Shown: piece after piece, positions 1 to 64,000 of the stretch | How the letters are laid out: each line of letters starts with the position of its first letter | Numbering within the stretch: position 1 is the first letter of the stretch | Source of the DNA: Symbiobacterium thermophilum IAM 14863 | GTDB lineage: Bacteria > Bacillota > Sulfobacillia > Symbiobacteriales > Symbiobacteriaceae | Assembly (NCBI RefSeq): GCF_000009905.1 | Contig: NC_006177.1 | Location: forward strand, 930,001 to 994,000 | Reading direction: 5' to 3' | DNA length: 64,000 bases | Position numbers and translations under genes: made by a program | The notes under the pieces: generated by a model | Database searches by the model: none | Told to the model about the DNA's origin: nothing | The model's input: the letters and a program-made list of their open reading frames with translations, nothing else

Positions 1-2
1 TG

Positions 3-440
3 CGGGAGGCACGGGCTCTGGCGCAGGAGGGGGTGGAGTCCGGAAGCGAGGCCCGGGCGCGTCTGGACCAGATTCTCGCGGCGAGCCAGGAGGCGGCCGC
101 CGCGGTGGACCAGATCGTCCGCGGGGCGATCGCGGCAAATGCCGAACGGGTGCGCACCATCGCCGGCGCCATGGAAAACGTGGCCGCCGTGGTTCAGGAG
201 AACACGGCGGCATCCGAGGAGATGGCGGCGTCTGCGGAACGGGCCTTGGGCTCGGTGCAGGCCATCTCCGGCGGCATCGGCGAGGTCTCGGCGATGGTGG
301 CGGAGATCCGGGACCAGATGGGGCAGGTCGTCCAGGCCCAGGCCGAGCTGCGCCAGCTGGCGGCGAGGCTCCAGGAGGTCTCCGGCAGCCTGGCCGAGAC
401 GATCGCAACCCTCGGTGCGCAGTCCGTTCCGCTGCAATAA
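3..440 (+). CDS. Methyl-accepting chemotaxis protein, C-terminal fragment
   Basis: This is the 3' end of a chemotaxis receptor; the gene runs in from the left edge, so no start is assigned. The visible 145 residues are one long Ala/Glu/Gln-rich coiled coil with the motif QENTAASEEMAASAE, typical of the descending C-terminal arm of the cytoplasmic signalling domain that binds CheA/CheW. The highly conserved hairpin tip lies outside the window. In the family this arm carries methylation sites, and the Gln/Glu pairs here are compatible with that. It ends just before a strong terminator, so it is the last gene of its transcript. Ligand and membrane topology cannot be judged from this piece. Confidence 0.85.
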   Translation, partial: REARALAQEGVESGSEARARLDQILAASQEAAAAVDQIVRGAIAANAERVRTIAGAMENVAAVVQENTAASEEMAASAERALGSVQAISGGIGEVSAMVAEIRDQMGQVVQAQAELRQLAARLQEVSGSLAETIATLGAQSVPLQ

Positions 441-449
441 GGCTGTTCC

Positions 450-485
450 CGCCCGGGCGCACCGCCTGCCCGGGCGCATCTTTTT
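450..485 (+). terminator. Rho-independent terminator after the chemotaxis receptor
   Basis: A 9-bp perfect stem (CGCCCGGGC at 450-458 with GCCCGGGCG at 468-476) is followed by CATCTTTTT. It sits 10 bases after the stop codon. Confidence 0.8.
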
Positions 486-534
486 CCGCTTTGCCGGGCG
501 TCCGGTTTCCCGGGGGTCCTGGCCAGGGGCCGGG

Positions 535-1344
535 CTACGCCCCCAGGAAGCTCTCGATGAACTGGCCGACGCCGTCCTCGTCGTGATGGGCGACCACCCG
601 CGGCACCGCAGCCAGCACCGCCTCGTGGGCGTTGGCCACGGCGGCGCCCAGGCCGGCCCAGTGGATCATCGACAGATCGTTGCGCTCGTTGCCGATCGCG
701 GCCACCTGGGTCCGGTCGATGCCCAGGCGGGCCGCCAGGGCCCGGACGACCTCGCCTTTGGTGGCCCCGGGCGCCGTGAGTTCCACCAGGTCGGGCTCCG
801 AACTGGTGACCTCCAGCCGGCCGCCCCACCGGGACCGCACCTCCGCCTCCACGACCGGCATTTCGGCGGGGTCGCCCATGAGCACGATCTTTGTGGGCGG
901 CTCCGTCACGGCGCTCGCCAACGCCGGTTCGTACCGGCACTGCGCGCCCAGCCGGCGCATGAACGCGAGCGTCCGCTCGGTCATCCGGTTGATCAGTGCC
1001 AGCGTCGTGAAGTAGACCCTCGCCATGATACGGCTCCGGTCGATCCACGACAGCACCTCAACGGCCAGGTCGAGGTCGAGCGTCCGCTGGGTGATGGGCT
1101 CCGTCTGCCCGGGCGCGAAGAGCTGCGCCCCGTTGCACGGCGCCAGCCAGATCGGGCGGCCCGGCCAGTACTCCAGGTACGGGGCCGCAGCCGGATAGAA
1201 GCGGCCGGTCGCGAGGAGCACCGTGATGCCGCGGTCCAGGCAGGCTGCAACGGCCGCCTGGTTGCGCGGGGAGACGGTCTGGTCGGACCGGAGCAGCGTT
1301 CCGTCCAAGTCCAGTGCCAGCAAGCGGATGGGGGTATGGTACAT
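535..1344 (-). CDS. Cof-type HAD-superfamily hydrolase
   Basis: This is a 269-residue sugar-phosphate-type phosphatase of the Cof subfamily (HAD class IIB). Motif I is DLDGTLLRSD at residues 12-21, with the nucleophile Asp and acid/base Asp. Motif II corresponds to LLATGRF near residue 43, and motif IV reads GNERNDLSMI near residue 217, a variant of GDxxND with Asn in place of the first Asp. Length matches the family (about 270). The ATG at 1344 is preceded by AAGGAGGAG, though the spacing is rather long. Family members dephosphorylate small sugar or pyridoxal phosphates in the cytosol; the substrate here is not predictable. The gene stands alone, convergent with the chemotaxis receptor and divergent from the peptidase. 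Confidence 0.88.
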   Translation of the reverse strand: MYHTPIRLLALDLDGTLLRSDQTVSPRNQAAVAACLDRGITVLLATGRFYPAAAPYLEYWPGRPIWLAPCNGAQLFAPGQTEPITQRTLDLDLAVEVLSWIDRSRIMARVYFTTLALINRMTERTLAFMRRLGAQCRYEPALASAVTEPPTKIVLMGDPAEMPVVEAEVRSRWGGRLEVTSSEPDLVELTAPGATKGEVVRALAARLGIDRTQVAAIGNERNDLSMIHWAGLGAAVANAHEAVLAAVPRVVAHHDEDGVGQFIESFLGA

Positions 1345-1479
1345 GGTTTATGTCTCCTCCTTATCGAAACCAGTCTAGCCGGCGCAGGCACAGGCGGTCA
1401 ACCCGGCGGGCCCGGCAGGAGCGTCCGCCGGCCGGGCAGAAGCAATGCAGGACATCCGTCCGACAAGGAGGCGGGGCAT

Positions 1480-2601
1480 GTGAGGGAGAGCATGATCCGG
1501 CGGTTTGAGGCGGTCCGGCAGTTCTTGCGGGAGCGGGGAATGGCCGCCGGCCTCGTGACCGGACCGATCAGCATGCGTTACCTGACGGGCTGGTCCAATC
1601 CCAGCAAGCGGTTCGCCGGGCTGGTGATCCCAGCCGACGGGGAGCCGGCGCTCCTCGTGCCGGCCCTGGAGGTGGAGGAGGTTCGCTCCGCTTCGGCCCT
1701 TCGGCTGGTGGCATGGCAGGACGGCGAGGATCCCTTCGCCGCGCTGTCAGGGATGCTTCGGGCGGCAGGCGCGGGCGAAGGCCGCATCGCCCTGGAGCAG
1801 GCCGACCTGCCGGTGGGTCAGCTGCGGCGCATCGCCGGTGCGCTGGGGCTGGCGCCCTCGGTCCTGCTCGATGCCGCCGCCGATCTGAGCCCGGCGCTCT
1901 CCGCACAGCGCGAAAGCAAGGACGAGGACGAGATCGCCCTGCTGCAGCAGGCAGCCGACATGCTGAACCCCGCCCTGGACGCCGCCTTGGCGGCGATCCG
2001 CCCCGGCGTCACCGAGCGGGAGATCGCCCGGGTGCTGGAGGAGGCGATGCTGGCCGCCGGCGCTGACGGCGTGGCGTTTGAGACCCACGTCCTCTTCGGC
2101 CCCGCATCGGCCCTGCCCCACGGTTCCACCGGCGCGCGGACGCTGGAGCCGGGCCATGTGGTCCTGATGGACTTTGGGGCGCAGCTGCGGGGCTACCGGT
2201 CGGACATCACCCGCACGGTCTGCTGCGGTGCCTGGCCCGACGAGCTGGCCCGGGTGTACGACGTGGTTCTCGCAGCCAACCAGGCGGCGATCGCCGCCGT
2301 GAAGCCCGGCGTCCCCCTGGGCGACGTGGACCGTGCGGCGCGGCAGGTGATCGAGGAGGCCGGTTACGGCGCATACTTCATTCATCGCACCGGGCATGGG
2401 CTCGGGCTGGAGATCCACGAGGAACCGTACGTGGTGGCCGGCAACGAGAAGGTGCTCCGCCCGGGCCACGTGATCACCATCGAGCCCGGCGTCTACCTGC
2501 CGGGGGTCGGCGGGGTCCGCATCGAGGACGACGTGGTGGTCACGGAAGATGGCTGCCGGGTGCTCACCAGTTGGACGAAGGAAAGGCTGTCGGCCGGATA
2601 G
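1480..2601 (+). CDS. M24-family aminopeptidase (Xaa-Pro dipeptidase type)
   Basis: This 373-residue protein has a creatinase-like N-terminal domain and a C-terminal pita-bread metallopeptidase domain. The metal ligands are recognisable in order: Asp in MDFGAQLRGYRSD, His in HRTGHGLGLEIHEE, Glu in TIEPGVYL and Glu in VRIEDDV. Such enzymes remove N-terminal residues before proline, or cleave Xaa-Pro dipeptides, in the cytosol. GTG at 1480 is chosen because AAGGAGG lies at 1465-1471, eight bases upstream; ATG at 1492 would be too far. The open frame extends far upstream of 1480, but that part shadows other genes and has no family similarity. There is no clear terminator before the next promoter. 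Confidence 0.9.
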   Translation: MRESMIRRFEAVRQFLRERGMAAGLVTGPISMRYLTGWSNPSKRFAGLVIPADGEPALLVPALEVEEVRSASALRLVAWQDGEDPFAALSGMLRAAGAGEGRIALEQADLPVGQLRRIAGALGLAPSVLLDAAADLSPALSAQRESKDEDEIALLQQAADMLNPALDAALAAIRPGVTEREIARVLEEAMLAAGADGVAFETHVLFGPASALPHGSTGARTLEPGHVVLMDFGAQLRGYRSDITRTVCCGAWPDELARVYDVVLAANQAAIAAVKPGVPLGDVDRAARQVIEEAGYGAYFIHRTGHGLGLEIHEEPYVVAGNEKVLRPGHVITIEPGVYLPGVGGVRIEDDVVVTEDGCRVLTSWTKERLSAG

Positions 2602-2626
2602 CCGCGTCCGGCGTCCGGGAGAGGGG

Positions 2627-2683
2627 TTGACGATTCGGACGCCCCGGTTTAGGATGGTCTAAGAACCCATACCCCGTATGGGT
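2627..2683 (+). promoter_or_regulatory. Sigma-A promoter with CsoR-like operator for copZ
   Basis: TTGACG (2627-2632), a 17-base spacer and TAGGAT (2650-2655) form a promoter. It is followed at 2665-2683 by ACCCATACCCCGTATGGGT, a perfect 8-bp inverted repeat around CCC that would cover the transcription start. G/C-tract inverted repeats with TAC/GTA arms are typical of CsoR/RcnR-family metal-sensing repressors. That fits the metallochaperone immediately downstream. No csoR gene is in the window. A partly similar element occurs at 3981-3999. Confidence 0.6.
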
Positions 2684-2710
2684 ACATGCACAGCGGCGCG
2701 GAGGGAGCGT

Positions 2711-2914
2711 GTGAGAGGCATGACGACGGTCAAGATCGCGGGAATGAGCTGCAATCACTGCGTGATGGGTGTGAAGAAGGCCCTCTCGGCCATCCCCGGC
2801 ATCGAGAACCTCCAGGTGGAGATCGGCGCGGCCCGGTTGGAGGGGAACGTGGACCTCGAGGCGGTCAAGCGCGCGATCGAGGAGGAGGGCTACGAGGTCG
2901 TCGAGGTCGCCTGA
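2711..2914 (+). CDS. copZ: Heavy-metal-associated domain copper chaperone (CopZ-like)
   Basis: This is a 67-residue single HMA domain with the ferredoxin-like fold pattern and the metal site GMSCNHC. Such proteins carry Cu(I) between Cys pairs and pass it to a P-type ATPase or to CsoR. No ATPase is adjacent, so copZ stands as a monocistron. GTG at 2711 has GGAGGG five bases upstream (2700-2705); the inner ATG at 2720 (64 residues) gives a start closer to typical CopZ but a 14-base gap. The copper assignment is by family and by the CsoR-like operator; zinc or other soft metals are possible. Confidence 0.88.
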   Translation: MRGMTTVKIAGMSCNHCVMGVKKALSAIPGIENLQVEIGAARLEGNVDLEAVKRAIEEEGYEVVEVA

Positions 2915-2946
2915 GGGGCGGCTGGGTGAGCGGAGCCACGGATACC

Positions 2947-2975
2947 GGGGCCCGGTGGTCCTGCCACCGGGCCCC
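2947..2975. terminator. Bidirectional terminator between copZ and the YdjM-like gene
   Basis: A perfect 12-bp stem (GGGGCCCGGTGG with CCACCGGGCCCC) with a 5-base loop sits between two convergent genes and is followed by a T-containing stretch on the plus strand. Confidence 0.75.
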
Positions 2976-2984
2976 TCGCTTGCT

Positions 2985-3836
2985 TTATGCCTCCGCCCGG
3001 ACGGGCACCCGCAGCGGTCGGAAGTCGGCCCGCAGACGGCGCAGGGCGTCAATCCAGACCACTTCGCCCTCCTGCACCAGGGCCACGGGATACTCAGCCT
3101 CCCGCAGGAACTGGCTCACCCGCGGGTCTGCCAGCGTGGCCGCGATGCGCGGGTCGTCCTGCCGGGCGAAGGTCTCCAGCGCCACCCGCCGGCCGCCCGC
3201 CCAGCGGCCGAACTCCACGGAGTGGGCCGTCTCCGCCACGTAGCGCCATCCGCTGAACCACGGGACCACCCGTGCCCGCAGGCTGCCGGCCTGCAGGAGC
3301 TCGTGGAGAAGCCGCCGTGCGGTGCGATGGCGCTGTGCCACATAGAGCCACATGGCCAGGAACGCGGCGCCGACCCAGCGGGCCGACAGCCAGCCGGCCT
3401 TGGCGCCGACCGCGGGGAGGCCCAGGAGCAGCAGGAGCCACGGGTCCGTGATGTGCAGCACGCCCAGCTCGACGATTCGGCGGCTCACGGGCCAGAACGG
3501 GCGGACGCCGAACAGGTTGAGGCCGTCCACCGCCAGGTGGGCGAGGCTGCCCAGCAGCGTCCAGAAGAATAACGGGCCGGCGCCCGCGCTGGGGAAGGCT
3601 GCGGCGAGCAGGCCCGCCGAGGCCGCGGACAGCGCCGCCGCGCCCACCAGCGTGTGGGTATAGGTGCGGTGCAGCTGGATGCCGCGCCGCAGCAGGAAAC
3701 TCAGGGGAACGTCGACGTCCGGCAGTGAGTTGCCCAGCAGCGCTGCCCAGTAGACCGCGGGGCCGGCCTCCGGCGAGACCGCCGTCGCCAGCGCGCCCAT
3801 CGCGTGCCCCATCAGCACGTGGGTAAGCGAGTCCAC
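2985..3836 (-). CDS. YdjM-type integral membrane protein (predicted metal-dependent hydrolase, PF04307)
   Basis: This 283-residue protein begins with DSLTHVLMGHAMG and contains the His/Asp clusters SLPDVDVP, HRTYTHTL and HLAVDGLN, the pattern of the YdjM/LexA-binding inner-membrane family, which resembles membrane phospholipases. Four or five hydrophobic segments fill the first 200 residues, and a soluble C-terminal part of about 90 residues follows. GTG at 3836 is preceded by GAGGTG six bases away and aligns with the usual family start; the frame stays open upstream to 3908 without family-like sequence. Biochemical activity is unproven for the family. It converges on copZ. Confidence 0.75.
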   Translation of the reverse strand: MDSLTHVLMGHAMGALATAVSPEAGPAVYWAALLGNSLPDVDVPLSFLLRRGIQLHRTYTHTLVGAAALSAASAGLLAAAFPSAGAGPLFFWTLLGSLAHLAVDGLNLFGVRPFWPVSRRIVELGVLHITDPWLLLLLGLPAVGAKAGWLSARWVGAAFLAMWLYVAQRHRTARRLLHELLQAGSLRARVVPWFSGWRYVAETAHSVEFGRWAGGRRVALETFARQDDPRIAATLADPRVSQFLREAEYPVALVQEGEVVWIDALRRLRADFRPLRVPVRAEA

Positions 3837-3948
3837 CGGCAACACCTCGATTGGGAAAGGAGATCGTTTCAATTGTAGAAGGGGTGGGCCTGACCGTGCT
3901 ACGCACAATTCCTGGTTGACGGCAGCACGTGGCCCAGGGCCGAAGGGC

Positions 3949-3999
3949 TTGACACGAGCAAGCGCGGGGGGCTATCTTAATACCGTACCCCGTAGGGAT
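3949..3999 (+). promoter_or_regulatory. Sigma-A promoter with second CsoR-like element, upstream of the FmdB gene
   Basis: TTGACA (3949-3954), an 18-base spacer and TATCTT (3973-3978) make a good promoter. Immediately after it lies TACCGTACCCCGTAGGGAT (3981-3999). Its core TACCCCGTA is identical to the centre of the copZ operator at 2665-2683, but the outer arms are less symmetric. Confidence 0.5.
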
Positions 4000-4190
4000 T
4001 ATTGTGGAAGGGTGAGGAGCCGATGGATCGGCGCGGGCAGACGTGCACCGGCGGAACCTGAGGCGCGCCCGGGAAGCGCAGGCGTGGCCTGCCGCCGGTC
4101 TGACCCGGTGTCGCCCTATGGCTCCTGGTAGGAGCCCTGTGGTTGCTGCAGCAACTGTTTCAGAGATGAGGCGAGCGAGGTGAAGGGTGG
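4000..4190 (+). other. Leader region of the FmdB gene with stacked hairpins
   Basis: About 190 bases separate the promoter from the FmdB start. They hold a 12-codon ATG frame at 4022 with a weak ribosome site, a GGCTCC-TGGTA-GGAGCC hairpin (4120-4136) and a perfect 14-base palindrome GTTGCTGCAGCAAC (4142-4155). No known riboswitch class is recognised. The stretch may be an untranslated leader or a protein-binding site. Confidence 0.3.
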
Positions 4191-4379
4191 GTGCCGTTCT
4201 ATCGCTTCGAATGCGAGAAGTGCGGTCACCGCTTTGAAGAGCTGGTTTCCTACAGCAAGCGGGATCAGGTGACCTGTCCGAATTGCGCCGGCCGCACGCG
4301 GGTGTTGGTGTCGGCGTTCGCGGCACAGGTGGGGAGCTCCGGGTCTTCGGCTGCCGCCCCCGCCCCACGCTTTACCTGA
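4191..4379 (+). CDS. FmdB-family zinc-ribbon protein
   Basis: This 62-residue protein has the typical opening MPFYRFECEKCGHRFEE and two CxxC pairs (CEKC near residue 8, CPNC near residue 29) that would bind one zinc. The tail is rich in Ser and Ala. FmdB-type proteins are small putative regulatory or structural zinc ribbons; their role is not firmly known. The GTG start has AGGTGA seven bases upstream. A promoter with a metal-type operator-like element lies about 210 bases upstream, hinting at metal or stress control (inference). Confidence 0.85.
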   Translation: MPFYRFECEKCGHRFEELVSYSKRDQVTCPNCAGRTRVLVSAFAAQVGSSGSSAAAPAPRFT

Positions 4380-4423
4380 GCGGGCTGCTGACCGCGGGCC
4401 GTGCGCCCGGTCGCGACAGAAAC

Positions 4424-4458
4424 GCCGATGCCCCTGACCGACCGTCGGGGGCATCGGC
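4424..4458. terminator. Bidirectional terminator between the FmdB gene and the SARP/MalT regulator
   Basis: An 11-bp perfect stem (GCCGATGCCCC with GGGGCATCGGC) is followed by TGTCTTCGTGT on the plus strand. The opposing gene ends 13 bases further on. Confidence 0.75.
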
Positions 4459-4470
4459 TGTCTTCGTGTG

Positions 4471-7400
4471 TCAGACGGACTTCCCCGCTCCGCCGGCCAC
4501 CGCCGTCTGAAGGAGCGACTCCGTGACCGGCGACGGGGAAACGCCGAGGTGTGCCGCCAGAGCCTCCGCACAGGCCCGGTACTGCTGGCGCGCCCGGTCG
4601 GGCTGGCCCGTGTTCAGGTAGATGCGCATCAGCGCCTGGTGGGTGGGTTCATGGTACTCCTCCAGGGCGAGCCGGCGCTGGAAGGCATGAATCGCCTTGT
4701 CGGGCCGGCCGGCCTCCAGCCAGTAGTAATGGCCGAGCCAGTCCAGCGCTTCGGCCCAGCGCTGCCGCCAACGGTCCCGCAGGTCGCCCAGGGCATACGG
4801 GTCATCGGAGAGCAGGTCGCCCCGGTAGAGCGTGCCCACCTCTTCCAGCAGGCGGGCGGCCTCCTCCGTACGGCCCGCCGCACGCGCCGCCTCCGCCTGC
4901 TGCAGGGTGCGCCTGAACTGGTCCAGGTCCACCCACACCTCGGGACGGCGCTGAAACCAGATCAGTCCGCCCTCCGCCTGAATGTAGCTGGACCGGGTCC
5001 TGCCGCCGAGGTGGGGCTCCAGAAGCCGGCGCAGGTGGTGGAGCGCAACCCGCAGGGATGTGTGGGCCGCGCGGGGGGTCAGGTCGGGCCAGAGCCGTTC
5101 AATGATCTGCTCCCGCGGCAGCGGGCCGTCCTGCGCGAGCAGGAGGGCGAGGAGCTGGCCGGTCTTGCGCCGTTTCAGCGCCCGCAGGTCGACGGGCGCG
5201 TCTCCCAGGCGGACGGCGAGCGGGCCGAGCAGCCGGATGGTGATCAGCGTCGGGCCCGACTCGAGCGTCGCCATCTGCTGTCGTTGCTCCGCCGGAAGCA
5301 GCGCGGCCAGCGCAGTGCGGGCCGCCTCGTCGGACAGGGCCCGCCAGGCGGTGGGAAGGGCACGCAGCTCGCTGCCGGCCAACCGGATCCCTCGCAGCCG
5401 GACGGAAGCGGGCAGCTCGCCGGCCATGCGCATGAGCAGGTTCACGCAGTACGCGGGCTGCACGTTGTATGCGAGGCCGTAGACCACCACGGCGAGGGCC
5501 AGCTGCCACTCGTGCAGGACAAAGAAATCCGTGCCGCGGCGCTGGCACTCGGCCAGGGCCCGCTGCAGCGCCTGCACGGCCTCCCGCCGTGACTCGGTGC
5601 GGGCGGTGCGGAAGCGGGCCACGGCCAGGCCGAGGGAGAGCAGCGTGCGCTCCAGCGCCGTGGCCCTTTCTTGCAGCGTTTCCAGCGTTTTCGCCGCAAT
5701 CTGTGCGGCTGCACGGGCGTCTCCCGTAAAGAATAGATGAAGCATGACGGCCTCGACCCGCTCGGGGACGTGTGCACCTTCCGGACCGGGGCCGTCGGGC
5801 GCGGCTGCCGGCGCCTCGCCGCTCAGCCGGTGCAGCGCGGCCAGCGCGGCGTTGAGCCATGCGCGCAGATGGGGAAGGCCCAGCTCCTCCACGGCGGCGT
5901 GGGCGAGCGGGACCAGGGCCGACGCCGCGGTGAACTCGCCGAGGCGCGTGTGGGCGATCAGGAGGCAGAGCAGGGCGTACGCCCGGCGTCCCACCTTTCG
6001 TGAGCCCGTGGCCAGCGGGCGGCTCAGGCGGCAGGCGTCCTGGAACCGGCCGCTTTCGAGACAGGCCCAGGCCAGGTTGAGGCCCGTCTCGTGCTCCGGG
6101 ATCCCGGCGGCGCGCAGCAGCCGGCTGGACCGCTCCAGCAGCGCAAGCCCGCTGCGGTAGTCTCCCCGCCGGACGCGGACCATCCCGAGCACATCCAGAA
6201 CCTCCGCCTCGCCGATGAGGTCGCCCGACTCCACGTAGAGGACAAGCGCGGTGCGCAGCCCGGCCTCCAGCTCTTCGGGCCCCGCCCCGGTCATGTACGC
6301 GAGCACCGCCTGTTTCAGCGCCAACAGGGCCGCGTCGTCCCGGAACTCCGGCTGCAGGGCGCTGGCCGCCTCGGCCAGGTGCTCCTGGCTGCGCGCAAAG
6401 TCCCGGCGCAGGAAGAGGCAGTCGCTCAGCAGGACGTGGCTGTAGAAAACACCGCGCCGGTCTCCGGCCTGTTCGCAGGACCGGAGCGCCAGACGGGCAA
6501 TGCCCATCGCCCGTTCCGCCTGGCCCGCGTTCAGCAGATACCGCGCCTCGCACAGGGCCACCCAGGGATACTGGGCCTTCTGTGCAGGCGACAGATGTTC
6601 TGCCATCTGGCTCAGCCGGTCCGGTTCAGGCTCCGCCAGCCAGGCGGGCGCTATGCACATGCGGCTCAGCCGGTTGAGGACGTCCGGCCCCCGGGTCCGC
6701 AGGTAGCCGAGGAGGAAGCGTTGAAGTAAGGAAGGGTAGCGATACACCCCCGGACCCACCGGGACGAGAAGCCGGTGGACCCGGCAGAGCCGGTCGACCA
6801 TCTGCTCGCTGTCCCGCCTGCCCAGAAGGGCCTCGCAGGCCGCGGGGGTCACGAAGTTGAGGATGGCGCTCTCCTCCATGAACGACCGGACCGCGGGGTC
6901 GAGTCCTTCCATCACCTCGTCGGCGAGGTAGGCGGTCAGATCCTCAGGCAGCGGCGCGGCCAGGTCGTCAACGGCGGGGATGGCCGCAAGCCCCCCGGCT
7001 TGCCGGGCGGCCTCGGTGAGCAGCACCAAGGCCGCGGGCCAGCCCTCGGTGAGCTGTTCCACCCGGTCGAGCACAGCGGCGGAGGGCGGTTCGCCCGTGG
7101 CCGCGGTCAGCCATGCGGCCATCTCTTCCCGCCGGAACCGGAGCTCCTGCTCGGTGATCTCCCCTGCCCCCTCGCTCAGCTTCAGCCGTACGGTAGGGAA
7201 GGGCAGCGCCGCGCGTGCGGCGATGTAGATGTGCGTCCGCTCGCCTGCCGACTCCGCCAGCCGCCCGATGAGGTCGGCGACGGGGGAGTCCCCGGGAACC
7301 GGACGCAGGTCGTCGAACACCAGCACGTGGTCGCCGGCGACGGCGCTCAGGTCGGCGAGCAGGAGCGGCAGAGGATCTTCCGGCAGACCGCCGCCGTACA

Positions 7401-7674
7401 GGGTGCGGACCAGAGAGGTGCCGCCGCGCAGTTCTCGGGCGACGCCCTCGCCCAGTTGCTGCAGGAAGCCGCGCCACTCCGTTTCGAACGGCCGGTCCAG
7501 CCAGAGGACGGGCAGTCCGGCCGCACCTACGAAGGCACGCAGTGCGCTGGTCTTGCCGTATCCCGCAGGGGCCAGGAGCACCGTCAGGCGCCGGGTGAGC
7601 CCTTCCTGCAGCCGGGCGGTGAGGTGCGGGCGCGGCAGGTGGACGTGAGCTGCCTGCGTCTGCTGCCCGTTCAC
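4471..7674 (-). CDS. MalT-like STAND ATPase regulator with C-terminal OmpR-type wHTH and BTAD (SARP-like)
   Basis: This is a 1067-residue cytoplasmic regulator. Residues 20-300 form a MalT/LuxR-type NTPase domain with Walker A APAGYGKTSA and Walker B-like VLVFDDLRP. Residues 300-780 are helical repeats (TPR-like). From about residue 815 an OmpR-type winged helix (IRLLGPLAVRLGD, LLLAQDGPLPREQIIERLW) leads into a bacterial transcriptional activator domain ending GVSPSPVTESLL. LAL regulators normally end in a LuxR HTH; here a SARP-type DNA-binding module and BTAD replace it. GTG at 7674 lies nine bases from GGAGGG; GTG at 7683 would be too close. The regulated genes are unknown; the divergent methionine gamma-lyase-like gene is the nearest candidate. 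Confidence 0.88.
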   Translation of the reverse strand: MNGQQTQAAHVHLPRPHLTARLQEGLTRRLTVLLAPAGYGKTSALRAFVGAAGLPVLWLDRPFETEWRGFLQQLGEGVARELRGGTSLVRTLYGGGLPEDPLPLLLADLSAVAGDHVLVFDDLRPVPGDSPVADLIGRLAESAGERTHIYIAARAALPFPTVRLKLSEGAGEITEQELRFRREEMAAWLTAATGEPPSAAVLDRVEQLTEGWPAALVLLTEAARQAGGLAAIPAVDDLAAPLPEDLTAYLADEVMEGLDPAVRSFMEESAILNFVTPAACEALLGRRDSEQMVDRLCRVHRLLVPVGPGVYRYPSLLQRFLLGYLRTRGPDVLNRLSRMCIAPAWLAEPEPDRLSQMAEHLSPAQKAQYPWVALCEARYLLNAGQAERAMGIARLALRSCEQAGDRRGVFYSHVLLSDCLFLRRDFARSQEHLAEAASALQPEFRDDAALLALKQAVLAYMTGAGPEELEAGLRTALVLYVESGDLIGEAEVLDVLGMVRVRRGDYRSGLALLERSSRLLRAAGIPEHETGLNLAWACLESGRFQDACRLSRPLATGSRKVGRRAYALLCLLIAHTRLGEFTAASALVPLAHAAVEELGLPHLRAWLNAALAALHRLSGEAPAAAPDGPGPEGAHVPERVEAVMLHLFFTGDARAAAQIAAKTLETLQERATALERTLLSLGLAVARFRTARTESRREAVQALQRALAECQRRGTDFFVLHEWQLALAVVVYGLAYNVQPAYCVNLLMRMAGELPASVRLRGIRLAGSELRALPTAWRALSDEAARTALAALLPAEQRQQMATLESGPTLITIRLLGPLAVRLGDAPVDLRALKRRKTGQLLALLLAQDGPLPREQIIERLWPDLTPRAAHTSLRVALHHLRRLLEPHLGGRTRSSYIQAEGGLIWFQRRPEVWVDLDQFRRTLQQAEAARAAGRTEEAARLLEEVGTLYRGDLLSDDPYALGDLRDRWRQRWAEALDWLGHYYWLEAGRPDKAIHAFQRRLALEEYHEPTHQALMRIYLNTGQPDRARQQYRACAEALAAHLGVSPSPVTESLLQTAVAGGAGKSV

Positions 7675-7764
7675 GTCGAGCACCCCTCCAAAGGCGGATT
7701 GCGCGCATCAGCCTTCTGCCGGCAGGTGTCTGCGAGCATGCATGGTGATGACTCGATCAATATT

Positions 7765-7792
7765 ATTATAGTTGGAACAACACGCGAAACAA
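7765..7792 (-). promoter_or_regulatory. Promoter of the MalT/SARP regulator
   Basis: On the minus strand TTGTTT (7787-7792), a 16-base spacer and TATAAT (7765-7770) lie in an AT-rich island about 90 bases upstream of the start codon. The AT-rich segment also lies upstream of the divergent lyase gene. Confidence 0.5.
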
Positions 7793-7882
7793 CCTGAGCA
7801 TCGCCAGCGGAAACCAGCCTGACCCTGCTCACCGCATTGCCGCACAGGCATGGAAGAACGGTTCGAACGGAGGTGCTCCTCG

Positions 7883-9088
7883 ATGGAACAGACCCGGCAG
7901 CCAGGACTGGCCACGCGCTGTGTCCACGCAGGGCAGCGTCCCGATCCGCTCACCGGCGCCATCTCACCCCCGATCTACCAGACCTCCACCTTTGCCTTTG
8001 CCAGCCTGGAGCAGGGCGCCGCACGGTTTGCCGGTGAGGAACCGGGTTATATCTACACCCGGTTGGGCAATCCGACGGTCGCGGCCCTGGAGGCGAAGAT
8101 CGCCGACCTGGAGGGAGGCGAGGCCGCCGTGGCGTTCGGTTCGGGCATGGCGGCGATCGCAGCCGTGGTGACGGCGCTGGTCCGGGCCGGCGACCACGTC
8201 CTGTTCGGCAACCCGATCTACGGGTGCACCTACGACTTCCTGATGGACGTCATGGCGCGCTTCGGGGTCGAGGCCACTCCGGTGGACCCGGCCCGGCCCG
8301 GGCAGGTGGAGCGGGCCATCCGTCCCAACACCCGTCTGCTCCTCTTCGAGACCCCCGCCAACCCGACGCTGCGGCTCGCGGACATCCGCGCCCTCTCCGA
8401 TCTGGCTCACCGGCACCAGATCACCGTCGTGGTCGACAATACCTTCATGTCCCCCTACCTGCAGCGGCCGCTGGAGCACGGCGCGGACATGGTGGTCCAC
8501 AGCGCCACCAAGTTCATCGGCGGCCACGGCGACGTGGTGGCGGGCCTGGCCGTCGGCCCTGCGGAGGTGATGGCGCGGGTCCGCAGCACGACGCTCAAGA
8601 ACTTCGGCGGGATCCTTTCGCCCTTCGACGCGTGGCTGCTGCTGCGCGGGCTGAAGACCCTGGCCATTCGCATGGAGCGGCACAGCGAGAACGCGCTGAA
8701 GGTCGCCCGGTACCTGGAGCAGCATCCCCTGGTGATGCGGGTGTACTACCCCGGGCTGGAGTCCTCGCCTTATCACGAGCTGGCCCGACGGCAGATGGAC
8801 GGCTTCGGGGGGCTGCTCTCCTTCGAGCTGATGGGCGGCATGGAGGCCGGGCGCACCCTGCTGAACCACGTGCGGCTCTGCACCGTGGCCGTCTCCCTGG
8901 GCGACACGGACACGCTGATCCAGCATCCTGCATCCATGACCCACGCGGTGGTGCCGCCGGAGGCGCGGGCCGCGGCGGGGATTTCCGACGGGCTGGTGCG
9001 GCTGTCGGTGGGGCTGGAGGATGCGGACGACATCATCGCGGATCTGGATCAGGCGCTGGCGGCCGTGGGGCGCGCGCAGAAGCGCTGA
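7883..9088 (+). CDS. PLP-dependent trans-sulfuration enzyme, methionine gamma-lyase-like
   Basis: This 401-residue enzyme of the Cys/Met metabolism class (fold type I) carries the PLP lysine in SATKFIGGHGD near residue 210. It also has the opening THAG/ISPPIYQTSTF region, YTRLGNPT, and a C-terminal SLGDTDTLIQHPASMTH signature. The last motif is usual for methionine gamma-lyases and homocysteine-lyase-type members, which release a thiol, ammonia and a 2-oxo acid. Cystathionine gamma-synthase or O-acetylhomoserine sulfhydrylase activity cannot be excluded from sequence alone. ATG at 7883 has GGAGGTG seven bases upstream. Aspartase follows 61 bases later in the same direction, suggesting amino-acid catabolism. 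Confidence 0.85.
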   Translation: MEQTRQPGLATRCVHAGQRPDPLTGAISPPIYQTSTFAFASLEQGAARFAGEEPGYIYTRLGNPTVAALEAKIADLEGGEAAVAFGSGMAAIAAVVTALVRAGDHVLFGNPIYGCTYDFLMDVMARFGVEATPVDPARPGQVERAIRPNTRLLLFETPANPTLRLADIRALSDLAHRHQITVVVDNTFMSPYLQRPLEHGADMVVHSATKFIGGHGDVVAGLAVGPAEVMARVRSTTLKNFGGILSPFDAWLLLRGLKTLAIRMERHSENALKVARYLEQHPLVMRVYYPGLESSPYHELARRQMDGFGGLLSFELMGGMEAGRTLLNHVRLCTVAVSLGDTDTLIQHPASMTHAVVPPEARAAAGISDGLVRLSVGLEDADDIIADLDQALAAVGRAQKR

Positions 9089-9149
9089 CACGGCGCATCG
9101 TTCGGCGCCTTTCCGGGAAATGACCGTGCAAGCGAGGAGGTAACCAAGC

Positions 9150-10559
<1,410 letters not shown>

Positions 10560-10613
10560 GCCGGGCCCCGGAGGACCGCAGGCCCGACCGCACCGCCTTC
10601 CCCGAACATCACG

Positions 10614-10645
10614 GACCGCCGGGCTGTATGCGCAGCCCGGCGGTC
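10614..10645. terminator. Bidirectional terminator between aspA and the rRNA methyltransferase
   Basis: A perfect 13-bp stem (GACCGCCGGGCTG with CAGCCCGGCGGTC) with a 6-base loop is followed by TTCAGCTTT. It separates two convergent genes. Confidence 0.85.
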
Positions 10646-10646
10646 T

Positions 10647-12125
10647 TCAGCTTTCGGGGTCGATGGGCTCCGGCGCCCCGGCGTCCCAGCGCAGGACCTT
10701 GGGGTAGTGGTTCTTCAGGATCCCGTTGGCCGCCTTGGCCCAGCCCAGGGGGAAGCCGTCGACCGTGACCAGCGTCCAGCCGCGCTCGCCGCCGGCGGGC
10801 AGGGTCTCGCCCCGCAGGTAGGCCAGGAGTTCGGGGGAGCCGGCGGCCAGGTCGCGCACCCGCTGCACGTGCCCGGGCCGCAGCGCCAGGGCCAGCGGAT
10901 GTGAGGGTTCGAACCGGCCCCTGAGCGCCCGGCCGAGCTGCAGGCCGGCGCGCACCACGTGCATCCCCACCAGCGCCCGGCTGTCTGCCGGAGGCGCAAA
11001 GAGCCACTCTCCGTGCTGCCGCAGTTCCGCCTCCGGCGGCAGCGCGTCCTGTCCGGCCGGTGTCAGCGTCTCGCGGCAGAACGTGCGGAAGTCCGCCAGC
11101 GCCTCCTTGGACGGCCGCTGCCAATCCCTGCGGAGCGGCGGGCGCTGCCGGCCCGCGCCGTCCGCGACCCGCTCCAGCACCGCGACGAAGTGGCCCTCGC
11201 CCCGCACCCGGTGGGGCCAGAGCCGCCCGGCCAGCCCGACGCCGACGGTGGCCGCCCGCGCCGGATCGCGGGTCCATTCGGGACGCCCGGGCGCGATCCC
11301 GGGAACCGGGGGGAGGGGGAGCATGCGCAGGTCGGCCCGCCTCGTGAGCAACTGAAGCAGGACCTCCTCGTTCTCCTCGGGGGCGAAGGTGCAGGTGGAG
11401 TAGACCAGCCGCCCGCCGGGGCGGAGGAGCTCCACGGCGCTGTTCAGGATCTCCCCCTGCACGCGGGCGCAGGCCTCCGGCATGTCGGGTCGCCAGCGGT
11501 CGCGGACCTCGGGCGTCTTGCGGAACATGCCCTCCCCGGAGCAGGGGGCGTCCACCAGGACCCGGTCGAAGAAACCCGGCAGCCTTTCCGCCAGCCGCTC
11601 GGGCCGCTCGCTCACCACCGCGGCGCACGTGATGCCCAGCCGCTCCAGGTTCTCGACCAGGGCGCGCACCCGGCCGGGGTCGACCTCGTTGGCCACGAGG
11701 AGGCCGCGGTTTTCCATCTGCGCCGCGAGCTGGGTCGTCTTGCCCCCAGGGGCCGCGGCCAGGTCCAGCACCCGCTCGCCGGGTCGGGCCCCGACCAGCG
11801 GCGCGACCACCATTGCGCTGGGTTCCTGCCCGTAGTAAAGCCCGGCCGCATGGTACGGGTGCCAGCCGGGGCGCAGCGAAGGCGGGCAGTACAGGCCGTC
11901 CGGATTCCAGGGCACCGGTTCGGCCGTAAGTCCCATGCGCTCTGCCAGCTCCTCCCGTGCGATCTTCAGCCGGTTCGCCCGGATCCCCCGTTCCGGGGGC
12001 GAGCTGTACGTCGCCAGGAAGGCGGGGAACTCGTCCTGCAGCAACGCGGACATGCGGGCGACGAACGGCTGGGGGAGTGCGCGATCCTCCAGGCCAACCA
12101 CCCCCTTGTCAGGCGATTCAAACAT
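10647..12125 (-). CDS. rsmF: 16S rRNA cytosine-C5 methyltransferase, RsmF/NOL1-NOP2-Sun family
   Basis: This 492-residue SAM-dependent RNA m5C methyltransferase has the SAM site LDLAAAPGGKTTQLA near residue 117. It also has VLVDAPCSGEGMF near residue 185 and the catalytic Cys motif YSTCTFAPEENE near residue 239. A C-terminal RsmF/PUA-like region (about residues 290-490) follows. Members methylate a cytosine of 16S rRNA. ATG at 12125 gives a normal family N-terminus, but no Shine-Dalgarno precedes it and a TATTAT box lies four bases upstream on the same strand. The mRNA may be leaderless, or the start may be a little downstream. The gene is divergent from the small coiled-coil gene. Confidence 0.85.
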   Translation of the reverse strand: MFESPDKGVVGLEDRALPQPFVARMSALLQDEFPAFLATYSSPPERGIRANRLKIAREELAERMGLTAEPVPWNPDGLYCPPSLRPGWHPYHAAGLYYGQEPSAMVVAPLVGARPGERVLDLAAAPGGKTTQLAAQMENRGLLVANEVDPGRVRALVENLERLGITCAAVVSERPERLAERLPGFFDRVLVDAPCSGEGMFRKTPEVRDRWRPDMPEACARVQGEILNSAVELLRPGGRLVYSTCTFAPEENEEVLLQLLTRRADLRMLPLPPVPGIAPGRPEWTRDPARAATVGVGLAGRLWPHRVRGEGHFVAVLERVADGAGRQRPPLRRDWQRPSKEALADFRTFCRETLTPAGQDALPPEAELRQHGEWLFAPPADSRALVGMHVVRAGLQLGRALRGRFEPSHPLALALRPGHVQRVRDLAAGSPELLAYLRGETLPAGGERGWTLVTVDGFPLGWAKAANGILKNHYPKVLRWDAGAPEPIDPES

Positions 12126-12134
12126 CCATATAAT
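12106..12134 (+). promoter_or_regulatory. Sigma-A promoter for the 12170 gene, overlapping the rsmF start
   Basis: TTGTCA (12106-12111), a 17-base spacer and a consensus TATAAT (12129-12134) point rightwards. The -35 and spacer lie inside the first codons of the divergent rsmF gene. Confidence 0.65.
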
Positions 12135-12169
12135 AACAGCATAGGGAATGCGAGGGAGGCGTGATCGGT

Positions 12170-12580
12170 ATGGCCCAGGCTGAAGAGGCCCTGAGCAGCG
12201 TCGCGGAGCGGGCCAGGCGGGCGCTGCGGGACAACGAGGCGGCACCTCCGCAGCCCCCGGCGCACGTGGACTCCCCCCGGCCGGTCCGGAGTCCGGCGGC
12301 GGGATCGCCCACGGAGTTGATCGCCCAGCGCATGCAGGCGATCGCCCGGGTGAAGGAGCTGGAGCCCCGGCTGGCCAGCGCGCGGGCGAGGGCGGGCGAG
12401 CTCTCCCAGCGGCTGACGTCAACCCCCCCGGACTCGGTCCACTACGCCGAACTCCTCCGCTGGCTGGCCGATGTCCATGTCCAGCTCCGGCAGCTGGAGG
12501 CGGAGTACGAGGAGGCGCAGCACATCATCCGCAACAGCGCCTGGGTGATGCAGCTTCTGGCGGATCCGCTTTCCAGCTAA
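12170..12580 (+). CDS. Small coiled-coil protein of unknown function
   Basis: The 136-residue product is not recognised. The first 45 residues are Ala/Pro-rich and probably disordered. Residues 45-130 are a charged helical region with heptad-like Leu/Ala spacing (IARVKELEPRLASARARAG, VQLRQLEAEYEEAQHII), and no membrane segment or signal peptide is seen. ATG at 12170 lies ten bases from GGGAGG; GTG at 12161 would be one base from it. It has its own near-consensus promoter at 12106-12134 and a 14-bp terminator, so it is a self-contained, probably well-expressed unit. Confidence 0.7.
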   Translation: MAQAEEALSSVAERARRALRDNEAAPPQPPAHVDSPRPVRSPAAGSPTELIAQRMQAIARVKELEPRLASARARAGELSQRLTSTPPDSVHYAELLRWLADVHVQLRQLEAEYEEAQHIIRNSAWVMQLLADPLSS

Positions 12581-12586
12581 GGTCCC

Positions 12587-12630
12587 GGGCGGCCTGCAGG
12601 CACACGGCCGGTGTGTCCTGCAGGCCGCCC
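12587..12630. terminator. Bidirectional terminator
   Basis: A perfect 14-bp stem (GGGCGGCCTGCAGG with CCTGCAGGCCGCCC) starts 7 bases after the coiled-coil gene and faces the convergent purine nucleoside phosphorylase gene. Confidence 0.8.
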
Positions 12631-12691
12631 TCCTGTGATCGGCGCCTCGCCCGTGGCCGGGCTGCGCGCGGGCCCTCCGCCCGCCGGGCCG

Positions 12692-13513
12692 TCAGATCCG
12701 CCGCACCACGCCGCGCACCAGGTTCTGGAACAGGGGCTTCGTGCGGTTGGCGACTTCCAGCACCTGCTCGTGGGTCAGGTGCACCGGCGCGTCGGGCAGC
12801 GCCATGTCCGTGATGCAGGCGATGCCGAGCACCCGCAGCCCCATGTGCCGGGCCGTCACGACCTCCGGCACCGTGGACATGCCGACGGCGTCGCCGCCCA
12901 ACCGCTGGAGCATCCGGAGCTCCGCGCTGGTGTTGTAGCAAGGCCCTGAGATGGCCGTGTACGTTCCCTGCCGCAGAGAGACGCCCATCTCCTGCGCCAC
13001 CGCAACGGCCAGCTCACGCAGCTCCGGCGTGTAGGCGCCGACGGTGGCCGGGAAGCGCGGGCCGAGCCGCTCGTCGTTGGGGCCCCGCAGCGGGTCCTGC
13101 CCCATGAAGTTGATGTGGTCGGTGATCAGCATGAGGTCGCCGGCGGAGAACGACGGGTTGAGCCCGCCCGCGGCGCAGGTCACGATCAGGGTCTCGACGC
13201 CCAGGGCACGCATGACGCGCACCGGGAAGGTGACCTGCTCCATGGTATAGCCCTCGTAGAAGTGGACGCGCCCCTGCATGGCGACCACCGGCTTTCCTTC
13301 CAGGCGGCCGATCACCAGCCGGCCTGCGTGGCCGGGCGCGGTGGAAACGGGGAAGTGGGGAATCTCGTTGTACGGGACCTTCACGGCGTCCTCCACCTGG
13401 TCGGCCAGGTCGCCGAGGCCGGAACCCAGGATAAGCCCGACTTGCGGCGTGACGCCGCCCCTGGCGGCCACGGCCGCGCGGGCTTCCTCGATGCGCTGCA
13501 ACAGGTCGGACAT
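12692..13513 (-). CDS. punA: Purine-nucleoside phosphorylase (inosine/guanosine type)
   Basis: This 273-residue enzyme matches the trimeric PNP class. It shows LILGSGLGDLAD near residue 27, the phosphate/ribose site FPVSTAPGHAGRLV, MQGRVHFYEGY, and the purine site region AISGPCYNTSAELRML with GGDAVGMSTVPE. It splits inosine and guanosine (and deoxy forms) with phosphate to free base and ribose-1-phosphate in purine salvage. The ATG at 13513 is preceded by GAGGTG. The gene is alone, divergent from the pfkA-pyk unit. Confidence 0.92.
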   Translation of the reverse strand: MSDLLQRIEEARAAVAARGGVTPQVGLILGSGLGDLADQVEDAVKVPYNEIPHFPVSTAPGHAGRLVIGRLEGKPVVAMQGRVHFYEGYTMEQVTFPVRVMRALGVETLIVTCAAGGLNPSFSAGDLMLITDHINFMGQDPLRGPNDERLGPRFPATVGAYTPELRELAVAVAQEMGVSLRQGTYTAISGPCYNTSAELRMLQRLGGDAVGMSTVPEVVTARHMGLRVLGIACITDMALPDAPVHLTHEQVLEVANRTKPLFQNLVRGVVRRI

Positions 13514-13600
13514 AGGTCAACACCTCGCTTGGTAGGGTGTCTGGCCGGCAGGCGGCTGATGCGCCCGCGGACGGCCAGCGCACGGGACACGCAACTTCTG

Positions 13601-13630
13601 TAGACAAACCTAACAAAGATGACCTATCCT
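13601..13630 (+). promoter_or_regulatory. Putative sigma-A promoter of pfkA-pyk
   Basis: TAGACA (13601-13606), an 18-base spacer and TATCCT (13625-13630) lie in a locally AT-rich segment. The next coding start on this strand is pfkA, 249 bases downstream. Confidence 0.45.
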
Positions 13631-14850
<1,220 letters not shown>

Positions 14851-14873
14851 CTTGGATGAGGGGAGGTGCCCAG

Positions 14874-16628
<1,755 letters not shown>

Positions 16629-16720
16629 ACTTGTACATTGAATGAATGGCAACAGCGGCGGCGCGGCACACGCCGCCGTTGCCGCTGTGACGGCGAAAGG
16701 CCGCGCGGGAGGCGGGCGAA

Positions 16721-17140
16721 TTGGTCAGGACGCAGGTGCGGGTGCGGTACGCCGACACCGATGCCATGGGCGTCGTGTACCACGCCAACTACCTGATCTG
16801 GTTCGAGGTGGGTCGGAACGAGCTGATGCGCGCCTGGGGCGCGCCCTACGCCGATTTCGAGCGCCGGGGCATCCTGGTGCCGGTGACCGAGGCACAGGTG
16901 CGCTGGGTCCACCCGGCCCGTTACGACGACGTGCTGGAGGTCCAGACGCGCATGGAGCGGCTGACGCCGGCCCGCGTCACCTTCGCTTACCGCATCGTCC
17001 GGGCGGAGGACGGGCGGCTGTGCTGCGAGGGGACCACCACCCACGGCTTCCTGGGGCCCGGCGGACGGCCGGCCGCGCTGCCCAAGCTGGCCCCTGACCT
17101 CTGGCGGCTGTTCAACGAGCGGCTGCAGGCCGGGGAATGA
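16721..17140 (+). CDS. Acyl-CoA thioesterase, YbgC/4-hydroxybenzoyl-CoA thioesterase type
   Basis: This 139-residue hot-dog-fold protein carries the family signature VRYADTDAMGVVYHANYLIWFE, where the Asp is the catalytic residue and the HAN motif contacts CoA. Members hydrolyse acyl-CoA thioesters in the cytosol; the acyl group is not predictable. The start is TTG at 16721, supported by GGGAGG seven bases upstream (16708-16713) and by lack of any alternative that keeps the N-terminal strand. It follows pyk by 92 bases and is followed by a repeat array instead of a clear terminator. Confidence 0.85.
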   Translation: MVRTQVRVRYADTDAMGVVYHANYLIWFEVGRNELMRAWGAPYADFERRGILVPVTEAQVRWVHPARYDDVLEVQTRMERLTPARVTFAYRIVRAEDGRLCCEGTTTHGFLGPGGRPAALPKLAPDLWRLFNERLQAGE

Positions 17141-17249
17141 CGGCTTGCCGCAGCGAGATGGAGGGCCATCCCCGGCCGGTTCCCGCAGCGGCGCACAGCG
17201 CGGTTCGCACGAGGGACGCCCGTCCGGAGGCGCATATCGGCGCCCGGTG

Positions 17250-17830
17250 GGACGCCTGCGGAGGCACGTCATGCAGTGCACCTGCGGAACACCGTGGGGA
17301 CGTGTGATGCGTTGCCCCGGCGGGACGCGTGTGGAGGCTGTGACAGCGCCCGGTGGGACGTCATGTGGAGGCTGTGACAGCGCCCGGCGGGACGTCATGT
17401 GGAGGCACGTGATGCAGTGCCCCTGGGAAACGCCGTGGGGACGTGTGATGCGTTGCCCCGGCGGGGCGCGTCTGGAGGCTGTGACGGCGCCCGGCGGGGC
17501 GCGTCTGGAGGCTGTGACGGCGACCGGCGGGACGTCATGTGGAGGCACGTGATGCAGTGCCCCTGGGAAACGCCGTGGGGACGTGTGATGCGTTGCCCCG
17601 GCGGGGCGCGTCTGGAGGCTGTGACGACGCCCGGCAGGACGTCATGTGGAGGCACGTGATGCAGTGCCCCTGGGAAACGCCGTGGGGACGTGTGATGCGT
17701 TGCCCCGGCGGGGCGCGTCTGGAGGCTGTGACGACGCCCGGCAGGACGTCATGTGGAGGCACGTGATGCAGTGCCCCTGGGAAACGCCGTGGGGACGTGT
17801 GATGCGTTGCCCCGGCGGGGCGCCGGAGAC
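17250..17830. repeat. Non-coding tandem-repeat array, 107-bp unit
   Basis: The element GACGTCATGT starts at 17391, 17531, 17638 and 17745, giving spacings of 140, 107 and 107 bases; the 140-base unit carries an extra 33-base partial duplication. A diverged unit precedes them from about 17260. Within a unit, GTGATGC-NN-TGCCCC occurs twice, about 43 bases apart, so the unit is itself an old duplication. 107 is not a multiple of three and no frame resembles a protein, so the array is non-coding. It fills most of the 850-base gap between the thioesterase and Mrp genes. A later copy ends in unique sequence at about 17830. Confidence 0.85.
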
Positions 17831-17992
17831 TGTGCCGGGGAGGCGCGCCGTACTTGCAGGCGTCGCCGCGGCGTCTAAAGGTTATGGCGGCGTGTGACTG
17901 GGATCACGCCGCAGCGCGTGGAATCCGGGTATGCTGTAGGTAGTTGTGTTGACGAATCGCCCGTATCGGGCCCCGGGAGGAGAGCGAACAGA

Positions 17993-19108
17993 ATGGCCGT
18001 AACCCGTGAGCAGGTCCTTGATGCGTTGAAGGTCGTCAACGACCCAGAGTTGCACAAGTCCATCGTCGACCTCGACATGGTGAAGGATATTCAGATCGAC
18101 GGCGGCCACGTGGCCGTGACGATCAATCTGACGGTGCCGGGTTGTCCGCTCAAGCACCGGTTTGAGCGGGATGTGGAGGCAGCTCTGAAGCAGGTGCCCG
18201 GCGTGGAGCGGGTCACCACGCACTTCGGCGCGATGACCGACGCCGAACGGGCTGCCGTCGCTGCCAAGGTACGGGGCAGCAGCGCACCCCACGCGGACGC
18301 ACGGCCGTCGACCATGGCCCTGGCGACCCGCACCACGATTATCGGCGTCGCGTCGGGCAAGGGCGGCGTCGGGAAGTCCACCACCACCGTCAACCTCGCC
18401 GTCGCCCTGAAGAAGCTGGGCTACAGCGTGGGCATCATCGACGCGGACATCTACGGCTTCTCGATCCCGCGCATGATGGGCAACATGTCCCGGCCCGAGG
18501 CGTTGGACGACCAGATGCTGCTGCCCGTCTGGGCCCACGACATCCCCTTCATCTCGGCCGGCAGCCTGGTGAACGAGGACCAGGCGATCATCTGGCGCGG
18601 TCCGATGCTGGGCAAGATGGTTGAGCAGTTCCTGGTGAACGTTCAGTGGGGGAAGCTGGACTACCTGCTGATCGACCTGCCCCCCGGAACCGGCGATGTG
18701 GCGCTGTCGGTGGCGCAGATGCTGCCGGGCACCGATCTGGTGCTGGTGACCACGCCGCAGGCGGCGGCCTCGCAGGTGGCCGCCCGGGTCGGCTCCATGG
18801 CGGCCCGCACCAAGCAGCGCGTTGTCGGCGTCATCGAGAACATGGCGTACTTCCTCTGTGACGAGTGCAACAAGAAGCACTTCATCTTCGGCAAGGGCGG
18901 CGGCCAGGCCCTCGCCGCCAGTCTCGGCTGCGAGGTGCTGAGCCAGATCCCGCTCACCCCTGATGTCCGGCTGGGTTCTGACGTGGGCGATCCGATCGTC
19001 GCCGACAAGGAGGACCACCCGGCGGCGCAGGCCTACCTGGAGGCCGCCCGCAAGCTGGCGCAGCTGGCGCCCCCCAAGGTGTGGAGCGACGAGCTGCGGG
19101 TGCTCTAG
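17993..19108 (+). CDS. mrp: Mrp/NBP35-family ATPase (iron-sulfur carrier) with N-terminal MIP18/DUF59 domain
   Basis: This 371-residue protein has an N-terminal DUF59 domain (residues 1-85, DLDMVKDIQIDGGHV). It is followed by a SIMIBI-class ATPase with the deviant Walker A GVASGKGGVGKSTTTVN near residue 119. It also has DADIYGFSIPRM, LIDLPPGTGDVAL and a CDEC motif near residue 288 that can bridge an Fe-S cluster at the dimer interface. Mrp proteins bind and transfer Fe-S clusters to client enzymes. ATG at 17993 has GGGAGGAGAG about ten bases upstream. The gene is monocistronic and followed by tandem hairpins. Confidence 0.92.
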   Translation: MAVTREQVLDALKVVNDPELHKSIVDLDMVKDIQIDGGHVAVTINLTVPGCPLKHRFERDVEAALKQVPGVERVTTHFGAMTDAERAAVAAKVRGSSAPHADARPSTMALATRTTIIGVASGKGGVGKSTTTVNLAVALKKLGYSVGIIDADIYGFSIPRMMGNMSRPEALDDQMLLPVWAHDIPFISAGSLVNEDQAIIWRGPMLGKMVEQFLVNVQWGKLDYLLIDLPPGTGDVALSVAQMLPGTDLVLVTTPQAAASQVAARVGSMAARTKQRVVGVIENMAYFLCDECNKKHFIFGKGGGQALAASLGCEVLSQIPLTPDVRLGSDVGDPIVADKEDHPAAQAYLEAARKLAQLAPPKVWSDELRVL

Positions 19109-19490
19109 CAGCCAGGACGTCTGGTCTCCGCAGGCCGCCCGGTTGTCGGCTCGGCCAAGGGGCGCGGGACGCGTACCCCTTGGGCGCTCTGCTGTCCATG
19201 GGCAGAACGCTGCTTCTTCGGCGGCGTTCTGCCCTTCATGTTTCTCGGAAGGGGCCGAGACGGCCTGGCGCCGTCCGCACACTGCCGGGAGCTGATCACC
19301 AATACGCCGCCGCGAGTCGACCCGGGGGACCAGTGAGGCTCAGGCAGAGTCCACGCAGGTGTAGGCCGCTGGGTAACGGCTGCTCTGCCTCGGAAGGGCC
19401 GTCGTGGTCGCCCGAAGCGCATGGTCTGGCAGGAGGCTCGTTAGCGGGCTCCGAAGAGAATGGCATGCTGGTAGCTCAGGGGGGAGAGCC
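19109..19490 (+). other. Intergenic region with two hairpins, no gene
   Basis: The first 125 bases hold two perfect stems: CCAAGGGG with CCCCTTGG (19155-19183), and GGGCAGAACGC with GCGTTCTGCCC (19200-19234). The second is followed by TTCATGTTT and is a likely terminator for mrp. The remaining 250 bases contain no convincing frame or known RNA. Confidence 0.5.
19200..19234 (+). terminator. Terminator after mrp
   Basis: An 11-bp perfect stem with a 13-base loop is followed by a T-containing stretch, 92 bases after the mrp stop. Confidence 0.7.
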
Positions 19491-20171
19491 ATGCGCTGTG
19501 AGATCCGGTATCAGCCCAGCTACTCGCTGGCGGTGGTGTATCTGGGACCGGGAGAGGAGGTTCAGGCCGAGCCGGGGGCCATGGTGGCGATGAGCAGCAC
19601 CGTGGAACTGGAAACCGAGGTGAAGGGCGGTTTCCTGGGTGCCCTCGGCAGGTCGGTGCTGGGCGGCGAGTCGTTCTTCACGTCCCGATACAGGGCCAGG
19701 GGCGGCCCGGGCGAGCTGGCCCTGGCTCCCACGCTGCCGGGGGACATCGGTTACGTCGAGCTCAGAGGCGAGACGTTCTACCTGAAGTCCGGCGCATACC
19801 TGGCCGCAGATCCGGAGCTCGCGGTTGACTCGCGCTGGGGCGGCGCCCGCGGCTTCTTCGGCTCCGGTGGACTCTTCCTGCTGCGGGTGCAGGGCACCGG
19901 CGGGCTGTTGTTTACCGCCTACGGCGCCCTGCACGAGAAGGAACTGGCCCCCGGTGAGCGGTATCGGGTGGACACGGGACATGTGGTCGGCTTCAGCGAA
20001 GGCCTGAACTTCGCAGTCCGGAAGGCCGCGAGGGGTTGGTTCTCCACCCTGGCTAGCGGCGAAGGGCTGGTGTGCGAGTTTACCGGCCCGGGGCGGGTGT
20101 ACCTGCAGACCCGCTCCGAGGAGGCGCTGGTGAACTGGATGGTCGCACAGCTTCCCAGCAAGGGGGATTAA
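19491..20171 (+). CDS. AIM24/TIGR00266-family protein
   Basis: This 226-residue protein shows the family pattern: an early VYLGPGEEVQAEPGAMVAMS stretch, repeated beta-rich segments with Gly-rich turns (GGARGFFGSGGLF, GTGGLLF), and a late GEGLVCEFTGPGRVYLQTR motif. No signal peptide or membrane helix is evident. The family forms a beta-sandwich; its biochemical role in bacteria is unknown. ATG at 19491 follows GGGGGGAG with good spacing. A strong hairpin ends the gene, and beyond it lies the 2.1-kb repeat array. Confidence 0.82.
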   Translation: MRCEIRYQPSYSLAVVYLGPGEEVQAEPGAMVAMSSTVELETEVKGGFLGALGRSVLGGESFFTSRYRARGGPGELALAPTLPGDIGYVELRGETFYLKSGAYLAADPELAVDSRWGGARGFFGSGGLFLLRVQGTGGLLFTAYGALHEKELAPGERYRVDTGHVVGFSEGLNFAVRKAARGWFSTLASGEGLVCEFTGPGRVYLQTRSEEALVNWMVAQLPSKGD

Positions 20172-20186
20172 GACGGCGATAGAGAC

Positions 20187-20214
20187 GACCCCGGCGCGGT
20201 GAGGCGCCGGGGTC
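20187..20214 (+). terminator. Terminator after the AIM24-like gene
   Basis: An 11-bp perfect stem (GACCCCGGCGC with GCGCCGGGGTC) begins 15 bases after the stop codon. Nearly the same hairpin closes the opposite side of the repeat array at 22535-22560. Confidence 0.75.
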
Positions 20215-20280
20215 AAATGGTGTGTGTCGGCGCTCTGCGTCCGACTCCAACACGACGCGTCGGCCTCCTGCCGACGCCGG

Positions 20281-22400
20281 GCCCAAACACCCGGATGTTC
20301 CGTGAACTCTGCTGTGGTTGTCTCGAAAGAGGCGCTTTTTCACATTGCCCTCGGCATGGAAGTCGAAAGCCCTCGGTCGCCGGCGTGCATGATCGCATCG
20401 ACTGAGGCGGCTTCCGGGTCACTGCCTGAGTGACTCCCCGGAACGCCACGGCGAGTTGATCCAGCGCGCCGTGCCACGTCAACCCGGACTGCAGGTCGTT
20501 CTTCCGGACGCGCCGAGGCGACCTCGAAAACCGGCGCTTTTACACTTTGCCCTCGGCGTGGAAGTCGAAAGCCACCGGTCACCTACGTGTATAACCGCAT
20601 CGACGGCCGCGGTCTCCCGACCATCAGTCAGCCCCATCGCACTGAACGCCTCGGCTTACGGGTCCATCGCACTGTTATGTTGACTCGGGACTCCTGAGCG
20701 CTTGGGCGGTCTGCTCGACCTCGCAAGCGGCGCTTTTCCACTTTGCCCTCGGCGTGTAAGTCGAAAGCCTTCGGTTGCCAGTGTTAATGATCGCATCGAC
20801 TGCCCCGACCTCCCAACTATCAACCTGCCCCATCGCACTGAACCCCGCGGGCTGCGGGTCCCTCGCACTGTTATGTTGACTCGGGACTCCTGAGCGCTGC
20901 TCCGGGGCGCTTTGCTCGACCTCGCAAGCGGCGCTTTTCCACTTTGCCCTCGGCGTGAAAGTCGAAAGCCTTCGGTTGCCAGCGTTTGATCGCATCGACT
21001 GCCCCGACCTCCCAACTATCAACCTGCCCCATCGCACTGAACGCCTCGGCTTACGGGTCCATCGCACTGTTATGTTGACTCGGGACTCCTGAGCGCTGCT
21101 CCGGGGCGCTTTGCTCGGCCTCGCAAGCGGCGCTTTTTCACTTTGCCCTCGGCGTGAAAGTCGAAAGCCTTCGGTTGCCAGCGTTTGATCGCATCGACTG
21201 CCCCGACCTCCCAACTATCAACCTGCCCCATCGCACTGAACGCCTCGGCTTACGGGTCCCTCGCACTGTTAAGTTGACTCGGGACTCCTGAGCGCTGCTC
21301 CGGGGCGGTCTGCTCGACCTCGCAAGCGGCGCTTTTCCACTTTGCCCTCGGCGTGGAAGTCGAAAGCCACCGGTCACCTACGTGTATAACCGCATCGACG
21401 GCCGCGGTCTCCCGACCATCAGTCAGCCCCATCGCACTGAACGCCTCGGCTTACGGGTCCCTCGCACTGTTATGTTGACTCGGGACTCCTGAGCGCTGCT
21501 CCGGGGCGCTTTGCTCGGCCTCGCAAGCGGCGCTTTTTCACTTTGCCCTCGGCGTGAAAGTCGAAAGCCTTCGGTTGCCAGCGTTTGATCGCATCGACTG
21601 CCCCGACCTCCCAACTATCAACCTGCCCCATCGCACTGAACGCCTCGGCTTACGGGTCCCTCGCACTGTTAAGTTGACTCGGGACTCCTGAGCGCTGCTC
21701 CGGGGCGCTTTGCTCGACCTCGCAAGCGGCGCTTTTCCACTTTGCCCTCGGCGTGAAAGTCGAAAGCCTTCGGTTGCCAGCGTTAATGATCGCATCGACT
21801 GCCCCGACCTCCCAACTATCAACCTGCCCCATCGCACTGAACGCCTCGGCTTACGGGTCCATCGCACTGTTATGTTGACTCGGGACTCCTGAGCGCTGCT
21901 CCGGGGCGCTTTGCTCGGCCTCGCAAGCGGCGCTTTTTCACCTTGCCCTCGGCGTGAAAGTCGAAAGCCATCGGTGGCCAGCGTTCATGATTGCATCGCC
22001 TGCCGCAGCTTCCCCATCGTCAACCTGCCCCATCGCACTGAACGCCGCGGCTTACGGCTCAATCCCGGTGTTACGTTAACTAAGGACGCTTATGCGCTGC
22101 TCCGAACTGGTTGCCGCGAGCTTGCAAGCGGCCCTTTTTCACTTCACTGCCGGTCTGTAAGTCAAAAGCCCTCGGTCGCCATCCTGCATGCTCGCACCGA
22201 CGGCGCATGCTTGCCGGCTACAATCTTGCGCCAAGGCACGGAACGCCGCGGCCTGCACGTCCATCGCGGTGTTACGTTAACTCAGGACTCGTATGCGCTG
22301 CTCCGGAGCTGCTGCCGCGAGCTTGTAAGCGACCCTTTTTCACTTCGCTGCCGGCGTGAAAGTCGAAAGCCCTCGGTCGCCAGCGTTTCACCTTCGCCCC
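20281..22400. repeat. Large non-coding tandem array, about 200-bp unit, about 11 copies
   Basis: The landmark TGACTCGGGACTCC recurs at about 20681, 20877, 21076, 21275, 21476, 21675 and 21876, spacings of 196-201 bases. Each unit also has CTTTTTCAC...TTTGCCCTCGGCGTGAAAG, in which TTTCAC can pair with GTGAAA; some copies have both arms changed (TTCCAC with GTGGAA, near 21333). Outer units (20281-20680 and 22080-22400) are clearly diverged while inner ones are almost identical. Unit lengths vary by non-multiples of three and frames break between copies, so no protein is encoded. The array fills the whole gap between two convergent genes, each closed by a terminator. Confidence 0.88.
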
Positions 22401-22534
22401 GAATCCCGTGGCCATCCGCCAACAGCCTCTGCGATCGGACTAAACAGAGCACTTCCAGTTCACCCACCGGGGCACGTCCCGGTCCATGCCGCTCGCATCG
22501 CATGAGACGGCAATTCCGCGTCGCCCAACAGAAT

Positions 22535-22560
22535 ACCCCGGCGCCTTCAGGCGCCGGGGT
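22535..22560 (-). terminator. Terminator of the kinase operon
   Basis: An 11-bp perfect stem (ACCCCGGCGCC with GGCGCCGGGGT) has a 4-base loop and is followed on the minus strand by ATTCTGTT. The stop codon of the small gene lies inside the hairpin. Confidence 0.75.
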
Positions 22561-22897
22561 CAGCCTTGCGCAGCGCTTCGCGGCCCGGCATGCGCCAGAC
22601 CATCAGGAACGCCTCCACCTGGTCCCAGAAGGCGTCGGTTCCCATCTGCGCCTCCCGGGTGTCGTACGTGTTGGGCCTGCCGATGCCGCCGCCCCCAATG
22701 TCGATGATCTGCCCGTCCCTGAGCGCGAGCGTCAGGTACTGCACGTGGCGCGGCGTCACGTTGAGGCCCGTCCGGTCCGAAAGCCACTGGGCGATGGTCT
22801 CGTGGGTGGCCACCAGCTCCCGGCGGCCGGCCGCCTTCCGCTCTTCGATCAGGTCGATGAACGCATGCAGAAGCAGCGCCTCCAGGTCATCGGCCAT
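22547..22897 (-). CDS. Small protein of unknown function, last gene of the kinase operon
   Basis: This 116-residue protein is not firmly recognised. Residues 5-65 look like a compact helical, possibly winged-helix, module (THETIAQWLSDRTGLNVTPR, then VQYLTLALRDG), followed by a Gly-rich turn and an acidic/aromatic C-terminal helix. No membrane segment is seen. The ATG at 22897 has GGGAGGG eight bases upstream. It starts 19 bases after the histidine kinase stop and ends in the operon terminator, so it is probably cotranscribed and may act in the same pathway (inference from position only). Confidence 0.7.
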   Translation of the reverse strand: MADDLEALLLHAFIDLIEERKAAGRRELVATHETIAQWLSDRTGLNVTPRHVQYLTLALRDGQIIDIGGGGIGRPNTYDTREAQMGTDAFWDQVEAFLMVWRMPGREALRKADPGA

Positions 22898-22916
22898 CGG
22901 TCGCGCCCTCCCCGTC

Positions 22917-25430
22917 TCACGATTCGTCCTTCAAAGCCGGGAAGCTCACGATGAAGCGCGACCCCCGGCCCGGTTGGCTCTCCAGCTGCAGGTCCCCGCC
23001 GTGCTCCTCCACCATCGTCTTCACGATGGGCAGGCCCAGGCCGGTGCCGCCCACCTCGCGGACGTACGGATGTTCCGCGCGGTAGAACTTCTCGAAGATC
23101 CGCTTCTGATCGGCGGGGGAGATGCCGATGCCCGTATCGGCCACCTCCAGCTCCACCTGGTCGCCCACGGCGGAGACCGACACGGTCACGCCGCCTTCTT
23201 TGGTGTACTTGACCGCGTTGGAAACCAGGTTGGCGATGATCTGGGTCAGGCGGTCGGGGTCGGCGTTGATCAGCGGCACCTCCTCCGGCACGTTGACCGT
23301 GAACGAAAGCCCCTTCTGCTCGGCCTGCACCCGGAAGGTCTCCGCCACCTGCTTGACCACGCTGGCGAGGGAGGTGGGGGAGAGGTGGATGGGCATGCGC
23401 CCGGACTCGATCCGCTGAATGTCCAGCAGGTCGTTGATCAGGTTGGCGAGCCGGTTGGTGTTCCGGGCGACGATATTCAGGAACTCCCGCTGCTGCTCCT
23501 GAAGCGGTCCGGCCGTCCCCGCCAGCACCAGGCTCAGGTACCCCATGATGGACGTGAGCGGCGTGCGCAGCTCGTGAGAGACCGTGTTGACGAACTCGGA
23601 CTTCAGCCGGTCCAGTTCGGCCAGCTCGGTGACGTCCTGGAACGTGAACAGGCGGCCGACACGGCTCTGGCCCTTGCCCACGGGGGCCGACGACCACTGC
23701 AGCGTGTAGCCGGTGGTGAGCCGCAGCTGCCCCTCGGCCACCGCCTGGGGATCGTGGACGAGGTCGCGCACGGTCTGCGGGAACGGGTCGTCTTCGGGCA
23801 GGACGGCGGCGATCTGCGCCAGCATCTGCTCCAGGGGCTCGTCCGGCACCGTCTTGCCGAAGAACTCCTGGAACATCGAGTTGGACACCAGCAGGTTCCC
23901 GCCGGTGTCGCAGAGCCAGGCGCCTGCCGGCATGGTCGAGACGATGGAGAGGTAGATGTCCAGCTGCGCCGAGGCCCGGTCGCGCTCCTCCTCCAGCTGG
24001 GCGTTGAGGATCTCGATCTGCGCCGCCTGGTCCTGCAGCGCAGCGAAGGCCCGCTTCACTTCCTGGTGGTTCTGGGCCGCGGCGAGCGCCACAGAGGCTT
24101 GTCCCGCCACGGCGTGCCAGAGCGCCTGCGCCTCGGCGTTCAGCTCCGTCGGCTCGGTGAAGGCGATGGCCACCACGCCGATGGCCCGGCCGGTGTGAAC
24201 CAGCGGCACATAGACCTCCTGGACCACCGGCACGTCCCGGAGCCAGACGGAGATGTGGGTCTGCGTGTCAGGGTAGCGGGCCACCACGACCTCACGCTGC
24301 TCGACGCAGCGGGCCATGGGTCCCGAACGGGGGATGAACTGGCCCTTCAGGTCCGGCGAAAGCCAGCGCTCCGCGGCCACCTTCAGCCGGTCGGCGTACT
24401 CGTCGACGAGCAGCAGGGCGCCCGCGACGCCCCCGTACAGGTCCAGGTACTCGTCCAGGATCAGGTTGGCCAGCTGGTCCATCTCGATGGAGCCGACCAT
24501 CTTGCTGGACAGGCTGTGCAGCCGGCTGAGATGCCGCTCCTTGCGCTCCAGTTCCTCGGCATGCCGCCGCACCGACTCCTGCTGGGCCAGCAGTTCCTCG
24601 TTCTGGGCGATGAGCTGCTCCTGCTGTTCCTGCAGTTGCTTCTCCTGTTCGGCCAGCGTGAGGGACATCTTGGCGAATGCGTTGGCCACCACCTGCAGCT
24701 CGCCGTCCAGCGGCGCTTCCAGCACCACCCCGCGCTCGCCCTGGGCGATCCGGTTGGCCGCCTCGGCCAGGGCCTCCGTGGAGCGGGTCACGCTCCGGGC
24801 GAAGACCAGAAAGCCGCCGAGGACCAGTACCGCCGCCAGCGAGATGGTCAGCCATGTGATCCGGACCACCTGGTCGGAGGCGACGCCCGCCTTATCCACG
24901 TCCTGGTCCATGCGCTTGGTCTCTTCCCGGATGAAGTGGTCCCGCTGCTCCTTGATCAGCTCGCCGTACTTGACGCCTTCGGTCATGAGCAGGCTGCCCA
25001 CGTCGGGGGCGCCCTGCCGCATACGTGCGATCTCCGGCTCGGCCACCTGGGTCCGCCAGGCGTCGATCAGTTCCCGCAGCCTGTGCACTTGCTCAGCCTG
25101 ATCGGGGTCGCCCTCGACGCTCTCCTCCAGTTCCGACAGCACCTGGTGCAGCCGGTTGAGGTTGGGCTCGTACGGCGCCAGCATCGACTCGTCACCGGTG
25201 AACAGGTAACCCCGCAGGGCGGCCGTCATCTCGGCGTAGAGCGTGGCCACCTGCTCCGCGCGCCGCACGTTCTCCTGGGTGAGCCTGGCCCGCTCCTGGA
25301 ACGAGTTGAGCTGGGTGAACGTGAAGGTGAGGATGATCCCCAGCCCGACCAGGAGGGAGAGCAGGAAAAGCAGCAGGCCGAAGACGCGCAGTCGCAGGCC
25401 GGTGTCCCAGCGGTAGGGCGATTCGCTCAT
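22917..25430 (-). CDS. Membrane sensor histidine kinase (CHASE3-like, HAMP, GAF, PAS, HisKA, HATPase)
   Basis: This 837-residue sensor begins with a transmembrane helix (residues 15-40), a helical extracellular CHASE3-type domain (40-190) and a second helix (about 193-213). A HAMP segment, a coiled coil rich in Gln/Glu (270-310), a GAF domain (310-470) and a PAS domain (500-600) follow. The kinase core has the phospho-acceptor His in TVSHELRTPLTSIMGY near residue 618, NLVSNAVKYTKEGG (N box), ADTGIGI (G1) and GTGLGLPIVK (G2). It phosphorylates its partner regulator, encoded by the overlapping upstream gene. The signal is unknown. Confidence 0.92.
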   Translation of the reverse strand: MSESPYRWDTGLRLRVFGLLLFLLSLLVGLGIILTFTFTQLNSFQERARLTQENVRRAEQVATLYAEMTAALRGYLFTGDESMLAPYEPNLNRLHQVLSELEESVEGDPDQAEQVHRLRELIDAWRTQVAEPEIARMRQGAPDVGSLLMTEGVKYGELIKEQRDHFIREETKRMDQDVDKAGVASDQVVRITWLTISLAAVLVLGGFLVFARSVTRSTEALAEAANRIAQGERGVVLEAPLDGELQVVANAFAKMSLTLAEQEKQLQEQQEQLIAQNEELLAQQESVRRHAEELERKERHLSRLHSLSSKMVGSIEMDQLANLILDEYLDLYGGVAGALLLVDEYADRLKVAAERWLSPDLKGQFIPRSGPMARCVEQREVVVARYPDTQTHISVWLRDVPVVQEVYVPLVHTGRAIGVVAIAFTEPTELNAEAQALWHAVAGQASVALAAAQNHQEVKRAFAALQDQAAQIEILNAQLEEERDRASAQLDIYLSIVSTMPAGAWLCDTGGNLLVSNSMFQEFFGKTVPDEPLEQMLAQIAAVLPEDDPFPQTVRDLVHDPQAVAEGQLRLTTGYTLQWSSAPVGKGQSRVGRLFTFQDVTELAELDRLKSEFVNTVSHELRTPLTSIMGYLSLVLAGTAGPLQEQQREFLNIVARNTNRLANLINDLLDIQRIESGRMPIHLSPTSLASVVKQVAETFRVQAEQKGLSFTVNVPEEVPLINADPDRLTQIIANLVSNAVKYTKEGGVTVSVSAVGDQVELEVADTGIGISPADQKRIFEKFYRAEHPYVREVGGTGLGLPIVKTMVEEHGGDLQLESQPGRGSRFIVSFPALKDES

Positions 25431-25789
25431 CCGACCGCCTCCTTGACCGTGCGGATCAGGTGATCGAGTTCAAACGGCTTGACGAGGTAGGCCGCGGCGC
25501 CTGCTGCGATGCCGGCCTGCACATCGGCCTGCTGCGCCCGGGCGGTCATGAGCACGACGGGGATCCCGCGCGTGGCCGGATCGCCCTTCAGGGCGGTCAG
25601 GCACTCCAGACCGTCCATGCCCGGCATCATCCAGTCCAGCAGGATCAGGTCGGGGGCGGTCTCACGGGCGCGCGCCAGGGCCTCCGTGCCGTCGCGGGCC
25701 AGCGTGACCTCGTAGCCGTTGTACTTCAGGTGAAAGGCGACGAGACGTGCGATGTCCGGGTCGTCGTCCGCGACCAGAATCAGCGCCAT
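25427..25789 (-). CDS. Stand-alone CheY-like response regulator
   Basis: This 120-residue receiver domain has acidic pocket residues in LVADDDPD, the phospho-accepting Asp in LILLDWMMPGMDG, Thr in LMTARA and Lys in YLVKPFE. There is no output domain, so it acts through protein contacts or relays phosphate. ATG at 25789 has GGAGGGAGAG upstream; the frame upstream of it lacks similarity. It overlaps the kinase gene by four bases (ATGA), so translation is coupled and the pair forms one two-component system. Confidence 0.9.
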   Translation of the reverse strand: MALILVADDDPDIARLVAFHLKYNGYEVTLARDGTEALARARETAPDLILLDWMMPGMDGLECLTALKGDPATRGIPVVLMTARAQQADVQAGIAAGAAAYLVKPFELDHLIRTVKEAVG

Positions 25790-25851
25790 GTGACTCTCCC
25801 TCCATCTCCGGGGCGCGCCGGCCCCCGATCGCATCAGGGATCATGTCTTGA

Positions 25852-25865
25852 GTGTACCAGTACAC
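25852..25865. promoter_or_regulatory. Palindrome upstream of the two-component operon
   Basis: GTGTAC-CA-GTACAC is a perfect 6-bp inverted repeat 63 bases upstream of the response-regulator start, in an AT-richer patch likely to contain the operon promoter. It may be an operator; the binding protein is unknown. Confidence 0.4.
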
Positions 25866-26001
25866 AGCAACTTTGTGTGGATATGTTTTGATCTACAGTC
25901 CAGACCCTATAGACCATTCGCACCAGGCGCCCGGCGAGGTTCGCACGTGTCCATCCTGCGACGGCAGGGACGCGCGGTAAAGGCGCACACATATACGAAG
26001 C

Positions 26002-26028
26002 GGGCTGCAGGGGTAAACCCTACAGCCC
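26002..26028 (-). terminator. Terminator of tRNA-Leu
   Basis: GGGCTG(C)AGGG pairs with CCCT(A)CAGCCC around GTAAA, about ten bases after the tRNA 3' end on the minus strand. Confidence 0.5.
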
Positions 26029-26038
26029 TCTCGCCATC

Positions 26039-26125
26039 TGGTGCCGAAGGCGGGACTCGAACCCGCACGGGGGGTTACCCCACCCGATTTTGAGTCGGGC
26101 GCGTCTGCCATTCCACCACTTCGGC
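26039..26125 (-). tRNA. tRNA-Leu (anticodon CAA)
   Basis: An 87-base class II tRNA reads on the minus strand. The acceptor stem is GCCGAAG with CTTCGGC, and the anticodon stem CCCGA/TCGGG encloses the loop CTCAAAA (anticodon CAA, reading UUG). A long variable arm, a normal GGTTCGAGTCC T arm, discriminator A and an encoded CCA complete it. It has its own promoter and terminator, so it is a single tRNA unit. Confidence 0.96.
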
Positions 26126-26139
26126 CCGAGTGCGCAGTT

Positions 26140-26169
26140 ATGATAGCACATTACGGCACGGAAAGGCAA
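26140..26169 (-). promoter_or_regulatory. Promoter of tRNA-Leu
   Basis: On the minus strand TTGCCT (26164-26169), an 18-base spacer and TATCAT (26140-26145) lie 14 bases upstream of the mature tRNA 5' end. Confidence 0.6.
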
Positions 26170-26310
26170 GAAACAGATCCCTGTCGAATCGTGCCACAGG
26201 CCGGTGCGCGCAGGGAAACGCGACGCGCCTACCGAAGTATCCCCGGAAGGCGCGCTGCTGGATTCCCTGATCTTTGCGCAGCAGACGGCCTGCACGATAT
26301 AGTATAGGGA

Positions 26311-26337
26311 TGAAACGTCAAGCCGCACAACAGCGTC
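26311..26337 (+). promoter_or_regulatory. ECF-type (SigW-like) promoter of the sigma/anti-sigma operon
   Basis: TGAAAC (26311-26316) and CGTC (26334-26337) are separated by 17 bases, matching the TGAAAC-N16/17-CGT pattern used by SigW-type ECF factors. It lies 34 bases before the sigma gene and suggests autoregulation. A sigma-A-like box (TATAGT near 26298) is just upstream. Confidence 0.6.
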
Positions 26338-26371
26338 TGGAACATTGCCCCGCATAGGGGGAGGAGTGAAG

Positions 26372-27001
26372 TTGGTGTCCAAATCCCTCGACGAACTCCT
26401 GGTCGAACGGGCAAAACGGGGGGACGTTGAGGCGTTCGAGCAGCTGATCAGCCAGCACGAGAAGACGGTGTACAACATCGCCTACCGGCTGACCGGCAAC
26501 CACGAAGACGCCTCCGATCTCGCCCAGGAAGCCTTCATCCGCGCATACAGTTCGTTGGCCGACTTCCGCGGCGACTCCTCCTTTGCGACCTGGCTCTACC
26601 GCATCGTGAACAACGTCTGCCTTGACGAACTGCGCAGGCGCAAGCGGCAGAAGGTTACCTACCTGGATCAGGCCGTCGAGATGGAGGACGGCGAGGTGTC
26701 CCGGCAGATCGCCGACACGGCGGACGGGCCGGAGCAGGCGCTGGAGCGCGTGGAACTGCAGCGGCTGATACAGGAGAGCATCCTGCAGCTGGACGAGGAG
26801 TACCGGGTCGTGCTGGTCATGCGGGAACTGCAGGGGTACTCATACAATGAAATCGCAGAGGCGCTGGACCTCAACCTGGGGACGGTGAAGTCACGGCTCA
26901 ACCGCGCACGGAGCGCCCTCAAAGAAAAGTTCATGAGCCTGGAACTTTTGACGCCGAGAGTCGTCTACAGGGCTAGGAGGGGAAAAGCCCATGAACTGTG
27001 A
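26372..27001 (+). CDS. ECF RNA polymerase sigma factor (SigW/RpoE type)
   Basis: This 209-residue sigma-70 family factor has region 2 (YNIAYRLTGNHEDASDLAQE, ATWLYRIVNNVCLDELRRR) and region 4 with an HTH (YRVVLVMRELQGYSYNEIAE, LGTVKSRLNRAR). An acidic linker separates them. Such factors direct polymerase to TGAAAC/CGT promoters in envelope or metal stress. TTG at 26372 is seven bases from GGAGG; GTG at 26375 is the alternative. It overlaps the anti-sigma gene by 11 bases. An ECF-type promoter directly upstream indicates positive autoregulation. Confidence 0.93.
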   Translation: MVSKSLDELLVERAKRGDVEAFEQLISQHEKTVYNIAYRLTGNHEDASDLAQEAFIRAYSSLADFRGDSSFATWLYRIVNNVCLDELRRRKRQKVTYLDQAVEMEDGEVSRQIADTADGPEQALERVELQRLIQESILQLDEEYRVVLVMRELQGYSYNEIAEALDLNLGTVKSRLNRARSALKEKFMSLELLTPRVVYRARRGKAHEL

Positions 27002-28193
27002 CGGAGTACGTCCACTCCTGTCCGGCTACATCGATCAGGAGCTGTCCGCCGGCGAGTTGCTGCGGGTCGAGCAGCACCTCCGGCGGTGCCATGCCTGCGC
27101 GGCGGAAGTGGACGCCCTCCGGCAGACGGTTGCATTGGTCGCTTCCCTGGATGAGGTTGAGGTTCCTGCGACGTTCCACGCGCAGTTGCGCCAGCGCCTG
27201 ATGTCAGAAGATCCGCCCATCGCCAGGGTGCACACGGCGGGGCGAGGCCGAAACCGGCTTCATTCCTTCCAGCGGTGGGCGATTCCGGCGGCTGCTGCCG
27301 CAGCCTTCGTCATCGGCGCGGCCGGCCTGAACCGGTTTGTGCCGCCTGCGGCACAGGTTGAGCCGCCTCCCGGGGGGGCCGTCGTGGCCGCACCCGGGTC
27401 GCACGTGGACACGGCAGAGGTGCCGGGCACGACCAATCCGCCCGGGACAGACGCACAAGAACAGCCGCATCATCCGGTGGACGGACCTGACGCAAACCCG
27501 CCGTCTGGCACCGGAGGCCGCGTTGAACATCCTGAAGGCCAGCTGACCGAACAGCTTGATCCGGGCTCAGCGGGCGTGGTGCAGACCACGCCGCCCCCGG
27601 AGACAGGCGATGCGAATCCCGCGGCCAATCCTGCAACCACGCCTGCACCCCTGGGGCCGACACGGCCGACAGGGGGTGTGACGACCGCCTCGACCTCCGG
27701 CGACACCGCCGGCCAGGTGGAGCTGTCGCCGCAGCCGCACTTCTCCGCCACCGCGGAGATGACCGTGGCGAGCCCGGCCGCCGAGGCCGCACAGCTCCGG
27801 GACCGGTTTGACCGGTGGCGGGTGCAGGAGAACGGACGGGTCGGCACCGTGGAACTGCAGATCTTCGTCCCGGCGGGGGAGTTCCGGGAAGCGGTCGCCC
27901 TGGTGAACAGCGAGCTGGCCGGCTACGGCGTCGCCCTGAAGGTACAGGAGAAGGACCTGGCCGGGCAGATCGCCGAGACGGAGGACCGCATCGCGACGCT
28001 CGAGGAAGCCCGCGAGGCCCTGGCGGCCCGGCTGGCGACCGAGACCAGCCAGGACCGGCTGGAGGAGGGCGCAAGGGAGCTGACCAAGATCCAGCAGCAG
28101 CTGGAGACGGAACGGGCCAACCAGCAGAACCTGCGGGAAGCCGTGGAAAACGGCGTGATCGTGCTGACTTTCAAGCCCGAACCCATACGGTAG
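26991..28193 (+). CDS. Membrane anti-sigma factor with zinc-finger and C-terminal DUF4349
   Basis: This 400-residue protein starts with an anti-sigma zinc-binding (ZAS) domain containing His-x3-Cys-x2-Cys (HLRRCHAC, residues 37-44). A transmembrane helix (about 88-107) follows, then a long Pro/Thr/Gly-rich extracytoplasmic linker (110-240) and a C-terminal DUF4349 region with a coiled coil (about 330-390). It should hold the sigma factor at the membrane and release it on an envelope signal. The ATG at 26991 lies inside the sigma coding end with GGAGGGG upstream, so the two are translationally coupled. A terminator hairpin follows, into which the group II intron has inserted. Confidence 0.88.
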   Translation: MNCDGVRPLLSGYIDQELSAGELLRVEQHLRRCHACAAEVDALRQTVALVASLDEVEVPATFHAQLRQRLMSEDPPIARVHTAGRGRNRLHSFQRWAIPAAAAAAFVIGAAGLNRFVPPAAQVEPPPGGAVVAAPGSHVDTAEVPGTTNPPGTDAQEQPHHPVDGPDANPPSGTGGRVEHPEGQLTEQLDPGSAGVVQTTPPPETGDANPAANPATTPAPLGPTRPTGGVTTASTSGDTAGQVELSPQPHFSATAEMTVASPAAEAAQLRDRFDRWRVQENGRVGTVELQIFVPAGEFREAVALVNSELAGYGVALKVQEKDLAGQIAETEDRIATLEEAREALAARLATETSQDRLEEGARELTKIQQQLETERANQQNLREAVENGVIVLTFKPEPIR

Positions 28194-28205
28194 GGGAGAG
28201 GCCGG

Positions 28206-28235
28206 GGGCTTCCGCCCAAGGGGCGGAAGCCCTTT
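28206..28235 (+). terminator. Terminator of the sigma/anti-sigma operon (intron target)
   Basis: A perfect 12-bp stem (GGGCTTCCGCCC with GGGCGGAAGCCC) with an AAG loop is followed by TTT and then, two bases later, by the intron 5' end. This is the classic target of bacterial class C introns. Confidence 0.8.
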
Positions 28236-28237
28236 CG

Positions 28238-30117
28238 GTGTGCCCGGCATGGGCGCTGACTTGGCGGTGAAAGTCCGCTACGGGCGAGGCAGCACCAGCC
28301 CGTTAGCCAAAGGCAAGGGTGTCCGTCGTGAGGCGGAATCTGAAGGAAGCCCGAGGCAAAGCCACGACCCGAGGAACACGAACCCCATAGGAGGCTGTGC
28401 CGCTCGGGTGAGCTGGCCGAACACAGCAAAACCCGAAGCTGCCAAAGGGCGGTGCGGTAGATGGGGCGGGTGCGGGGTGAAGGTCAGCGTTCTTACCCGG
28501 GGAGATCTGCCGGGAACGCCAGCAACGCTGGTAACCTGCGTCGGGAGACGCAGCTGAACCGGCAGAAGTCAGCAAAGGCCATAGTACCGGCAGGGGGACG
28601 CCCCAACCGGGAAGGGCCGAACGTCAGGAAAGGGGTGAACCCGTTGCGTTCGAGCAGCCCGCGACAAACGCAGAAGACCCCGAACGGGACCTGCTCGCCG
28701 GAGGTAGCGGTGAAGCCGCAAGGGACGGCGAGAGGGCGGAGTGGGCAGCCGGCACAAGACGGAACGTTACCCCGCGGGGAGCACAGCAACCTGATGGAGC
28801 AGGTGGTGGCCAGGGAGAACATGCTGGCCGCCCTGAAACGGGTGGAGCGGAACGGAGGCGCTCCCGGCGTGGACGGTGTCCCCACCGAACGGCTGCGGGA
28901 CCAGATTCGCGTGGAGTGGAGCCGCATCCGTGAGGGACTGCTCCAGGGGACCTACAGACCGCAGCCAGTCCGCCGGGTCGAAATCCCGAAACCGGGCGGC
29001 GGCAAGCGGATGCTGGGGATTCCCACCGTGATGGACCGCCTGATCCAACAGGCACTCCTGCAAGTACTGACGCCGATCTTTGACCCGACATTCTCCGAAT
29101 CCAGCTACGGCTTTCGGCCGGGGCGGCGGGGTCATGATGCGGTCAGGAAGGCACGTCAGTACGTGGAGGAAGGGTACGACTGGGTCGTGGACATGGACCT
29201 GGAGAAGTTCTTCGACCGGGTCAACCACGACGTGCTGATGGCCCGCGTGGCGCGGCGGGTAACGGATAAGCGTGTGCTGCGGCTGATCCGGCGGTACTTA
29301 CAGGCTGGGGTCATGCTGAACGGGGTAGTCGTGGCGACGGAGGAAGGGACGCCGCAGGGCGGTCCGCTGAGCCCGCTGCTGGCGAACATCCTGCTGGATG
29401 ACCTCGACAAGGAGCTGGAGCGCCGCGGGCACCACTTCGTCCGGTACGCCGATGACTGCAACATCTACGTCCGCAGCAAGCGGGCGGGAGAACGGGTCTA
29501 CAGGAGCGTGCGCCACTTCCTGCAGGAGCGGTTACGGCTGAAGGTCAACGAGGAGAAGAGCGCAGTGGACCGGCCGTGGAAGCGGCAGTTCCTCGGGTTT
29601 AGTTTCTACAAGCACCGGGGAGTGCGCATCCGGCTGGCCCCGAAGAGCCTGAAGCGCGTGAAGGACAAGCTCCGCACGCTGACGGACCGCAACCGCAGCC
29701 AGAGCATGGAGGACCGAATCCGGCGCCTGAATGCTTACTTGCGGGGCTGGGTTGGGTACTATGCGCTCTCCGATGCCAGGTCAGCCTTTGAAAGACTCGA
29801 AGGATGGCTGAAGCGTCGGCTGCGAGCATGCGTATGGAAGCAGTGGAAGCGTGTACGCACGCGCTTTCGGGAGTTGCGCGCCCTCGGTTTGCCCGAATGG
29901 GTAGTCCACCAACTCGCCAACAGCCGCAAAGGCCCGTGGCGGATGGCAGGTGGCCCACTAAACAGCGCCCTGGGCGACGCCTACTGGCGTGCCCAGGGGC
30001 TGATAAGCCTGACCGAATGCTATGAAGCGACTCGTCAATCCTGGCGAACCGCCGGATGCGGACCCGCATGTCCGGTGGTGTGAGAGGACGGGGGCTAGCC
30101 GCCCCCTCCTACTCGAT
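28238..30117 (+). mobile_element. Class C group II intron, copy 1
   Basis: The 1880-base element begins GTGTGCCCGGC directly after a terminator hairpin. It ends with a domain V/VI-like segment (CCGGATGCGGACCCGCATGTCCGG, 30051-30074, then the GGGGGCTAGCCGCCCCC hairpin and CTACTCGAT). It encodes one maturase-type reverse transcriptase. A second copy of identical length lies at 60176-62055 and differs at only scattered bases, which fixes both ends to within a base or two. Insertion behind a terminator and lack of an endonuclease domain are class C features. Copy 1 separates the sigma operon from polA. Confidence 0.9.
28644..30083 (+). CDS. ltrA: Group II intron-encoded reverse transcriptase/maturase, copy 1
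   Basis: This 479-residue intron protein has RT blocks running from IPKPGGGKRMLGIPTVMDR through SSYGFRPGRRGHDAV and GTPQGGPLSPLLANILLDD to the catalytic FVRYADDCNIYV. The maturase domain X is RGWVGYYALSDARSAFERLE. No HNH endonuclease follows, as expected for class C. It splices the intron RNA and primes its retromobility. TTG at 28644 is eight bases from AGGAAAGG; GTG at 28635 is an alternative, and the frame is open further upstream inside intron RNA domains. All catalytic motifs appear intact. Confidence 0.9.
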   Translation: MRSSSPRQTQKTPNGTCSPEVAVKPQGTARGRSGQPAQDGTLPRGEHSNLMEQVVARENMLAALKRVERNGGAPGVDGVPTERLRDQIRVEWSRIREGLLQGTYRPQPVRRVEIPKPGGGKRMLGIPTVMDRLIQQALLQVLTPIFDPTFSESSYGFRPGRRGHDAVRKARQYVEEGYDWVVDMDLEKFFDRVNHDVLMARVARRVTDKRVLRLIRRYLQAGVMLNGVVVATEEGTPQGGPLSPLLANILLDDLDKELERRGHHFVRYADDCNIYVRSKRAGERVYRSVRHFLQERLRLKVNEEKSAVDRPWKRQFLGFSFYKHRGVRIRLAPKSLKRVKDKLRTLTDRNRSQSMEDRIRRLNAYLRGWVGYYALSDARSAFERLEGWLKRRLRACVWKQWKRVRTRFRELRALGLPEWVVHQLANSRKGPWRMAGGPLNSALGDAYWRAQGLISLTECYEATRQSWRTAGCGPACPVV

Positions 30118-30267
30118 TCATGCCTGCCGTCCACAGCCCGGACCGGGCCCCCGCCCGTTTCCCGGGACAGCAGATTCAGGTGCGGGAAGGACTCCCGCAG
30201 CGCGGCATTGAAATAAGTGCAGGCGCGCCCGGTCAAGCTACGAGGGTGCGGCTGTGAGGTGACCGTG

Positions 30268-32892
30268 ATGCCAAAGCCTGAGAAACTGCTCCTTCTCGAC
30301 GGCAACAGCCTGGCTAACCGGGCGTTCTACGCCCTGCGGCTCTTCTCCACCAGCGACGGTGTGTACACCAACGCCGTCTACGGGTTTCTGACGATGCTGT
30401 TCAAGCTCCTGGACGAGGAGCAGCCCGACTACGTGGCGGTCGCCTTCGACAAGGGCCGCCAGACCTTCCGCACCGCCCTCTACGAGGACTACAAGGCGAC
30501 GCGCAAGGCGCCGCCCGACGAGTTCCGGCCGCAGCTGGACCTGCTGCGGGAGGTCCTGACCGCCCTCAACATCCCCTGGTTCCGGGTGGAGAACTACGAA
30601 GCGGACGACATCATGGGCACCCTCGCCCGACAGGCCGCCGCCGAGGGGTTGCACACCCTGATCGTCACCGGCGACCGGGACGCGCTGCAGCTGATCAGCG
30701 ACCGGGTGACGGTGGTGATGACCAAGAAGGGCATCACCGAGACCGTCCGGTACGATCCCGAGACCCTGAAGGCCGAGTACGGGCTGACGCCCAGCCAGAT
30801 CATCGACCTGAAGGCCCTGATGGGCGACGCGTCCGACAACATCCCCGGCGTGCCGGGGGTCGGCGAGAAGACGGCGCTGAAGCTGCTCGCCGACTACGGC
30901 ACGGTGGACGGGGTGTACGCGCACCTGGACGAGATCAAGGGCGCGCTGCAGGCCAAGCTGCGGGAGAACCGGGACAAGGCCGAGCTCTCCCGCACGCTGG
31001 CCACGATCAACCTGGACGCGCCGGTGACCTTCGACCGGGAGGCGCTGCGCCGGCGAGAGCCCAACTACCCGCAGGCCTACGCGCTCTTCCAGCGGCTGGA
31101 GTTCAAGTCGCTGCTGAGCCGCGTGACCCCGCCCGATGGCACCGTTGCCGCGGAGGCCCTCGCCGAACAGGCCGGGGCCGCGCAGGTGGAGATCGTCGCC
31201 GCGCGGGTGGTGGACAGGCCGGGGGCTCTGCGCCTGTCCGGTCAGGCGCCCGTGCTGGCCCGGATGACCGCCGACCCGGGGAATCCCGGCCGTCCCCGCC
31301 CGGTGGGGCTGGCGATGGGAGATCCGCCCGCCTGGCTGGAGGGTGAGGCCCTGGCGGATCCGGCAGAGCTGCTGGATTCCGGCGCCCGGCTCGTCGGCCA
31401 CGACCTGAAGCCCCTGTACAACTGGCTGTACAGCCAGGGGATCGAGCCACCCGCCCCCGCCTTCGACACCGCGCTGGCGGCCTACCTGCTTGATCCCTCC
31501 CGGTCCAGCTACGACCTCGCCGACCTCTGCCGCCAGCACGGCCTGGGCGAGCTGCCTCCCGGCGACACCCCGGACCTGTGGGCGACCCGTGCCTCGGTGT
31601 TGCCCGAACTGCACCGGCGGATGGAGGCGGAGCTGGCGGCGCAGGGCGTGGACCGGCTCTACCGGGAGGTCGAGCTGCCGCTCATGCCCATCCTGGCCGA
31701 GATGGAGGCCGTGGGCGTCGGCATCGACCCGGCGGCGCTGCACGAGATGTCGGTGGAGCTGGAGCGGCGCATCCTGCAGGTGAGTCAGGAGATCTACGAG
31801 CTGGCCGGCATGCAGTTCAACATCAGCTCGCCGAAGCAGCTGGGCGACGTGCTCTTCGGGAAGCTGGGCCTCCCCAGCGGCAAGAAGACGAAGAGCGGCG
31901 GTTACTCCACCGACGCCGAGGTCTTGGAGGAGCTGGCGGCGGCCTACCCCATCGCCGCGCGGGTCCTCGACTACCGCACGCTCACCAAGCTGAAGGGCAC
32001 CTACGTGGACGCCCTGGGCCAGCTGATCGCCCGGGACGGCCGCATCCACACCACCTTCGCACAGACGGTGGCTGAGACAGGCCGCCTCTCCAGCAAGGAT
32101 CCCAATCTGCAGAACATCCCCATCCGCATCGAGGAGGGGCGGCGCATCCGCAAGGCCTTCGTCGCCCGGCCCGGGTGCGTGCTGCTCTCGGCCGACTACT
32201 CGCAGATCGAGCTCCGGGTCGTGGCCCACTTCTCCGGCGACCCGGCCCTCAGGGAAGCCTTCCTGCACGACCAGGACATCCACACCCGCACCGCGGCCGA
32301 GGTCTTCGGCGTCCCCATGGACCAGGTCACCCCGGAGATGCGCCGGCAGGCCAAGGCGGTCAACTTCGGGCTGATCTACGGCCAGACCGACTTCGGGCTG
32401 GCCCGGTCGGTGGGGATCAGCCGGGCTGAGGCCAGGGCGTTCATCGAGACCTACTTCGCCAAGTTCGCGGGCGTCAGGCGTTACATGGAGGAGAAGAAGG
32501 CGGAGGCCCGGGAGAAAGGGTATGTGACCACCCTCGACGGCCGCCGGCGCCCCCTGCCCGAGATCAACCACCGGGTGTTCACCATCCGGCAGAACGCCGA
32601 GCGGATGGCCATCAACACGCCGATCCAGGGCACCGCCGCCGACCTGATGAAGCGGGCGATGATCGCCGTCCGGCGGGCCATGCGGGAGGAGGGGCTTTCC
32701 GCCCGGATGATCCTGCAGGTTCACGACGAGCTGGTGTTCGAGTGCCCCGTCGGCGAGGTGGACCGGCTGGCCCGGCTGGTCCGGCGGGAGATGGAGGGGG
32801 CCATGAAGCTGGACGTGCCGCTGAAGGTCGAGGTCAAGGTCGGGCCCGACTGGTACTCGGTGCAGCCGTACGAGGGCGATCGGGATGCCTGA
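30268..32892 (+). CDS. polA: DNA polymerase I
   Basis: This 874-residue protein has a 5'-nuclease domain (residues 1-290, LLLLDGNSLANRAFYALR, NYEADDIMGTLA) and a central domain (about 300-490). In the central domain the DxE exonuclease motif is absent, so proofreading is probably lost as in other Firmicute enzymes. The polymerase domain has motif A LLSADYSQIELRVVAHF, motif B RRQAKAVNFGLIYGQTD and motif C ILQVHDELVFECP. It fills gaps in repair and removes Okazaki primers. ATG at 30268 has GAGGTG six bases upstream. It overlaps mutM by eight bases, beginning a repair operon. Confidence 0.96.
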   Translation: MPKPEKLLLLDGNSLANRAFYALRLFSTSDGVYTNAVYGFLTMLFKLLDEEQPDYVAVAFDKGRQTFRTALYEDYKATRKAPPDEFRPQLDLLREVLTALNIPWFRVENYEADDIMGTLARQAAAEGLHTLIVTGDRDALQLISDRVTVVMTKKGITETVRYDPETLKAEYGLTPSQIIDLKALMGDASDNIPGVPGVGEKTALKLLADYGTVDGVYAHLDEIKGALQAKLRENRDKAELSRTLATINLDAPVTFDREALRRREPNYPQAYALFQRLEFKSLLSRVTPPDGTVAAEALAEQAGAAQVEIVAARVVDRPGALRLSGQAPVLARMTADPGNPGRPRPVGLAMGDPPAWLEGEALADPAELLDSGARLVGHDLKPLYNWLYSQGIEPPAPAFDTALAAYLLDPSRSSYDLADLCRQHGLGELPPGDTPDLWATRASVLPELHRRMEAELAAQGVDRLYREVELPLMPILAEMEAVGVGIDPAALHEMSVELERRILQVSQEIYELAGMQFNISSPKQLGDVLFGKLGLPSGKKTKSGGYSTDAEVLEELAAAYPIAARVLDYRTLTKLKGTYVDALGQLIARDGRIHTTFAQTVAETGRLSSKDPNLQNIPIRIEEGRRIRKAFVARPGCVLLSADYSQIELRVVAHFSGDPALREAFLHDQDIHTRTAAEVFGVPMDQVTPEMRRQAKAVNFGLIYGQTDFGLARSVGISRAEARAFIETYFAKFAGVRRYMEEKKAEAREKGYVTTLDGRRRPLPEINHRVFTIRQNAERMAINTPIQGTAADLMKRAMIAVRRAMREEGLSARMILQVHDELVFECPVGEVDRLARLVRREMEGAMKLDVPLKVEVKVGPDWYSVQPYEGDRDA

Positions 32893-33802
32893 GCTGCCGG
32901 AGGTGGAGACGGTCCGGCGCACCCTGTGCCCGCGCGTCGTCGGGCGGCGCATCCGGCGGGTGGAGATCCTCACCCCCCGCCAGATCTATCACCCCGACCC
33001 GGCGACCTTCGCGGCCGACCTGGAGGGCGCCGTCTTCGACGACATCGAGCGGCGGGGCAAGTATCTGTTGTTCCGCCTGGGCCCCCGCATCCTGGTGGCC
33101 CACCTGCGCATGAGCGGTCATCTGTATGTGTGCGGGCCGGAGGCCCCCCGCCCCAGGCACCTGCACGTGGTGTTCCACCTGGATGACGGAGGGGAACTGC
33201 GCTACGCTGACCAGCGGAAGTTCGGCGGGTTCCACCTGCTGGGCCCCGGCGGGGAGGGCATGCCCCCGGGCCTGGCGAACCTGGGGCCGGAACCGCTTTC
33301 GCCGGAGTTCACGCCCCAGGTCCTGGCGGAGAGGCTGGCCGGGCGGCACACGTCGATCAAGGCCGCTCTGCTCAACCAGGCGCTGGTGGCGGGGCTGGGC
33401 AACATCTACGCCGACGAGGCCCTCTTCTGCGCCCGCATCCACCCGGCCCGGGAAGCGGGCTCCCTGACGCCGGCCGAGGTGGAGCGGCTGCATGGCTGCA
33501 TCCGCCGGGTGTTGCTCCGGGCGGTGGAGCGTCGGGGCACCACGTTCTCCCTTTACCGGGACGGCGAGGGCAACGAGGGCGACATGTACGATGAACTGCA
33601 GGTCTTCGACCGGGCCGGCGAGCCCTGCCCCGTCTGCGGCACGCCCATCCGGAAGGTGGCCGTGGCGCAGCGGGGGACGCACTTCTGCCCCCGGTGCCAG
33701 CCGGTGCCGGAGGGGGTTGCACTGTCGCCCCGGCGGGCCCGCCCGGGCCGGCGGGGCAACAGCGTGCGGGTGGCAGCGGAGCCGCCCGGCACGTACGAGT
33801 GA
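32885..33802 (+). CDS. mutM: Formamidopyrimidine-DNA glycosylase
   Basis: This 305-residue bifunctional glycosylase/AP lyase removes 8-oxoguanine and Fapy lesions. The N-terminal catalytic PELPEVETVRR (Pro2, Glu3), the Lys in RRGKYLLFRL, ADEALFCARIHP and the C-terminal zinc finger (CPVCGTP and HFCPRCQ) are all present. A basic tail of about 30 residues follows the finger and is longer than usual. The start overlaps the end of polA, so translation is coupled. Confidence 0.95.
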   Translation: MPELPEVETVRRTLCPRVVGRRIRRVEILTPRQIYHPDPATFAADLEGAVFDDIERRGKYLLFRLGPRILVAHLRMSGHLYVCGPEAPRPRHLHVVFHLDDGGELRYADQRKFGGFHLLGPGGEGMPPGLANLGPEPLSPEFTPQVLAERLAGRHTSIKAALLNQALVAGLGNIYADEALFCARIHPAREAGSLTPAEVERLHGCIRRVLLRAVERRGTTFSLYRDGEGNEGDMYDELQVFDRAGEPCPVCGTPIRKVAVAQRGTHFCPRCQPVPEGVALSPRRARPGRRGNSVRVAAEPPGTYE

Positions 33803-33931
33803 GCCGTGGACCGGCTGCCGCGCGGCATGCGCATTCCGGAGGCGGCCGGGTGGCCGGTCCGATGCGTTCTTTGCTGCGGCGGCCGCCGCAGTCCGCCCGG
33901 GTGAGCAAGTACAACGCGGAGGGTGAACCCT

Positions 33932-34135
33932 GTGCAGTATCTCGTGTTTGAGTTTCCCAGCGAAAAGGAGCTCCGTGATACCGTAAAGAAGCTCTGGGAC
34001 GGCTACAACGTCTCCGGCGAGATGGCCATCAAGCCCATCGGCAACGGGAAGTGGCGGCTGGAGATGTACACGGAGAAGGAGCTGAGGGAGTCCACGCTCG
34101 AGAAGTTCGCCGACTACCGCATCGAGGGCGACTAG
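33932..34135 (+). CDS. Small conserved-looking protein of unknown function between mutM and coaE
   Basis: This 67-residue mixed alpha/beta protein is not recognised. It starts QYLVFEFPSEKELRDTVKKL and has charged ends, no Cys and no membrane segment. GTG at 33932 is nine bases from GGAGG; GTG at 33923 would touch it. It ends one base before coaE, strongly implying coexpression. In Bacillus the equivalent slot holds a membrane protein (ytaF), so this is a replacement. Confidence 0.75.
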   Translation: MQYLVFEFPSEKELRDTVKKLWDGYNVSGEMAIKPIGNGKWRLEMYTEKELRESTLEKFADYRIEGD

Positions 34136-34136
34136 G

Positions 34137-34856
34137 ATGCGCATCATCGGGCTGACGGGCTCCATTGCCAGCGGCAAGTCCACCGTGTCTGCCATGCTCC
34201 GGGAGCCCGGGGCCGCGGTGATCGACGCCGACGCCATCGTACACCACCTGCAGCTGCCGGGAACGCCCGTGTTCGAGTCCATCGTCCGGGAGTTCGGCCC
34301 GGGGGTCGTGCGCCCGGACGGCTCGCTGGACCGGCAGGCCCTGGGGCGGATCGTCTTCGCGGATCCCGGCCGGCGCCGGGCCCTGGAGGCGATCGTGCAC
34401 CCTGCGGTGCGGGCCGAGATCTGGCGGCAGGTGGAGCAGTACCGCCGGGAAGGGCGGCCCGCCGTGGTGCTGGACGTCCCCCTGCTCTACGAGAGCGGCT
34501 GGGACCGGCAGGTGGACGAGGTCTGGGTCGTCTGGGTGGATGCGGAAACCCAGAAGGCTCGCCTCATCGCCCGCAGCGGCCTCTCCCCCGAGGAGGCGGA
34601 GGCGCGCATCGCCGCACAGATGAGCCTGGACGAGAAGGCGAGGCGGGCGGACCGGATCATCGACAACCGGGGCTCGCTGGACCGGACCCGGGCACAGGTG
34701 GAGGCGGCCTGGCGGGCGGCCTGCGGCGGTGAGGGGGGCGAACCGGCGGCGGGTTCAAGCGCTCACCATGGGGCAGGTTCGGTCGACCCGGGGGCGGGGC
34801 CATGCGACGGCCCGGGAGCAGCGCCGGAAGCGGAAAGGCGGGGCGGGGACAGGTGA
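34137..34856 (+). CDS. coaE: Dephospho-CoA kinase
   Basis: This 239-residue P-loop kinase makes the last step of CoA synthesis, phosphorylating the 3'-OH of dephospho-CoA. It has GLTGSIASGKSTVS at the start, the DAD motif in VIDADAIVHHL, VLDVPLLYESGWD and a lid region with SPEEAEARIAAQM. About 45 residues past the usual end (Gly/Ala/Pro-rich) look like a disordered extension. The ATG follows the previous stop by one base, and the gene overlaps the transglycosylase by four bases. Confidence 0.94.
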   Translation: MRIIGLTGSIASGKSTVSAMLREPGAAVIDADAIVHHLQLPGTPVFESIVREFGPGVVRPDGSLDRQALGRIVFADPGRRRALEAIVHPAVRAEIWRQVEQYRREGRPAVVLDVPLLYESGWDRQVDEVWVVWVDAETQKARLIARSGLSPEEAEARIAAQMSLDEKARRADRIIDNRGSLDRTRAQVEAAWRAACGGEGGEPAAGSSAHHGAGSVDPGAGPCDGPGAAPEAERRGGDR

Positions 34857-35443
34857 GGCGCCGAGGCCGGGCACGGCGGCGGCTGCTGACCCTGCTGGTG
34901 CTGGCAGCGCTGGTGTTGGGCGTGCGGGCTGCGGTGATGAAGGGCTACCCGCTTGCCTACCGATCGGAGATCACCGAATGCGCGCGGGGGCACGGGATCG
35001 ATCCGTACCTGATTGCCGCCGTCATCCGGGCGGAGTCCCGGTTCCGTCCCGAGGCGACGTCGCCCCAGGGCGCCCGGGGGCTCATGCAGCTGATGCCGGA
35101 CACAGGTCGATGGGTGGCCGCCCAGATGGGGCTTCCCTACGACGACGCCTACCTCTACGACCCCGTCTACAATATCCGGCTGGGCTGCTGGTACCTGGCG
35201 GCGCTGCTCGGCGAGTTCGCCGGGGACCCCGTGCGGGCGCTGGCCGCGTACAACGGCGGCATGAGCAACGTGTACAGCTGGCTGGATACCCAGCAGTGGA
35301 CAGGAGAACGGGATACGCTCTCGCAGATCCCCTTTTCGGAGACCCGCCACTACGTGGCCAACGTGCTCCGGGACCAGAGACGATACCGCCTGATCTACGG
35401 CGACTGGAAGCCGGAGAGGACGGGAGGCGATGATGGTGCGTAA
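34853..35443 (+). CDS. Lytic transglycosylase, Slt/SleB-type catalytic domain
   Basis: This 196-residue secreted or anchored enzyme has a basic N-terminus and one hydrophobic segment (about residues 12-27), then an SLT domain. That domain includes AVIRAESRFRPEATSP with the catalytic Glu, ARGLMQLMP, and ALAAYNGG. It cleaves peptidoglycan glycan strands to 1,6-anhydro ends outside the membrane. GTG at 34853 overlaps the coaE stop in the GTGA arrangement; the upstream ATG at 34802 would add a 17-residue low-complexity start. It overlaps the next small gene by 14 bases. Confidence 0.88.
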   Translation: MRRRGRARRRLLTLLVLAALVLGVRAAVMKGYPLAYRSEITECARGHGIDPYLIAAVIRAESRFRPEATSPQGARGLMQLMPDTGRWVAAQMGLPYDDAYLYDPVYNIRLGCWYLAALLGEFAGDPVRALAAYNGGMSNVYSWLDTQQWTGERDTLSQIPFSETRHYVANVLRDQRRYRLIYGDWKPERTGGDDGA

Positions 35444-35642
35444 TTCGGATATGGACGAGCTTGCCCGCCGAAGGGCCGCCCGGGAGCGCGAGGCCGGCGG
35501 GGACGACGACACGGTCCGGTTCACCTGGACCGACACCCTGGCGATGATCATCGCCGCGTACCAGGTGCTGATGCCCATCGTGCTGCTGATGATCGGCATC
35601 CTGTTGGTGGTCTATCTGCTCTTCCGCGTGTTCTTCCACTGA
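35430..35642 (+). CDS. Small single-pass membrane protein
   Basis: This 70-residue protein has a charged N-terminal half (residues 1-32) and one transmembrane helix (about 40-66, rich in Ile/Leu/Val). It ends shortly after the helix, so the N-terminus is probably cytoplasmic. The family is not recognised. It overlaps the transglycosylase end by 14 bases and has GGGAGG directly upstream, so it is the last gene of the polA operon. A role with the neighbouring cell-wall enzyme is a guess. Confidence 0.7.
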   Translation: MMVRNSDMDELARRRAAREREAGGDDDTVRFTWTDTLAMIIAAYQVLMPIVLLMIGILLVVYLLFRVFFH

Positions 35643-35750
35643 TTATCCGTTGATGTTCCGATGCTCTTCTGCTGACCTTCTCCTGACCGAATGCTGCATC
35701 CGCTGCACCCTGGCCCGCGGAAGGGCCGGGGTCTGTTGCGCCCTACTGTC

Positions 35751-35780
35751 CTGACCCTAGTCCGAACAGGGGGGGGTCAG
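35751..35780 (+). terminator. Hairpin in the gap after the polA operon
   Basis: CTGACCC pairs with GGGTCAG over a 16-base loop; there is no clear T run. A possible promoter (TTGAAT near 35793) follows for the DUF4418 operon. Confidence 0.35.
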
Positions 35781-35873
35781 TTAGGCAGCGTATTGAATCC
35801 ACTGCCAGAGTCCTACTAAACTCGGATTACACGAGAAATTGCTGCCATTTCGGGGGGAGAGGGTGGTGATAGG

Positions 35874-36323
35874 GTGAGCAAGCTGACGCGGGACTGGCGC
35901 CCGTTGCTGTTCATCGTTCTCGGTGCGGGAGCGGTGCTGGTGTCGCACTTCTTCCTGCACACCTGCACTGACCACGGTCACTTCATGGAGACGGCGGCCG
36001 GCACCCTGGTGCCGATGCGCTGCCACTGGTCCGAGCGGGCGTTCCAGGGGGTGGGGGCCCTGGTCGCCTTCGCCGGCTTGGCGATGTACGTCTTCCCGGA
36101 TGCCGCGCGCGGCCTGTCGTTTGCCGTGGCCGGGGCCGGCCTGCTCATGATCCTCATTCCGATGTGGCTTGTGCCCACCTGCGACATGCCCGGGATGGTC
36201 TGCAACCTCAGCTTCAAGCCCGGGGCGTACCTGACGGGTGGCATCACGGCCCTGTCCGGGCTCGGGGGCACGCTGCGGCTCCGCCGGCTGGATGTCATGG
36301 GGGGAGAGCGGAGTGCGGTTTAG
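35874..36323 (+). CDS. DUF4418-family membrane protein
   Basis: This 149-residue protein has four hydrophobic segments and conserved Cys sites, MRCHWSERAF and PTCDMPGMVCN, in the pattern of DUF4418. The function of the family is unknown. The GTG start follows a GGGGGAGAGGG stretch. It overlaps the first permease by 11 bases and heads a four-gene operon with an FtsX permease, an ATPase and a second permease, so it is probably an accessory subunit of that transporter. Confidence 0.82.
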   Translation: MSKLTRDWRPLLFIVLGAGAVLVSHFFLHTCTDHGHFMETAAGTLVPMRCHWSERAFQGVGALVAFAGLAMYVFPDAARGLSFAVAGAGLLMILIPMWLVPTCDMPGMVCNLSFKPGAYLTGGITALSGLGGTLRLRRLDVMGGERSAV

Positions 36324-37524
36324 CGAGAGACCGGGAATCCTGCGGCTGGCAGCCCGCAACCTCCTGCGGAACCCGGGGCGCACCCTGGTGGTGCTGCTGG
36401 GGGTCATGGTCGTGGCCGGCACCGCATTCGCCGGCGGGCTGATCGGACGCGGGGTGTCCTTCGCGGTGAGCCGCGGACTGGAGCGGCTGGGGGCGGACCT
36501 GATGGTCGTCCCGGAGGGCGCCGCTGAGAAGACCCACACCGCCCTGGTTATGGGGCTGCCGACGGCGTTCTACATGGAAGGTGCCGGACGGCTGGAGGCC
36601 ATCCGGGCGGTGGAGGGCGTGGCGGCGGCCTCGCCCCAGATCTTCGTGGAGACGCTGGCCTCCTCGGCCTGCTGTACCGGCCACCTGATGCTGGTGGGGT
36701 ACGATCCCGAGACCGACTTCACCGTGAAGCCGTGGCTCCGTCAGAACCTGAAGCGTGAGCTGGCCCCGGACGAGGTGCTGGTGGGCAACCACATCCTCGG
36801 GGTCACCGGCGATCCCCTGCTGTTCTACGGCTCCACCTTCAGGCTGGCCGCCCGGCTTGACCCCACCGGCATGGGGATGGACGAGACGGTCTTCCTCCCG
36901 GCGCCGGCGGTGTGGGAGATCGCCGAGCGGTCCAGGGAGCTGGCGACCGAGCCGCTGGAGATTCCCCAGGGGCACGTGTCGGCGATCCTCGTCAAGCTGG
37001 AGGACGGGGCGGACGCCGCGCAGGTGGCCGCCGAGATCGAGCGGCGGTTGGACGGGGTGACGGTGATCACCGCCGGCGAGATCGCCCGGTCGGTGGCCGA
37101 TGACCTGTCCGTGCTGATGGCCAGCCTCCTGCCCGTGCTGATCTCGCTGGTGCTGGTGGCCGTGCTGCTCTTCGTGATCCTGTTCTTCGCCATCGCCCGG
37201 GAGCGGACTCGGGAGATCGGTCTGCTCCGCGCCATGGGCGCGACGGCCGGGCAGGCCACGGGCGCGCTGGTGTTGGAGGCGGGGCTGCTCAGCGCCCTGG
37301 GCGGCCTGGCCGGGGTACTGGCCGGCTCTGCGGTCTACGGCCTGTTCAAGGAAGCCATCATGGTGTCGTATACCCTGCCGTTCCTGTACCCGCCGGGCGC
37401 CGAGCAGACGCTCCTGGCGGCGGCGGTGGTGGCCGTTGCGGCCGCCGGCGGCGTCCTGGCCGCGGCGGTTCCGGCACGCCGGCTGGCCAGGTTGGAGCCC
37501 CACGAGGCCATCCACGCGCATTAG
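36313..37524 (+). CDS. FtsX-type ABC transporter permease
   Basis: This 403-residue permease has an N-terminal helix (about residues 20-45) and a large extracytoplasmic domain (50-260). Three C-terminal helices follow with the FtsX motif AIARERTREIGLLRAMGAT. The extracytoplasmic domain carries a CysCys pair (ASSACCTGHLM), unusual for simple lipoprotein exporters and matching the Cys-rich DUF4418 partner. GTG at 36313 overlaps the DUF4418 stop. It works with the ATPase encoded 16 bases downstream. Substrate is unknown; a thiol- or metal-related role is an inference. Confidence 0.88.
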   Translation: MRFSERPGILRLAARNLLRNPGRTLVVLLGVMVVAGTAFAGGLIGRGVSFAVSRGLERLGADLMVVPEGAAEKTHTALVMGLPTAFYMEGAGRLEAIRAVEGVAAASPQIFVETLASSACCTGHLMLVGYDPETDFTVKPWLRQNLKRELAPDEVLVGNHILGVTGDPLLFYGSTFRLAARLDPTGMGMDETVFLPAPAVWEIAERSRELATEPLEIPQGHVSAILVKLEDGADAAQVAAEIERRLDGVTVITAGEIARSVADDLSVLMASLLPVLISLVLVAVLLFVILFFAIARERTREIGLLRAMGATAGQATGALVLEAGLLSALGGLAGVLAGSAVYGLFKEAIMVSYTLPFLYPPGAEQTLLAAAVVAVAAAGGVLAAAVPARRLARLEPHEAIHAH

Positions 37525-37540
37525 AGGAGGAAGATGCCCC

Positions 37541-38209
37541 GTGATCCAGCTGTACGAGGTGACCAAGACGTATCAGACACGAAGTCAGCGCGTGGTGGCC
37601 GTGGCGCCGCTTAGCGGGCGCATCGCACGGGGCGAGTTCGTCATGATCACGGGCCGCTCCGGGGCGGGTAAGTCCACGCTTCTTGCCCTGATGGGCGGCC
37701 TGACCCGGCCGGACGGGGGCCGGGTGACGGTGATGGGCCAGGACCTGTGGGCGCTCTCCGACGCGGAGCGCGCCCGTTTCCGCGCCCGGCACATCGGCTT
37801 CGTCTTCCAGTTCGCCAGCCTGATCCCGACCCTGACCGTGCTGGAAAACCTCCTGATCCCCGCGTCGTTCCTGCCCCCCGGCGAGGGCGGCGACCGCAAG
37901 CGGGCCCTGGAGCTCCTGGAGCGGGTCGGCCTGCCCGACTGCGCCGACCGGCTCCCGTGGCAGCTGTCGGGCGGCCAGCAGAAGCGGGTGGCCGTGGCGC
38001 GGGCCCTGCTCAACCGGCCGGAGGTGCTCCTGGCTGACGAGCCGACGGCCGATCTGGATGAGGAGACCGAGCGGGCCATCGTCGAGCTGTTCGTGGAGGA
38101 AAACCGGGCCGGGACCACCGTCGTCATGGTCACGCACAACAAGGATCTGGTGCCCTTTGCCAGCCGCCACCTCATCCTGAACGCGGGGCAGGTGCATCTG
38201 GCGTCGTGA
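37541..38209 (+). CDS. ABC transporter ATP-binding protein, LolD/MacB type
   Basis: This 222-residue ATPase has Walker A TGRSGAGKSTLLALM, a Q-loop in FVFQFASLIP, signature LSGGQQKRVAVARAL, Walker B VLLADEPTADLD and H-loop VMVTHN. LolD/MacB-like ATPases pair with FtsX permeases. GTG at 37541 has GAGGAGGAAG upstream; the frame is open further back but has no family sequence there. It overlaps the second permease by four bases. Confidence 0.93.
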   Translation: MIQLYEVTKTYQTRSQRVVAVAPLSGRIARGEFVMITGRSGAGKSTLLALMGGLTRPDGGRVTVMGQDLWALSDAERARFRARHIGFVFQFASLIPTLTVLENLLIPASFLPPGEGGDRKRALELLERVGLPDCADRLPWQLSGGQQKRVAVARALLNRPEVLLADEPTADLDEETERAIVELFVEENRAGTTVVMVTHNKDLVPFASRHLILNAGQVHLAS

Positions 38210-39261
38210 AGGGCGTGTGGAGAAAGTCCGTCCGGCGTGGTGAGGGTCCGACGCCCGGCGAGTCGGCCTGGCATGTTGCGAACCGAGCATCGGGTGGGGC
38301 TGCTGCGCGTCAGGCGGGCCCGACGCCCAGCCCGCCTCACAGGCGTCACGGAGATCGGCCGCCGGGGCTGATGGATCTGATCTGGGCCGGATTGCGTCGC
38401 TCCCCGGGGCAGACGGCTGCCGGCCTGCTCGCGGGGCTGCTGGCCGCGCTGGCGCTGGTAGGCGGGCTCAGCCTATTCCAGGGCATGGGGCGCATGCTGG
38501 AGCAGGGGCTGGACAGGCTGGGTGCGGACATGGTGCTGGCGCGGCCCGAGCACAGGCCGTTGGTGGAGCAGTGGCTGGCCACGGGCGCCACCGAGCCGAT
38601 ACCGGCGACGATTGACGTGGCCCGGTGGCGGCAGGGGGTCGACGAGGCACAGATCCTCGGGCTGGCCGGGGTGGAGGCGGTGGACCTCTCGGCCGGCGGA
38701 CCGGGGGTGCCGGCCGGCGAACTCGCATCGATCCTGGTCCTGCGGCTTCAGTTCTGGGAGTCCGCGATGATGGCCCGCGCCGCGCTGGCGGACGTGCTCC
38801 CGGAGGCCGACGCCGTGGTGGGGGAGCAGGCGACCCGTCACGTGCTGACGGACCTGCAGCCGCTGGTGCGGCACCTCGGCCGGGCGGCGGCCGTGGCAGC
38901 CCTGGGGGCTTCCCTGGTGGCCGGACTTCTGGCGTCCGTCCGGGTAGGGCAGCGGCGGGCCGAGTTGGGCATGCTGCGGGCGATGGGCGCCACCCGGGGG
39001 TATCTGGTCGCCCTCACGGTGGGGGAGTCTTGCGCCCTGGCCCTGGCCGGCGCCCTGGCCGGCGGGCTGCTGGTCGTCGGAGCGCTGTGGCTGATCCCCG
39101 CGACCGCCGACGTGCTGCGGTTCCTCGGCGTCCTGCCCGCGCTCGGGCTGGTGGGCCTGGCTGCTGCCGCCATCACCGTGCTGTCTGCCCTCGCGTCGCT
39201 GCCGACCGCTCTGCAGGCGGCCTGGCTGGACCCGCTGGAGGCGGCCCGCCGCCATCGGTGA
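38206..39261 (+). CDS. Second FtsX-type permease of the DUF4418 operon
   Basis: This 351-residue protein starts by GTGA overlap with the ATPase and has an Arg/Gly/Pro-rich stretch of 55 residues. A single helix (about 65-88), an extracytoplasmic part (90-215) and three C-terminal helices with the FtsX motif RRAELGMLRAMGATRG follow. ATG at 38371 would give a normal permease start but has no ribosome site, so the true N-terminus is uncertain. Its extracytoplasmic domain is smaller than in the first permease and lacks the Cys pair, so the complex is probably an asymmetric heterodimer. Confidence 0.82.
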   Translation: MKGVWRKSVRRGEGPTPGESAWHVANRASGGAAARQAGPTPSPPHRRHGDRPPGLMDLIWAGLRRSPGQTAAGLLAGLLAALALVGGLSLFQGMGRMLEQGLDRLGADMVLARPEHRPLVEQWLATGATEPIPATIDVARWRQGVDEAQILGLAGVEAVDLSAGGPGVPAGELASILVLRLQFWESAMMARAALADVLPEADAVVGEQATRHVLTDLQPLVRHLGRAAAVAALGASLVAGLLASVRVGQRRAELGMLRAMGATRGYLVALTVGESCALALAGALAGGLLVVGALWLIPATADVLRFLGVLPALGLVGLAAAAITVLSALASLPTALQAAWLDPLEAARRHR

Positions 39262-39495
39262 ATCGCCCCGGCGGGCGGGGGGCGGGATTCTTGCGTCCTG
39301 TGGGGCTTGCGACGCTCCGGCGCCGGTCTGTCCTCGGCGTTCCCACGTTCTTGGGGAGATCCGAGCGCCGTGTGGAGGCCAGCGCCGCCGAGCTCGTTGC
39401 GAAACGTGTGGAGCCGAGGGTCGTCCCTCGGCTCTCTGGGTGCTCTGGGCTCTGTCTGTGGGTTCACGTCAGGGAGTCCGGGAGTGGGTCCCCGT

Positions 39496-40206
39496 CTACG
39501 GCGGGCGGCGCGACGAAACCGGTGGGATACACGGTGAACTCCCACCTGGCCTGTCTTTCGCGGCCGTCTTCCTCCCAGTTCGGGGTGGCGTGACGAGATA
39601 TTCGCCGCGCCGGTCGGCGGTGGCGGCGGTCGTGGACAGCGCAGAGAAGCGGTCTATCTCGGACTCATCGGGCAGGCGAAGCGGACTCTCCGAAGATCCG
39701 ATAGCGCTCGGGAACTGACGGATGTACGGAAGGTGCCCCCACTGCTCGAAAACCAGGTCCACCGCATCCTGAGCCGACTTCGGCAACTTCGCCGGAGCTT
39801 GCGCTTCGCTCTGGACGAAGGCGTTCAGTTCGCCGGTTGCGGCATCGATGAGGAAGGTGACGCCCGAGCTGGGGTGGAGGATCTGGACGATCCACGTGCT
39901 GCACTCCCGCTCATGCCACTGGCGGTCGGGGCTACGGTGCCCGTAGTCTTCAACCAGAAGCGCGTCGAATGTCCGCCCTTCCAGGGCTGCGGGCGGAATC
40001 CGCGCGAGCGCTTCTTCGGCCGACGTCACGGGGTCGGTCTGCACCGGTGGCAGAGCAGCCCGCCCCGCATCCCCGGCGGCGTCAACAGGTTCCATCACTG
40101 GCGGGGGACTCGTTCCCTGATGGGAACGTGGCGACGCAGGTTCAGGAACGGTGCAGCCCGCGATGAGCAGCAGTGCGTCACAGACCGCAGCGAACCCGGA
40201 TCGCAT
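39496..40206 (-). CDS. Predicted lipoprotein of unknown function
   Basis: This 236-residue protein has a lipoprotein signal peptide with lipobox LIAGC (Cys at residue 18) and a Pro-rich linker. A domain of about 120 residues follows, ending in a PepSY-like strand pattern (GVTFLIDAATGELNAFV). The last 40 residues are basic and look unlike the rest; a frameshift near the 3' end is possible. ATG at 40206 has AAGGAGG seven bases upstream. It is divergent from nothing nearby and lies at the left edge of the accessory island. Confidence 0.6.
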   Translation of the reverse strand: MRSGFAAVCDALLLIAGCTVPEPASPRSHQGTSPPPVMEPVDAAGDAGRAALPPVQTDPVTSAEEALARIPPAALEGRTFDALLVEDYGHRSPDRQWHERECSTWIVQILHPSSGVTFLIDAATGELNAFVQSEAQAPAKLPKSAQDAVDLVFEQWGHLPYIRQFPSAIGSSESPLRLPDESEIDRFSALSTTAATADRRGEYLVTPPRTGRKTAAKDRPGGSSPCIPPVSSRRPP

Positions 40207-40405
40207 GCATGCGCCTCCTTCACCGACATCTGCACAGGATATAGCGCCAGGCCTGGGGGGTCGCGCCGGTCCGACTTACGGAACCGGACAGGGGCTTGGG
40301 CAGCCGGGCGAATCGCCGCGCAGGCCCATAAGCACGTTTGCTCCCTGGCCGCGCGTCGGCTTCAAGGGGCCGTGCGACGAGCGTTCCGTTGCGCGGCCGG
40401 CGCTG

Positions 40406-41446
40406 TCAGAACGACGAGCATTGGCTCCTGGCCGCGGCTTTCCGGTACCACTCCGCCCGCTGCTCGAGAAAGCGAGCGACGTGCCAGCGGTCCTCTCTGG
40501 CTCCCGCGAAGTGCAGGCGGTGGCCGAGCGCCCGCGCGATCCCTGCGCAACTCAGATCCTGCGGCCACAGCGAAATTAACTCGATGCCCTTCTCCAGGCA
40601 GAGTCCCCGCTTGATGAGATCCCGCCTGCGCCGAGCACGGAACTCCTCGACGCTGGGATAACGTTCGGTCGGGCCGGCGTGCTGATGGCCCTGAAACTCG
40701 ATGGCCAGTTTCTGGTCCGGCATGTACACGTCGACTTGCAGGCGCCCGCGGGTCTCGACGTTGTCCAGGCCGGTGATCTCTGCATTCTCCAGAACCTCCA
40801 CGCCAGGGTACATCTCCCGAATCAGGCGCGCGAGGATGTACTGGCCCTGCGAGTACCCGGGTGTGCTCCTGGCTACCTGGAGGCCGCGCTCCAGTTCCTG
40901 CAGTTCTTGTGCGCGTTGAATGGCGCGCGGGTTGGCTCCGCGGACGTTGTAGATCACGCGCCGTGCCTTCCGGTGAGGGCCGCCTACGAGCCAGCGCTGC
41001 GCAATCAACGCCCTGACGTGCTTGCTCAGGGTATCCTGACTGTATCCCGTGGCCTTCCGCAGCTCCGTGTACTCGAACCGACCGCCCATCCGGCCGATCA
41101 GGCCCCACGTCCAGCAGGCACCCCGTGGGAGACGCCTCTCGAAGAGGATATCCGTGGGCAGAACCAGGCGCGGGCCACCCATGGGCCCGGTGATCTCGCA
41201 GCGGACGACGCGAAGGCTTATCCGCGCGCAGTTCAGCCATCCTGCCCGGGACAGCACAGACAGATACTTGTGCAGGCTGGGGAGGCTGATACCGGCGCCC
41301 TCCCGCAGCTCCTTATACGTAAACTCGCTCCGCAGGTGGCAGAGGGCGGAAACGTAACACCACACTAGCTTGGCGCCTTCCGGTATGGAACGGTCGGCCC
41401 AGAGTCGATCCGGGACCGTCACCAGCCGCAGTCGCATGCGCATCAC
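40406..41446 (-). CDS. Two-winged-helix protein fused to a PD-(D/E)XK nuclease-like domain
   Basis: This 346-residue protein has two winged-helix-like modules. The first is at residues 15-80 (EFTYKELREGAGISLPSLHK, YLSVLSRAGWL). The second is at about residues 120-170 (FEYTELRKATGYSQDTLSKH, VRALIAQRWL). The C-terminal domain (about 200-320) has VDVYMPDQKLAIEFQGHQH followed by RRRRDLIKRGLCLEKGIELI, the Asp-x9-Glu-x-Gln pattern of PD-(D/E)XK endonuclease-like domains related to very-short-patch repair and homing nucleases. It is probably a sequence-specific DNA-binding nuclease or a derivative. Codon use is less GC3-biased than in housekeeping neighbours. A 204-bp repeat array begins about 120 bases upstream of its start. 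Confidence 0.72.
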   Translation of the reverse strand: MMRMRLRLVTVPDRLWADRSIPEGAKLVWCYVSALCHLRSEFTYKELREGAGISLPSLHKYLSVLSRAGWLNCARISLRVVRCEITGPMGGPRLVLPTDILFERRLPRGACWTWGLIGRMGGRFEYTELRKATGYSQDTLSKHVRALIAQRWLVGGPHRKARRVIYNVRGANPRAIQRAQELQELERGLQVARSTPGYSQGQYILARLIREMYPGVEVLENAEITGLDNVETRGRLQVDVYMPDQKLAIEFQGHQHAGPTERYPSVEEFRARRRRDLIKRGLCLEKGIELISLWPQDLSCAGIARALGHRLHFAGAREDRWHVARFLEQRAEWYRKAAARSQCSSF

Positions 41447-41564
41447 CGATGGAAAGATTCGCCATACCTGGATGGGATTCCTTCCTTAGATCGAGCGAAT
41501 GTTCGCTCAGATCTTCCCTCTGTTCGCTTGCATCCCTGTACGATCGGTTGCCGCCAGCCGAGCG

Positions 41565-42584
41565 TGTGCTCGTCGACCGGCGTGCGCCGGTGCTGGGCGA
41601 CCGGCATACGCCGGGTTTTCACTTGGTCAGCAGTTGCCAAGTGAGACTCCAGCGGATCCGAGTGCGAACCGGGAGCGACTTGGGCCTACGTATGCCCCGG
41701 GGGACCTGTGTCTGCTCGCGACTGCGCCTGCAAGCCACCCGGTACGAGTTGCCTCCGCCAGCCGCGCGTGTGCTCGTCGACCGGCGTGCGCCGGTGCTGG
41801 GCGACCGGAATCCGCCGGTTTTTCACTTGGTCAACATGCGCCAGGTGAAGATCCAGCGGATACGAGTACGGACCGGGGGTGACTTGAGCCTACGTTCGCC
41901 GCGGGGGACCTGTGGTCGTTCTCGATTGCGTGCGTCTGCGTCCCGGTACGAGTTGCATTCGCCAGCCGCGCGTGTGCTCGTCGACCGGCATCCGCCGGTG
42001 CCGGGCGATCGGCATACGCCGGGTTTTCACTTGGTCAGCGTACGCCAGGTGAAGATCCAGCGGATACGAGTACGGACCGGGGGTGACTTGAGCCTACGTT
42101 CGCCGCGGGGGACCTGTGGTCGTCCTCGATTGCGTGCGTCTGCGTCCCGGTACGAGTTGCACTCGCCAGCCGCGCGTGTGCTCGTCGACCGGCATCCGCC
42201 GGTGCCGGGCGATCGGCATACGCCGGGTTTTCACTTGGTCAGCGTACGCCAGGTGAAGATCCAGCGGATACGAGTACGGACCGGGGGTGACTTGAGCCTA
42301 CGTTCGCCGCGGCGGACCTGTGGTCGTCCTCGATTGCGTGCGTCTGCGTCCCGGTACGAGTTGCACTCGCCAGCCGCGCGTGTGCTCGTCGACCGGCATC
42401 CGCCGGTGCCGGGCGATCGGCATACGCCGGGTTTTCACTTGGTCAGCGTACGCCAGGTGAAACTCCAGCGGATCCGAATGCGAACCGGGGACGACTTGGA
42501 CCGATTTCGTCGGTGCGGACCTGTCGTTGCCCCGGTGTGTGCGCCAGCGAGGCTTCAGGTGCGGGTCTCCGAAGGTCCCCGCCG
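41565..42584. repeat. Tandem array of five 204-bp units next to the nuclease gene
   Basis: TGTGCTCGTCGACCGG recurs near 41565, 41769, 41973, 42177 and 42381, exactly 204 bases apart. Units 3-5 are nearly identical while unit 1 and the right half of unit 5 are diverged. Each unit has TTCACTTGG-N-CCAGGTGAA (CCAAGTGAG in unit 1, 41617-41644), which can form a hairpin. Because 204 is a multiple of three, a rightward frame (41449-42606, 385 codons, 68-residue repeats) stays open. However, its third-position GC is low for this genome and copy differences are not concentrated at third positions, so coding is doubtful. Confidence 0.85.
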
Positions 42585-42606
42585 GGCGGCCGTTGCTGCA
42601 GAGTAA

Positions 42607-43669
42607 CTCGCACCCGATGGTCTTGCACGTTCGCACTCTGCCCACGTCAGAAACCGGCCGTCACGGAACCGTTGCCAGGGAGACGGCGCAGGTGTGTGCC
42701 GTCGGGGGATGCACGTGATGGCGGTTGCCGCGGTCCCGGGGCACCGGCGCCGTGTTCCATTCGAGTGCGAGGTCTGGCGCGGCAGGGGGTTGCGGTATCG
42801 CCGCGGCGTTGCCGTAGCGGCGCCCAAACGTCATGAGGTGTCATACGGTGCCCATGATCAAGCTGAACGTCGCCGCAGCCGTTCAAGTCTCACTTGGCCG
42901 TCGGTCCCAACGCGAAAAACACCGGCGCCAAGCCGGTTCGTCCTCCAGCGTGCCTCGGATGTACCTCAGCAGGTGTCGTGCACAGTGCGTGCTGGGGCGT
43001 TGGCCAGGTTCCAGGTGAGCGTAGGGGCTGGGGCTGGAAAGCGGTCGGGCCCATCGCCTTCTTCCGTGACCGCCGGAGTTGGACTTGCACCGGCTACGTC
43101 AAGTCGAAACGCAGCGCAAGTCGACATGGGAGTGCCCCGGACAGCCGAGTTAAGCAACCCGCGGGCCAGCTTCGACTCGAAACGCTCGCCGAATGTGTTG
43201 GTCCCGCACATGCGGACGGGAAACAGAATGGGGGGCCGCCTGGCCAGATCGAACTGCGCACAGGCGAGCCCCGGTGATTCTAAATCCCGTATTTGGCCCA
43301 TCCCCACGGGAGGATCTTGAAGTAATAGCTGGGGACGAACTTGGAAAATCCGGAGATCTTGGTGGCCGGAAACTTGGACCCGTAGAGCACGCGGGCCACC
43401 TCCTTCCCAGGTCATAGGCACGATCCATCATTGGAGTGTATGCTTTCGCGGACACCGCGGTCACAGAACAGGCGGGGGGAGTTCGGCCCGGGTCAGGTGT
43501 GGCTCGAGTGGGCCACCGCCGGAGGCGAGGCGTCAACCCGGATTAGGTCCGGTACTCGCTTGGAGCACAGACCAGCCCGCGCCTGGGCCGGTAGTGGCGC
43601 ACCAGGCCGGCTCGTCATCCGGGTCTCATGTCGGCGGGCGCCGGAGAAACGCATCCCAGGCCGTGGCCA
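42607..43669. other. About 1 kb with no intact gene
   Basis: Frames here are short, overlapping on both strands and of mixed composition; none has a credible ribosome site plus domain. GC is lower and less phased than in genes. A frameshifted gene tail is visible at 43280-43455. The region probably holds decayed DNA between the repeat array and the DUF255 gene. Confidence 0.5.
43280..43455 (-). pseudogene. Frameshifted C-terminal remnant of an unknown gene
   Basis: On the minus strand, a frame reading VSAKAYTPMMDRAYDLG runs into a second frame by a one-base shift near 43408. That second frame reads KEVARVLYGSKFPATKISG, then FSKFVPSYYFKILPWGW and a stop at 43280. The aromatic, compact ending looks like real protein, unlike the surrounding frames. 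The family is not recognised and the upstream part is missing. Confidence 0.4.
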
Positions 43670-45712
<2,043 letters not shown>

Positions 45713-45912
45713 GGCGATCGACCTCCTTTTTGCGTCAGGCTCCGGGCGAATGGATCGTGATTACTCAGTAGACGAAGGTGGACAGCCGAGGGGTGTGGGC
45801 GAACATCGGCCTGGCCGCCCTTATTTTCTGCGGGGGTAACCGTTCATTAACCGCCCTCCGGTCCTGGCTCCCGCCCCGCTGGGGAAAGGGAGGGTTGCGC
45901 CACGGAGCGGAT

Positions 45913-46092
45913 GTGGTTAGCCGGCAGGAAGCCTACCGGTGGGTGAGGCGGCTGATCAAGCGCACCTCCGACGCGGCCGCCGCGCTCGATCGGCTGCCCG
46001 ACCTGCAACAGCCACAACCTGTTGAGCCTGACGCCTGCCCAAGGCGTCGGGCTGACGCATTCACCCCCCGGGTCCCCCGCGACATACCATAA
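45913..46092 (+). CDS. Possible small basic protein upstream of cwlJ
   Basis: This is a 59-codon frame from GTG with GGAG five bases upstream. Residues 2-36 (VSRQEAYRWVRRLIKRTSDA) look like an amphipathic basic helix, but the C-terminal third overlaps a hairpin (46024-46053) and has poor composition. It may be a small spore-associated protein or chance. The rest of the gap 45713-46123 holds the DUF255 start region and no other convincing gene. Confidence 0.3.
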   Translation: MVSRQEAYRWVRRLIKRTSDAAAALDRLPDLQQPQPVEPDACPRRRADAFTPRVPRDIP

Positions 46093-46123
46093 TGCACACG
46101 CCCATGCGAGGGAGGGACCTGCG

Positions 46124-46567
46124 ATCGGCCGCATCAAGACCACGAGGGAAGACCTGGAACTGATGGCGCGGCTGATGCGGGCTGAGGCCGAGGGCGAAGG
46201 CGACCTCGGCATGCTCATGGTCGGAAACGTCATCACCAATCGCGTCTACGCCAACTGCGGTGAGTTTCAGGGGCTGCGCTCGGTGCGGGACATCATCAAC
46301 CGAGACCTGGCCACCGAGTGCCGAACCGGGTTTGAGGCGGTGTGCAAGCCCTACTTCTGGCAGGGCGCCCGTGAGCGCGACATCCGCCTGGCGGAGCGCA
46401 ACGCCAGGGGGGAGCAGCAGCATCCGGCCACGTATGCGCTCTGGTTCTTCCGGCCACCGGGTCAGGCGTGCCCGGCTACCTGGTGGGGCAGGCCGCTGGC
46501 CGGCCAGTACAAGAACCACTGCTTCTACCTGGCGGATGCCCAGGCGTGCCCACGGGTCTTTTCGTAG
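46124..46567 (+). CDS. cwlJ: Spore cortex-lytic cell-wall hydrolase CwlJ
   Basis: This 147-residue protein matches the CwlJ/SleB hydrolase domain (TREDLELMARLMRAEAEGEG, MLMVGNVITNRVYANC, YALWFFRPPGQACP) over its full length; Bacillus CwlJ is about 142 residues. In spores it degrades cortex muramic-lactam peptidoglycan during Ca-DPA-triggered germination. No standard start codon exists at the conserved N-terminus. ATC at 46124 is seven bases from GGAGGG (46111-46116) and corresponds in position to Met1 of Bacillus CwlJ; the upstream TTG at 46022 has no ribosome site. gerQ follows nine bases later, the conserved pair in which GerQ retains CwlJ in the coat. Confidence 0.85.
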   Translation: MGRIKTTREDLELMARLMRAEAEGEGDLGMLMVGNVITNRVYANCGEFQGLRSVRDIINRDLATECRTGFEAVCKPYFWQGARERDIRLAERNARGEQQHPATYALWFFRPPGQACPATWWGRPLAGQYKNHCFYLADAQACPRVFS

Positions 46568-46576
46568 GCGAGGTGG

Positions 46577-47191
46577 ATGGTTCTGAGCGAGATGGTGCCG
46601 ATGGGCGAGATGATGCCATGGGGCGGGATGGCGCCGATGGGCGGACCCGGCCCGATGAGCAAGCCGATGATGCCTTACGGCCGGCCCGGCTGGCCGGTGA
46701 TGCCCCAGATGACGCCAGGGATGATGCCGGGGATGATGCCGGGGATGATGCCGGGGATGATGCCGGGGATGATGCCGGGGATGATGCCGGGGATAACGCC
46801 GGGGATGGTGCCGGGGATGACGCCGGGGACGACGCCGGGGATGATGCCGCCGATGACGTCGCCGCAGATGATGATGCCGCCGGGCGCGCCGCCGGAACTA
46901 GTTTACGGCGGCCAGGTCATGATCCCGCAGGAGCAAAGCTACGTGGAGAACATCCTGCGGATGAACCGGGGCAAGACGGCGACGGTCTACGCCACCTACG
47001 ACAACAACCCGGAATGGGCCGCCCGGGTCTTCCGGGGACAGGTGGAGAACGCGGCGCGGGATCACGTCGTGCTGAGCGATCCCCAGACCGGCATGCGCTA
47101 CGTGATCCTCATGGTGAACATCGACTACCTCACCTTCGACGAACCCCTGCGCTACCCGGAGGAGATCTACCGACCGCCGGGGACGTTCTGA
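46577..47191 (+). CDS. gerQ: Spore coat protein GerQ with Met-Pro-Gly repeats
   Basis: This 204-residue protein has a C-terminal GerQ domain of about 90 residues (SYVENILRMNRGKTATVY, FRGQVENAARDHVVLSDP, LMVNIDYLTFDEPLRYPEE). GerQ is needed for CwlJ to assemble in the spore coat. The N-terminal 110 residues are Met/Pro/Gly-rich, with six PGMM tetrapeptides in a row and further PGIT, PGMV, PGMT, PGTT variants encoded by 12-base DNA repeats (46720-46850). In Bacillus this region is Gln/Lys-rich and cross-linked by transglutaminase; here Gln is scarce. ATG at 46577 abuts AGGTGG, so ATG at 46592 may also be used. Confidence 0.9.
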   Translation: MVLSEMVPMGEMMPWGGMAPMGGPGPMSKPMMPYGRPGWPVMPQMTPGMMPGMMPGMMPGMMPGMMPGMMPGITPGMVPGMTPGTTPGMMPPMTSPQMMMPPGAPPELVYGGQVMIPQEQSYVENILRMNRGKTATVYATYDNNPEWAARVFRGQVENAARDHVVLSDPQTGMRYVILMVNIDYLTFDEPLRYPEEIYRPPGTF

Positions 47192-47260
47192 GACCCCCGG
47201 CCGGATCGGGTGACGCGCGGCCTGGACACAGGCCGATCCGCCGGGTTCGCACAAAAGTTA

Positions 47261-47321
47261 GCGGGCACCCCTGGGGTGGCTAGGGGTGCCCGCTGATCCG
47301 TTATGCTCTGTTGAGCATAAC
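47261..47321 (+). terminator. Two hairpins after gerQ
   Basis: A 12-bp perfect stem (GCGGGCACCCCT with AGGGGTGCCCGC, 47261-47293) is followed by a 9-bp stem with TGTT loop (GTTATGCTC with GAGCATAAC, 47300-47321). Neither has a long T run; the first is the likelier terminator. The remaining bases to 47419 show nothing. Confidence 0.5.
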
Positions 47322-47419
47322 GCTCTTGCCATCAAGATACTACGATCGCGGTTGCCCGTCAAGACCTGTGTGGACTTCACTGCTCGGGACGTGGGCAGGA
47401 CACCGGTGCGTTCTCCCGC

Positions 47420-48166
47420 TCACTGGAGCTTGCTGTCAGGCGGCATCGGGCGGTCGCCGGCCATGTCGTAGTTCCCGTCGAGCAGGTGGGTCATGCCGCG
47501 CACCAGCGTGTCGTCCTCCAGCACGCTGTAGAGGTGGTACGCCAGGTCCTCCCGCTCGACCAGGATGTCCTCCAGCACCTCCACCGTGCCCCAGTCGCCG
47601 AGTTCGTGGGCCCGCTTGATCGTTTTGCGCAGCATCTCCTGGATCTTCAGTTCGTGCTCCAGGTCGTTGCGCAGGAAGTCACGCATGGAGTGGCGGCCCT
47701 CAACCTCGTGCTTGATGTACGAGAGCTCGTGCTGGGTCACCGGATGAGCCGTGGGAACGCCGCCCAGGCGGGCCACCCGCTCGCCGATGTCGTCGATGTG
47801 CTTGGAGGTCTTCTCGATGTGCTCGTCCAGCAGGTGGTGCAGGCTGTGGAACGCCTCTGCGCCCTCGGTGAGCCAGTGGTGCTTGCGGTACTGGTGGAGC
47901 GCCACGTTCAGCGCGCACTGGTGGTCATCCAGCTGCAGCGCCATCTCGAGCCGCACCTCGTAAGGGAGCCCGATGCCGGCGCCCACCTTCTTCACCGTGC
48001 GCGGCTGTTGCCGGGTGATCATGGAGTGGTTGGTGCCGTGCCCCGGCATGTTCGGGTTGTAGCCGGACTTGTCCATGTTGAACTGGCCCTGGAAGTTGGC
48101 CAGGTTGGTCATGGTGGCGGTGAGCTGTCCCGCCGGCGATTGGGGAAGCTGAAGCTTCTCTGGCAT
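47420..48166 (-). CDS. dps: Dps-family ferritin-like protein with N-terminal extension
   Basis: This 248-residue protein has a four-helix Dps/ferritin core. It includes the signature HHWLTEGAEAFHSLHHLLDEH, TSKHIDDIGERVARLGGVP, and a late helix with DLAYHLYSVLEDD; His and acidic residues fit a ferroxidase site. Dps proteins oxidise and store iron and protect DNA. A tail of about 70 residues before the core is rich in Asn/Gln/Met and is longer than usual. ATG at 48166 has CAGGAGGG about seven bases upstream. It is divergent from the flavin reductase gene. Confidence 0.82.
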   Translation of the reverse strand: MPEKLQLPQSPAGQLTATMTNLANFQGQFNMDKSGYNPNMPGHGTNHSMITRQQPRTVKKVGAGIGLPYEVRLEMALQLDDHQCALNVALHQYRKHHWLTEGAEAFHSLHHLLDEHIEKTSKHIDDIGERVARLGGVPTAHPVTQHELSYIKHEVEGRHSMRDFLRNDLEHELKIQEMLRKTIKRAHELGDWGTVEVLEDILVEREDLAYHLYSVLEDDTLVRGMTHLLDGNYDMAGDRPMPPDSKLQ

Positions 48167-48290
48167 CCTCGGCCCTCCTGTCGGTGTGTTGAACCTTCCT
48201 CTAGTTTGGGCGGGGGGCGCTTCCGTATCCCGGTGCGGACAGGCAACGACAATGTTTAAGAAGTATGTTCGAACTGGGGGTACCCGTCGT

Positions 48291-48770
48291 ATGGATGCAC
48301 AGGTGAAGAAGCAGGTCCTGCGGAAGCTCACGTACGGCCTCTACGTCGCCACCGCCAAGCAGGGCGACCAGGCCGCGGCGGCGACCGTCAACTGGCTGTC
48401 CCAGGCCTCGTTCCAGCCGCCCCTGGTGATGATGGCCGTGAAGGCCGACAGCGGCCTGCACGCGCTGCTGAGCCAGGGGGCGACGGTCGCGGTGAACATC
48501 CTGGGCGCCGACCAGAAGGGGATGGCGGAGACCTTCTTCCGGCCGACCCAGCTGGAGGGGAACACGCTCAACGGCGTGCCGTTCACCCCCGGCGAGACCG
48601 GGGCGCCGCTGCTGCAGGGCGTTCCCGCGGCGTTCGAGGCCAAGGTGGTCCATTCGTATGCGGGCGGCGACCACACCGTCTTCGTGATGGAGGTTGTGGC
48701 GGTGCACCTGTACGACCCCGAGGCCAAGGTGCTCGAGATGTGGGACACCGGCTGGTTCTACGGCGGCTGA
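48291..48770 (+). CDS. Flavin reductase-like FMN-binding protein
   Basis: This 159-residue split-barrel flavoprotein has the family pattern LTYGLYVATAKQGDQAAAAT, NWLSQASFQPPLVMMAVK and VAVNILGADQKGMAETFF. Members bind FMN/FAD and reduce it with NAD(P)H or serve as flavin-dependent oxidoreductase partners. ATG at 48291 is the start that matches family length; its ribosome site (GGGGG) is weak and ATG at 48252 is an alternative. A 15-bp terminator hairpin lies 100 bases downstream. Confidence 0.85.
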   Translation: MDAQVKKQVLRKLTYGLYVATAKQGDQAAAATVNWLSQASFQPPLVMMAVKADSGLHALLSQGATVAVNILGADQKGMAETFFRPTQLEGNTLNGVPFTPGETGAPLLQGVPAAFEAKVVHSYAGGDHTVFVMEVVAVHLYDPEAKVLEMWDTGWFYGG

Positions 48771-48871
48771 TCCGGCGCGAGCCGGGCGCGGCCGCGGCTC
48801 GTCCGGCGGCCACGCTGCTGTGGCGCCCGTAAGGCGGCCGAATACGCCTGGGCAGACGGGCCCAGGAAAAA

Positions 48872-48909
48872 GCAGGAGTCCGGGCGGCTCAGGTCGCCCG
48901 GACTCCTGC
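48872..48909 (-). terminator. Terminator of the MFS transporter gene
   Basis: A perfect 15-bp stem (GCAGGAGTCCGGGCG with CGCCCGGACTCCTGC) is followed on the minus strand by TTTTTCC. The MFS stop codon lies inside the stem. Confidence 0.9.
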
Positions 48910-50115
48910 GCGCACCAGGACCCGGTTGCTCAGGAGAAGCACCCCCTGCAGGGCCATCAGGATGCCGGTTGCCACCAGCATGGCCTCGATGCGGATGAGA
49001 TCGGCCAGCGGACCGAAGACCAGCATGCCCAGGGGCATCATCGCGCTGGCGAGCATGTTCATCACGCCGAAGACCCGGCCCAGCATGTTCTCGTCCACGT
49101 TCTCCTGCAGGAGCACCGTGGCCGGCGTGTTGAACAGCGGCATCGTGATACCGCTCAGCCCCATGATGGCCAGGTAGACCCGGAAGTCCCGGACCACGCC
49201 GAGGGCGAAGGTGCACGCTCCGAACAGCAGCGTCGCCAGGGCCATGGTGTGCACACGGTTTCGCAATCCGCCCCACGCGGCGGTGAGGGCCCCGCCCAGG
49301 ATCATTCCCACCGAGAACCCCACCTCGATGGCCGTCAGATACCAGATGTCGTCGCCGAAGGTGCGCGCCACCTGGAGGGGCGTCAGGAACGAGACGGGGG
49401 CGGACAACACGAAGAACAGCGCGCAGAAGGCGAAGAAGGCCTTGATGTACGCCTGGCCGGCGATGTAGCGGAAGCCTTCGGCCAGGTCGGCGAAGTAGCT
49501 TGTGGCCTGCGCCTCCCGAGCCTTCGCATGGACAGGGGTGCGCACCAGGGCCAGCAGGATCGCGATGGCGGCGGCGGCTGTCGCCACGTCGATGAGGAAG
49601 ATCGCCGCGAGGGGCGCCTGGGAGAACAGGGCGCCGCTCAGCATGGGAGACACCAGGGTCACGATGGCCTGGATGCTGCTGTTGGCGCCGTTGACGCGGG
49701 TCAGCTGCTCCTGCGGGACGATGTCGGGAATGAGGGCGCTCACGGCCGGGCCCTGCACCCCGCTGCCCGCCGCCCGGACGGCCGCCATCACGTACAGCAG
49801 CCACAGGGAGTCATACCCGGCCATGAAGAGCAGGGCGAGCACCAGCGTCGCCGCGGCGATGGCGGCGTCCGACGCGGCGATGAGCCGCCTGCGGCTGAAC
49901 CGGTCCGCCCACACCCCGGCGAACGGGGAAAGGAAAAAGGTGGGCAGGAAACCGCAGATGATGTAGACGGTCATCGCGGCGCCGGATTGCGTGGTCAGGG
50001 TGATGTACCAGAAGATCGCGTACTGTACCAGCGACGTGCCGAGCAGGGAGAGCGTCTGGCTGCCGAGGAACAACACGACGTTCCGTTTCCAGCCTGTATC
50101 CACGGACGTAGACAT
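48889..50115 (-). CDS. MFS transporter (macrolide-efflux/enterobactin-exporter-like)
   Basis: This 408-residue protein has 12 predicted hydrophobic segments, starting with NVVLFLGSQTLSLLGTSLVQ and the loop motif GVWADRFSRRRLI typical of the MFS_3 drug-efflux group. It probably exports a drug or metabolite. ATG at 50115 has GGGAGG two bases upstream, unusually close. The leader contains a 12-bp hairpin, and the promoter region beyond it is taken up by a 15-bp repeat tract. A strong terminator closes the gene. Confidence 0.85.
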   Translation of the reverse strand: MSTSVDTGWKRNVVLFLGSQTLSLLGTSLVQYAIFWYITLTTQSGAAMTVYIICGFLPTFFLSPFAGVWADRFSRRRLIAASDAAIAAATLVLALLFMAGYDSLWLLYVMAAVRAAGSGVQGPAVSALIPDIVPQEQLTRVNGANSSIQAIVTLVSPMLSGALFSQAPLAAIFLIDVATAAAAIAILLALVRTPVHAKAREAQATSYFADLAEGFRYIAGQAYIKAFFAFCALFFVLSAPVSFLTPLQVARTFGDDIWYLTAIEVGFSVGMILGGALTAAWGGLRNRVHTMALATLLFGACTFALGVVRDFRVYLAIMGLSGITMPLFNTPATVLLQENVDENMLGRVFGVMNMLASAMMPLGMLVFGPLADLIRIEAMLVATGILMALQGVLLLSNRVLVRAGVRAT

Positions 50116-50130
50116 TCCTCCCACGGAAGG

Positions 50131-50173
50131 TTGCGGGTCGCAACAGCGGGGCTGCCCCTTCGGGGCAGCCCCG
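50131..50173 (-). promoter_or_regulatory. Hairpins in the leader of the MFS gene
   Basis: CGGGGCTGCCCC (50147-50158) pairs perfectly with GGGGCAGCCCCG (50162-50173), and TTGCG-GGT-CGCAA (50131-50143) forms a small second stem. Both lie within 60 bases of the start codon and may act as an attenuator or block the ribosome site. No known riboswitch is recognised. Confidence 0.35.
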
Positions 50174-50283
50174 TTCCTGCCTTCAACACGGCTCCCGGAT
50201 CCCAGTTTACCGCCGGGGCGCAGCCCCTTGCAAGCGGGCCGACGGCGGAGCCCGCGCGGCAGCCTTCCCGTGCCGCTTCCCCG

Positions 50284-50510
50284 GCCGGACCGGGAGCGGT
50301 CGGATCGGGAGCGGCCGGATCGGGAGCAGCTGGATCGGGGGCATCCGGATCGGGGCGTCCGGATCGGGGCGGCCGGATTGGGGCGGCCGGATCGGGAGCT
50401 GTCGGATCGGGAGCTGTCGGATCGGGAGCTGTCGGATCGGGAGCTATCGGATCGGGAGCTGTCGGATCGGGAGCGGCCGGATCGGGAGCGGCCGGATCGG
50501 GTGCGATCGG
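50284..50510. repeat. Tract of about fifteen 15-bp repeats
   Basis: Variants of GGATCGGGAGCTGTC repeat every 15 bases; the central copies are identical and the left copies vary. The tract lies between the divergent MFS and deacetylase genes, occupying most of the 446-base gap. It is probably a slippage-prone minisatellite that could shift the spacing of promoters; no protein use is likely. Confidence 0.85.
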
Positions 50511-50561
50511 TCATAGGCGGCCCGTCCGCGCATACCTCTTCCACATGAGGGAGGGAGGCAC

Positions 50562-51392
50562 GTGCAGAGGGCACAGGTGGCGTGGGTGCTGTTCATGTTC
50601 GCGGCGGTCCTGCTGCTCCGGACGGGGCCGGCGGTGGTCGCCGCGTTCGCGCCGCAGGACGGATACGGCTCCGTCTTCTGCAACGCGCGCCCGGTTCCCG
50701 GGCAGCCTCCCCTGCTGGCGATCGTCATCGACGACCTGACGACCGGGGCGCCGGGGCTGGAGGAGATGCTGCGGCTGCCGTACCCGCTCACCTTCGCGAT
50801 CCTGCCTGACCGGCCCGACGCCGGGGCGCTGGCCCGGCGCATCGCCGCCCTCGGACACGAGGTCATCCTGCACTTGCCCATGGACGCGGGAGAGGTGGAT
50901 CCCCAGTGGTACGTGGGCCGGCCCATCTCCTCCCGACAGTCGGACGAGGAGATCCAGCAGCTGGTCTCGGAGTGGCTGGCCGCCGTGCCGGAGGCCCGGG
51001 GCATGAACAACCACATGGGCACGGTGGCCACGCAGGACGAGCGCGTGGTCCGGGCGGTGCTGGAGGTGGCCCGCCGGCATGGGAAGTACATCCTCGACAG
51101 CATGACCACCGAGAACACGGTTGTGCCGCGGACGGCGGTGGAGATGGGCGTCCCCTGCATGCAGCGTTCGCTGTTCCTCGACCACGAGAACGGCGAGGAG
51201 GTGGTGGCCGCCCAGCTCTACAAGCTGGCCGAGTGGGCGGAGACCCACGGCGCCGCCATCGGGATCGGCCATGTGGGCGTCGGCCGGGAGGGCACCGCTG
51301 CCGCGCTGGCGGAGGTGCTGCCCGAACTGGAGGCGCGGGGGATCCGGCTGGTCACCCTTTCGCAACTGCTCTCCTATCAGCAGGAAAATTAG
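50562..51392 (+). CDS. Divergent polysaccharide deacetylase-family protein (YibQ type)
   Basis: This 276-residue protein has an N-terminal signal anchor (residues 5-30) and the divergent deacetylase fold. The fold shows LLAIVIDDLTTGAPGLEEML, LPYPLTFAILPDRPDA, EVILHLPMDAG, GMNNHMGTVATQD and AIGIGHVGVGREGT. Family members act on extracytoplasmic polysaccharides, but the exact substrate is unknown. The GTG start follows GGGAGGGAGG. It is followed by the duplicated membrane-protein genes. Confidence 0.88.
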   Translation: MQRAQVAWVLFMFAAVLLLRTGPAVVAAFAPQDGYGSVFCNARPVPGQPPLLAIVIDDLTTGAPGLEEMLRLPYPLTFAILPDRPDAGALARRIAALGHEVILHLPMDAGEVDPQWYVGRPISSRQSDEEIQQLVSEWLAAVPEARGMNNHMGTVATQDERVVRAVLEVARRHGKYILDSMTTENTVVPRTAVEMGVPCMQRSLFLDHENGEEVVAAQLYKLAEWAETHGAAIGIGHVGVGREGTAAALAEVLPELEARGIRLVTLSQLLSYQQEN

Positions 51393-51489
51393 CCAATTTA
51401 GGTCGAACCATTCTAGGGCCCGCCAGGATCCTAATCTACGGGAAGCCGCTTCCGGCGCTCCCGCACACCGCACAGAGGAGGTTTGAGAT

Positions 51490-52239
51490 GTGAACGTAGG
51501 GCAGATCTTCCAGCGCTACTTCAACGACTGGCAGAAGTTTGCGCTGGTGGGCCTCGGCGCCCTGCTGGTGGAGCTCGCCGCCGGTCTCATCGCCACGGTC
51601 CTCGGTCTTTTGATGATGGGTCCCGCACTCGTGTCGATCATGCGCATGGAGTACCTGGGGCTCGACATCGGTCCCGGCCAGATCTTCGGCATGCTGGGGG
51701 CCATGGGTGGGTTCGCCGTGATCGCGCTCGTCCTCGGCGTCGTGGCCTCGGGCATGGCCAACGGCGGCATCATGGGCGCCATCGTCGCCTACCGCCGGGG
51801 CGAGGATGTGGGGCTGGGTACGTTCTGGTCCTATGCCACCCGCTACTTCGGCAAGATGATCCTCATCGGTCTCATTTTCTTCCTGATCATCCTGGTCAGC
51901 GCGATCGTCAACCTCATCCCCGTCCTCGGGCAGGTCGTGTTCCTGCTCTGGGCGCCGACGGCCCTGATCACCCTGGGCCTCTACCCGGCCTACCTGGTCA
52001 TCCACGACGGGTACGGCGTCGGCAGCGCCGTGGGCCAGGGCTTCCAGATCCTGAAGTCGCAGTTCGGCTCGGCCGTGCTGGGCGGCCTCATCATGCTGCT
52101 CTTCTGGGTCGCCTTCGGCCTGATCGGCTTCGTTCCGGTGATCGGCTCCCTGGTGGTCGCGATCTTCGGTCAGCCGCTGGTGATCTACTTCTTCGCCGAG
52201 CGGTTCGAGTCCGAGGTACGCCCGCGCCTCGTGGCCTGA
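51490..52239 (+). CDS. Polytopic membrane protein, first copy of a duplication
   Basis: This 249-residue protein has an N-terminal amphipathic part (VGQIFQRYFNDWQKF) and about five long hydrophobic segments. A polar loop (AYRRGEDVGLGTFWSYATRYF) and a C-terminal FGQPLVIYFFAERFESEV motif are also seen. The pattern resembles DUF975/glycerophosphodiesterase membrane-domain proteins, but the function is unknown. GTG at 51490 is eight bases from GGAGG. A frameshifted paralogue with the same layout and its own terminator follows, showing a tandem duplication. Confidence 0.78.
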   Translation: MNVGQIFQRYFNDWQKFALVGLGALLVELAAGLIATVLGLLMMGPALVSIMRMEYLGLDIGPGQIFGMLGAMGGFAVIALVLGVVASGMANGGIMGAIVAYRRGEDVGLGTFWSYATRYFGKMILIGLIFFLIILVSAIVNLIPVLGQVVFLLWAPTALITLGLYPAYLVIHDGYGVGSAVGQGFQILKSQFGSAVLGGLIMLLFWVAFGLIGFVPVIGSLVVAIFGQPLVIYFFAERFESEVRPRLVA

Positions 52240-52261
52240 TGGGCAGCCAGGACGACCGAGA

Positions 52262-52288
52262 CGGCCCTCCCGGTGGACGGGAGGGCCG
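52262..52288 (+). terminator. Terminator of the first membrane-protein copy
   Basis: CGGCCCTCCC pairs with GGGAGGGCCG, 23 bases after the stop. The same kind of hairpin ends the second copy, so it was part of the duplicated unit. Confidence 0.75.
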
Positions 52289-52326
52289 CCCGCGCTCCTG
52301 CACACCACGCGAAGGAGGTTCGTGTT

Positions 52327-53089
52327 CTGACTGTGGGAGAGGTCTTCCAACGCTACTTCCACGACTGGCAGCGGTTTTCGCTGGTGGGCCTGGGGGCGGT
52401 GCTGGCGCAGCGTAGCCGGCGGGATCGTTGCCTGGCTGCTGGGTCTCCTGGCGCTGGGCGGTTCGGCCGGTGCGTCGGCCCTGAGCATGTACGCCGTGGG
52501 GGGCGGTGACGGGCTCGGCCTGGTTGTCACGGTGATCGCGGCCATGGGCGGGGCGGCGGTGGTGATGCTGGTTGCCTGGCTCGTGGTCGGGGGGCTGGTC
52601 CGCGCCGGACTGGTCGGCGCCATCGTGGCCTACCGGCGCGGCGAGGATGTGGGGTTCGCCACGTTCTGGTCTTACGCCACCCGCTATGCCGGCAAGATGG
52701 TTCTGCTCGGCCTCATCTACGGCGTCATTCTGCTGGTCAGTGCGGTTGTCGTCATCTTCCCCTTGATCGGTCAGATCGTGTACCTGCTGTGGTTGCCGAC
52801 GGCGTTTGTGACCCTGGGCATCTACCCGGCGTACCTGATCATCCACGACGGGTATGGCGTCGTCAGTGCCGTGAAGCAGGGCCTGCGGATTCTGGAGCGC
52901 CAGACCGGCCAGACCGTGCTGGGCGGCCTCATCATGGCGCTCTTCTACCTCGCCGGCTCGCTGCTCTGCGCCGTGCCGATCGTGAACATCGTCGGCGCCC
53001 TCTTCGTCGCCATCCTGGGCCAGCCGCTCGTGTACTACTTCTTCGTGGAGCGGTTTGAGTCCGAGGTGCGGCCCCAGGTGATCTGGTAG
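52327..53089 (+). pseudogene. Frameshifted second copy of the membrane protein
   Basis: The protein aligns along its whole length with the 51490 gene (VGEVFQRYFHDWQRF, AYRRGEDVGFATFWSYATRY, GQPLVYYFFVERFESEV). After LVGLGAVLAQ (about 52411) one extra C shifts the frame; removing it restores VAGGIVAWLLGLLALG and exactly the paralogue's length there. The start corresponds by alignment to CTG at 52327, at the same eight-base distance from GGAGG as the paralogue's GTG; no ATG/GTG/TTG is in frame before VGEVF. It is either a recent pseudogene, a programmed frameshift or a base error in the assembly. Confidence 0.8.
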
Positions 53090-53109
53090 CCGATTGACTC
53101 GACAACGAA

Positions 53110-53138
53110 GCGGCCCTCCCCGTTGACGGGAGGGCCGC
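53110..53138. terminator. Terminator after the frameshifted copy
   Basis: GCGGCCCTCCC pairs perfectly with GGGAGGGCCGC around CGTTGAC, followed by CTTGGTGT. It also faces the convergent MATE gene. Confidence 0.75.
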
Positions 53139-53186
53139 CTTGGTGTCTGCGGGCGCGCCGCGCCGGCGCTTGAGTCCGCCATCCGC

Positions 53187-54575
53187 CTACGTCCGCTCGG
53201 CCACTGCCGGCTCGACGGACGGCACCTTCCGCTTCCAGCGGCCGGTGGAGTAGTACGCCAGGTGCAGCAGGAAGGAGGCGATCGCGGAGATCAGGATGCC
53301 CGTCCAGATGCCGGCCGGTCCCATCCCGAAGGAGCGGGCCAGCAGGTAGGCGGCGGGCACCCGCACCACCCACAGGCCGATGATCGTGAGCACCAGCGTG
53401 GCCATGGTGTCGCCGGCGCCGCGCATCACGCCGCCCAGCACGAACACCAGCGCGAAGAAGATGTAGCTCCAGCCGTTGATCCGCAGGTAGAGGCTGCCGG
53501 CGGCCAGCACGTCGGGCTCCCGGTTGAACAGGGCGATCAGGATCGTCGGCTTCAGGACCGCCACCAGCGTCACCAGGCCGGTGATGGCCACGCCCAGGCC
53601 GGCGCACCAGCGGACCGCGGCCGAGACCCGGTCCAGCTTCCCCGCGCCCAGGTTCTGCGCCACCACCGAGGTAACCGCCAGACCCATCGACATCGACGGG
53701 AGGAAGGCCGCCTGGTCCAGCCGCTGGGCCGCGCCGAAGGCAGCCACGACGTCCGGCCCGTAGCTGTTGATCAGGGCCGTCACCGTCACCATGCCGAAGG
53801 AGACCACCGCCTGCTGCAGCCCGGCAGGCAGGCCGATCCGGAAGATGCGCCCGGCCAGCCCCCAGTCCACCCGCCAATAGTCCCGGCTGAGCCGGATCAG
53901 GTCCGTCTTCTTCAGGATCCAGCGGGCCAGCCAGATGGCGCTGATGCCCTGGGCCACCACCGTCGCGATGGCCACGCCCGGGACACCCATCGGGGGAACA
54001 GGACCCAGCCCCAGGATGAAGATGCCGTCCAGGATGATGTTGAGGACCGTCGCGATCGCCAGGGCGATCAGTGGCGTGTTGGCGTCGCCCAGGCCCCGGA
54101 GGATGGCCCCGAGGGTGTTGTACAGGAAGAGGAACAGGATGCCTCCCATGAAGATGGCCAGGTAGGCGGCGGCATCGTGGATGATCTCCTCCGGCGTGTC
54201 GATCATCCGGAGGAGCGGGTAGCGGAGGAGGACGCCCAGCACCCCCACCACCGCGCCGAGGCCCGCCAGCAGGATCAGCGAGGTGCCGATGGTCCGCTGC
54301 ACCAGCTCTTCCTTCCCGGCGCCCCGGTACTGGCCCACCAGCGTGGTCGTCGCCATCGTCAGGCCGACGACGAGGGAGATGAGGGCGAAGATCAGGGGCT
54401 GGGAGACCGACACGGCCCCGAGGGCGTTCTTGCCGATCACCTGGCCCACCCAGATGGAGTCGACCACGTTGTAGAGCATCTGGAGGAGGTTGCCGGCAAA
54501 CAGCGGCAGCGAAAACATGATGATGTGGCGGGGAATGGAGCCCTGCGTGAAGTCACGCTGTGAACCGCGACGCAT
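53187..54575 (-). CDS. MATE-family multidrug/cation efflux protein
   Basis: This 462-residue protein has 12 hydrophobic segments arranged as two homologous halves (LFAGNLLQMLYNVVDSIWVG in the first, GLPAGLQQAVVSFGMVTVTA in the second). These are typical of the DinF/NorM MATE family that exports cationic compounds in exchange for Na+ or H+. ATG at 54575 follows AAAGGAGG with seven bases spacing. It is divergent from the ABC importer operon and ends by a shared terminator. Confidence 0.9.
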   Translation of the reverse strand: MRRGSQRDFTQGSIPRHIIMFSLPLFAGNLLQMLYNVVDSIWVGQVIGKNALGAVSVSQPLIFALISLVVGLTMATTTLVGQYRGAGKEELVQRTIGTSLILLAGLGAVVGVLGVLLRYPLLRMIDTPEEIIHDAAAYLAIFMGGILFLFLYNTLGAILRGLGDANTPLIALAIATVLNIILDGIFILGLGPVPPMGVPGVAIATVVAQGISAIWLARWILKKTDLIRLSRDYWRVDWGLAGRIFRIGLPAGLQQAVVSFGMVTVTALINSYGPDVVAAFGAAQRLDQAAFLPSMSMGLAVTSVVAQNLGAGKLDRVSAAVRWCAGLGVAITGLVTLVAVLKPTILIALFNREPDVLAAGSLYLRINGWSYIFFALVFVLGGVMRGAGDTMATLVLTIIGLWVVRVPAAYLLARSFGMGPAGIWTGILISAIASFLLHLAYYSTGRWKRKVPSVEPAVAERT

Positions 54576-54692
54576 GGTGCGCCTCCTTTGCCAAAGTCTG
54601 CCGGTGCGGGCGTCGTGCAGGACCTTCCCCCGCAGCCACCCATAGAGTGGAGGAGACAGAAGTCCAGCCACCGGGGAGGGCCGCAGACGCCA

Positions 54693-55691
54693 GTGCGTAG
54701 GTGCTTAGCGATACTCGTGGTTGTGCTTCTGCTCGCCGGCTGCTCGGCCGCCAGGGAGGGGTCGGAGCAGTCGGGCGCGCCGCCGGGCGAGGTCCGCATC
54801 GGTTACATGCCCAACCTCACCCATGCCCAGGCGGTGCTCGGCGTGGCCGAAGGGACGTTTGCGCGCCATCTCGGCGTCCCGGTGCGGCCGCGCCTTTTCA
54901 CGTCGGGTTCGGCGGCGCTTCAGGCGCTCTTCGCCGGGGAGGTGGACCTGCTCTACATCGGTCCGGCCCCGGCGCTTCAGGGGTACCTGCGTTCGGACGG
55001 GGACGCCCTGCGGGTGATCGCCGGCGCGGCGTCGGGCGGTTCGGTCCTCGTCCTCCGGCCGGACGTCGACCGGGACGATCTGCGCGGCACCCGCCTGGCG
55101 ACGCCGGGGATCGGCAACAGCCAGGACGCGGCCCTGCGGTACCTGCTCATGCAGGAGGGCTGGCGCACCCGGGAGCGGGGCGGCGACGTGACCGTCTCGC
55201 CCATGGCTCCCGCGGAGATCCTGACCCTGTTCAGCCGGGGCGAGCTGGACGGCGCGTGGGTCGCAGAGCCATGGGGAAGCCGGCTGATCGCGGAAGCGGG
55301 CGGCGTCCTCGCCATCGATGAGCGGGAGCTCTGGCCGGACGGCACGGTTCCCACCACGCTGGTGGCGGTTCGCCCTGGGTTCCTCAGCGAGCAACCGGAG
55401 GCCGTGCGGCGCTTCCTGGAGGCGCACGTCTCCCTCACCCGGGAGATCCAGGCCGACCCGGACGGCAGCCGCGAACGGGTCAGGCAGGCCCTGGCGGAGC
55501 TGCAGGGGCGCCCGCTGAGCGATCTGGTGATGGCGGATGCCTGGGCGCGCGTCGACTTCACCTTCGACCCCATGGCGGACGCCGTGGCCGAGCTGGCCGA
55601 CCGCGCCTTCCGGGCGGGGCTCCTCGGCGCCAGCCGGCCGGACCTCACCTCCCTGTACGACCTGACCCTGCTTCAGGAGGTGGCTCCATGA
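54693..55691 (+). CDS. NitT/TauT-type ABC transporter substrate-binding lipoprotein
   Basis: This 332-residue protein has a lipoprotein signal (LAILVVVLLLAGCSAA) and a type II periplasmic-binding fold of the SsuA/NrtA/TauA family (IGYMPNLTHAQAVLGVAEG, DLLYIGPAPALQGYL, DDLRGTRLATPGIGNSQDAA). It delivers an unknown substrate, possibly a sulfonate, nitrate or a pyrimidine precursor, to the permease below. The GTG at 54693 gives a clean signal peptide but the ribosome site (GGGGAGGG) is 12 bases away. It overlaps the ATPase by four bases. Confidence 0.85.
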   Translation: MRRCLAILVVVLLLAGCSAAREGSEQSGAPPGEVRIGYMPNLTHAQAVLGVAEGTFARHLGVPVRPRLFTSGSAALQALFAGEVDLLYIGPAPALQGYLRSDGDALRVIAGAASGGSVLVLRPDVDRDDLRGTRLATPGIGNSQDAALRYLLMQEGWRTRERGGDVTVSPMAPAEILTLFSRGELDGAWVAEPWGSRLIAEAGGVLAIDERELWPDGTVPTTLVAVRPGFLSEQPEAVRRFLEAHVSLTREIQADPDGSRERVRQALAELQGRPLSDLVMADAWARVDFTFDPMADAVAELADRAFRAGLLGASRPDLTSLYDLTLLQEVAP

Positions 55692-56497
55692 GACAGCCGG
55701 CAGTCCAGCCGGCACCGCCTGAGCTGGTCCTGCGCTCGGTGACCAAGCACTTCCCGACCCGACGCGGGCGGATCAAGGTCCTGGACCGGGTGAGCCTGAG
55801 CGTCCGGAAAGGCGAGTTTCTCTGCCTGCTCGGACCCTCGGGGTGCGGGAAGTCGACCCTGTTCAACATCATCGCGGGGCTGGAGGAGCCGGATTCGGGC
55901 GAGGTGCTGGTGGAAGGCGAGCCCGTCGCCGGACCGGGGCCCGACCGGGTGCTGGTCTTCCAAGACGGCGCCCTGTTCCCCTGGCTGACGGCCCTGGGCA
56001 ACGTCGAGTTCGGCCTGAGCCTGCAGAACATACCCAGGGCCGAGCGGCACGAGCGGGCAATGGCGGCGCTGGAGATGGTGCGACTTGCCCGCTTCCGAGA
56101 CGCGTACATCCACGAGCTTTCCGGCGGCATGCGCCAGCGTGTGGCCATCGCCCGCGCTCTGGCCCTGGAACCGAAGGTCCTGCTGATGGATGAGCCCTTC
56201 GCCGCACTGGACGCCCAGACCCGCAACCTCATGCACGAGGAGCTGCAGCGCATCTGGGCGCGGACGGGGCAGACCATCATCTTTGTGACGCACAATGTTT
56301 CCGAGGCGATCCGTCTGGGCGACCGCATTGCCGTGCTTTCCTTCCGGCCAGGCCGCGTCCGGCGCGAGGTGACGATCCAGCACCCGCGCCCCCGCAAAGC
56401 CGACGACCCGCACCTCCTGGAGATCCGCACCTTCCTCGTGCGCGACCTGCGCAGCGACGTGGAGGCGGCGCTGGAGGAGGAGCTGCGGGATGGCTAG
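55688..56497 (+). CDS. NitT/TauT-type ABC transporter ATP-binding protein
   Basis: This 269-residue ATPase has Walker A LGPSGCGKSTLFNIIAG, Q-loop VLVFQDGALFPWLTALGNV, signature LSGGMRQRVAIARAL, Walker B VLLMDEPFAALD and H-loop FVTHNVSEA. The layout matches SsuB/TauB. ATG at 55688 overlaps the binding-protein stop (ATGA), and its end overlaps the permease by eight bases, so the three genes are tightly coupled. Confidence 0.93.
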   Translation: MRQPAVQPAPPELVLRSVTKHFPTRRGRIKVLDRVSLSVRKGEFLCLLGPSGCGKSTLFNIIAGLEEPDSGEVLVEGEPVAGPGPDRVLVFQDGALFPWLTALGNVEFGLSLQNIPRAERHERAMAALEMVRLARFRDAYIHELSGGMRQRVAIARALALEPKVLLMDEPFAALDAQTRNLMHEELQRIWARTGQTIIFVTHNVSEAIRLGDRIAVLSFRPGRVRREVTIQHPRPRKADDPHLLEIRTFLVRDLRSDVEAALEEELRDG

Positions 56498-57251
56498 GTG
56501 GAAGGCCGGTCTGATCTCCGCCGGGCTGCTGCTCGTCGCATGGCAGGCCCTGTGCTGGACCGGCCTCTGGCCCCGGTACGTGTTCCCCTGGCCCGAAGAC
56601 GTCGCCCTGACCCTGTGGCGGCTGCTCACCAGCCTGGAGCTGGCGGTGGCCCTCACACACACGCTGAAGCGCATCGGGCTCGGCTTCGCCCTGTCCGCCG
56701 TCGGTGGCCTGCTGCTCGGCCTCGCCATGGCCCGTTCCCGGACGCTCAGCGACCTGCTGGGGCCCGTGGTGCAGGGGCTGCAGTCGATGCCCTCGATCTG
56801 CTGGTACCCGCTGGCCGTGCTCTGGTTCGGTTGGAACGAGGGCGCCCTGCTCTTCGTCACCACCGCGGGCGCCTTGTTCGCCGTCGCCGCCGCGACCGAG
56901 TCGGGTGTGCGCAACATCCCGCCGTCCTACGTGCGGGCCGCGACGACCATGGGGGCGCGGGGCTGGCGGCTGTACACGCGGGTGGTCCTGCCTGCCGCCC
57001 TGCCCTCGCTGCTCACGGGGCTCAGGCTGGGCTGGTCCTTTGCCTGGCGATCGCTCATGGCGGGTGAGCTGCTCTTCCTCAACCTGGGGTTTGGCCACCT
57101 GCTGGCGATGGGGCGCGACCTGGGCGACGCGAGCCAGGTGATGGCGGTGATCGTGGTGATCCTGGCGGTGGGCATGGTGGTGGACCGAGCCTGCTTCAGC
57201 CGGGCCGAGGCCGCGGTGCGGGTGCGCTTCGGCTACGACAAGGCGGCGTGA
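56490..57251 (+). CDS. NitT/TauT-type ABC transporter permease
   Basis: This 253-residue inner-membrane permease has six hydrophobic segments and the EAA-type loop (AATTMGARGWRLYTRVVLPAALPSLL) that docks with the ATPase. It matches SsuC/TauC length and order. It completes the importer operon and is followed by a 14-bp terminator. Confidence 0.92.
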   Translation: MARWKAGLISAGLLLVAWQALCWTGLWPRYVFPWPEDVALTLWRLLTSLELAVALTHTLKRIGLGFALSAVGGLLLGLAMARSRTLSDLLGPVVQGLQSMPSICWYPLAVLWFGWNEGALLFVTTAGALFAVAAATESGVRNIPPSYVRAATTMGARGWRLYTRVVLPAALPSLLTGLRLGWSFAWRSLMAGELLFLNLGFGHLLAMGRDLGDASQVMAVIVVILAVGMVVDRACFSRAEAAVRVRFGYDKAA

Positions 57252-57297
57252 GCATGTGTCGCCGCTGTGGCTCGAAGGCCAAGGCGTGCGGCAAAGG

Positions 57298-57332
57298 CCG
57301 GCTGCCGCCCGGTTCTTGGGCGGCAGCCGGCT
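57298..57332. terminator. Bidirectional terminator after the importer operon
   Basis: A perfect 14-bp stem (GCCGGCTGCCGCCC with GGGCGGCAGCCGGC) is followed by TCTTCAGCTCTT. The convergent doc gene ends three bases later. Confidence 0.85.
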
Positions 57333-57334
57333 CT

Positions 57335-57724
57335 TCAGCTCTTCTCCCGGCTGTGCTGCCGGAACCAGTCTGCCAGTTGCTGCAGGTCGATCTCCCGCAC
57401 GGCCAGCGCCCAGGCCGTCCGCTCCATCTCCTGCTCCGATGCGGTGATCTCCCGGCCGTTGAGCATCAGGAAGAGGCATCCGGCCGCGATGGCCACGCGC
57501 TTGTTGCCGTCCACGAAGGGATGGTTCCGGGAGATGCCCTCCGCCAAGGCGGCGGCCTTCTCCTCGAGGGTCGGGTAGAGCGCCTGGCCGTCGTAGGTCC
57601 GGAACGGGCGGGCGGCGGCCGATTGCACGCCGCCCAGGTCGCGCACCCCGTGAGGTCCCCCGGTTTCGGCGATGATCCGGCGGTGCAGGCCGACCAGGTG
57701 ATCGGCCGTCAGGCAGATCAGCAT
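57335..57724 (-). CDS. doc: Doc/Fic-family toxin of a toxin-antitoxin pair
   Basis: This 129-residue Fic-fold protein has the core motif HPFVDGNKRVA near residue 68. Doc toxins of this group phosphorylate elongation factor Tu and stop translation. Residues around it (AAALAEGISRNHPF) and a late helical end match Doc length. ATG at 57724 overlaps the upstream antitoxin gene by seven bases, the usual order antitoxin-toxin. The Fic motif looks intact, so the toxin should be active if not neutralised. Confidence 0.88.
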   Translation of the reverse strand: MLICLTADHLVGLHRRIIAETGGPHGVRDLGGVQSAAARPFRTYDGQALYPTLEEKAAALAEGISRNHPFVDGNKRVAIAAGCLFLMLNGREITASEQEMERTAWALAVREIDLQQLADWFRQHSREKS

Positions 57725-57873
57725 GTAGCCAGCCGCTCCAGCACCCGCCGGTAGCGCTCGAAGAACGCGTCCATAGCGGCTTCCACCTCCTTGTCCGTGG
57801 CCGGCCGCGCCTCGCGCTCCTCCGGTCCCTCAACCGGGGCCGGCTCGGCGCGCGGTTCCGTTCCCCGTCCCAC
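57718..57873 (-). CDS. Small antitoxin paired with Doc
   Basis: This 51-residue protein is rich in Glu, Ala and Pro at the start and has an amphipathic C-terminal helix (EVEAAMDAFFERYRRVLERL) suited to wrap the toxin. No DNA-binding (AbrB/Phd) domain is visible, so it may neutralise without the usual autorepression. GTG at 57873 has AAGGGGGG six bases upstream. Overlap with the toxin gene couples their translation. Assigned by position and shape, not by family match. Confidence 0.68.
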   Translation of the reverse strand: MGRGTEPRAEPAPVEGPEEREARPATDKEVEAAMDAFFERYRRVLERLATC

Positions 57874-57947
57874 GGCGATCCCCCCTTCGCCTATGCAGCG
57901 CTGTCTCAATGCTATCACCGGCGCATCCCGCCCTTCAAGCGGGCGGG

Positions 57948-58889
57948 TCAGTCCCGTCCCCCGGCGAACAGGTCGGCGACGCTGCCCTGTGTGAGCGGCC
58001 ACGGGTCCACCGGCGTGTTGCCCACGGTGGCTGTCCAGTGCAGATGGGGGCCGGTGGAGAAGCCGGTGGAGCCCACGGTGCCGATGGGGTCTCCGGGCTC
58101 CACCCAGTCGCCCGGCTGCACCAGCAGCTCCTCGCAGTGGTAGTACGCCGTGAAGAGGTTGAGTCCGTGGTCGATGACGATGGTCCGGCCCGACACGATG
58201 AACTCTTCGGCCAGGATCACCCTTCCCCGGGCCGGCGCGTAGATGGGGGTGCCCAGGGGCGCGCCGAAGTCCATCCCGCTGTGCCGGCCCGTCTCGACCC
58301 CGTTGACGATGCGGATCTCGCCGAAGTAGGTGGTCACCCACAGCTCGCCGTCCAGCGGCGGCCGGAACGCGCCCTGCCAGAGCGGTTCCGGGAAGCTGGT
58401 GGAGCGCAGCCGATACAGCTTCTCCCACTGCTCGGCCTGGCGGGGATCGTAGTAGATCTGCTCCTGCTCCGCGGTCACTTCCAGCCGGTCGACGGTGAAG
58501 TCCTTCCTCACCACCTCCAGGGTGCCTTCCCACTCGCCGCCTTCCCAGGTGAGGCGAACGGGGTAGGTGCCCACCGGCGCCGCGGCCGGGATGCCGATGA
58601 AGGCGGTGGGATGCCGGTCGAGCAGGAACAGCTTCGGCTGCTCGGAGAGCCCCTCCACGTGCAGCGCCGGCTCGCCGGGCAGCGGCTGGTCGACCTTCAG
58701 GACCGCGAAGTCCCCTTGCAGCACCTGCGCGGGCCGAAGCGTGATGACCGGGGCAGAAGCTGGGAGTTGCACCATCTCCGCAGGGACGGGGCGGGGCTCC
58801 GTCGAAATCTCCCCCCTGTCCGGGGCGGCGCAGCCCGCCACGACAAGCGCGGCCAGGGCGAGCAGCGCGGCGCGACGGTTCCCGATCAT
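57948..58889 (-). CDS. M23-family peptidase lipoprotein
   Basis: This 313-residue protein has a lipoprotein signal peptide (LVVAGCAAP, Cys at residue 20), an N-terminal region of beta strands and a C-terminal M23 domain. The zinc ligands lie in GRHSGMDFGAPLGTPIYA (His and Asp) and in GPHLHW. M23 enzymes cut peptide cross-links in peptidoglycan outside the membrane. The beta region resembles the Ig-like part of some spore or cell-wall endopeptidases. It overlaps the thioesterase by four bases, so they form an operon. Confidence 0.88.
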   Translation of the reverse strand: MIGNRRAALLALAALVVAGCAAPDRGEISTEPRPVPAEMVQLPASAPVITLRPAQVLQGDFAVLKVDQPLPGEPALHVEGLSEQPKLFLLDRHPTAFIGIPAAAPVGTYPVRLTWEGGEWEGTLEVVRKDFTVDRLEVTAEQEQIYYDPRQAEQWEKLYRLRSTSFPEPLWQGAFRPPLDGELWVTTYFGEIRIVNGVETGRHSGMDFGAPLGTPIYAPARGRVILAEEFIVSGRTIVIDHGLNLFTAYYHCEELLVQPGDWVEPGDPIGTVGSTGFSTGPHLHWTATVGNTPVDPWPLTQGSVADLFAGGRD

Positions 58890-59299
58890 AAGGCCCTCCC
58901 TTCGAAGCGGGCGATCAGGTCTCGCAGTTCCGGGGGAATGGGGACCGGGCGCTGCTCCTTGTAGTCGTAGTGCACGCCGACTACCCGGCTGGTGGCCACC
59001 AGACGGCCGGTGGTCTTCTCCACGATCTGCCCGTCGATGACCATGCTGGAGTTGCGGATCTCGCTGACCCGCTGGCCGATGAGCAGCCGCTCCCGGAGGT
59101 AGGCGGGCGACTTGTACGTGATGGTCAACTCGGCGACGATGAAGGGGAACCGGTCAGTCTTCCCGTCCAGGAGCTGATAGAAATACTCCACGCGCGCGGC
59201 CTCGAAATAGGACGCGTAGACGGCGTTGTTGACGTGGCCCATCATGTCGATGTCCCGGAAGATCACCACTTGCTCCATGACGAAAGGGAAACCCTCCAA
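58886..59299 (-). CDS. 4HBT-type acyl-CoA thioesterase
   Basis: This 137-residue hot-dog-fold protein has IFRDIDMMGHVNNAVYASYFE, the family motif with catalytic Asp and HVNN. It likely hydrolyses acyl-CoA in the cytosol. TTG at 59299 has GGGGAGGG seven bases upstream and keeps the N-terminal FPFV strand seen in homologues; ATG at 59278 is an alternative without ribosome site. It starts an operon with the M23 lipoprotein. Confidence 0.84.
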   Translation of the reverse strand: MEGFPFVMEQVVIFRDIDMMGHVNNAVYASYFEAARVEYFYQLLDGKTDRFPFIVAELTITYKSPAYLRERLLIGQRVSEIRNSSMVIDGQIVEKTTGRLVATSRVVGVHYDYKEQRPVPIPPELRDLIARFEGRAL

Positions 59300-59415
59300 C
59301 GGTTGACCCTCCCCACAGCATTCTGTCCTGTCAGTTCCATCCGCCCGTTGACAGATCCTGCTCAGAACCAGTACAACGAAAAGGTCAAGGACCGACGCGA
59401 CAGGGGGGCGTTCCC

Positions 59416-60105
59416 GTGACCTGGATCCTGTTGGCTGCAGGCTTGCTGCTCGTCGTCCTCGGCGTCTGGGGCGGTCCGGCCACGCGCCGGCGCCCGGAGA
59501 AGGCCGAACGCATTCCCCGGGAGGCCACCGTGCAGGAGGCATGGGATATTTTGACCAGCCCGGTGGAGTACGATGAAGAACTGATCAAGATCCCCGATCA
59601 CCAGCCCTGGTTCCTGCCGGGGGGCGACAGGCGGTTCCAGCGGGGCCTGGCGGTGGGCCTCGGCGCCGGCCTGATGCTCGCCGTGCTGCTCGCGCCCCTC
59701 ATCGCCCGCCCGAAGGCGCCGGCGTCCCCGGAACCCGGAGACAACACCGGGGTGGTGCAGGGACCGGGCCAGCAGGACCCCGGCGGGTGGGCGCCGGATC
59801 CGTCGTTCCCGCCCAACCCGCCGCCGGCCGCCGATCCCGAACCCGATCCCGAGCCCGAACCCGATCCCGGGAACGCCGGGGAGCCTGAGCCTGCCCCGTC
59901 GCAGACCGTGACCGTTACGGTGGCGATGGGCTCCAGCTCGCAGGACATCGCCGCGCTGCTGAAGGAGGCCGGGCTGGTCAAGTCGGAGGAGGACTTCCTG
60001 TCCGTCGTCGCCGAGCTGGGCGTGGAGACCCGGCTGAAGGCCGGCACCTTCGATATCCCGACGGACGCATCGCCCATCGAGATCGTCAACCTGCTGACGC
60101 AGTGA
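59416..60105 (+). CDS. Membrane protein with C-terminal MltG/YceG-like LysM-type segment
   Basis: This 229-residue protein has a first hydrophobic segment (residues 3-20), a cytoplasmic-looking stretch and a second helix (about 75-95). A Pro/Glu/Asp-rich linker (100-165) leads to a domain of about 60 residues (SSSQDIAALLKEAGLVKSEE, LKAGTFDIP, SPIEIVNLLTQ). The last domain matches the N-terminal LysM-like part of endolytic transglycosylase MltG, but the catalytic part is absent. It may be a wall-binding or regulatory protein. The GTG at 59416 has a GGGGGG ribosome site. Its terminator is the target of intron copy 2. Confidence 0.72.
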   Translation: MTWILLAAGLLLVVLGVWGGPATRRRPEKAERIPREATVQEAWDILTSPVEYDEELIKIPDHQPWFLPGGDRRFQRGLAVGLGAGLMLAVLLAPLIARPKAPASPEPGDNTGVVQGPGQQDPGGWAPDPSFPPNPPPAADPEPDPEPEPDPGNAGEPEPAPSQTVTVTVAMGSSSQDIAALLKEAGLVKSEEDFLSVVAELGVETRLKAGTFDIPTDASPIEIVNLLTQ

Positions 60106-60137
60106 TGATCGTGGCGGCCCGCCGCCGTCACGGTGAA

Positions 60138-60172
60138 GAGCCTGCGCTCCCCTGCCGGGGGAGGGCAGGCTC
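60138..60172 (+). terminator. Terminator after the MltG-like gene (intron target)
   Basis: GAGCCTGC and CTCCCC pair with GGGGAG and GCAGGCTC, forming a long stem with one bulge. The original T run (TTTTCC) now lies behind the intron at 62057. Confidence 0.75.
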
Positions 60173-60175
60173 TCG

Positions 60176-62055
60176 GTGTGCCCGGCATGGGCGCTGACTT
60201 GGCGGTGAAAGTCCGCTACGGGCGAGGCAGCACCAGCCCGTTAGCCAAAGGCAAGGGTGTCCGTCGTGAGGCGGAATCTGAAGGAAGCCCGAGGCAAAGC
60301 CACGACCCGAGGAACACGAACCCCATAGGAGGCTGTGCCGCTCGGGTGAGCTGGCCGAACACAGCAAAACCCGAAGCTGCCAAAGGGCGGTGCGGTAGAT
60401 GGGGCGGGTGCGGGGTGAAGGTCAGCGTTCTTACCCGGGGAGATCTGCCGGGAACGCCAGCAACGCTGGTAACCTGCGTCGGGAGACGCAGCTGAACCGG
60501 CAGAAGTCAGCAAAGGCCATAGTACCGGCAGGGGGACGCCCCAACCGGGAAGGGCCGAACGTCAGGAAAGGGGTGAACCCGTTGCGTTCGAGCAGCCCGC
60601 GACAAACGCAGAAGACCCCGAACGGGACCTGCTCGCCGGAGGTAGCGGTGAAGCCGCAAGGGACGGCGAGAGGGCGGAGTGGGCAGCCGGCACAAGACGG
60701 AACGTCACCCCGCGGGGAGCACAGCAACCTGATGGAGCAGGTGGTGGCCAGGGAGAACATGCTGGCCGCCCTGAAACGGGTGGAGCGGAACGGAGGCGCT
60801 CCCGGCGTGGACGGTGTCCCCACCGAACGGCTGCGGGACCAGATTCGCGTGGAGTGGAGCCGCATCCGTGAGGAACTGCTCCAGGGGACCTACAGACCGC
60901 AGCCAGTCCGCCGGGTCGAAATCCCGAAACCGGGCGGCGGCAAGCGGATGCTGGGGATTCCCACCGTGATGGACCGCCTGATCCAACAGGCACTCCTGCA
61001 AGTACTGACGCCGATCTTTGACCCGACATTCTCCGAATCCAGCTACGGCTTTCGGCCGGGGCGGCGGGGTCATGATGCGGTCAGGAAGGCACGTCAGTAC
61101 GTGGAGGAAGGGTACGACTGGGTCGTGGACATGGACCTGGAGAAGTTCTTCGACCGGGTCAACCACGATGTGCTGATGGCCCGCGTGGCGCGGCGGGTAA
61201 CGGATAAGCGTGTGCTGCGGTTGATCCGGCGGTACTTACAGGCCGGGGTCATGCTGAACGGGGTAGTCGTGGCGACGGAGGAAGGGACGCCGCAGGGCGG
61301 CCCGCTGAGTCCGCTGCTGGCGAACATCCTGCTGGATGACCTCGACAAGGAGCTGGAGCGCCGTGGCCACCACTTTGTCCGGTACGCCGATGACTGCAAC
61401 ATCTACGTCCGCAGCAAGCGGGCGGGAGAACGGGTCTACAGGAGCGTGCGCCACTTCCTGCAGGAGCGGTTACGGCTGAAGGTCAACGAGGAGAAGAGCG
61501 CAGTGGACCGGCCGTGGAAGCGGCAGTTCCTCGGGTTTAGCTTCTACAAGCACCGGGGAGTGCGCATCCGGCTGGCCCCGAAGAGCCTGAAACGCGTGAA
61601 GGACAAGCTCCGCACGCTGACGGACCGCAACCGCAGCCAGAGCATGGAGGACCGAATCCGGTGCCTGAATGCCTACTTGCGGGGCTGGGTTGGGTACTAT
61701 GCGCTCTCCGATGCCAGGTCAGCCTTTGAAAGACTCGAAGGATGGCTGAAGCGTCGGCTGCGAGCATGCGTATGGAGGCAGTGGAAGCGTGTACGCACGC
61801 GCTTTCGGGAGTTACGCGCCCTCGGTTTGCCCGAATGGGTAGTCTACCAACTCGCCAACAGCCGCAAAGGCCCGTGGCGGATGGCAGGTGGCCCACTAAA
61901 CAGCGCCCTGGGCGACGCCTACTGGCGTGCCCAGGGGCTGATAAGCCTGACCGAATGCTATGAAGCGAATCGTCAATCCTGGCGAACCGCCGGATGCGGA
62001 CCCGCATGTCCGGTGGTGTGAGAGGACGGGGGCTAGCCGCCCCCTCCTACTCGAT
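60176..62055 (+). mobile_element. Class C group II intron, copy 2
   Basis: The 1880-base element has the same ends as copy 1 (28238-30117) and the same orientation, and differs by scattered substitutions only. It lies three bases behind the MltG-like gene's terminator stem, separating stem from T run. The gap 62056-62237 that follows holds a TATACT box at 62195-62200, probably part of the acs promoter. Confidence 0.9.
60582..62021 (+). CDS. ltrA: Group II intron-encoded reverse transcriptase/maturase, copy 2
   Basis: This 479-residue protein is nearly identical to the copy at 28644-30083, with the catalytic YADD, the maturase domain X and no endonuclease. Amino-acid changes include Gly to Glu in the REGL/REEL segment, Arg to Cys in RIRRLN/RIRCLN, Lys to Arg, His to Tyr and Thr to Asn near the C-terminus. 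None touches the RT core, so both copies may be active. The start is set at TTG by the same reasoning as copy 1. Confidence 0.9.
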   Translation: MRSSSPRQTQKTPNGTCSPEVAVKPQGTARGRSGQPAQDGTSPRGEHSNLMEQVVARENMLAALKRVERNGGAPGVDGVPTERLRDQIRVEWSRIREELLQGTYRPQPVRRVEIPKPGGGKRMLGIPTVMDRLIQQALLQVLTPIFDPTFSESSYGFRPGRRGHDAVRKARQYVEEGYDWVVDMDLEKFFDRVNHDVLMARVARRVTDKRVLRLIRRYLQAGVMLNGVVVATEEGTPQGGPLSPLLANILLDDLDKELERRGHHFVRYADDCNIYVRSKRAGERVYRSVRHFLQERLRLKVNEEKSAVDRPWKRQFLGFSFYKHRGVRIRLAPKSLKRVKDKLRTLTDRNRSQSMEDRIRCLNAYLRGWVGYYALSDARSAFERLEGWLKRRLRACVWRQWKRVRTRFRELRALGLPEWVVYQLANSRKGPWRMAGGPLNSALGDAYWRAQGLISLTECYEANRQSWRTAGCGPACPVV

Positions 62056-62237
62056 TGTTTTCCTCCCCTCCGCCCGCCGCACAGCGGCCGCGCCTGTGGT
62101 TCCCGTGGCCCTGCACCCGTGGCCCTGCAGGAGAGGAGCCCGGTCCGCTAGTGATCGCACGAACTTAGAGGAAAGTGAATAAAGTCCGACGAATTATACT
62201 GGAGTTACCGAATCGCGTGGGGGAGGGTTCGGTCAGG

Positions 62238-64000
<1,763 letters not shown>

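What the first reader, a model, noticed from the sequence alone, without database searches (positions are those of the whole stretch)
20281..22400. 2.1-kb satellite-like array of about 200-bp non-coding units between two terminators
About 11 units of 196-201 bases lie head to tail. Inner units are nearly identical and outer ones diverged, as expected from unequal crossing-over in satellite DNA. Each unit keeps a short TTTCAC/GTGAAA hairpin around TTGCCCTCGGC, with one copy showing paired changes (TTCCAC/GTGGAA); others have mismatches, so the covariation is only suggestive. The array is isolated from flanking transcription by nearly identical hairpins. Frames break between units, so it is not protein-coding. 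It could encode a repeated small RNA, be a protein-binding array or be selfish DNA.
Basis: seen in the sequence. Interest (0 to 1): 0.7.

Follow-up and report, generated by a model that had tools for sequence, protein, structure and literature searches.

The report
Genus-wide arrays of spaced DNA palindromes
The repeat array is one of dozens of tandem arrays in Symbiobacterium genomes; they share a roughly 60-base imperfect palindrome repeated at fixed spacings (about 115 or 190-223 bases), which looks like a new family of REP/BIME-like spacer elements rather than random satellite DNA.

Summary
The array is real: 11 units spaced 196-202 bp at 20314-22388, bracketed by two near-identical terminators. 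The conserved pairing is TTTT-x-ACTT / AAGT-x-GAAA, at the heart of a ~60-bp imperfect palindrome with a fixed 14-15-nt loop.

The palindrome is not confined to this locus. Covariance models built here found 124 copies at 42 loci in three genomes of the genus, and only two weak single matches in the other relatives scanned. Type A sits in arrays of 188-223 bp period. Type B sits in arrays of 112-118 bp period; window 41598-42484 is an exception at 204 bp.

Several sites are orthologous. The window array exists in a sister species at the same gene junction but is absent in a third. Another site has six palindromes in one species and one in the other. At orthologous sites the palindrome is conserved (66-80% identity), while linker or flank is at or near chance. 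Type A shows modest compensatory change.

Best reading: genus-specific REP/BIME-like intergenic palindromes, expanded and contracted by recombination, acting, if at all, at DNA level. Not REP members: longer motif, mostly direct arrays, no Y1 transposase. Function is untested.

The parts
20314..22388 (+). Type A palindrome array: 11 palindromes and 10 linkers, period 196-202 bp
20314..20388 (+). palindrome 1 (diverged)
   Evidence: model R1, 72.2 bits
20515..20590 (+). palindrome 2
   Evidence: model R1, 73.3 bits
20712..20786 (+). palindrome 3
   Evidence: model R1, 84.4 bits
20913..20987 (+). palindrome 4
   Evidence: model R1, 85.6 bits
21112..21186 (+). palindrome 5
   Evidence: model R1, 85.8 bits
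21311..21385 (+). palindrome 6
   Evidence: model R1, 79.8 bits
21512..21586 (+). palindrome 7
   Evidence: model R1, 85.8 bits
21711..21785 (+). palindrome 8
   Evidence: model R1, 85.1 bits
21912..21986 (+). palindrome 9
   Evidence: model R1, 80.6 bits
22113..22187 (+). palindrome 10 (diverged)
   Evidence: model R1, 73.3 bits
22314..22388 (+). palindrome 11 (diverged)
   Evidence: model R1, 77.5 bits
20187..20214 (+). terminator-like hairpin after the AIM24-family gene
   Evidence: perfect 10-bp stem; near-identical to the right-hand one
22535..22560 (-). terminator-like hairpin after the convergent gene 22547-22897
19404..20171 (+). flanking AIM24-family gene (PF01987); synteny anchor in G001 and G002
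22547..25430 (-). flanking convergent genes: small protein without a Pfam match (22547-22897) and a histidine kinase (22917-25430); synteny anchor
41598..42484 (+). second array of the same family in the window: five type B palindromes, period 204 bp; palindromes also lie at the orthologous site in G001 and G002

Best explanation
The array is one member of a genus-specific family of interspersed, intergenic palindromic elements. Shown: each unit carries one ~60-bp imperfect palindrome (20-22-bp arms, fixed 12- or 14-15-nt loop, core TTTT-x-ACTT/AAGT-x-GAAA). Units sit mostly in direct orientation at ~115 bp (type B) or ~190-223 bp (type A). The elements persist at orthologous sites while copy number and linkers turn over. 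Inferred: arrays grow and shrink by unequal recombination or slippage between units, and the palindrome is kept because it is used at DNA level, as an architectural or protein-binding site in the manner of E. coli BIMEs. Sequence-specific RNA function is less likely for this array, because it lies between terminators and shows no promoter-like site.
For: An unbiased pattern taken from the array hits the own genome 8 times, always inside arrays, with 0 control hits. The models found loci that were not used to build them, e.g. L098, L099 and L101 at E of 1e-9 to 1e-15. There are 124 copies at 42 loci; type B spacings are 112-118 bp at 14 loci and type A spacings 188-223 bp. The window array and L020, and L054 and L070, are orthologous arrays; L099 and L108 share a site with 6 versus 1 copies; G001 has an empty site at the window locus. 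Palindrome identity is 0.66 versus linker 0.53 (shuffled 0.52) for window/L020, and 0.80 versus upstream 0.50 (shuffled 0.54) for L099/L108. Type A shows 20 both-side changes versus 11.9 shuffled (2/500), with slid registers at 3-8. No promoter-like site was found in the array.
Against: Pairing is not tight. Type B pairing is no better than shuffles, and some positions are mispaired in most copies. In the window array the whole palindrome folds no better than shuffles (z +0.20 and -0.89), although its nine-pair core is 96% paired. No binding protein has been identified. Period constancy may partly be inherited, since several type B linkers share a block. Only three genomes carry the family, and one is an 88% complete assembly in 230 contigs.
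Confidence: 0.55

Rival explanations
1. Neutral or selfish satellite: the palindromes are passive repeats spread and homogenised by recombination or slippage, with no host use; hairpin-prone sequence simply promotes the instability.
For: Within-array homogenisation, copy-number turnover at L099/L108, empty site in G001, decayed stem stability in the window array.
Against: Palindromes are better conserved than linkers or flanks at orthologous sites. Loop length and period are constant across loci. Type A shows compensatory change.
Confidence: 0.25
2. Tandem structured-RNA genes: each unit, or the whole array, is transcribed into hairpin RNA.
For: Strong folds at other loci (z -4.5 to -6.4 for L070, L017, L062); type A covariation.
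Against: No promoter-like site in the window array and terminators on both sides. No Rfam match in the array at E up to 1. Window units fold like shuffles. Elements lie in varied orientations relative to neighbouring ORFs.
Confidence: 0.1
3. Recently mobile MITE- or REP-like elements moved by a transposase.
For: Many dispersed copies; empty sites in G001 at the window locus and in G000 and G001 at the L064 locus.
Against: No Y1 transposase in any of the three genomes. At least four G000 loci have palindromes at the orthologous site in another species. Arrays begin and end with whole palindromes. No target-site duplication could be shown.
Confidence: 0.1

Closest known systems
REP / BIME elements (E. 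coli, Pseudomonas)
   Same: Intergenic imperfect palindromes, interspersed, single or in regular clusters; proposed DNA-level roles such as gyrase or IHF binding (PMC2817692, read; PMC3733652).
   Different: REPs are 20-40 bp with 5-13-bp stems, carry GTAG or CGTC tags, and GTAG families are linked to Y1 transposases; BIMEs alternate orientation. Here ~60 bp, 20-22-bp arms, mostly direct arrays, no such tag noticed, no Y1 gene.
CRISPR arrays
   Same: A conserved palindromic repeat with regularly sized intervening DNA.
   Different: The repeat is ~60 bp, and within an array the linkers are copies of one another rather than unique spacers. Neighbouring genes in the window that were scanned are not cas genes.
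Bacterial minisatellites / VNTRs
   Same: Tandem array with unequal copy number between species.
   Different: A common palindrome is shared by arrays at dozens of unrelated loci, at two preferred periods.

Membership tests
REP/BIME | Extragenic palindromic repeat in many copies per genome | tested here: met
   124 palindromes at 42 loci in three genomes, apparently intergenic; ORF calls at some loci are ambiguous.
REP/BIME | 20-40 bp with a 5-13-bp stem | tested here: not met
   Arms of 20-22 bp, loops of 12 or 14-15 nt.
REP/BIME | GTAG or CGTC tag next to the stem | tested here: inconclusive
   No conserved tag was noticed in the aligned flanks; not counted formally.
REP/BIME | Y1 (RAYT) transposase in the genome, for GTAG families | tested here: not met
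   PF01797 absent from G000, G001 and G002, while positive in 5 of 14 control genomes.
REP/BIME | Alternating orientation in clusters | tested here: not met
   Larger arrays are in direct orientation; strand calls on near-symmetric palindromes are weak in a few loci.
CRISPR | Unique spacers between repeats | tested here: not met
   Linkers within an array are near copies.
Structured RNA family in Rfam | Match to a described family | tested here: not met
   No match in the window array up to E = 1.
Structured RNA family in Rfam | Transcription of the units | not testable with these tools
   No RNA data are available; no promoter-like site was found.

The most novel reading that the evidence does not exclude
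The palindromes are sites of a genus-specific chromosome-organising system. Arrays would present binding sites on the same face of the helix: type A periods cluster near 190, 201, 211 and 222 bp, that is 18-21 helical turns, and type B near 115 bp (11 turns).
Probability: 0.2. Interest if true: 0.75.

Novelty: new variant of a known kind. Interest (0 to 1): 0.55.

Why it matters
It turns an apparent one-off satellite into a genus-wide family with orthologous, expanded and empty sites. That makes it testable whether regularly spaced palindromes in bacterial intergenic DNA are kept for DNA architecture or are passive, in a lineage without the transposase thought to spread REPs.

Tried and rejected
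RNAalifold on the mixed type A alignment predicts no pairs; the helix was set by hand from the pair-frequency diagonal, so its pairing percentage leans towards itself, and the shuffles and slid registers are the controls used. Insertion into a bidirectional terminator with duplication: twin terminators flank the window array, L020, L019 and L057, but a same-stem pair at window 52262/53110 has no array, most other loci lack twins, and G001's empty site has two different terminators. Target-site duplication at L064: the intergenic DNA is too diverged to tell. parS-like reading of TTTCAC/GTGAAA: dropped, since GTGAAA in that position is not kept in sister arrays. Spread beyond the genus: the pattern scan of genome contigs gave four other records with single hits, treated as chance without further study; G014 and G007 each gave one weak model hit, not pursued. 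Viral contigs, phages and plasmids: nothing. Helical phasing: R = 0.63 at 10.5 bp over 13 loci, p about 0.005, about 0.035 when lengths are collapsed by hand, and loci are not independent; pooling both types weakens it at 10.5 bp (R 0.45); kept as a suggestion only. The genome paper that I recalled for this organism is not held.

Full report
Where it is. The window is 930001-994000 of a single-contig genome of 3,566,135 bases. The array lies between an AIM24-family gene and a convergent pair, a small protein without a Pfam match and a histidine kinase.

The observation. Tandem Repeats Finder reports 20519-22387 with period 201, and eleven anchors are spaced 196-202 bp. Inner units are nearly identical and outer ones diverged. 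Near-identical terminator-like hairpins lie at 20187-20214 and 22535-22560. DNA searches found no full-length copy elsewhere in the own genome, nor in phages or plasmids.

The core motif. A short pattern from the array, TTTTCACTTN{6,16}GTGAAA, has eight hits in the genome and none for the reversed control; all lie in tandem arrays at three loci (one search shows the tandem structure). A related genome of the genus, G002, gave weak matches that proved to be arrays with the same core, one of them at the same gene junction as the window array. Aligning the cores fixed the register: TTTTT-C-ACTT pairs with AAGT-C-GAAAA. The new register pairs 96.3% within the array but also shows no covariation there, because those columns hardly vary.

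The family. Model R1, built from the window and G002 cores, found 11 window units in the own genome plus weak hits in other arrays, 52 hits in G002 and 7 in G001, and only one weak hit outside the genus among the listed relatives. Model R2, built from the second subtype, found arrays in the own genome that were not in its training set, at 1059601, 1555652 and 2011667, and many in G002. Merging both gives 124 palindromes at 42 loci. Type B neighbours are 112-118 bp apart at 14 loci, with exceptions at 150, 153 and 204 bp; type A neighbours are 188-223 bp apart. Loops are 14 nt in 43 of 53 type A sites and 12 nt in 62 of 72 type B sites.

Orthologous sites. The window array aligns to L020 in G002 on both flanks. 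In G001 the same junction has a short spacer with two terminators and no palindrome. L054 and L070 are orthologous arrays. L099 has six palindromes where L108 has one. The site of the second window array also has palindromes in G001 and G002. So the loci are old, while copy number changes.

Constraint. Between window and L020 units, palindromes are 66% identical (shuffled 50%) and linkers 53% (shuffled 52%). For L099/L108 the palindrome is 80% identical and the upstream intergenic DNA 50%, against 54% shuffled. Linkers are not always at chance: L054/L070 linkers are 64% identical against 55% shuffled, and several type B linkers share a block, so constant period may be partly inheritance. Across one copy per locus, type A has 20 both-side changes against 11.9 in shuffles (2 of 500) and 3-8 in slid registers. 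Type B is not convincing: pairing 79.8% against 80.1% shuffled, covariation score reached by 29 of 500 shuffles. Nearly symmetric palindromes can also acquire matching changes through conversion between arms, which I did not test.

Structure and transcription. Folds are strong for L062, L017, the second window array, L070 and L099 (z -6.4, -6.1, -5.2, -4.5 and -3.4), moderate for L019 (-2.3), and no better than shuffles for two window units and L020. There is no promoter-like site in the array and no Rfam match there. Together with the flanking terminators this argues, without proving, against an RNA role for the window array.

Mobility. No Y1 transposase was found in G000, G001 or G002. I read this as making REP-style RAYT mobilisation unlikely; other transposases were not searched.

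Phasing. Type A periods cluster near 190, 201, 211 and 222 bp. A Rayleigh test at 10.5 bp gives p about 0.005 for 13 loci, and about 0.035 on hand-collapsed lengths. Loci are related by descent, the pitch was chosen as the textbook value, and I treat this as a lead.

Comparison. The elements resemble REPs and BIMEs as described in PMC2817692 and PMC3733652, but differ in motif length, orientation and lack of a Y1 gene. I therefore file them as a new variant of a known kind rather than as REPs. Two full-text searches of the held library for Symbiobacterium with intergenic repeat terms showed no paper on them; the library lacks most subscription papers.

Noticed in passing
window 41598-42484: Second array of the same palindrome family, period 204 bp; the period is a multiple of three, so a 385-aa ORF (41449-42606) runs through it, probably by chance.
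   Followed up: partly
window 17240-17823: GC-rich tandem array (periods 107, 140 and 34 bp) between two ORFs, with no core of the palindrome family noticed.
   Followed up: no
window 28322-30117: Group II intron (Rfam D1-D4 domains and RF00029) around a 540-aa ORF (28461-30083), presumably its maturase.
   Followed up: no
window 46693-46864 and 50282-50505: Short-period tandem repeats of 12 and 15 bp.
   Followed up: no
window 27507-27602: ARAGORN tRNA-Leu(GAG) call inside a 400-aa ORF on the other strand (26991-28193), not reported by the Rfam scan of that stretch; probably false.
   Followed up: no
window 20187-20214 and 22535-22560; L019, L020, L057 flanks; window 52262 and 53110: Pairs of near-identical terminator-like hairpins flank several arrays, differing between loci; one such pair in the window has no array between.
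   Followed up: partly
type A linkers in L019, L020, L057, L059, L061, L062: Conserved GCGTTAYGTCAAC followed about 22 bp later by TTATGTC, a possible pair of direct-repeat sites; less clear in the window array.
   Followed up: no
L017 about 4970-5800: Tandem GNAT-like genes with near-identical ends next to the 115-bp array; the GNAT name is my reading, no family search was run.
   Followed up: no

Follow-up and report, generated by a model that had tools for sequence, protein, structure and literature searches.

The system nearest in logic to the one described here is the partnership of REP/BIME palindromes with RAYT (TnpA-REP) enzymes, known as 'REPtrons'. As set out in the available part of the source, the chromosomal gene of the enzyme has short palindromes on its flanks, which are also found at other places in the genome, singly and in arrays, and several enzyme/repeat pairs can be present in one genome (PMC3733652). 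RAYTs are HUH tyrosine transposases (PMC3733652, same part). Other precedents are found among homing endonucleases. I-Bth0305I, an EDxHD enzyme, couples a nuclease fold with invariant D, H and D residues to DNA-binding modules, and is reported to form a dimer on a very long target, almost 60 bp (PMC3943268, available part). The fold and the D, H, D residues are also present in a CapR-like phage outgroup (PMC12350094, available part). SegB, a homing endonuclease of phage T6, drives tandem amplification, also in trans, and the part of that report available mentions no cognate palindrome arrays (PMC13096335).

The family examined here resembles REP/RAYT in logic, with an enzyme of another superfamily: a winged-helix (wHTH) protein with an EDxHD-like nuclease domain in place of a HUH transposase that cleaves single-stranded REP at a tag sequence. 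Its repeats differ as well, being inverted half-sites of about 20 bp set in tandem units, 37-250 bp long, which for the most part precede the gene. Unlike the EDxHD homing endonucleases, and unlike SegB with its phage context, the family was not found here in an intron or phage setting, carries one or two winged helices and is linked to repeat arrays. Among open-licence PMC full texts, no account of such repeats or of this nuclease family in Symbiobacterium was found, and a term search of the main text of a 2025 REP survey, as far as that text was available, returned neither Symbiobacterium nor RAYT (PMC12306157). The position of most genus members behind repeats, and the palindrome that related copies in sister species tend to keep, suggest a partnership of enzyme and repeats that is undescribed.

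Table 1. Features of the window, the whole stretch of 64,000 nucleotides that was analysed (positions counted from its first letter).
Feature	Position	Strand	Description	Basis
Nuclease gene	40406..41446	(-)	GTG start; 346-aa protein: wHTH, wHTH, EDxHD/Vsr-type nuclease (putative)	ORF, Pfam, PHROGs
First winged helix	41177..41419	(-)	about residues 10-90	HTH_20 sub-threshold; structural neighbours
Second winged helix	40937..41125	(-)	about residues 108-170; wing poorly modelled	MarR_2 above cut-off
Nuclease domain	40508..40870	(-)	residues 193-313	alignments, AlphaFold2 model, structural matches
Tandem array	41552..42498		204-bp period, 4.6 copies; directly upstream of nuclease gene, 106 bp from start	
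Palindrome core, unit 1	41616..41647		half-sites 41616 (+), 41637 (-), up to 2 mismatches	
Palindrome core, unit 2	41820..41851		half-sites 41820 (+), 41841 (-)	
Palindrome core, unit 3	42024..42055		half-sites 42024 (+), 42045 (-)	
Palindrome core, unit 4	42228..42259		half-sites 42228 (+), 42249 (-)	
Palindrome core, unit 5	42432..42463		half-sites 42432 (+), 42453 (-)	
Second window array	20519..22388		about 201-bp period, 9.4 copies; palindrome TTTTCACTTTGCC, loop, GAAAGTCGAAAGCC	

The window holds a single member of the family, no second one being found anywhere in its 64 kb (Table 1). The gene is a real ORF under constraint, with dN 0.142, dS 0.796 and a dN/dS of about 0.18 against the sister species. 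The first-pass annotation had read it as two winged helices with a C-terminal nuclease beside a 204-bp array, and the domain searches, the structural model and the mapped array bear this out. In Pfam, the first winged helix is matched by HTH_20 (residues 39-69, E 7.3e-5, below its cut-off) and the second by MarR_2 (residues 118-163, E 2.8e-6, 27.8 bits against a cut-off of 27), and the winged helices of the family are of MarR/ArsR type. The nuclease domain of the window protein has no Pfam match; in PHROGs, the protein matches phrog_559, an HNH-named family, with E 1.7e-12 and phrog_9084, a homing-endonuclease family, with E 3.5e-8. Both PHROGs are matched by all 20 aligned relatives, five of which also give a weak match to DUF2726 (best E 0.0011). 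The Pfam and PHROG matches of the family are to wHTH and homing-type nuclease models only.

An AlphaFold2 model was built with 38 viral relatives alongside the window protein and the orthologue from the sister. Of 171 relatives from viruses 80 were kept, and profile A4 uses 38 of these. Mean pLDDT was 74, low at residues 151-171 in the second winged helix and much higher in the nuclease, with block means of 85-97 over residues 201-310. The nuclease topology in the model is H-EEE-H-E (helix, three strands, helix, strand), a predicted alpha-beta3-alpha-beta fold like those of Vsr and I-Bth0305I. In a VIA-align second look, residues 193-314 aligned with the very-short-patch repair endonuclease Vsr (1cw0) at Z 8.1 over 110 residues with an rmsd of 3.2, with Vsr 1vsr at Z 7.5 and with the I-Bth0305I catalytic domain (3r3p) at Z 7.7 over 95 of 98 residues, values of Z 7-8 being common in such lists. 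Both enzymes appear through this second look only, and Foldseek alone placed no nuclease among its best 50 rows. Vsr is a small stand-alone mismatch enzyme; it differs from the window protein in having neither winged helices nor arrays. Sequence searches of the PDB gave no match with the single window protein, wHTH and other DNA-binding regulators among the matches listed with profile A1, and none at E<=1 with profile A4.

Residues D239, E250, H256, D276 and K279 are invariant in 20/20 family members and in the aligned viral relatives; the stretch VDVYMPDQKLAIEFQGHQH covers residues 238-256 of the window protein. Residue 202, taken as the first E of EDxHD by an assignment made without structure alignment, is E in 12 of 20 members and Q in the other eight, including the window protein. 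Because the window protein reads E250-x-Q252, and so lacks the lysine at the third PD-(D/E)XK position, the domain looks like a Vsr/EDxHD type rather than a canonical PD-(D/E)XK nuclease. The first-pass assignment to the PD-(D/E)XK type therefore stands at the level of fold.

The genome of the window (3,566,135 bases, one contig) contains seven matches, including four paralogues at 33-38% identity and two at 29-30%. In a profile search of this genome all seven members were full-length, and the only extra matches were three short ones to the wHTH part. A single scan of genome contigs gave one relative, and the breadth of the family therefore rests on 398 genomes sampled from the phylum, 28 of which gave matches, with up to five candidates per genome scored among the matches listed. 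Among close relatives there are seven members in the sister species (G399), six in G398 and four in G400, and 12 matches, some of them fragmentary, in G401. Many members outside the genus have a single winged helix only. A public MAG contig (L027) that duplicates the G399 locus L137 was excluded from all counts except one percentile test, which set aside two loci for short upstream sequence and was given no weight.

It had also been proposed that the gene belongs to a mobile or defence system in an accessory island, a guess that is not supported and passes over what matters most here. The locus is syntenic in the sister species, with a YyaL-like gene and an ABC transporter on either side. Although 88 phage and six plasmid records match the window protein, none covers 80% of it, which speaks against a phage- or plasmid-borne gene. 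Nor is it a homing element that spreads its reading frame from within an intron or as a free-standing phage gene, being chromosomal, with the same neighbours in the sister, and its phage relatives having only the nuclease domain in common with it. A defence island was rejected on the same neighbours and on the lack of any PADLOC nuclease match. Adjoining the nuclease gene at 39496-40206 (-) is an ORF for a lipoprotein-like protein of 236 aa, which no blastn match covers in the sister locus.

The association of these genes with arrays was measured against twenty evenly spaced 20-kb stretches of the genome (400 kb) under the same array threshold. A large strict tandem array lies at most 1.5 kb upstream in 6/7 members of the window's genome, with periods of 204, 37, 231 (or 116), 250, 149 (or 75) and 86 bp. 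The background held four arrays, which gives P=0.0235 for an array within 1.5 kb of a random point on any one side; the binomial chance of six in seven, worked by hand, is of the order of 1e-9. In two congeneric genomes fetched afterwards (G398 and G399) a strict upstream array was present in 8/13 members, and the upstream k-mer score exceeded that of controls (p 1.8e-4). Six more distant genomes (G400, G401, G404, G407, G410 and G414) had a strict upstream array in none of 22 members and no k-mer enrichment (5.00 vs 4.97); the k-mer comparison of the later-fetched genomes used 29 of 35 loci. One locus, L142, shows no visible palindrome array.

Over the 75 members examined altogether, a strict upstream array accompanies 17: within the genus 14 of 20, beyond it 3 of 55. 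In a first sample of other Bacillota the count was three in 33 loci, or three arrays in 46 kb as against two in 420 kb elsewhere. A looser score, which counts how often a 9-mer occurs within 900 bp with both strands included, was applied to loci with a full 900-bp flank (30 of the 33 other loci and all seven own ones). In the other Bacillota it reached 9 or more upstream of 7/30 family genes, as against 0/71 upstream of other genes at the same loci and 0/30 downstream of family genes. It separates weakly in the own genome (4/7 vs 4/26 controls, rank test p 0.098). Enrichment in unrelated Bacillota is weaker than in the genus, where the association of nuclease and array is very likely genuine. 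The consistency of neighbourhood on which the first-pass annotation had staked its reading was found within the genus, the shared neighbour being the upstream array and not a gene. Its idea of an array-maintenance system was a good instinct. That homologues always lie beside arrays, a point it had raised for checking, is false across the 75 members.

Several of the arrays consist of inverted pairs of a half-site of about 20 bp. In the window array each of the five units carries TTTTCACTTGG and, beyond a loop of 10 bp, its inverse. In the L034 type GAGGCGGATTGTGCA is followed by its inverse at a distance of 34 bp, and in 13 loci scanned all 56 convergent half-site pairs of this type stood at 34 bp. 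Exact 11-mer inverted-repeat density picked out L033 and L034 clearly and L032 weakly, and did not pick out the window array. In a unit-wide shuffle test the inverted repeat of the window unit did not stand out from chance (8.5 vs 7.9 +- 1.2), nor did those of L029, L039, L036 and the 116-bp reading of L030, and L032 (10.5) did not exceed its best shuffle (11.0).

Arrays of the L034 type have a palindrome of about 53 bp alone in common and not the spacer, and since it is the palindrome that is common between arrays, each array looks, from its sequence, like one palindrome plus local flank, tandemly multiplied. Periods within this type differ (74, 75, 85, 86, 107, 117 and 126 bp, at L034, L055, L059, L101-L104, L108-L110 and L138). 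In a post hoc test on the distinct periods, they fall close to multiples of 10.5 bp (R 0.96, p 0.0098), as if the units were aligned along a single face of the DNA helix. The left flank of one such array (L055:13390-13560) has five matches at 97-99% identity in G399 and is probably the end of another mobile element.

In a tree of 20 genus members and one outgroup, orthologue groups extend across three genomes. Half-site queries were taken by eye from one member each, with mismatch limits set on the 400-kb background, and they found the upstream region of the orthologue for L028 (L144), L030 (L140), L032 (L141) and L139 (L147 and L031). The L034 query reaches L138 one mismatch beyond its limit, a pair whose common half-site emerged from the ungapped upstream comparison; the L029 query does not reach L143 and the L028 query does not reach L137 at the limit; some queries also match neighbouring clades. 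Half-sites appear in this way to be common to most orthologue groups, and across orthologous nucleases the half-site tends to be kept as the period and the spacer vary. For the best ungapped match between upstream regions the median score was 14.8 in 13 pairs with at least 58% protein identity and 11.3 in 120 other pairs (p 2.3e-4), two of the 13, both with L031, scoring through sequence other than the half-site. The closest-protein comparison was also the best upstream match in 15/23 cases, four of the 15 from two L031 pairs. A crude 11-mer test of co-variation between repeat and protein was negative (rho -0.08).

Palindromes that stand beside their gene and are also dispersed, as with REP/RAYT, were found for the L034 type and not for the full-length unit of the window. 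Matches to the L034 palindrome number 46 and fall in 12 places of the genome, one of which adjoins its nuclease. An HMM search around the other 11 gave no family member, with one weak HTH match in L110, and at these nuclease-free places the palindrome stands both in arrays and as single copies. Among the relatives it has three matches in G399 and none in G398, G400 or G401. L096, a member in G324, has a palindrome that turns up again next to its paralogue L091 and also on contig C17, where the two stretches fetched gave no family member. Turnover is seen at one site, where an L034-type array here (L102:7640-8310) corresponds to an L030/L140-like array in the sister (L252:780-1023) between the same flanks.

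The full-length palindrome unit of the window finds only its own five copies at E<=1e-13 and only its own array at E<=0.01. A shorter pattern of the window type, TTTTCACTT-n-AAGTnGAAA, has nine occurrences in three clusters (control 0), one cluster being the second window array and another lying beside L030. This second array has a palindrome related to those of the nuclease-linked arrays and no nuclease gene nearby. In the sister, no array stands immediately upstream of the orthologue of the window gene, where one degenerate palindrome was seen by eye; some 3.3 kb beyond it there is a 192-bp array whose palindrome is related. Other repeats in the window are a third, non-identical array at 17240-17823 with periods of 107 and 140 bp, which does not clearly belong to any palindrome type considered here, and short-period repeats of 12 and 15 bp at 46693-46864 and 50282-50505, probably inside coding sequence.

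The reading preferred here is that of a chromosomal family in which winged helices are fused to an EDxHD/Vsr-type homing-endonuclease domain, each member tending in the genus to have its own repeat family, and in which the palindrome is cut and the arrays are amplified. Each wHTH-wHTH monomer would bind one half-site of about 20 bp, and a protein dimer would sit on the palindrome. The EDxHD domain would then nick or break the DNA in or beside the palindrome, and repair by unequal recombination or re-replication would multiply the palindrome tandemly together with its local flank. Now and then, repair may also plant the palindrome in another intergenic region. The gene's neighbouring array would serve as operator and at the same time as favoured substrate. 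Binding, dimerisation, cutting and repair-driven amplification are inferred; the precedents of I-Bth0305I for the dimer (PMC3943268, available part) and of SegB for the amplification (PMC13096335, available part) lend the model plausibility and do not prove it. For the mechanism as a whole, a probability of about 0.5 is estimated.

The chief rival is that the arrays are operators only. The winged helices would bind the upstream repeats and repress their own gene, a nuclease encoded on the chromosome being hazardous; the arrays would expand passively by replication slippage, and the nuclease would function elsewhere, for example in repair or phage restriction. Such an arrangement agrees with arrays that lie upstream and not downstream of the gene, with a motif common to orthologues and with MarR/ArsR-type winged helices. 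The presence of the same palindrome in arrays and singly at 11 nuclease-free places argues against the operator as the whole story, and self-repression fits poorly with palindrome types that replace one another at one site and with array lengths far beyond the need of an operator. On balance this explanation is considered unlikely.

Less likely again is a protein resembling a replication initiator, with winged helices that bind iterons by descent from a plasmid initiator, a nuclease that nicks the palindrome for local re-replication, and an array that is relic or substrate. RepA-type plasmid initiator N-terminal domains bind iterons, and such domains (4pql, 4pt7, 5kbj and 4pta; Z 9.6-8.4) are the best structural neighbours of the first winged helix (model residues 5-97). 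A PHROG named replication initiation protein is also matched by 13/20 family members. In that structural list, however, values of Z 7-8 are also reached by many winged helices that are unrelated, and the full wHTH-wHTH-nuclease architecture is on no plasmid record among those searched; the reading as a whole is distinctly improbable.

A chance or assembly effect could be imagined in a GC-rich genus full of intergenic tandem arrays, with the family in hypervariable intergenic places, and the failure of the association in more distant relatives and the existence of array-rich stretches elsewhere would suit it. Against it stand the background rate (four arrays in 400 kb, as against six of seven genes), the confirmation in genomes fetched later, the absence of arrays downstream of the same genes and a half-site, but not a spacer, common to orthologues; little credence is left for it. 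An equally faint prospect is an RNA-level or CRISPR-like role, with the array transcribed and its hairpins serving as small RNAs or guides: three of four palindromes fold well as RNA (z -4.6, -10.5 and, for a chosen 50-base palindrome of the window array, -5.8; fourth -1.3), but any inverted repeat gives hairpins, spacers are near-identical within an array, PADLOC gave no Cas-nuclease or defence-nuclease model match and no Rfam family was found in 39000-44000. A CRISPR array proper was ruled out by those repeating spacers, the PADLOC matches being wHTH regulators and other non-Cas-nuclease models, and a known RNA by the same Rfam result.

Taken at its broadest, the preferred reading of palindromes cut and amplified by their own nuclease would describe a second, independently evolved enzyme-plus-palindrome system. 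An EDxHD nuclease of homing type, domesticated and directed by its tandem winged helices, would cut its own palindromes to amplify, move and replace intergenic arrays chromosome-wide, and nuclease and half-site would co-evolve by clade, in up to seven pairs per genome. This broad form is tentative, with somewhat less than an even chance of being right, and the door to a new class would be open if cutting were shown. Should it prove true, the mode of life of REP/RAYT, in which an enzyme kept by vertical descent has a palindrome population of its own, was reached a second time, with a homing-nuclease domain. One genome would then offer up to seven natural enzyme/target pairs for reading the code from wHTH to half-site, and the genus's large intergenic tandem arrays would have a concrete source.
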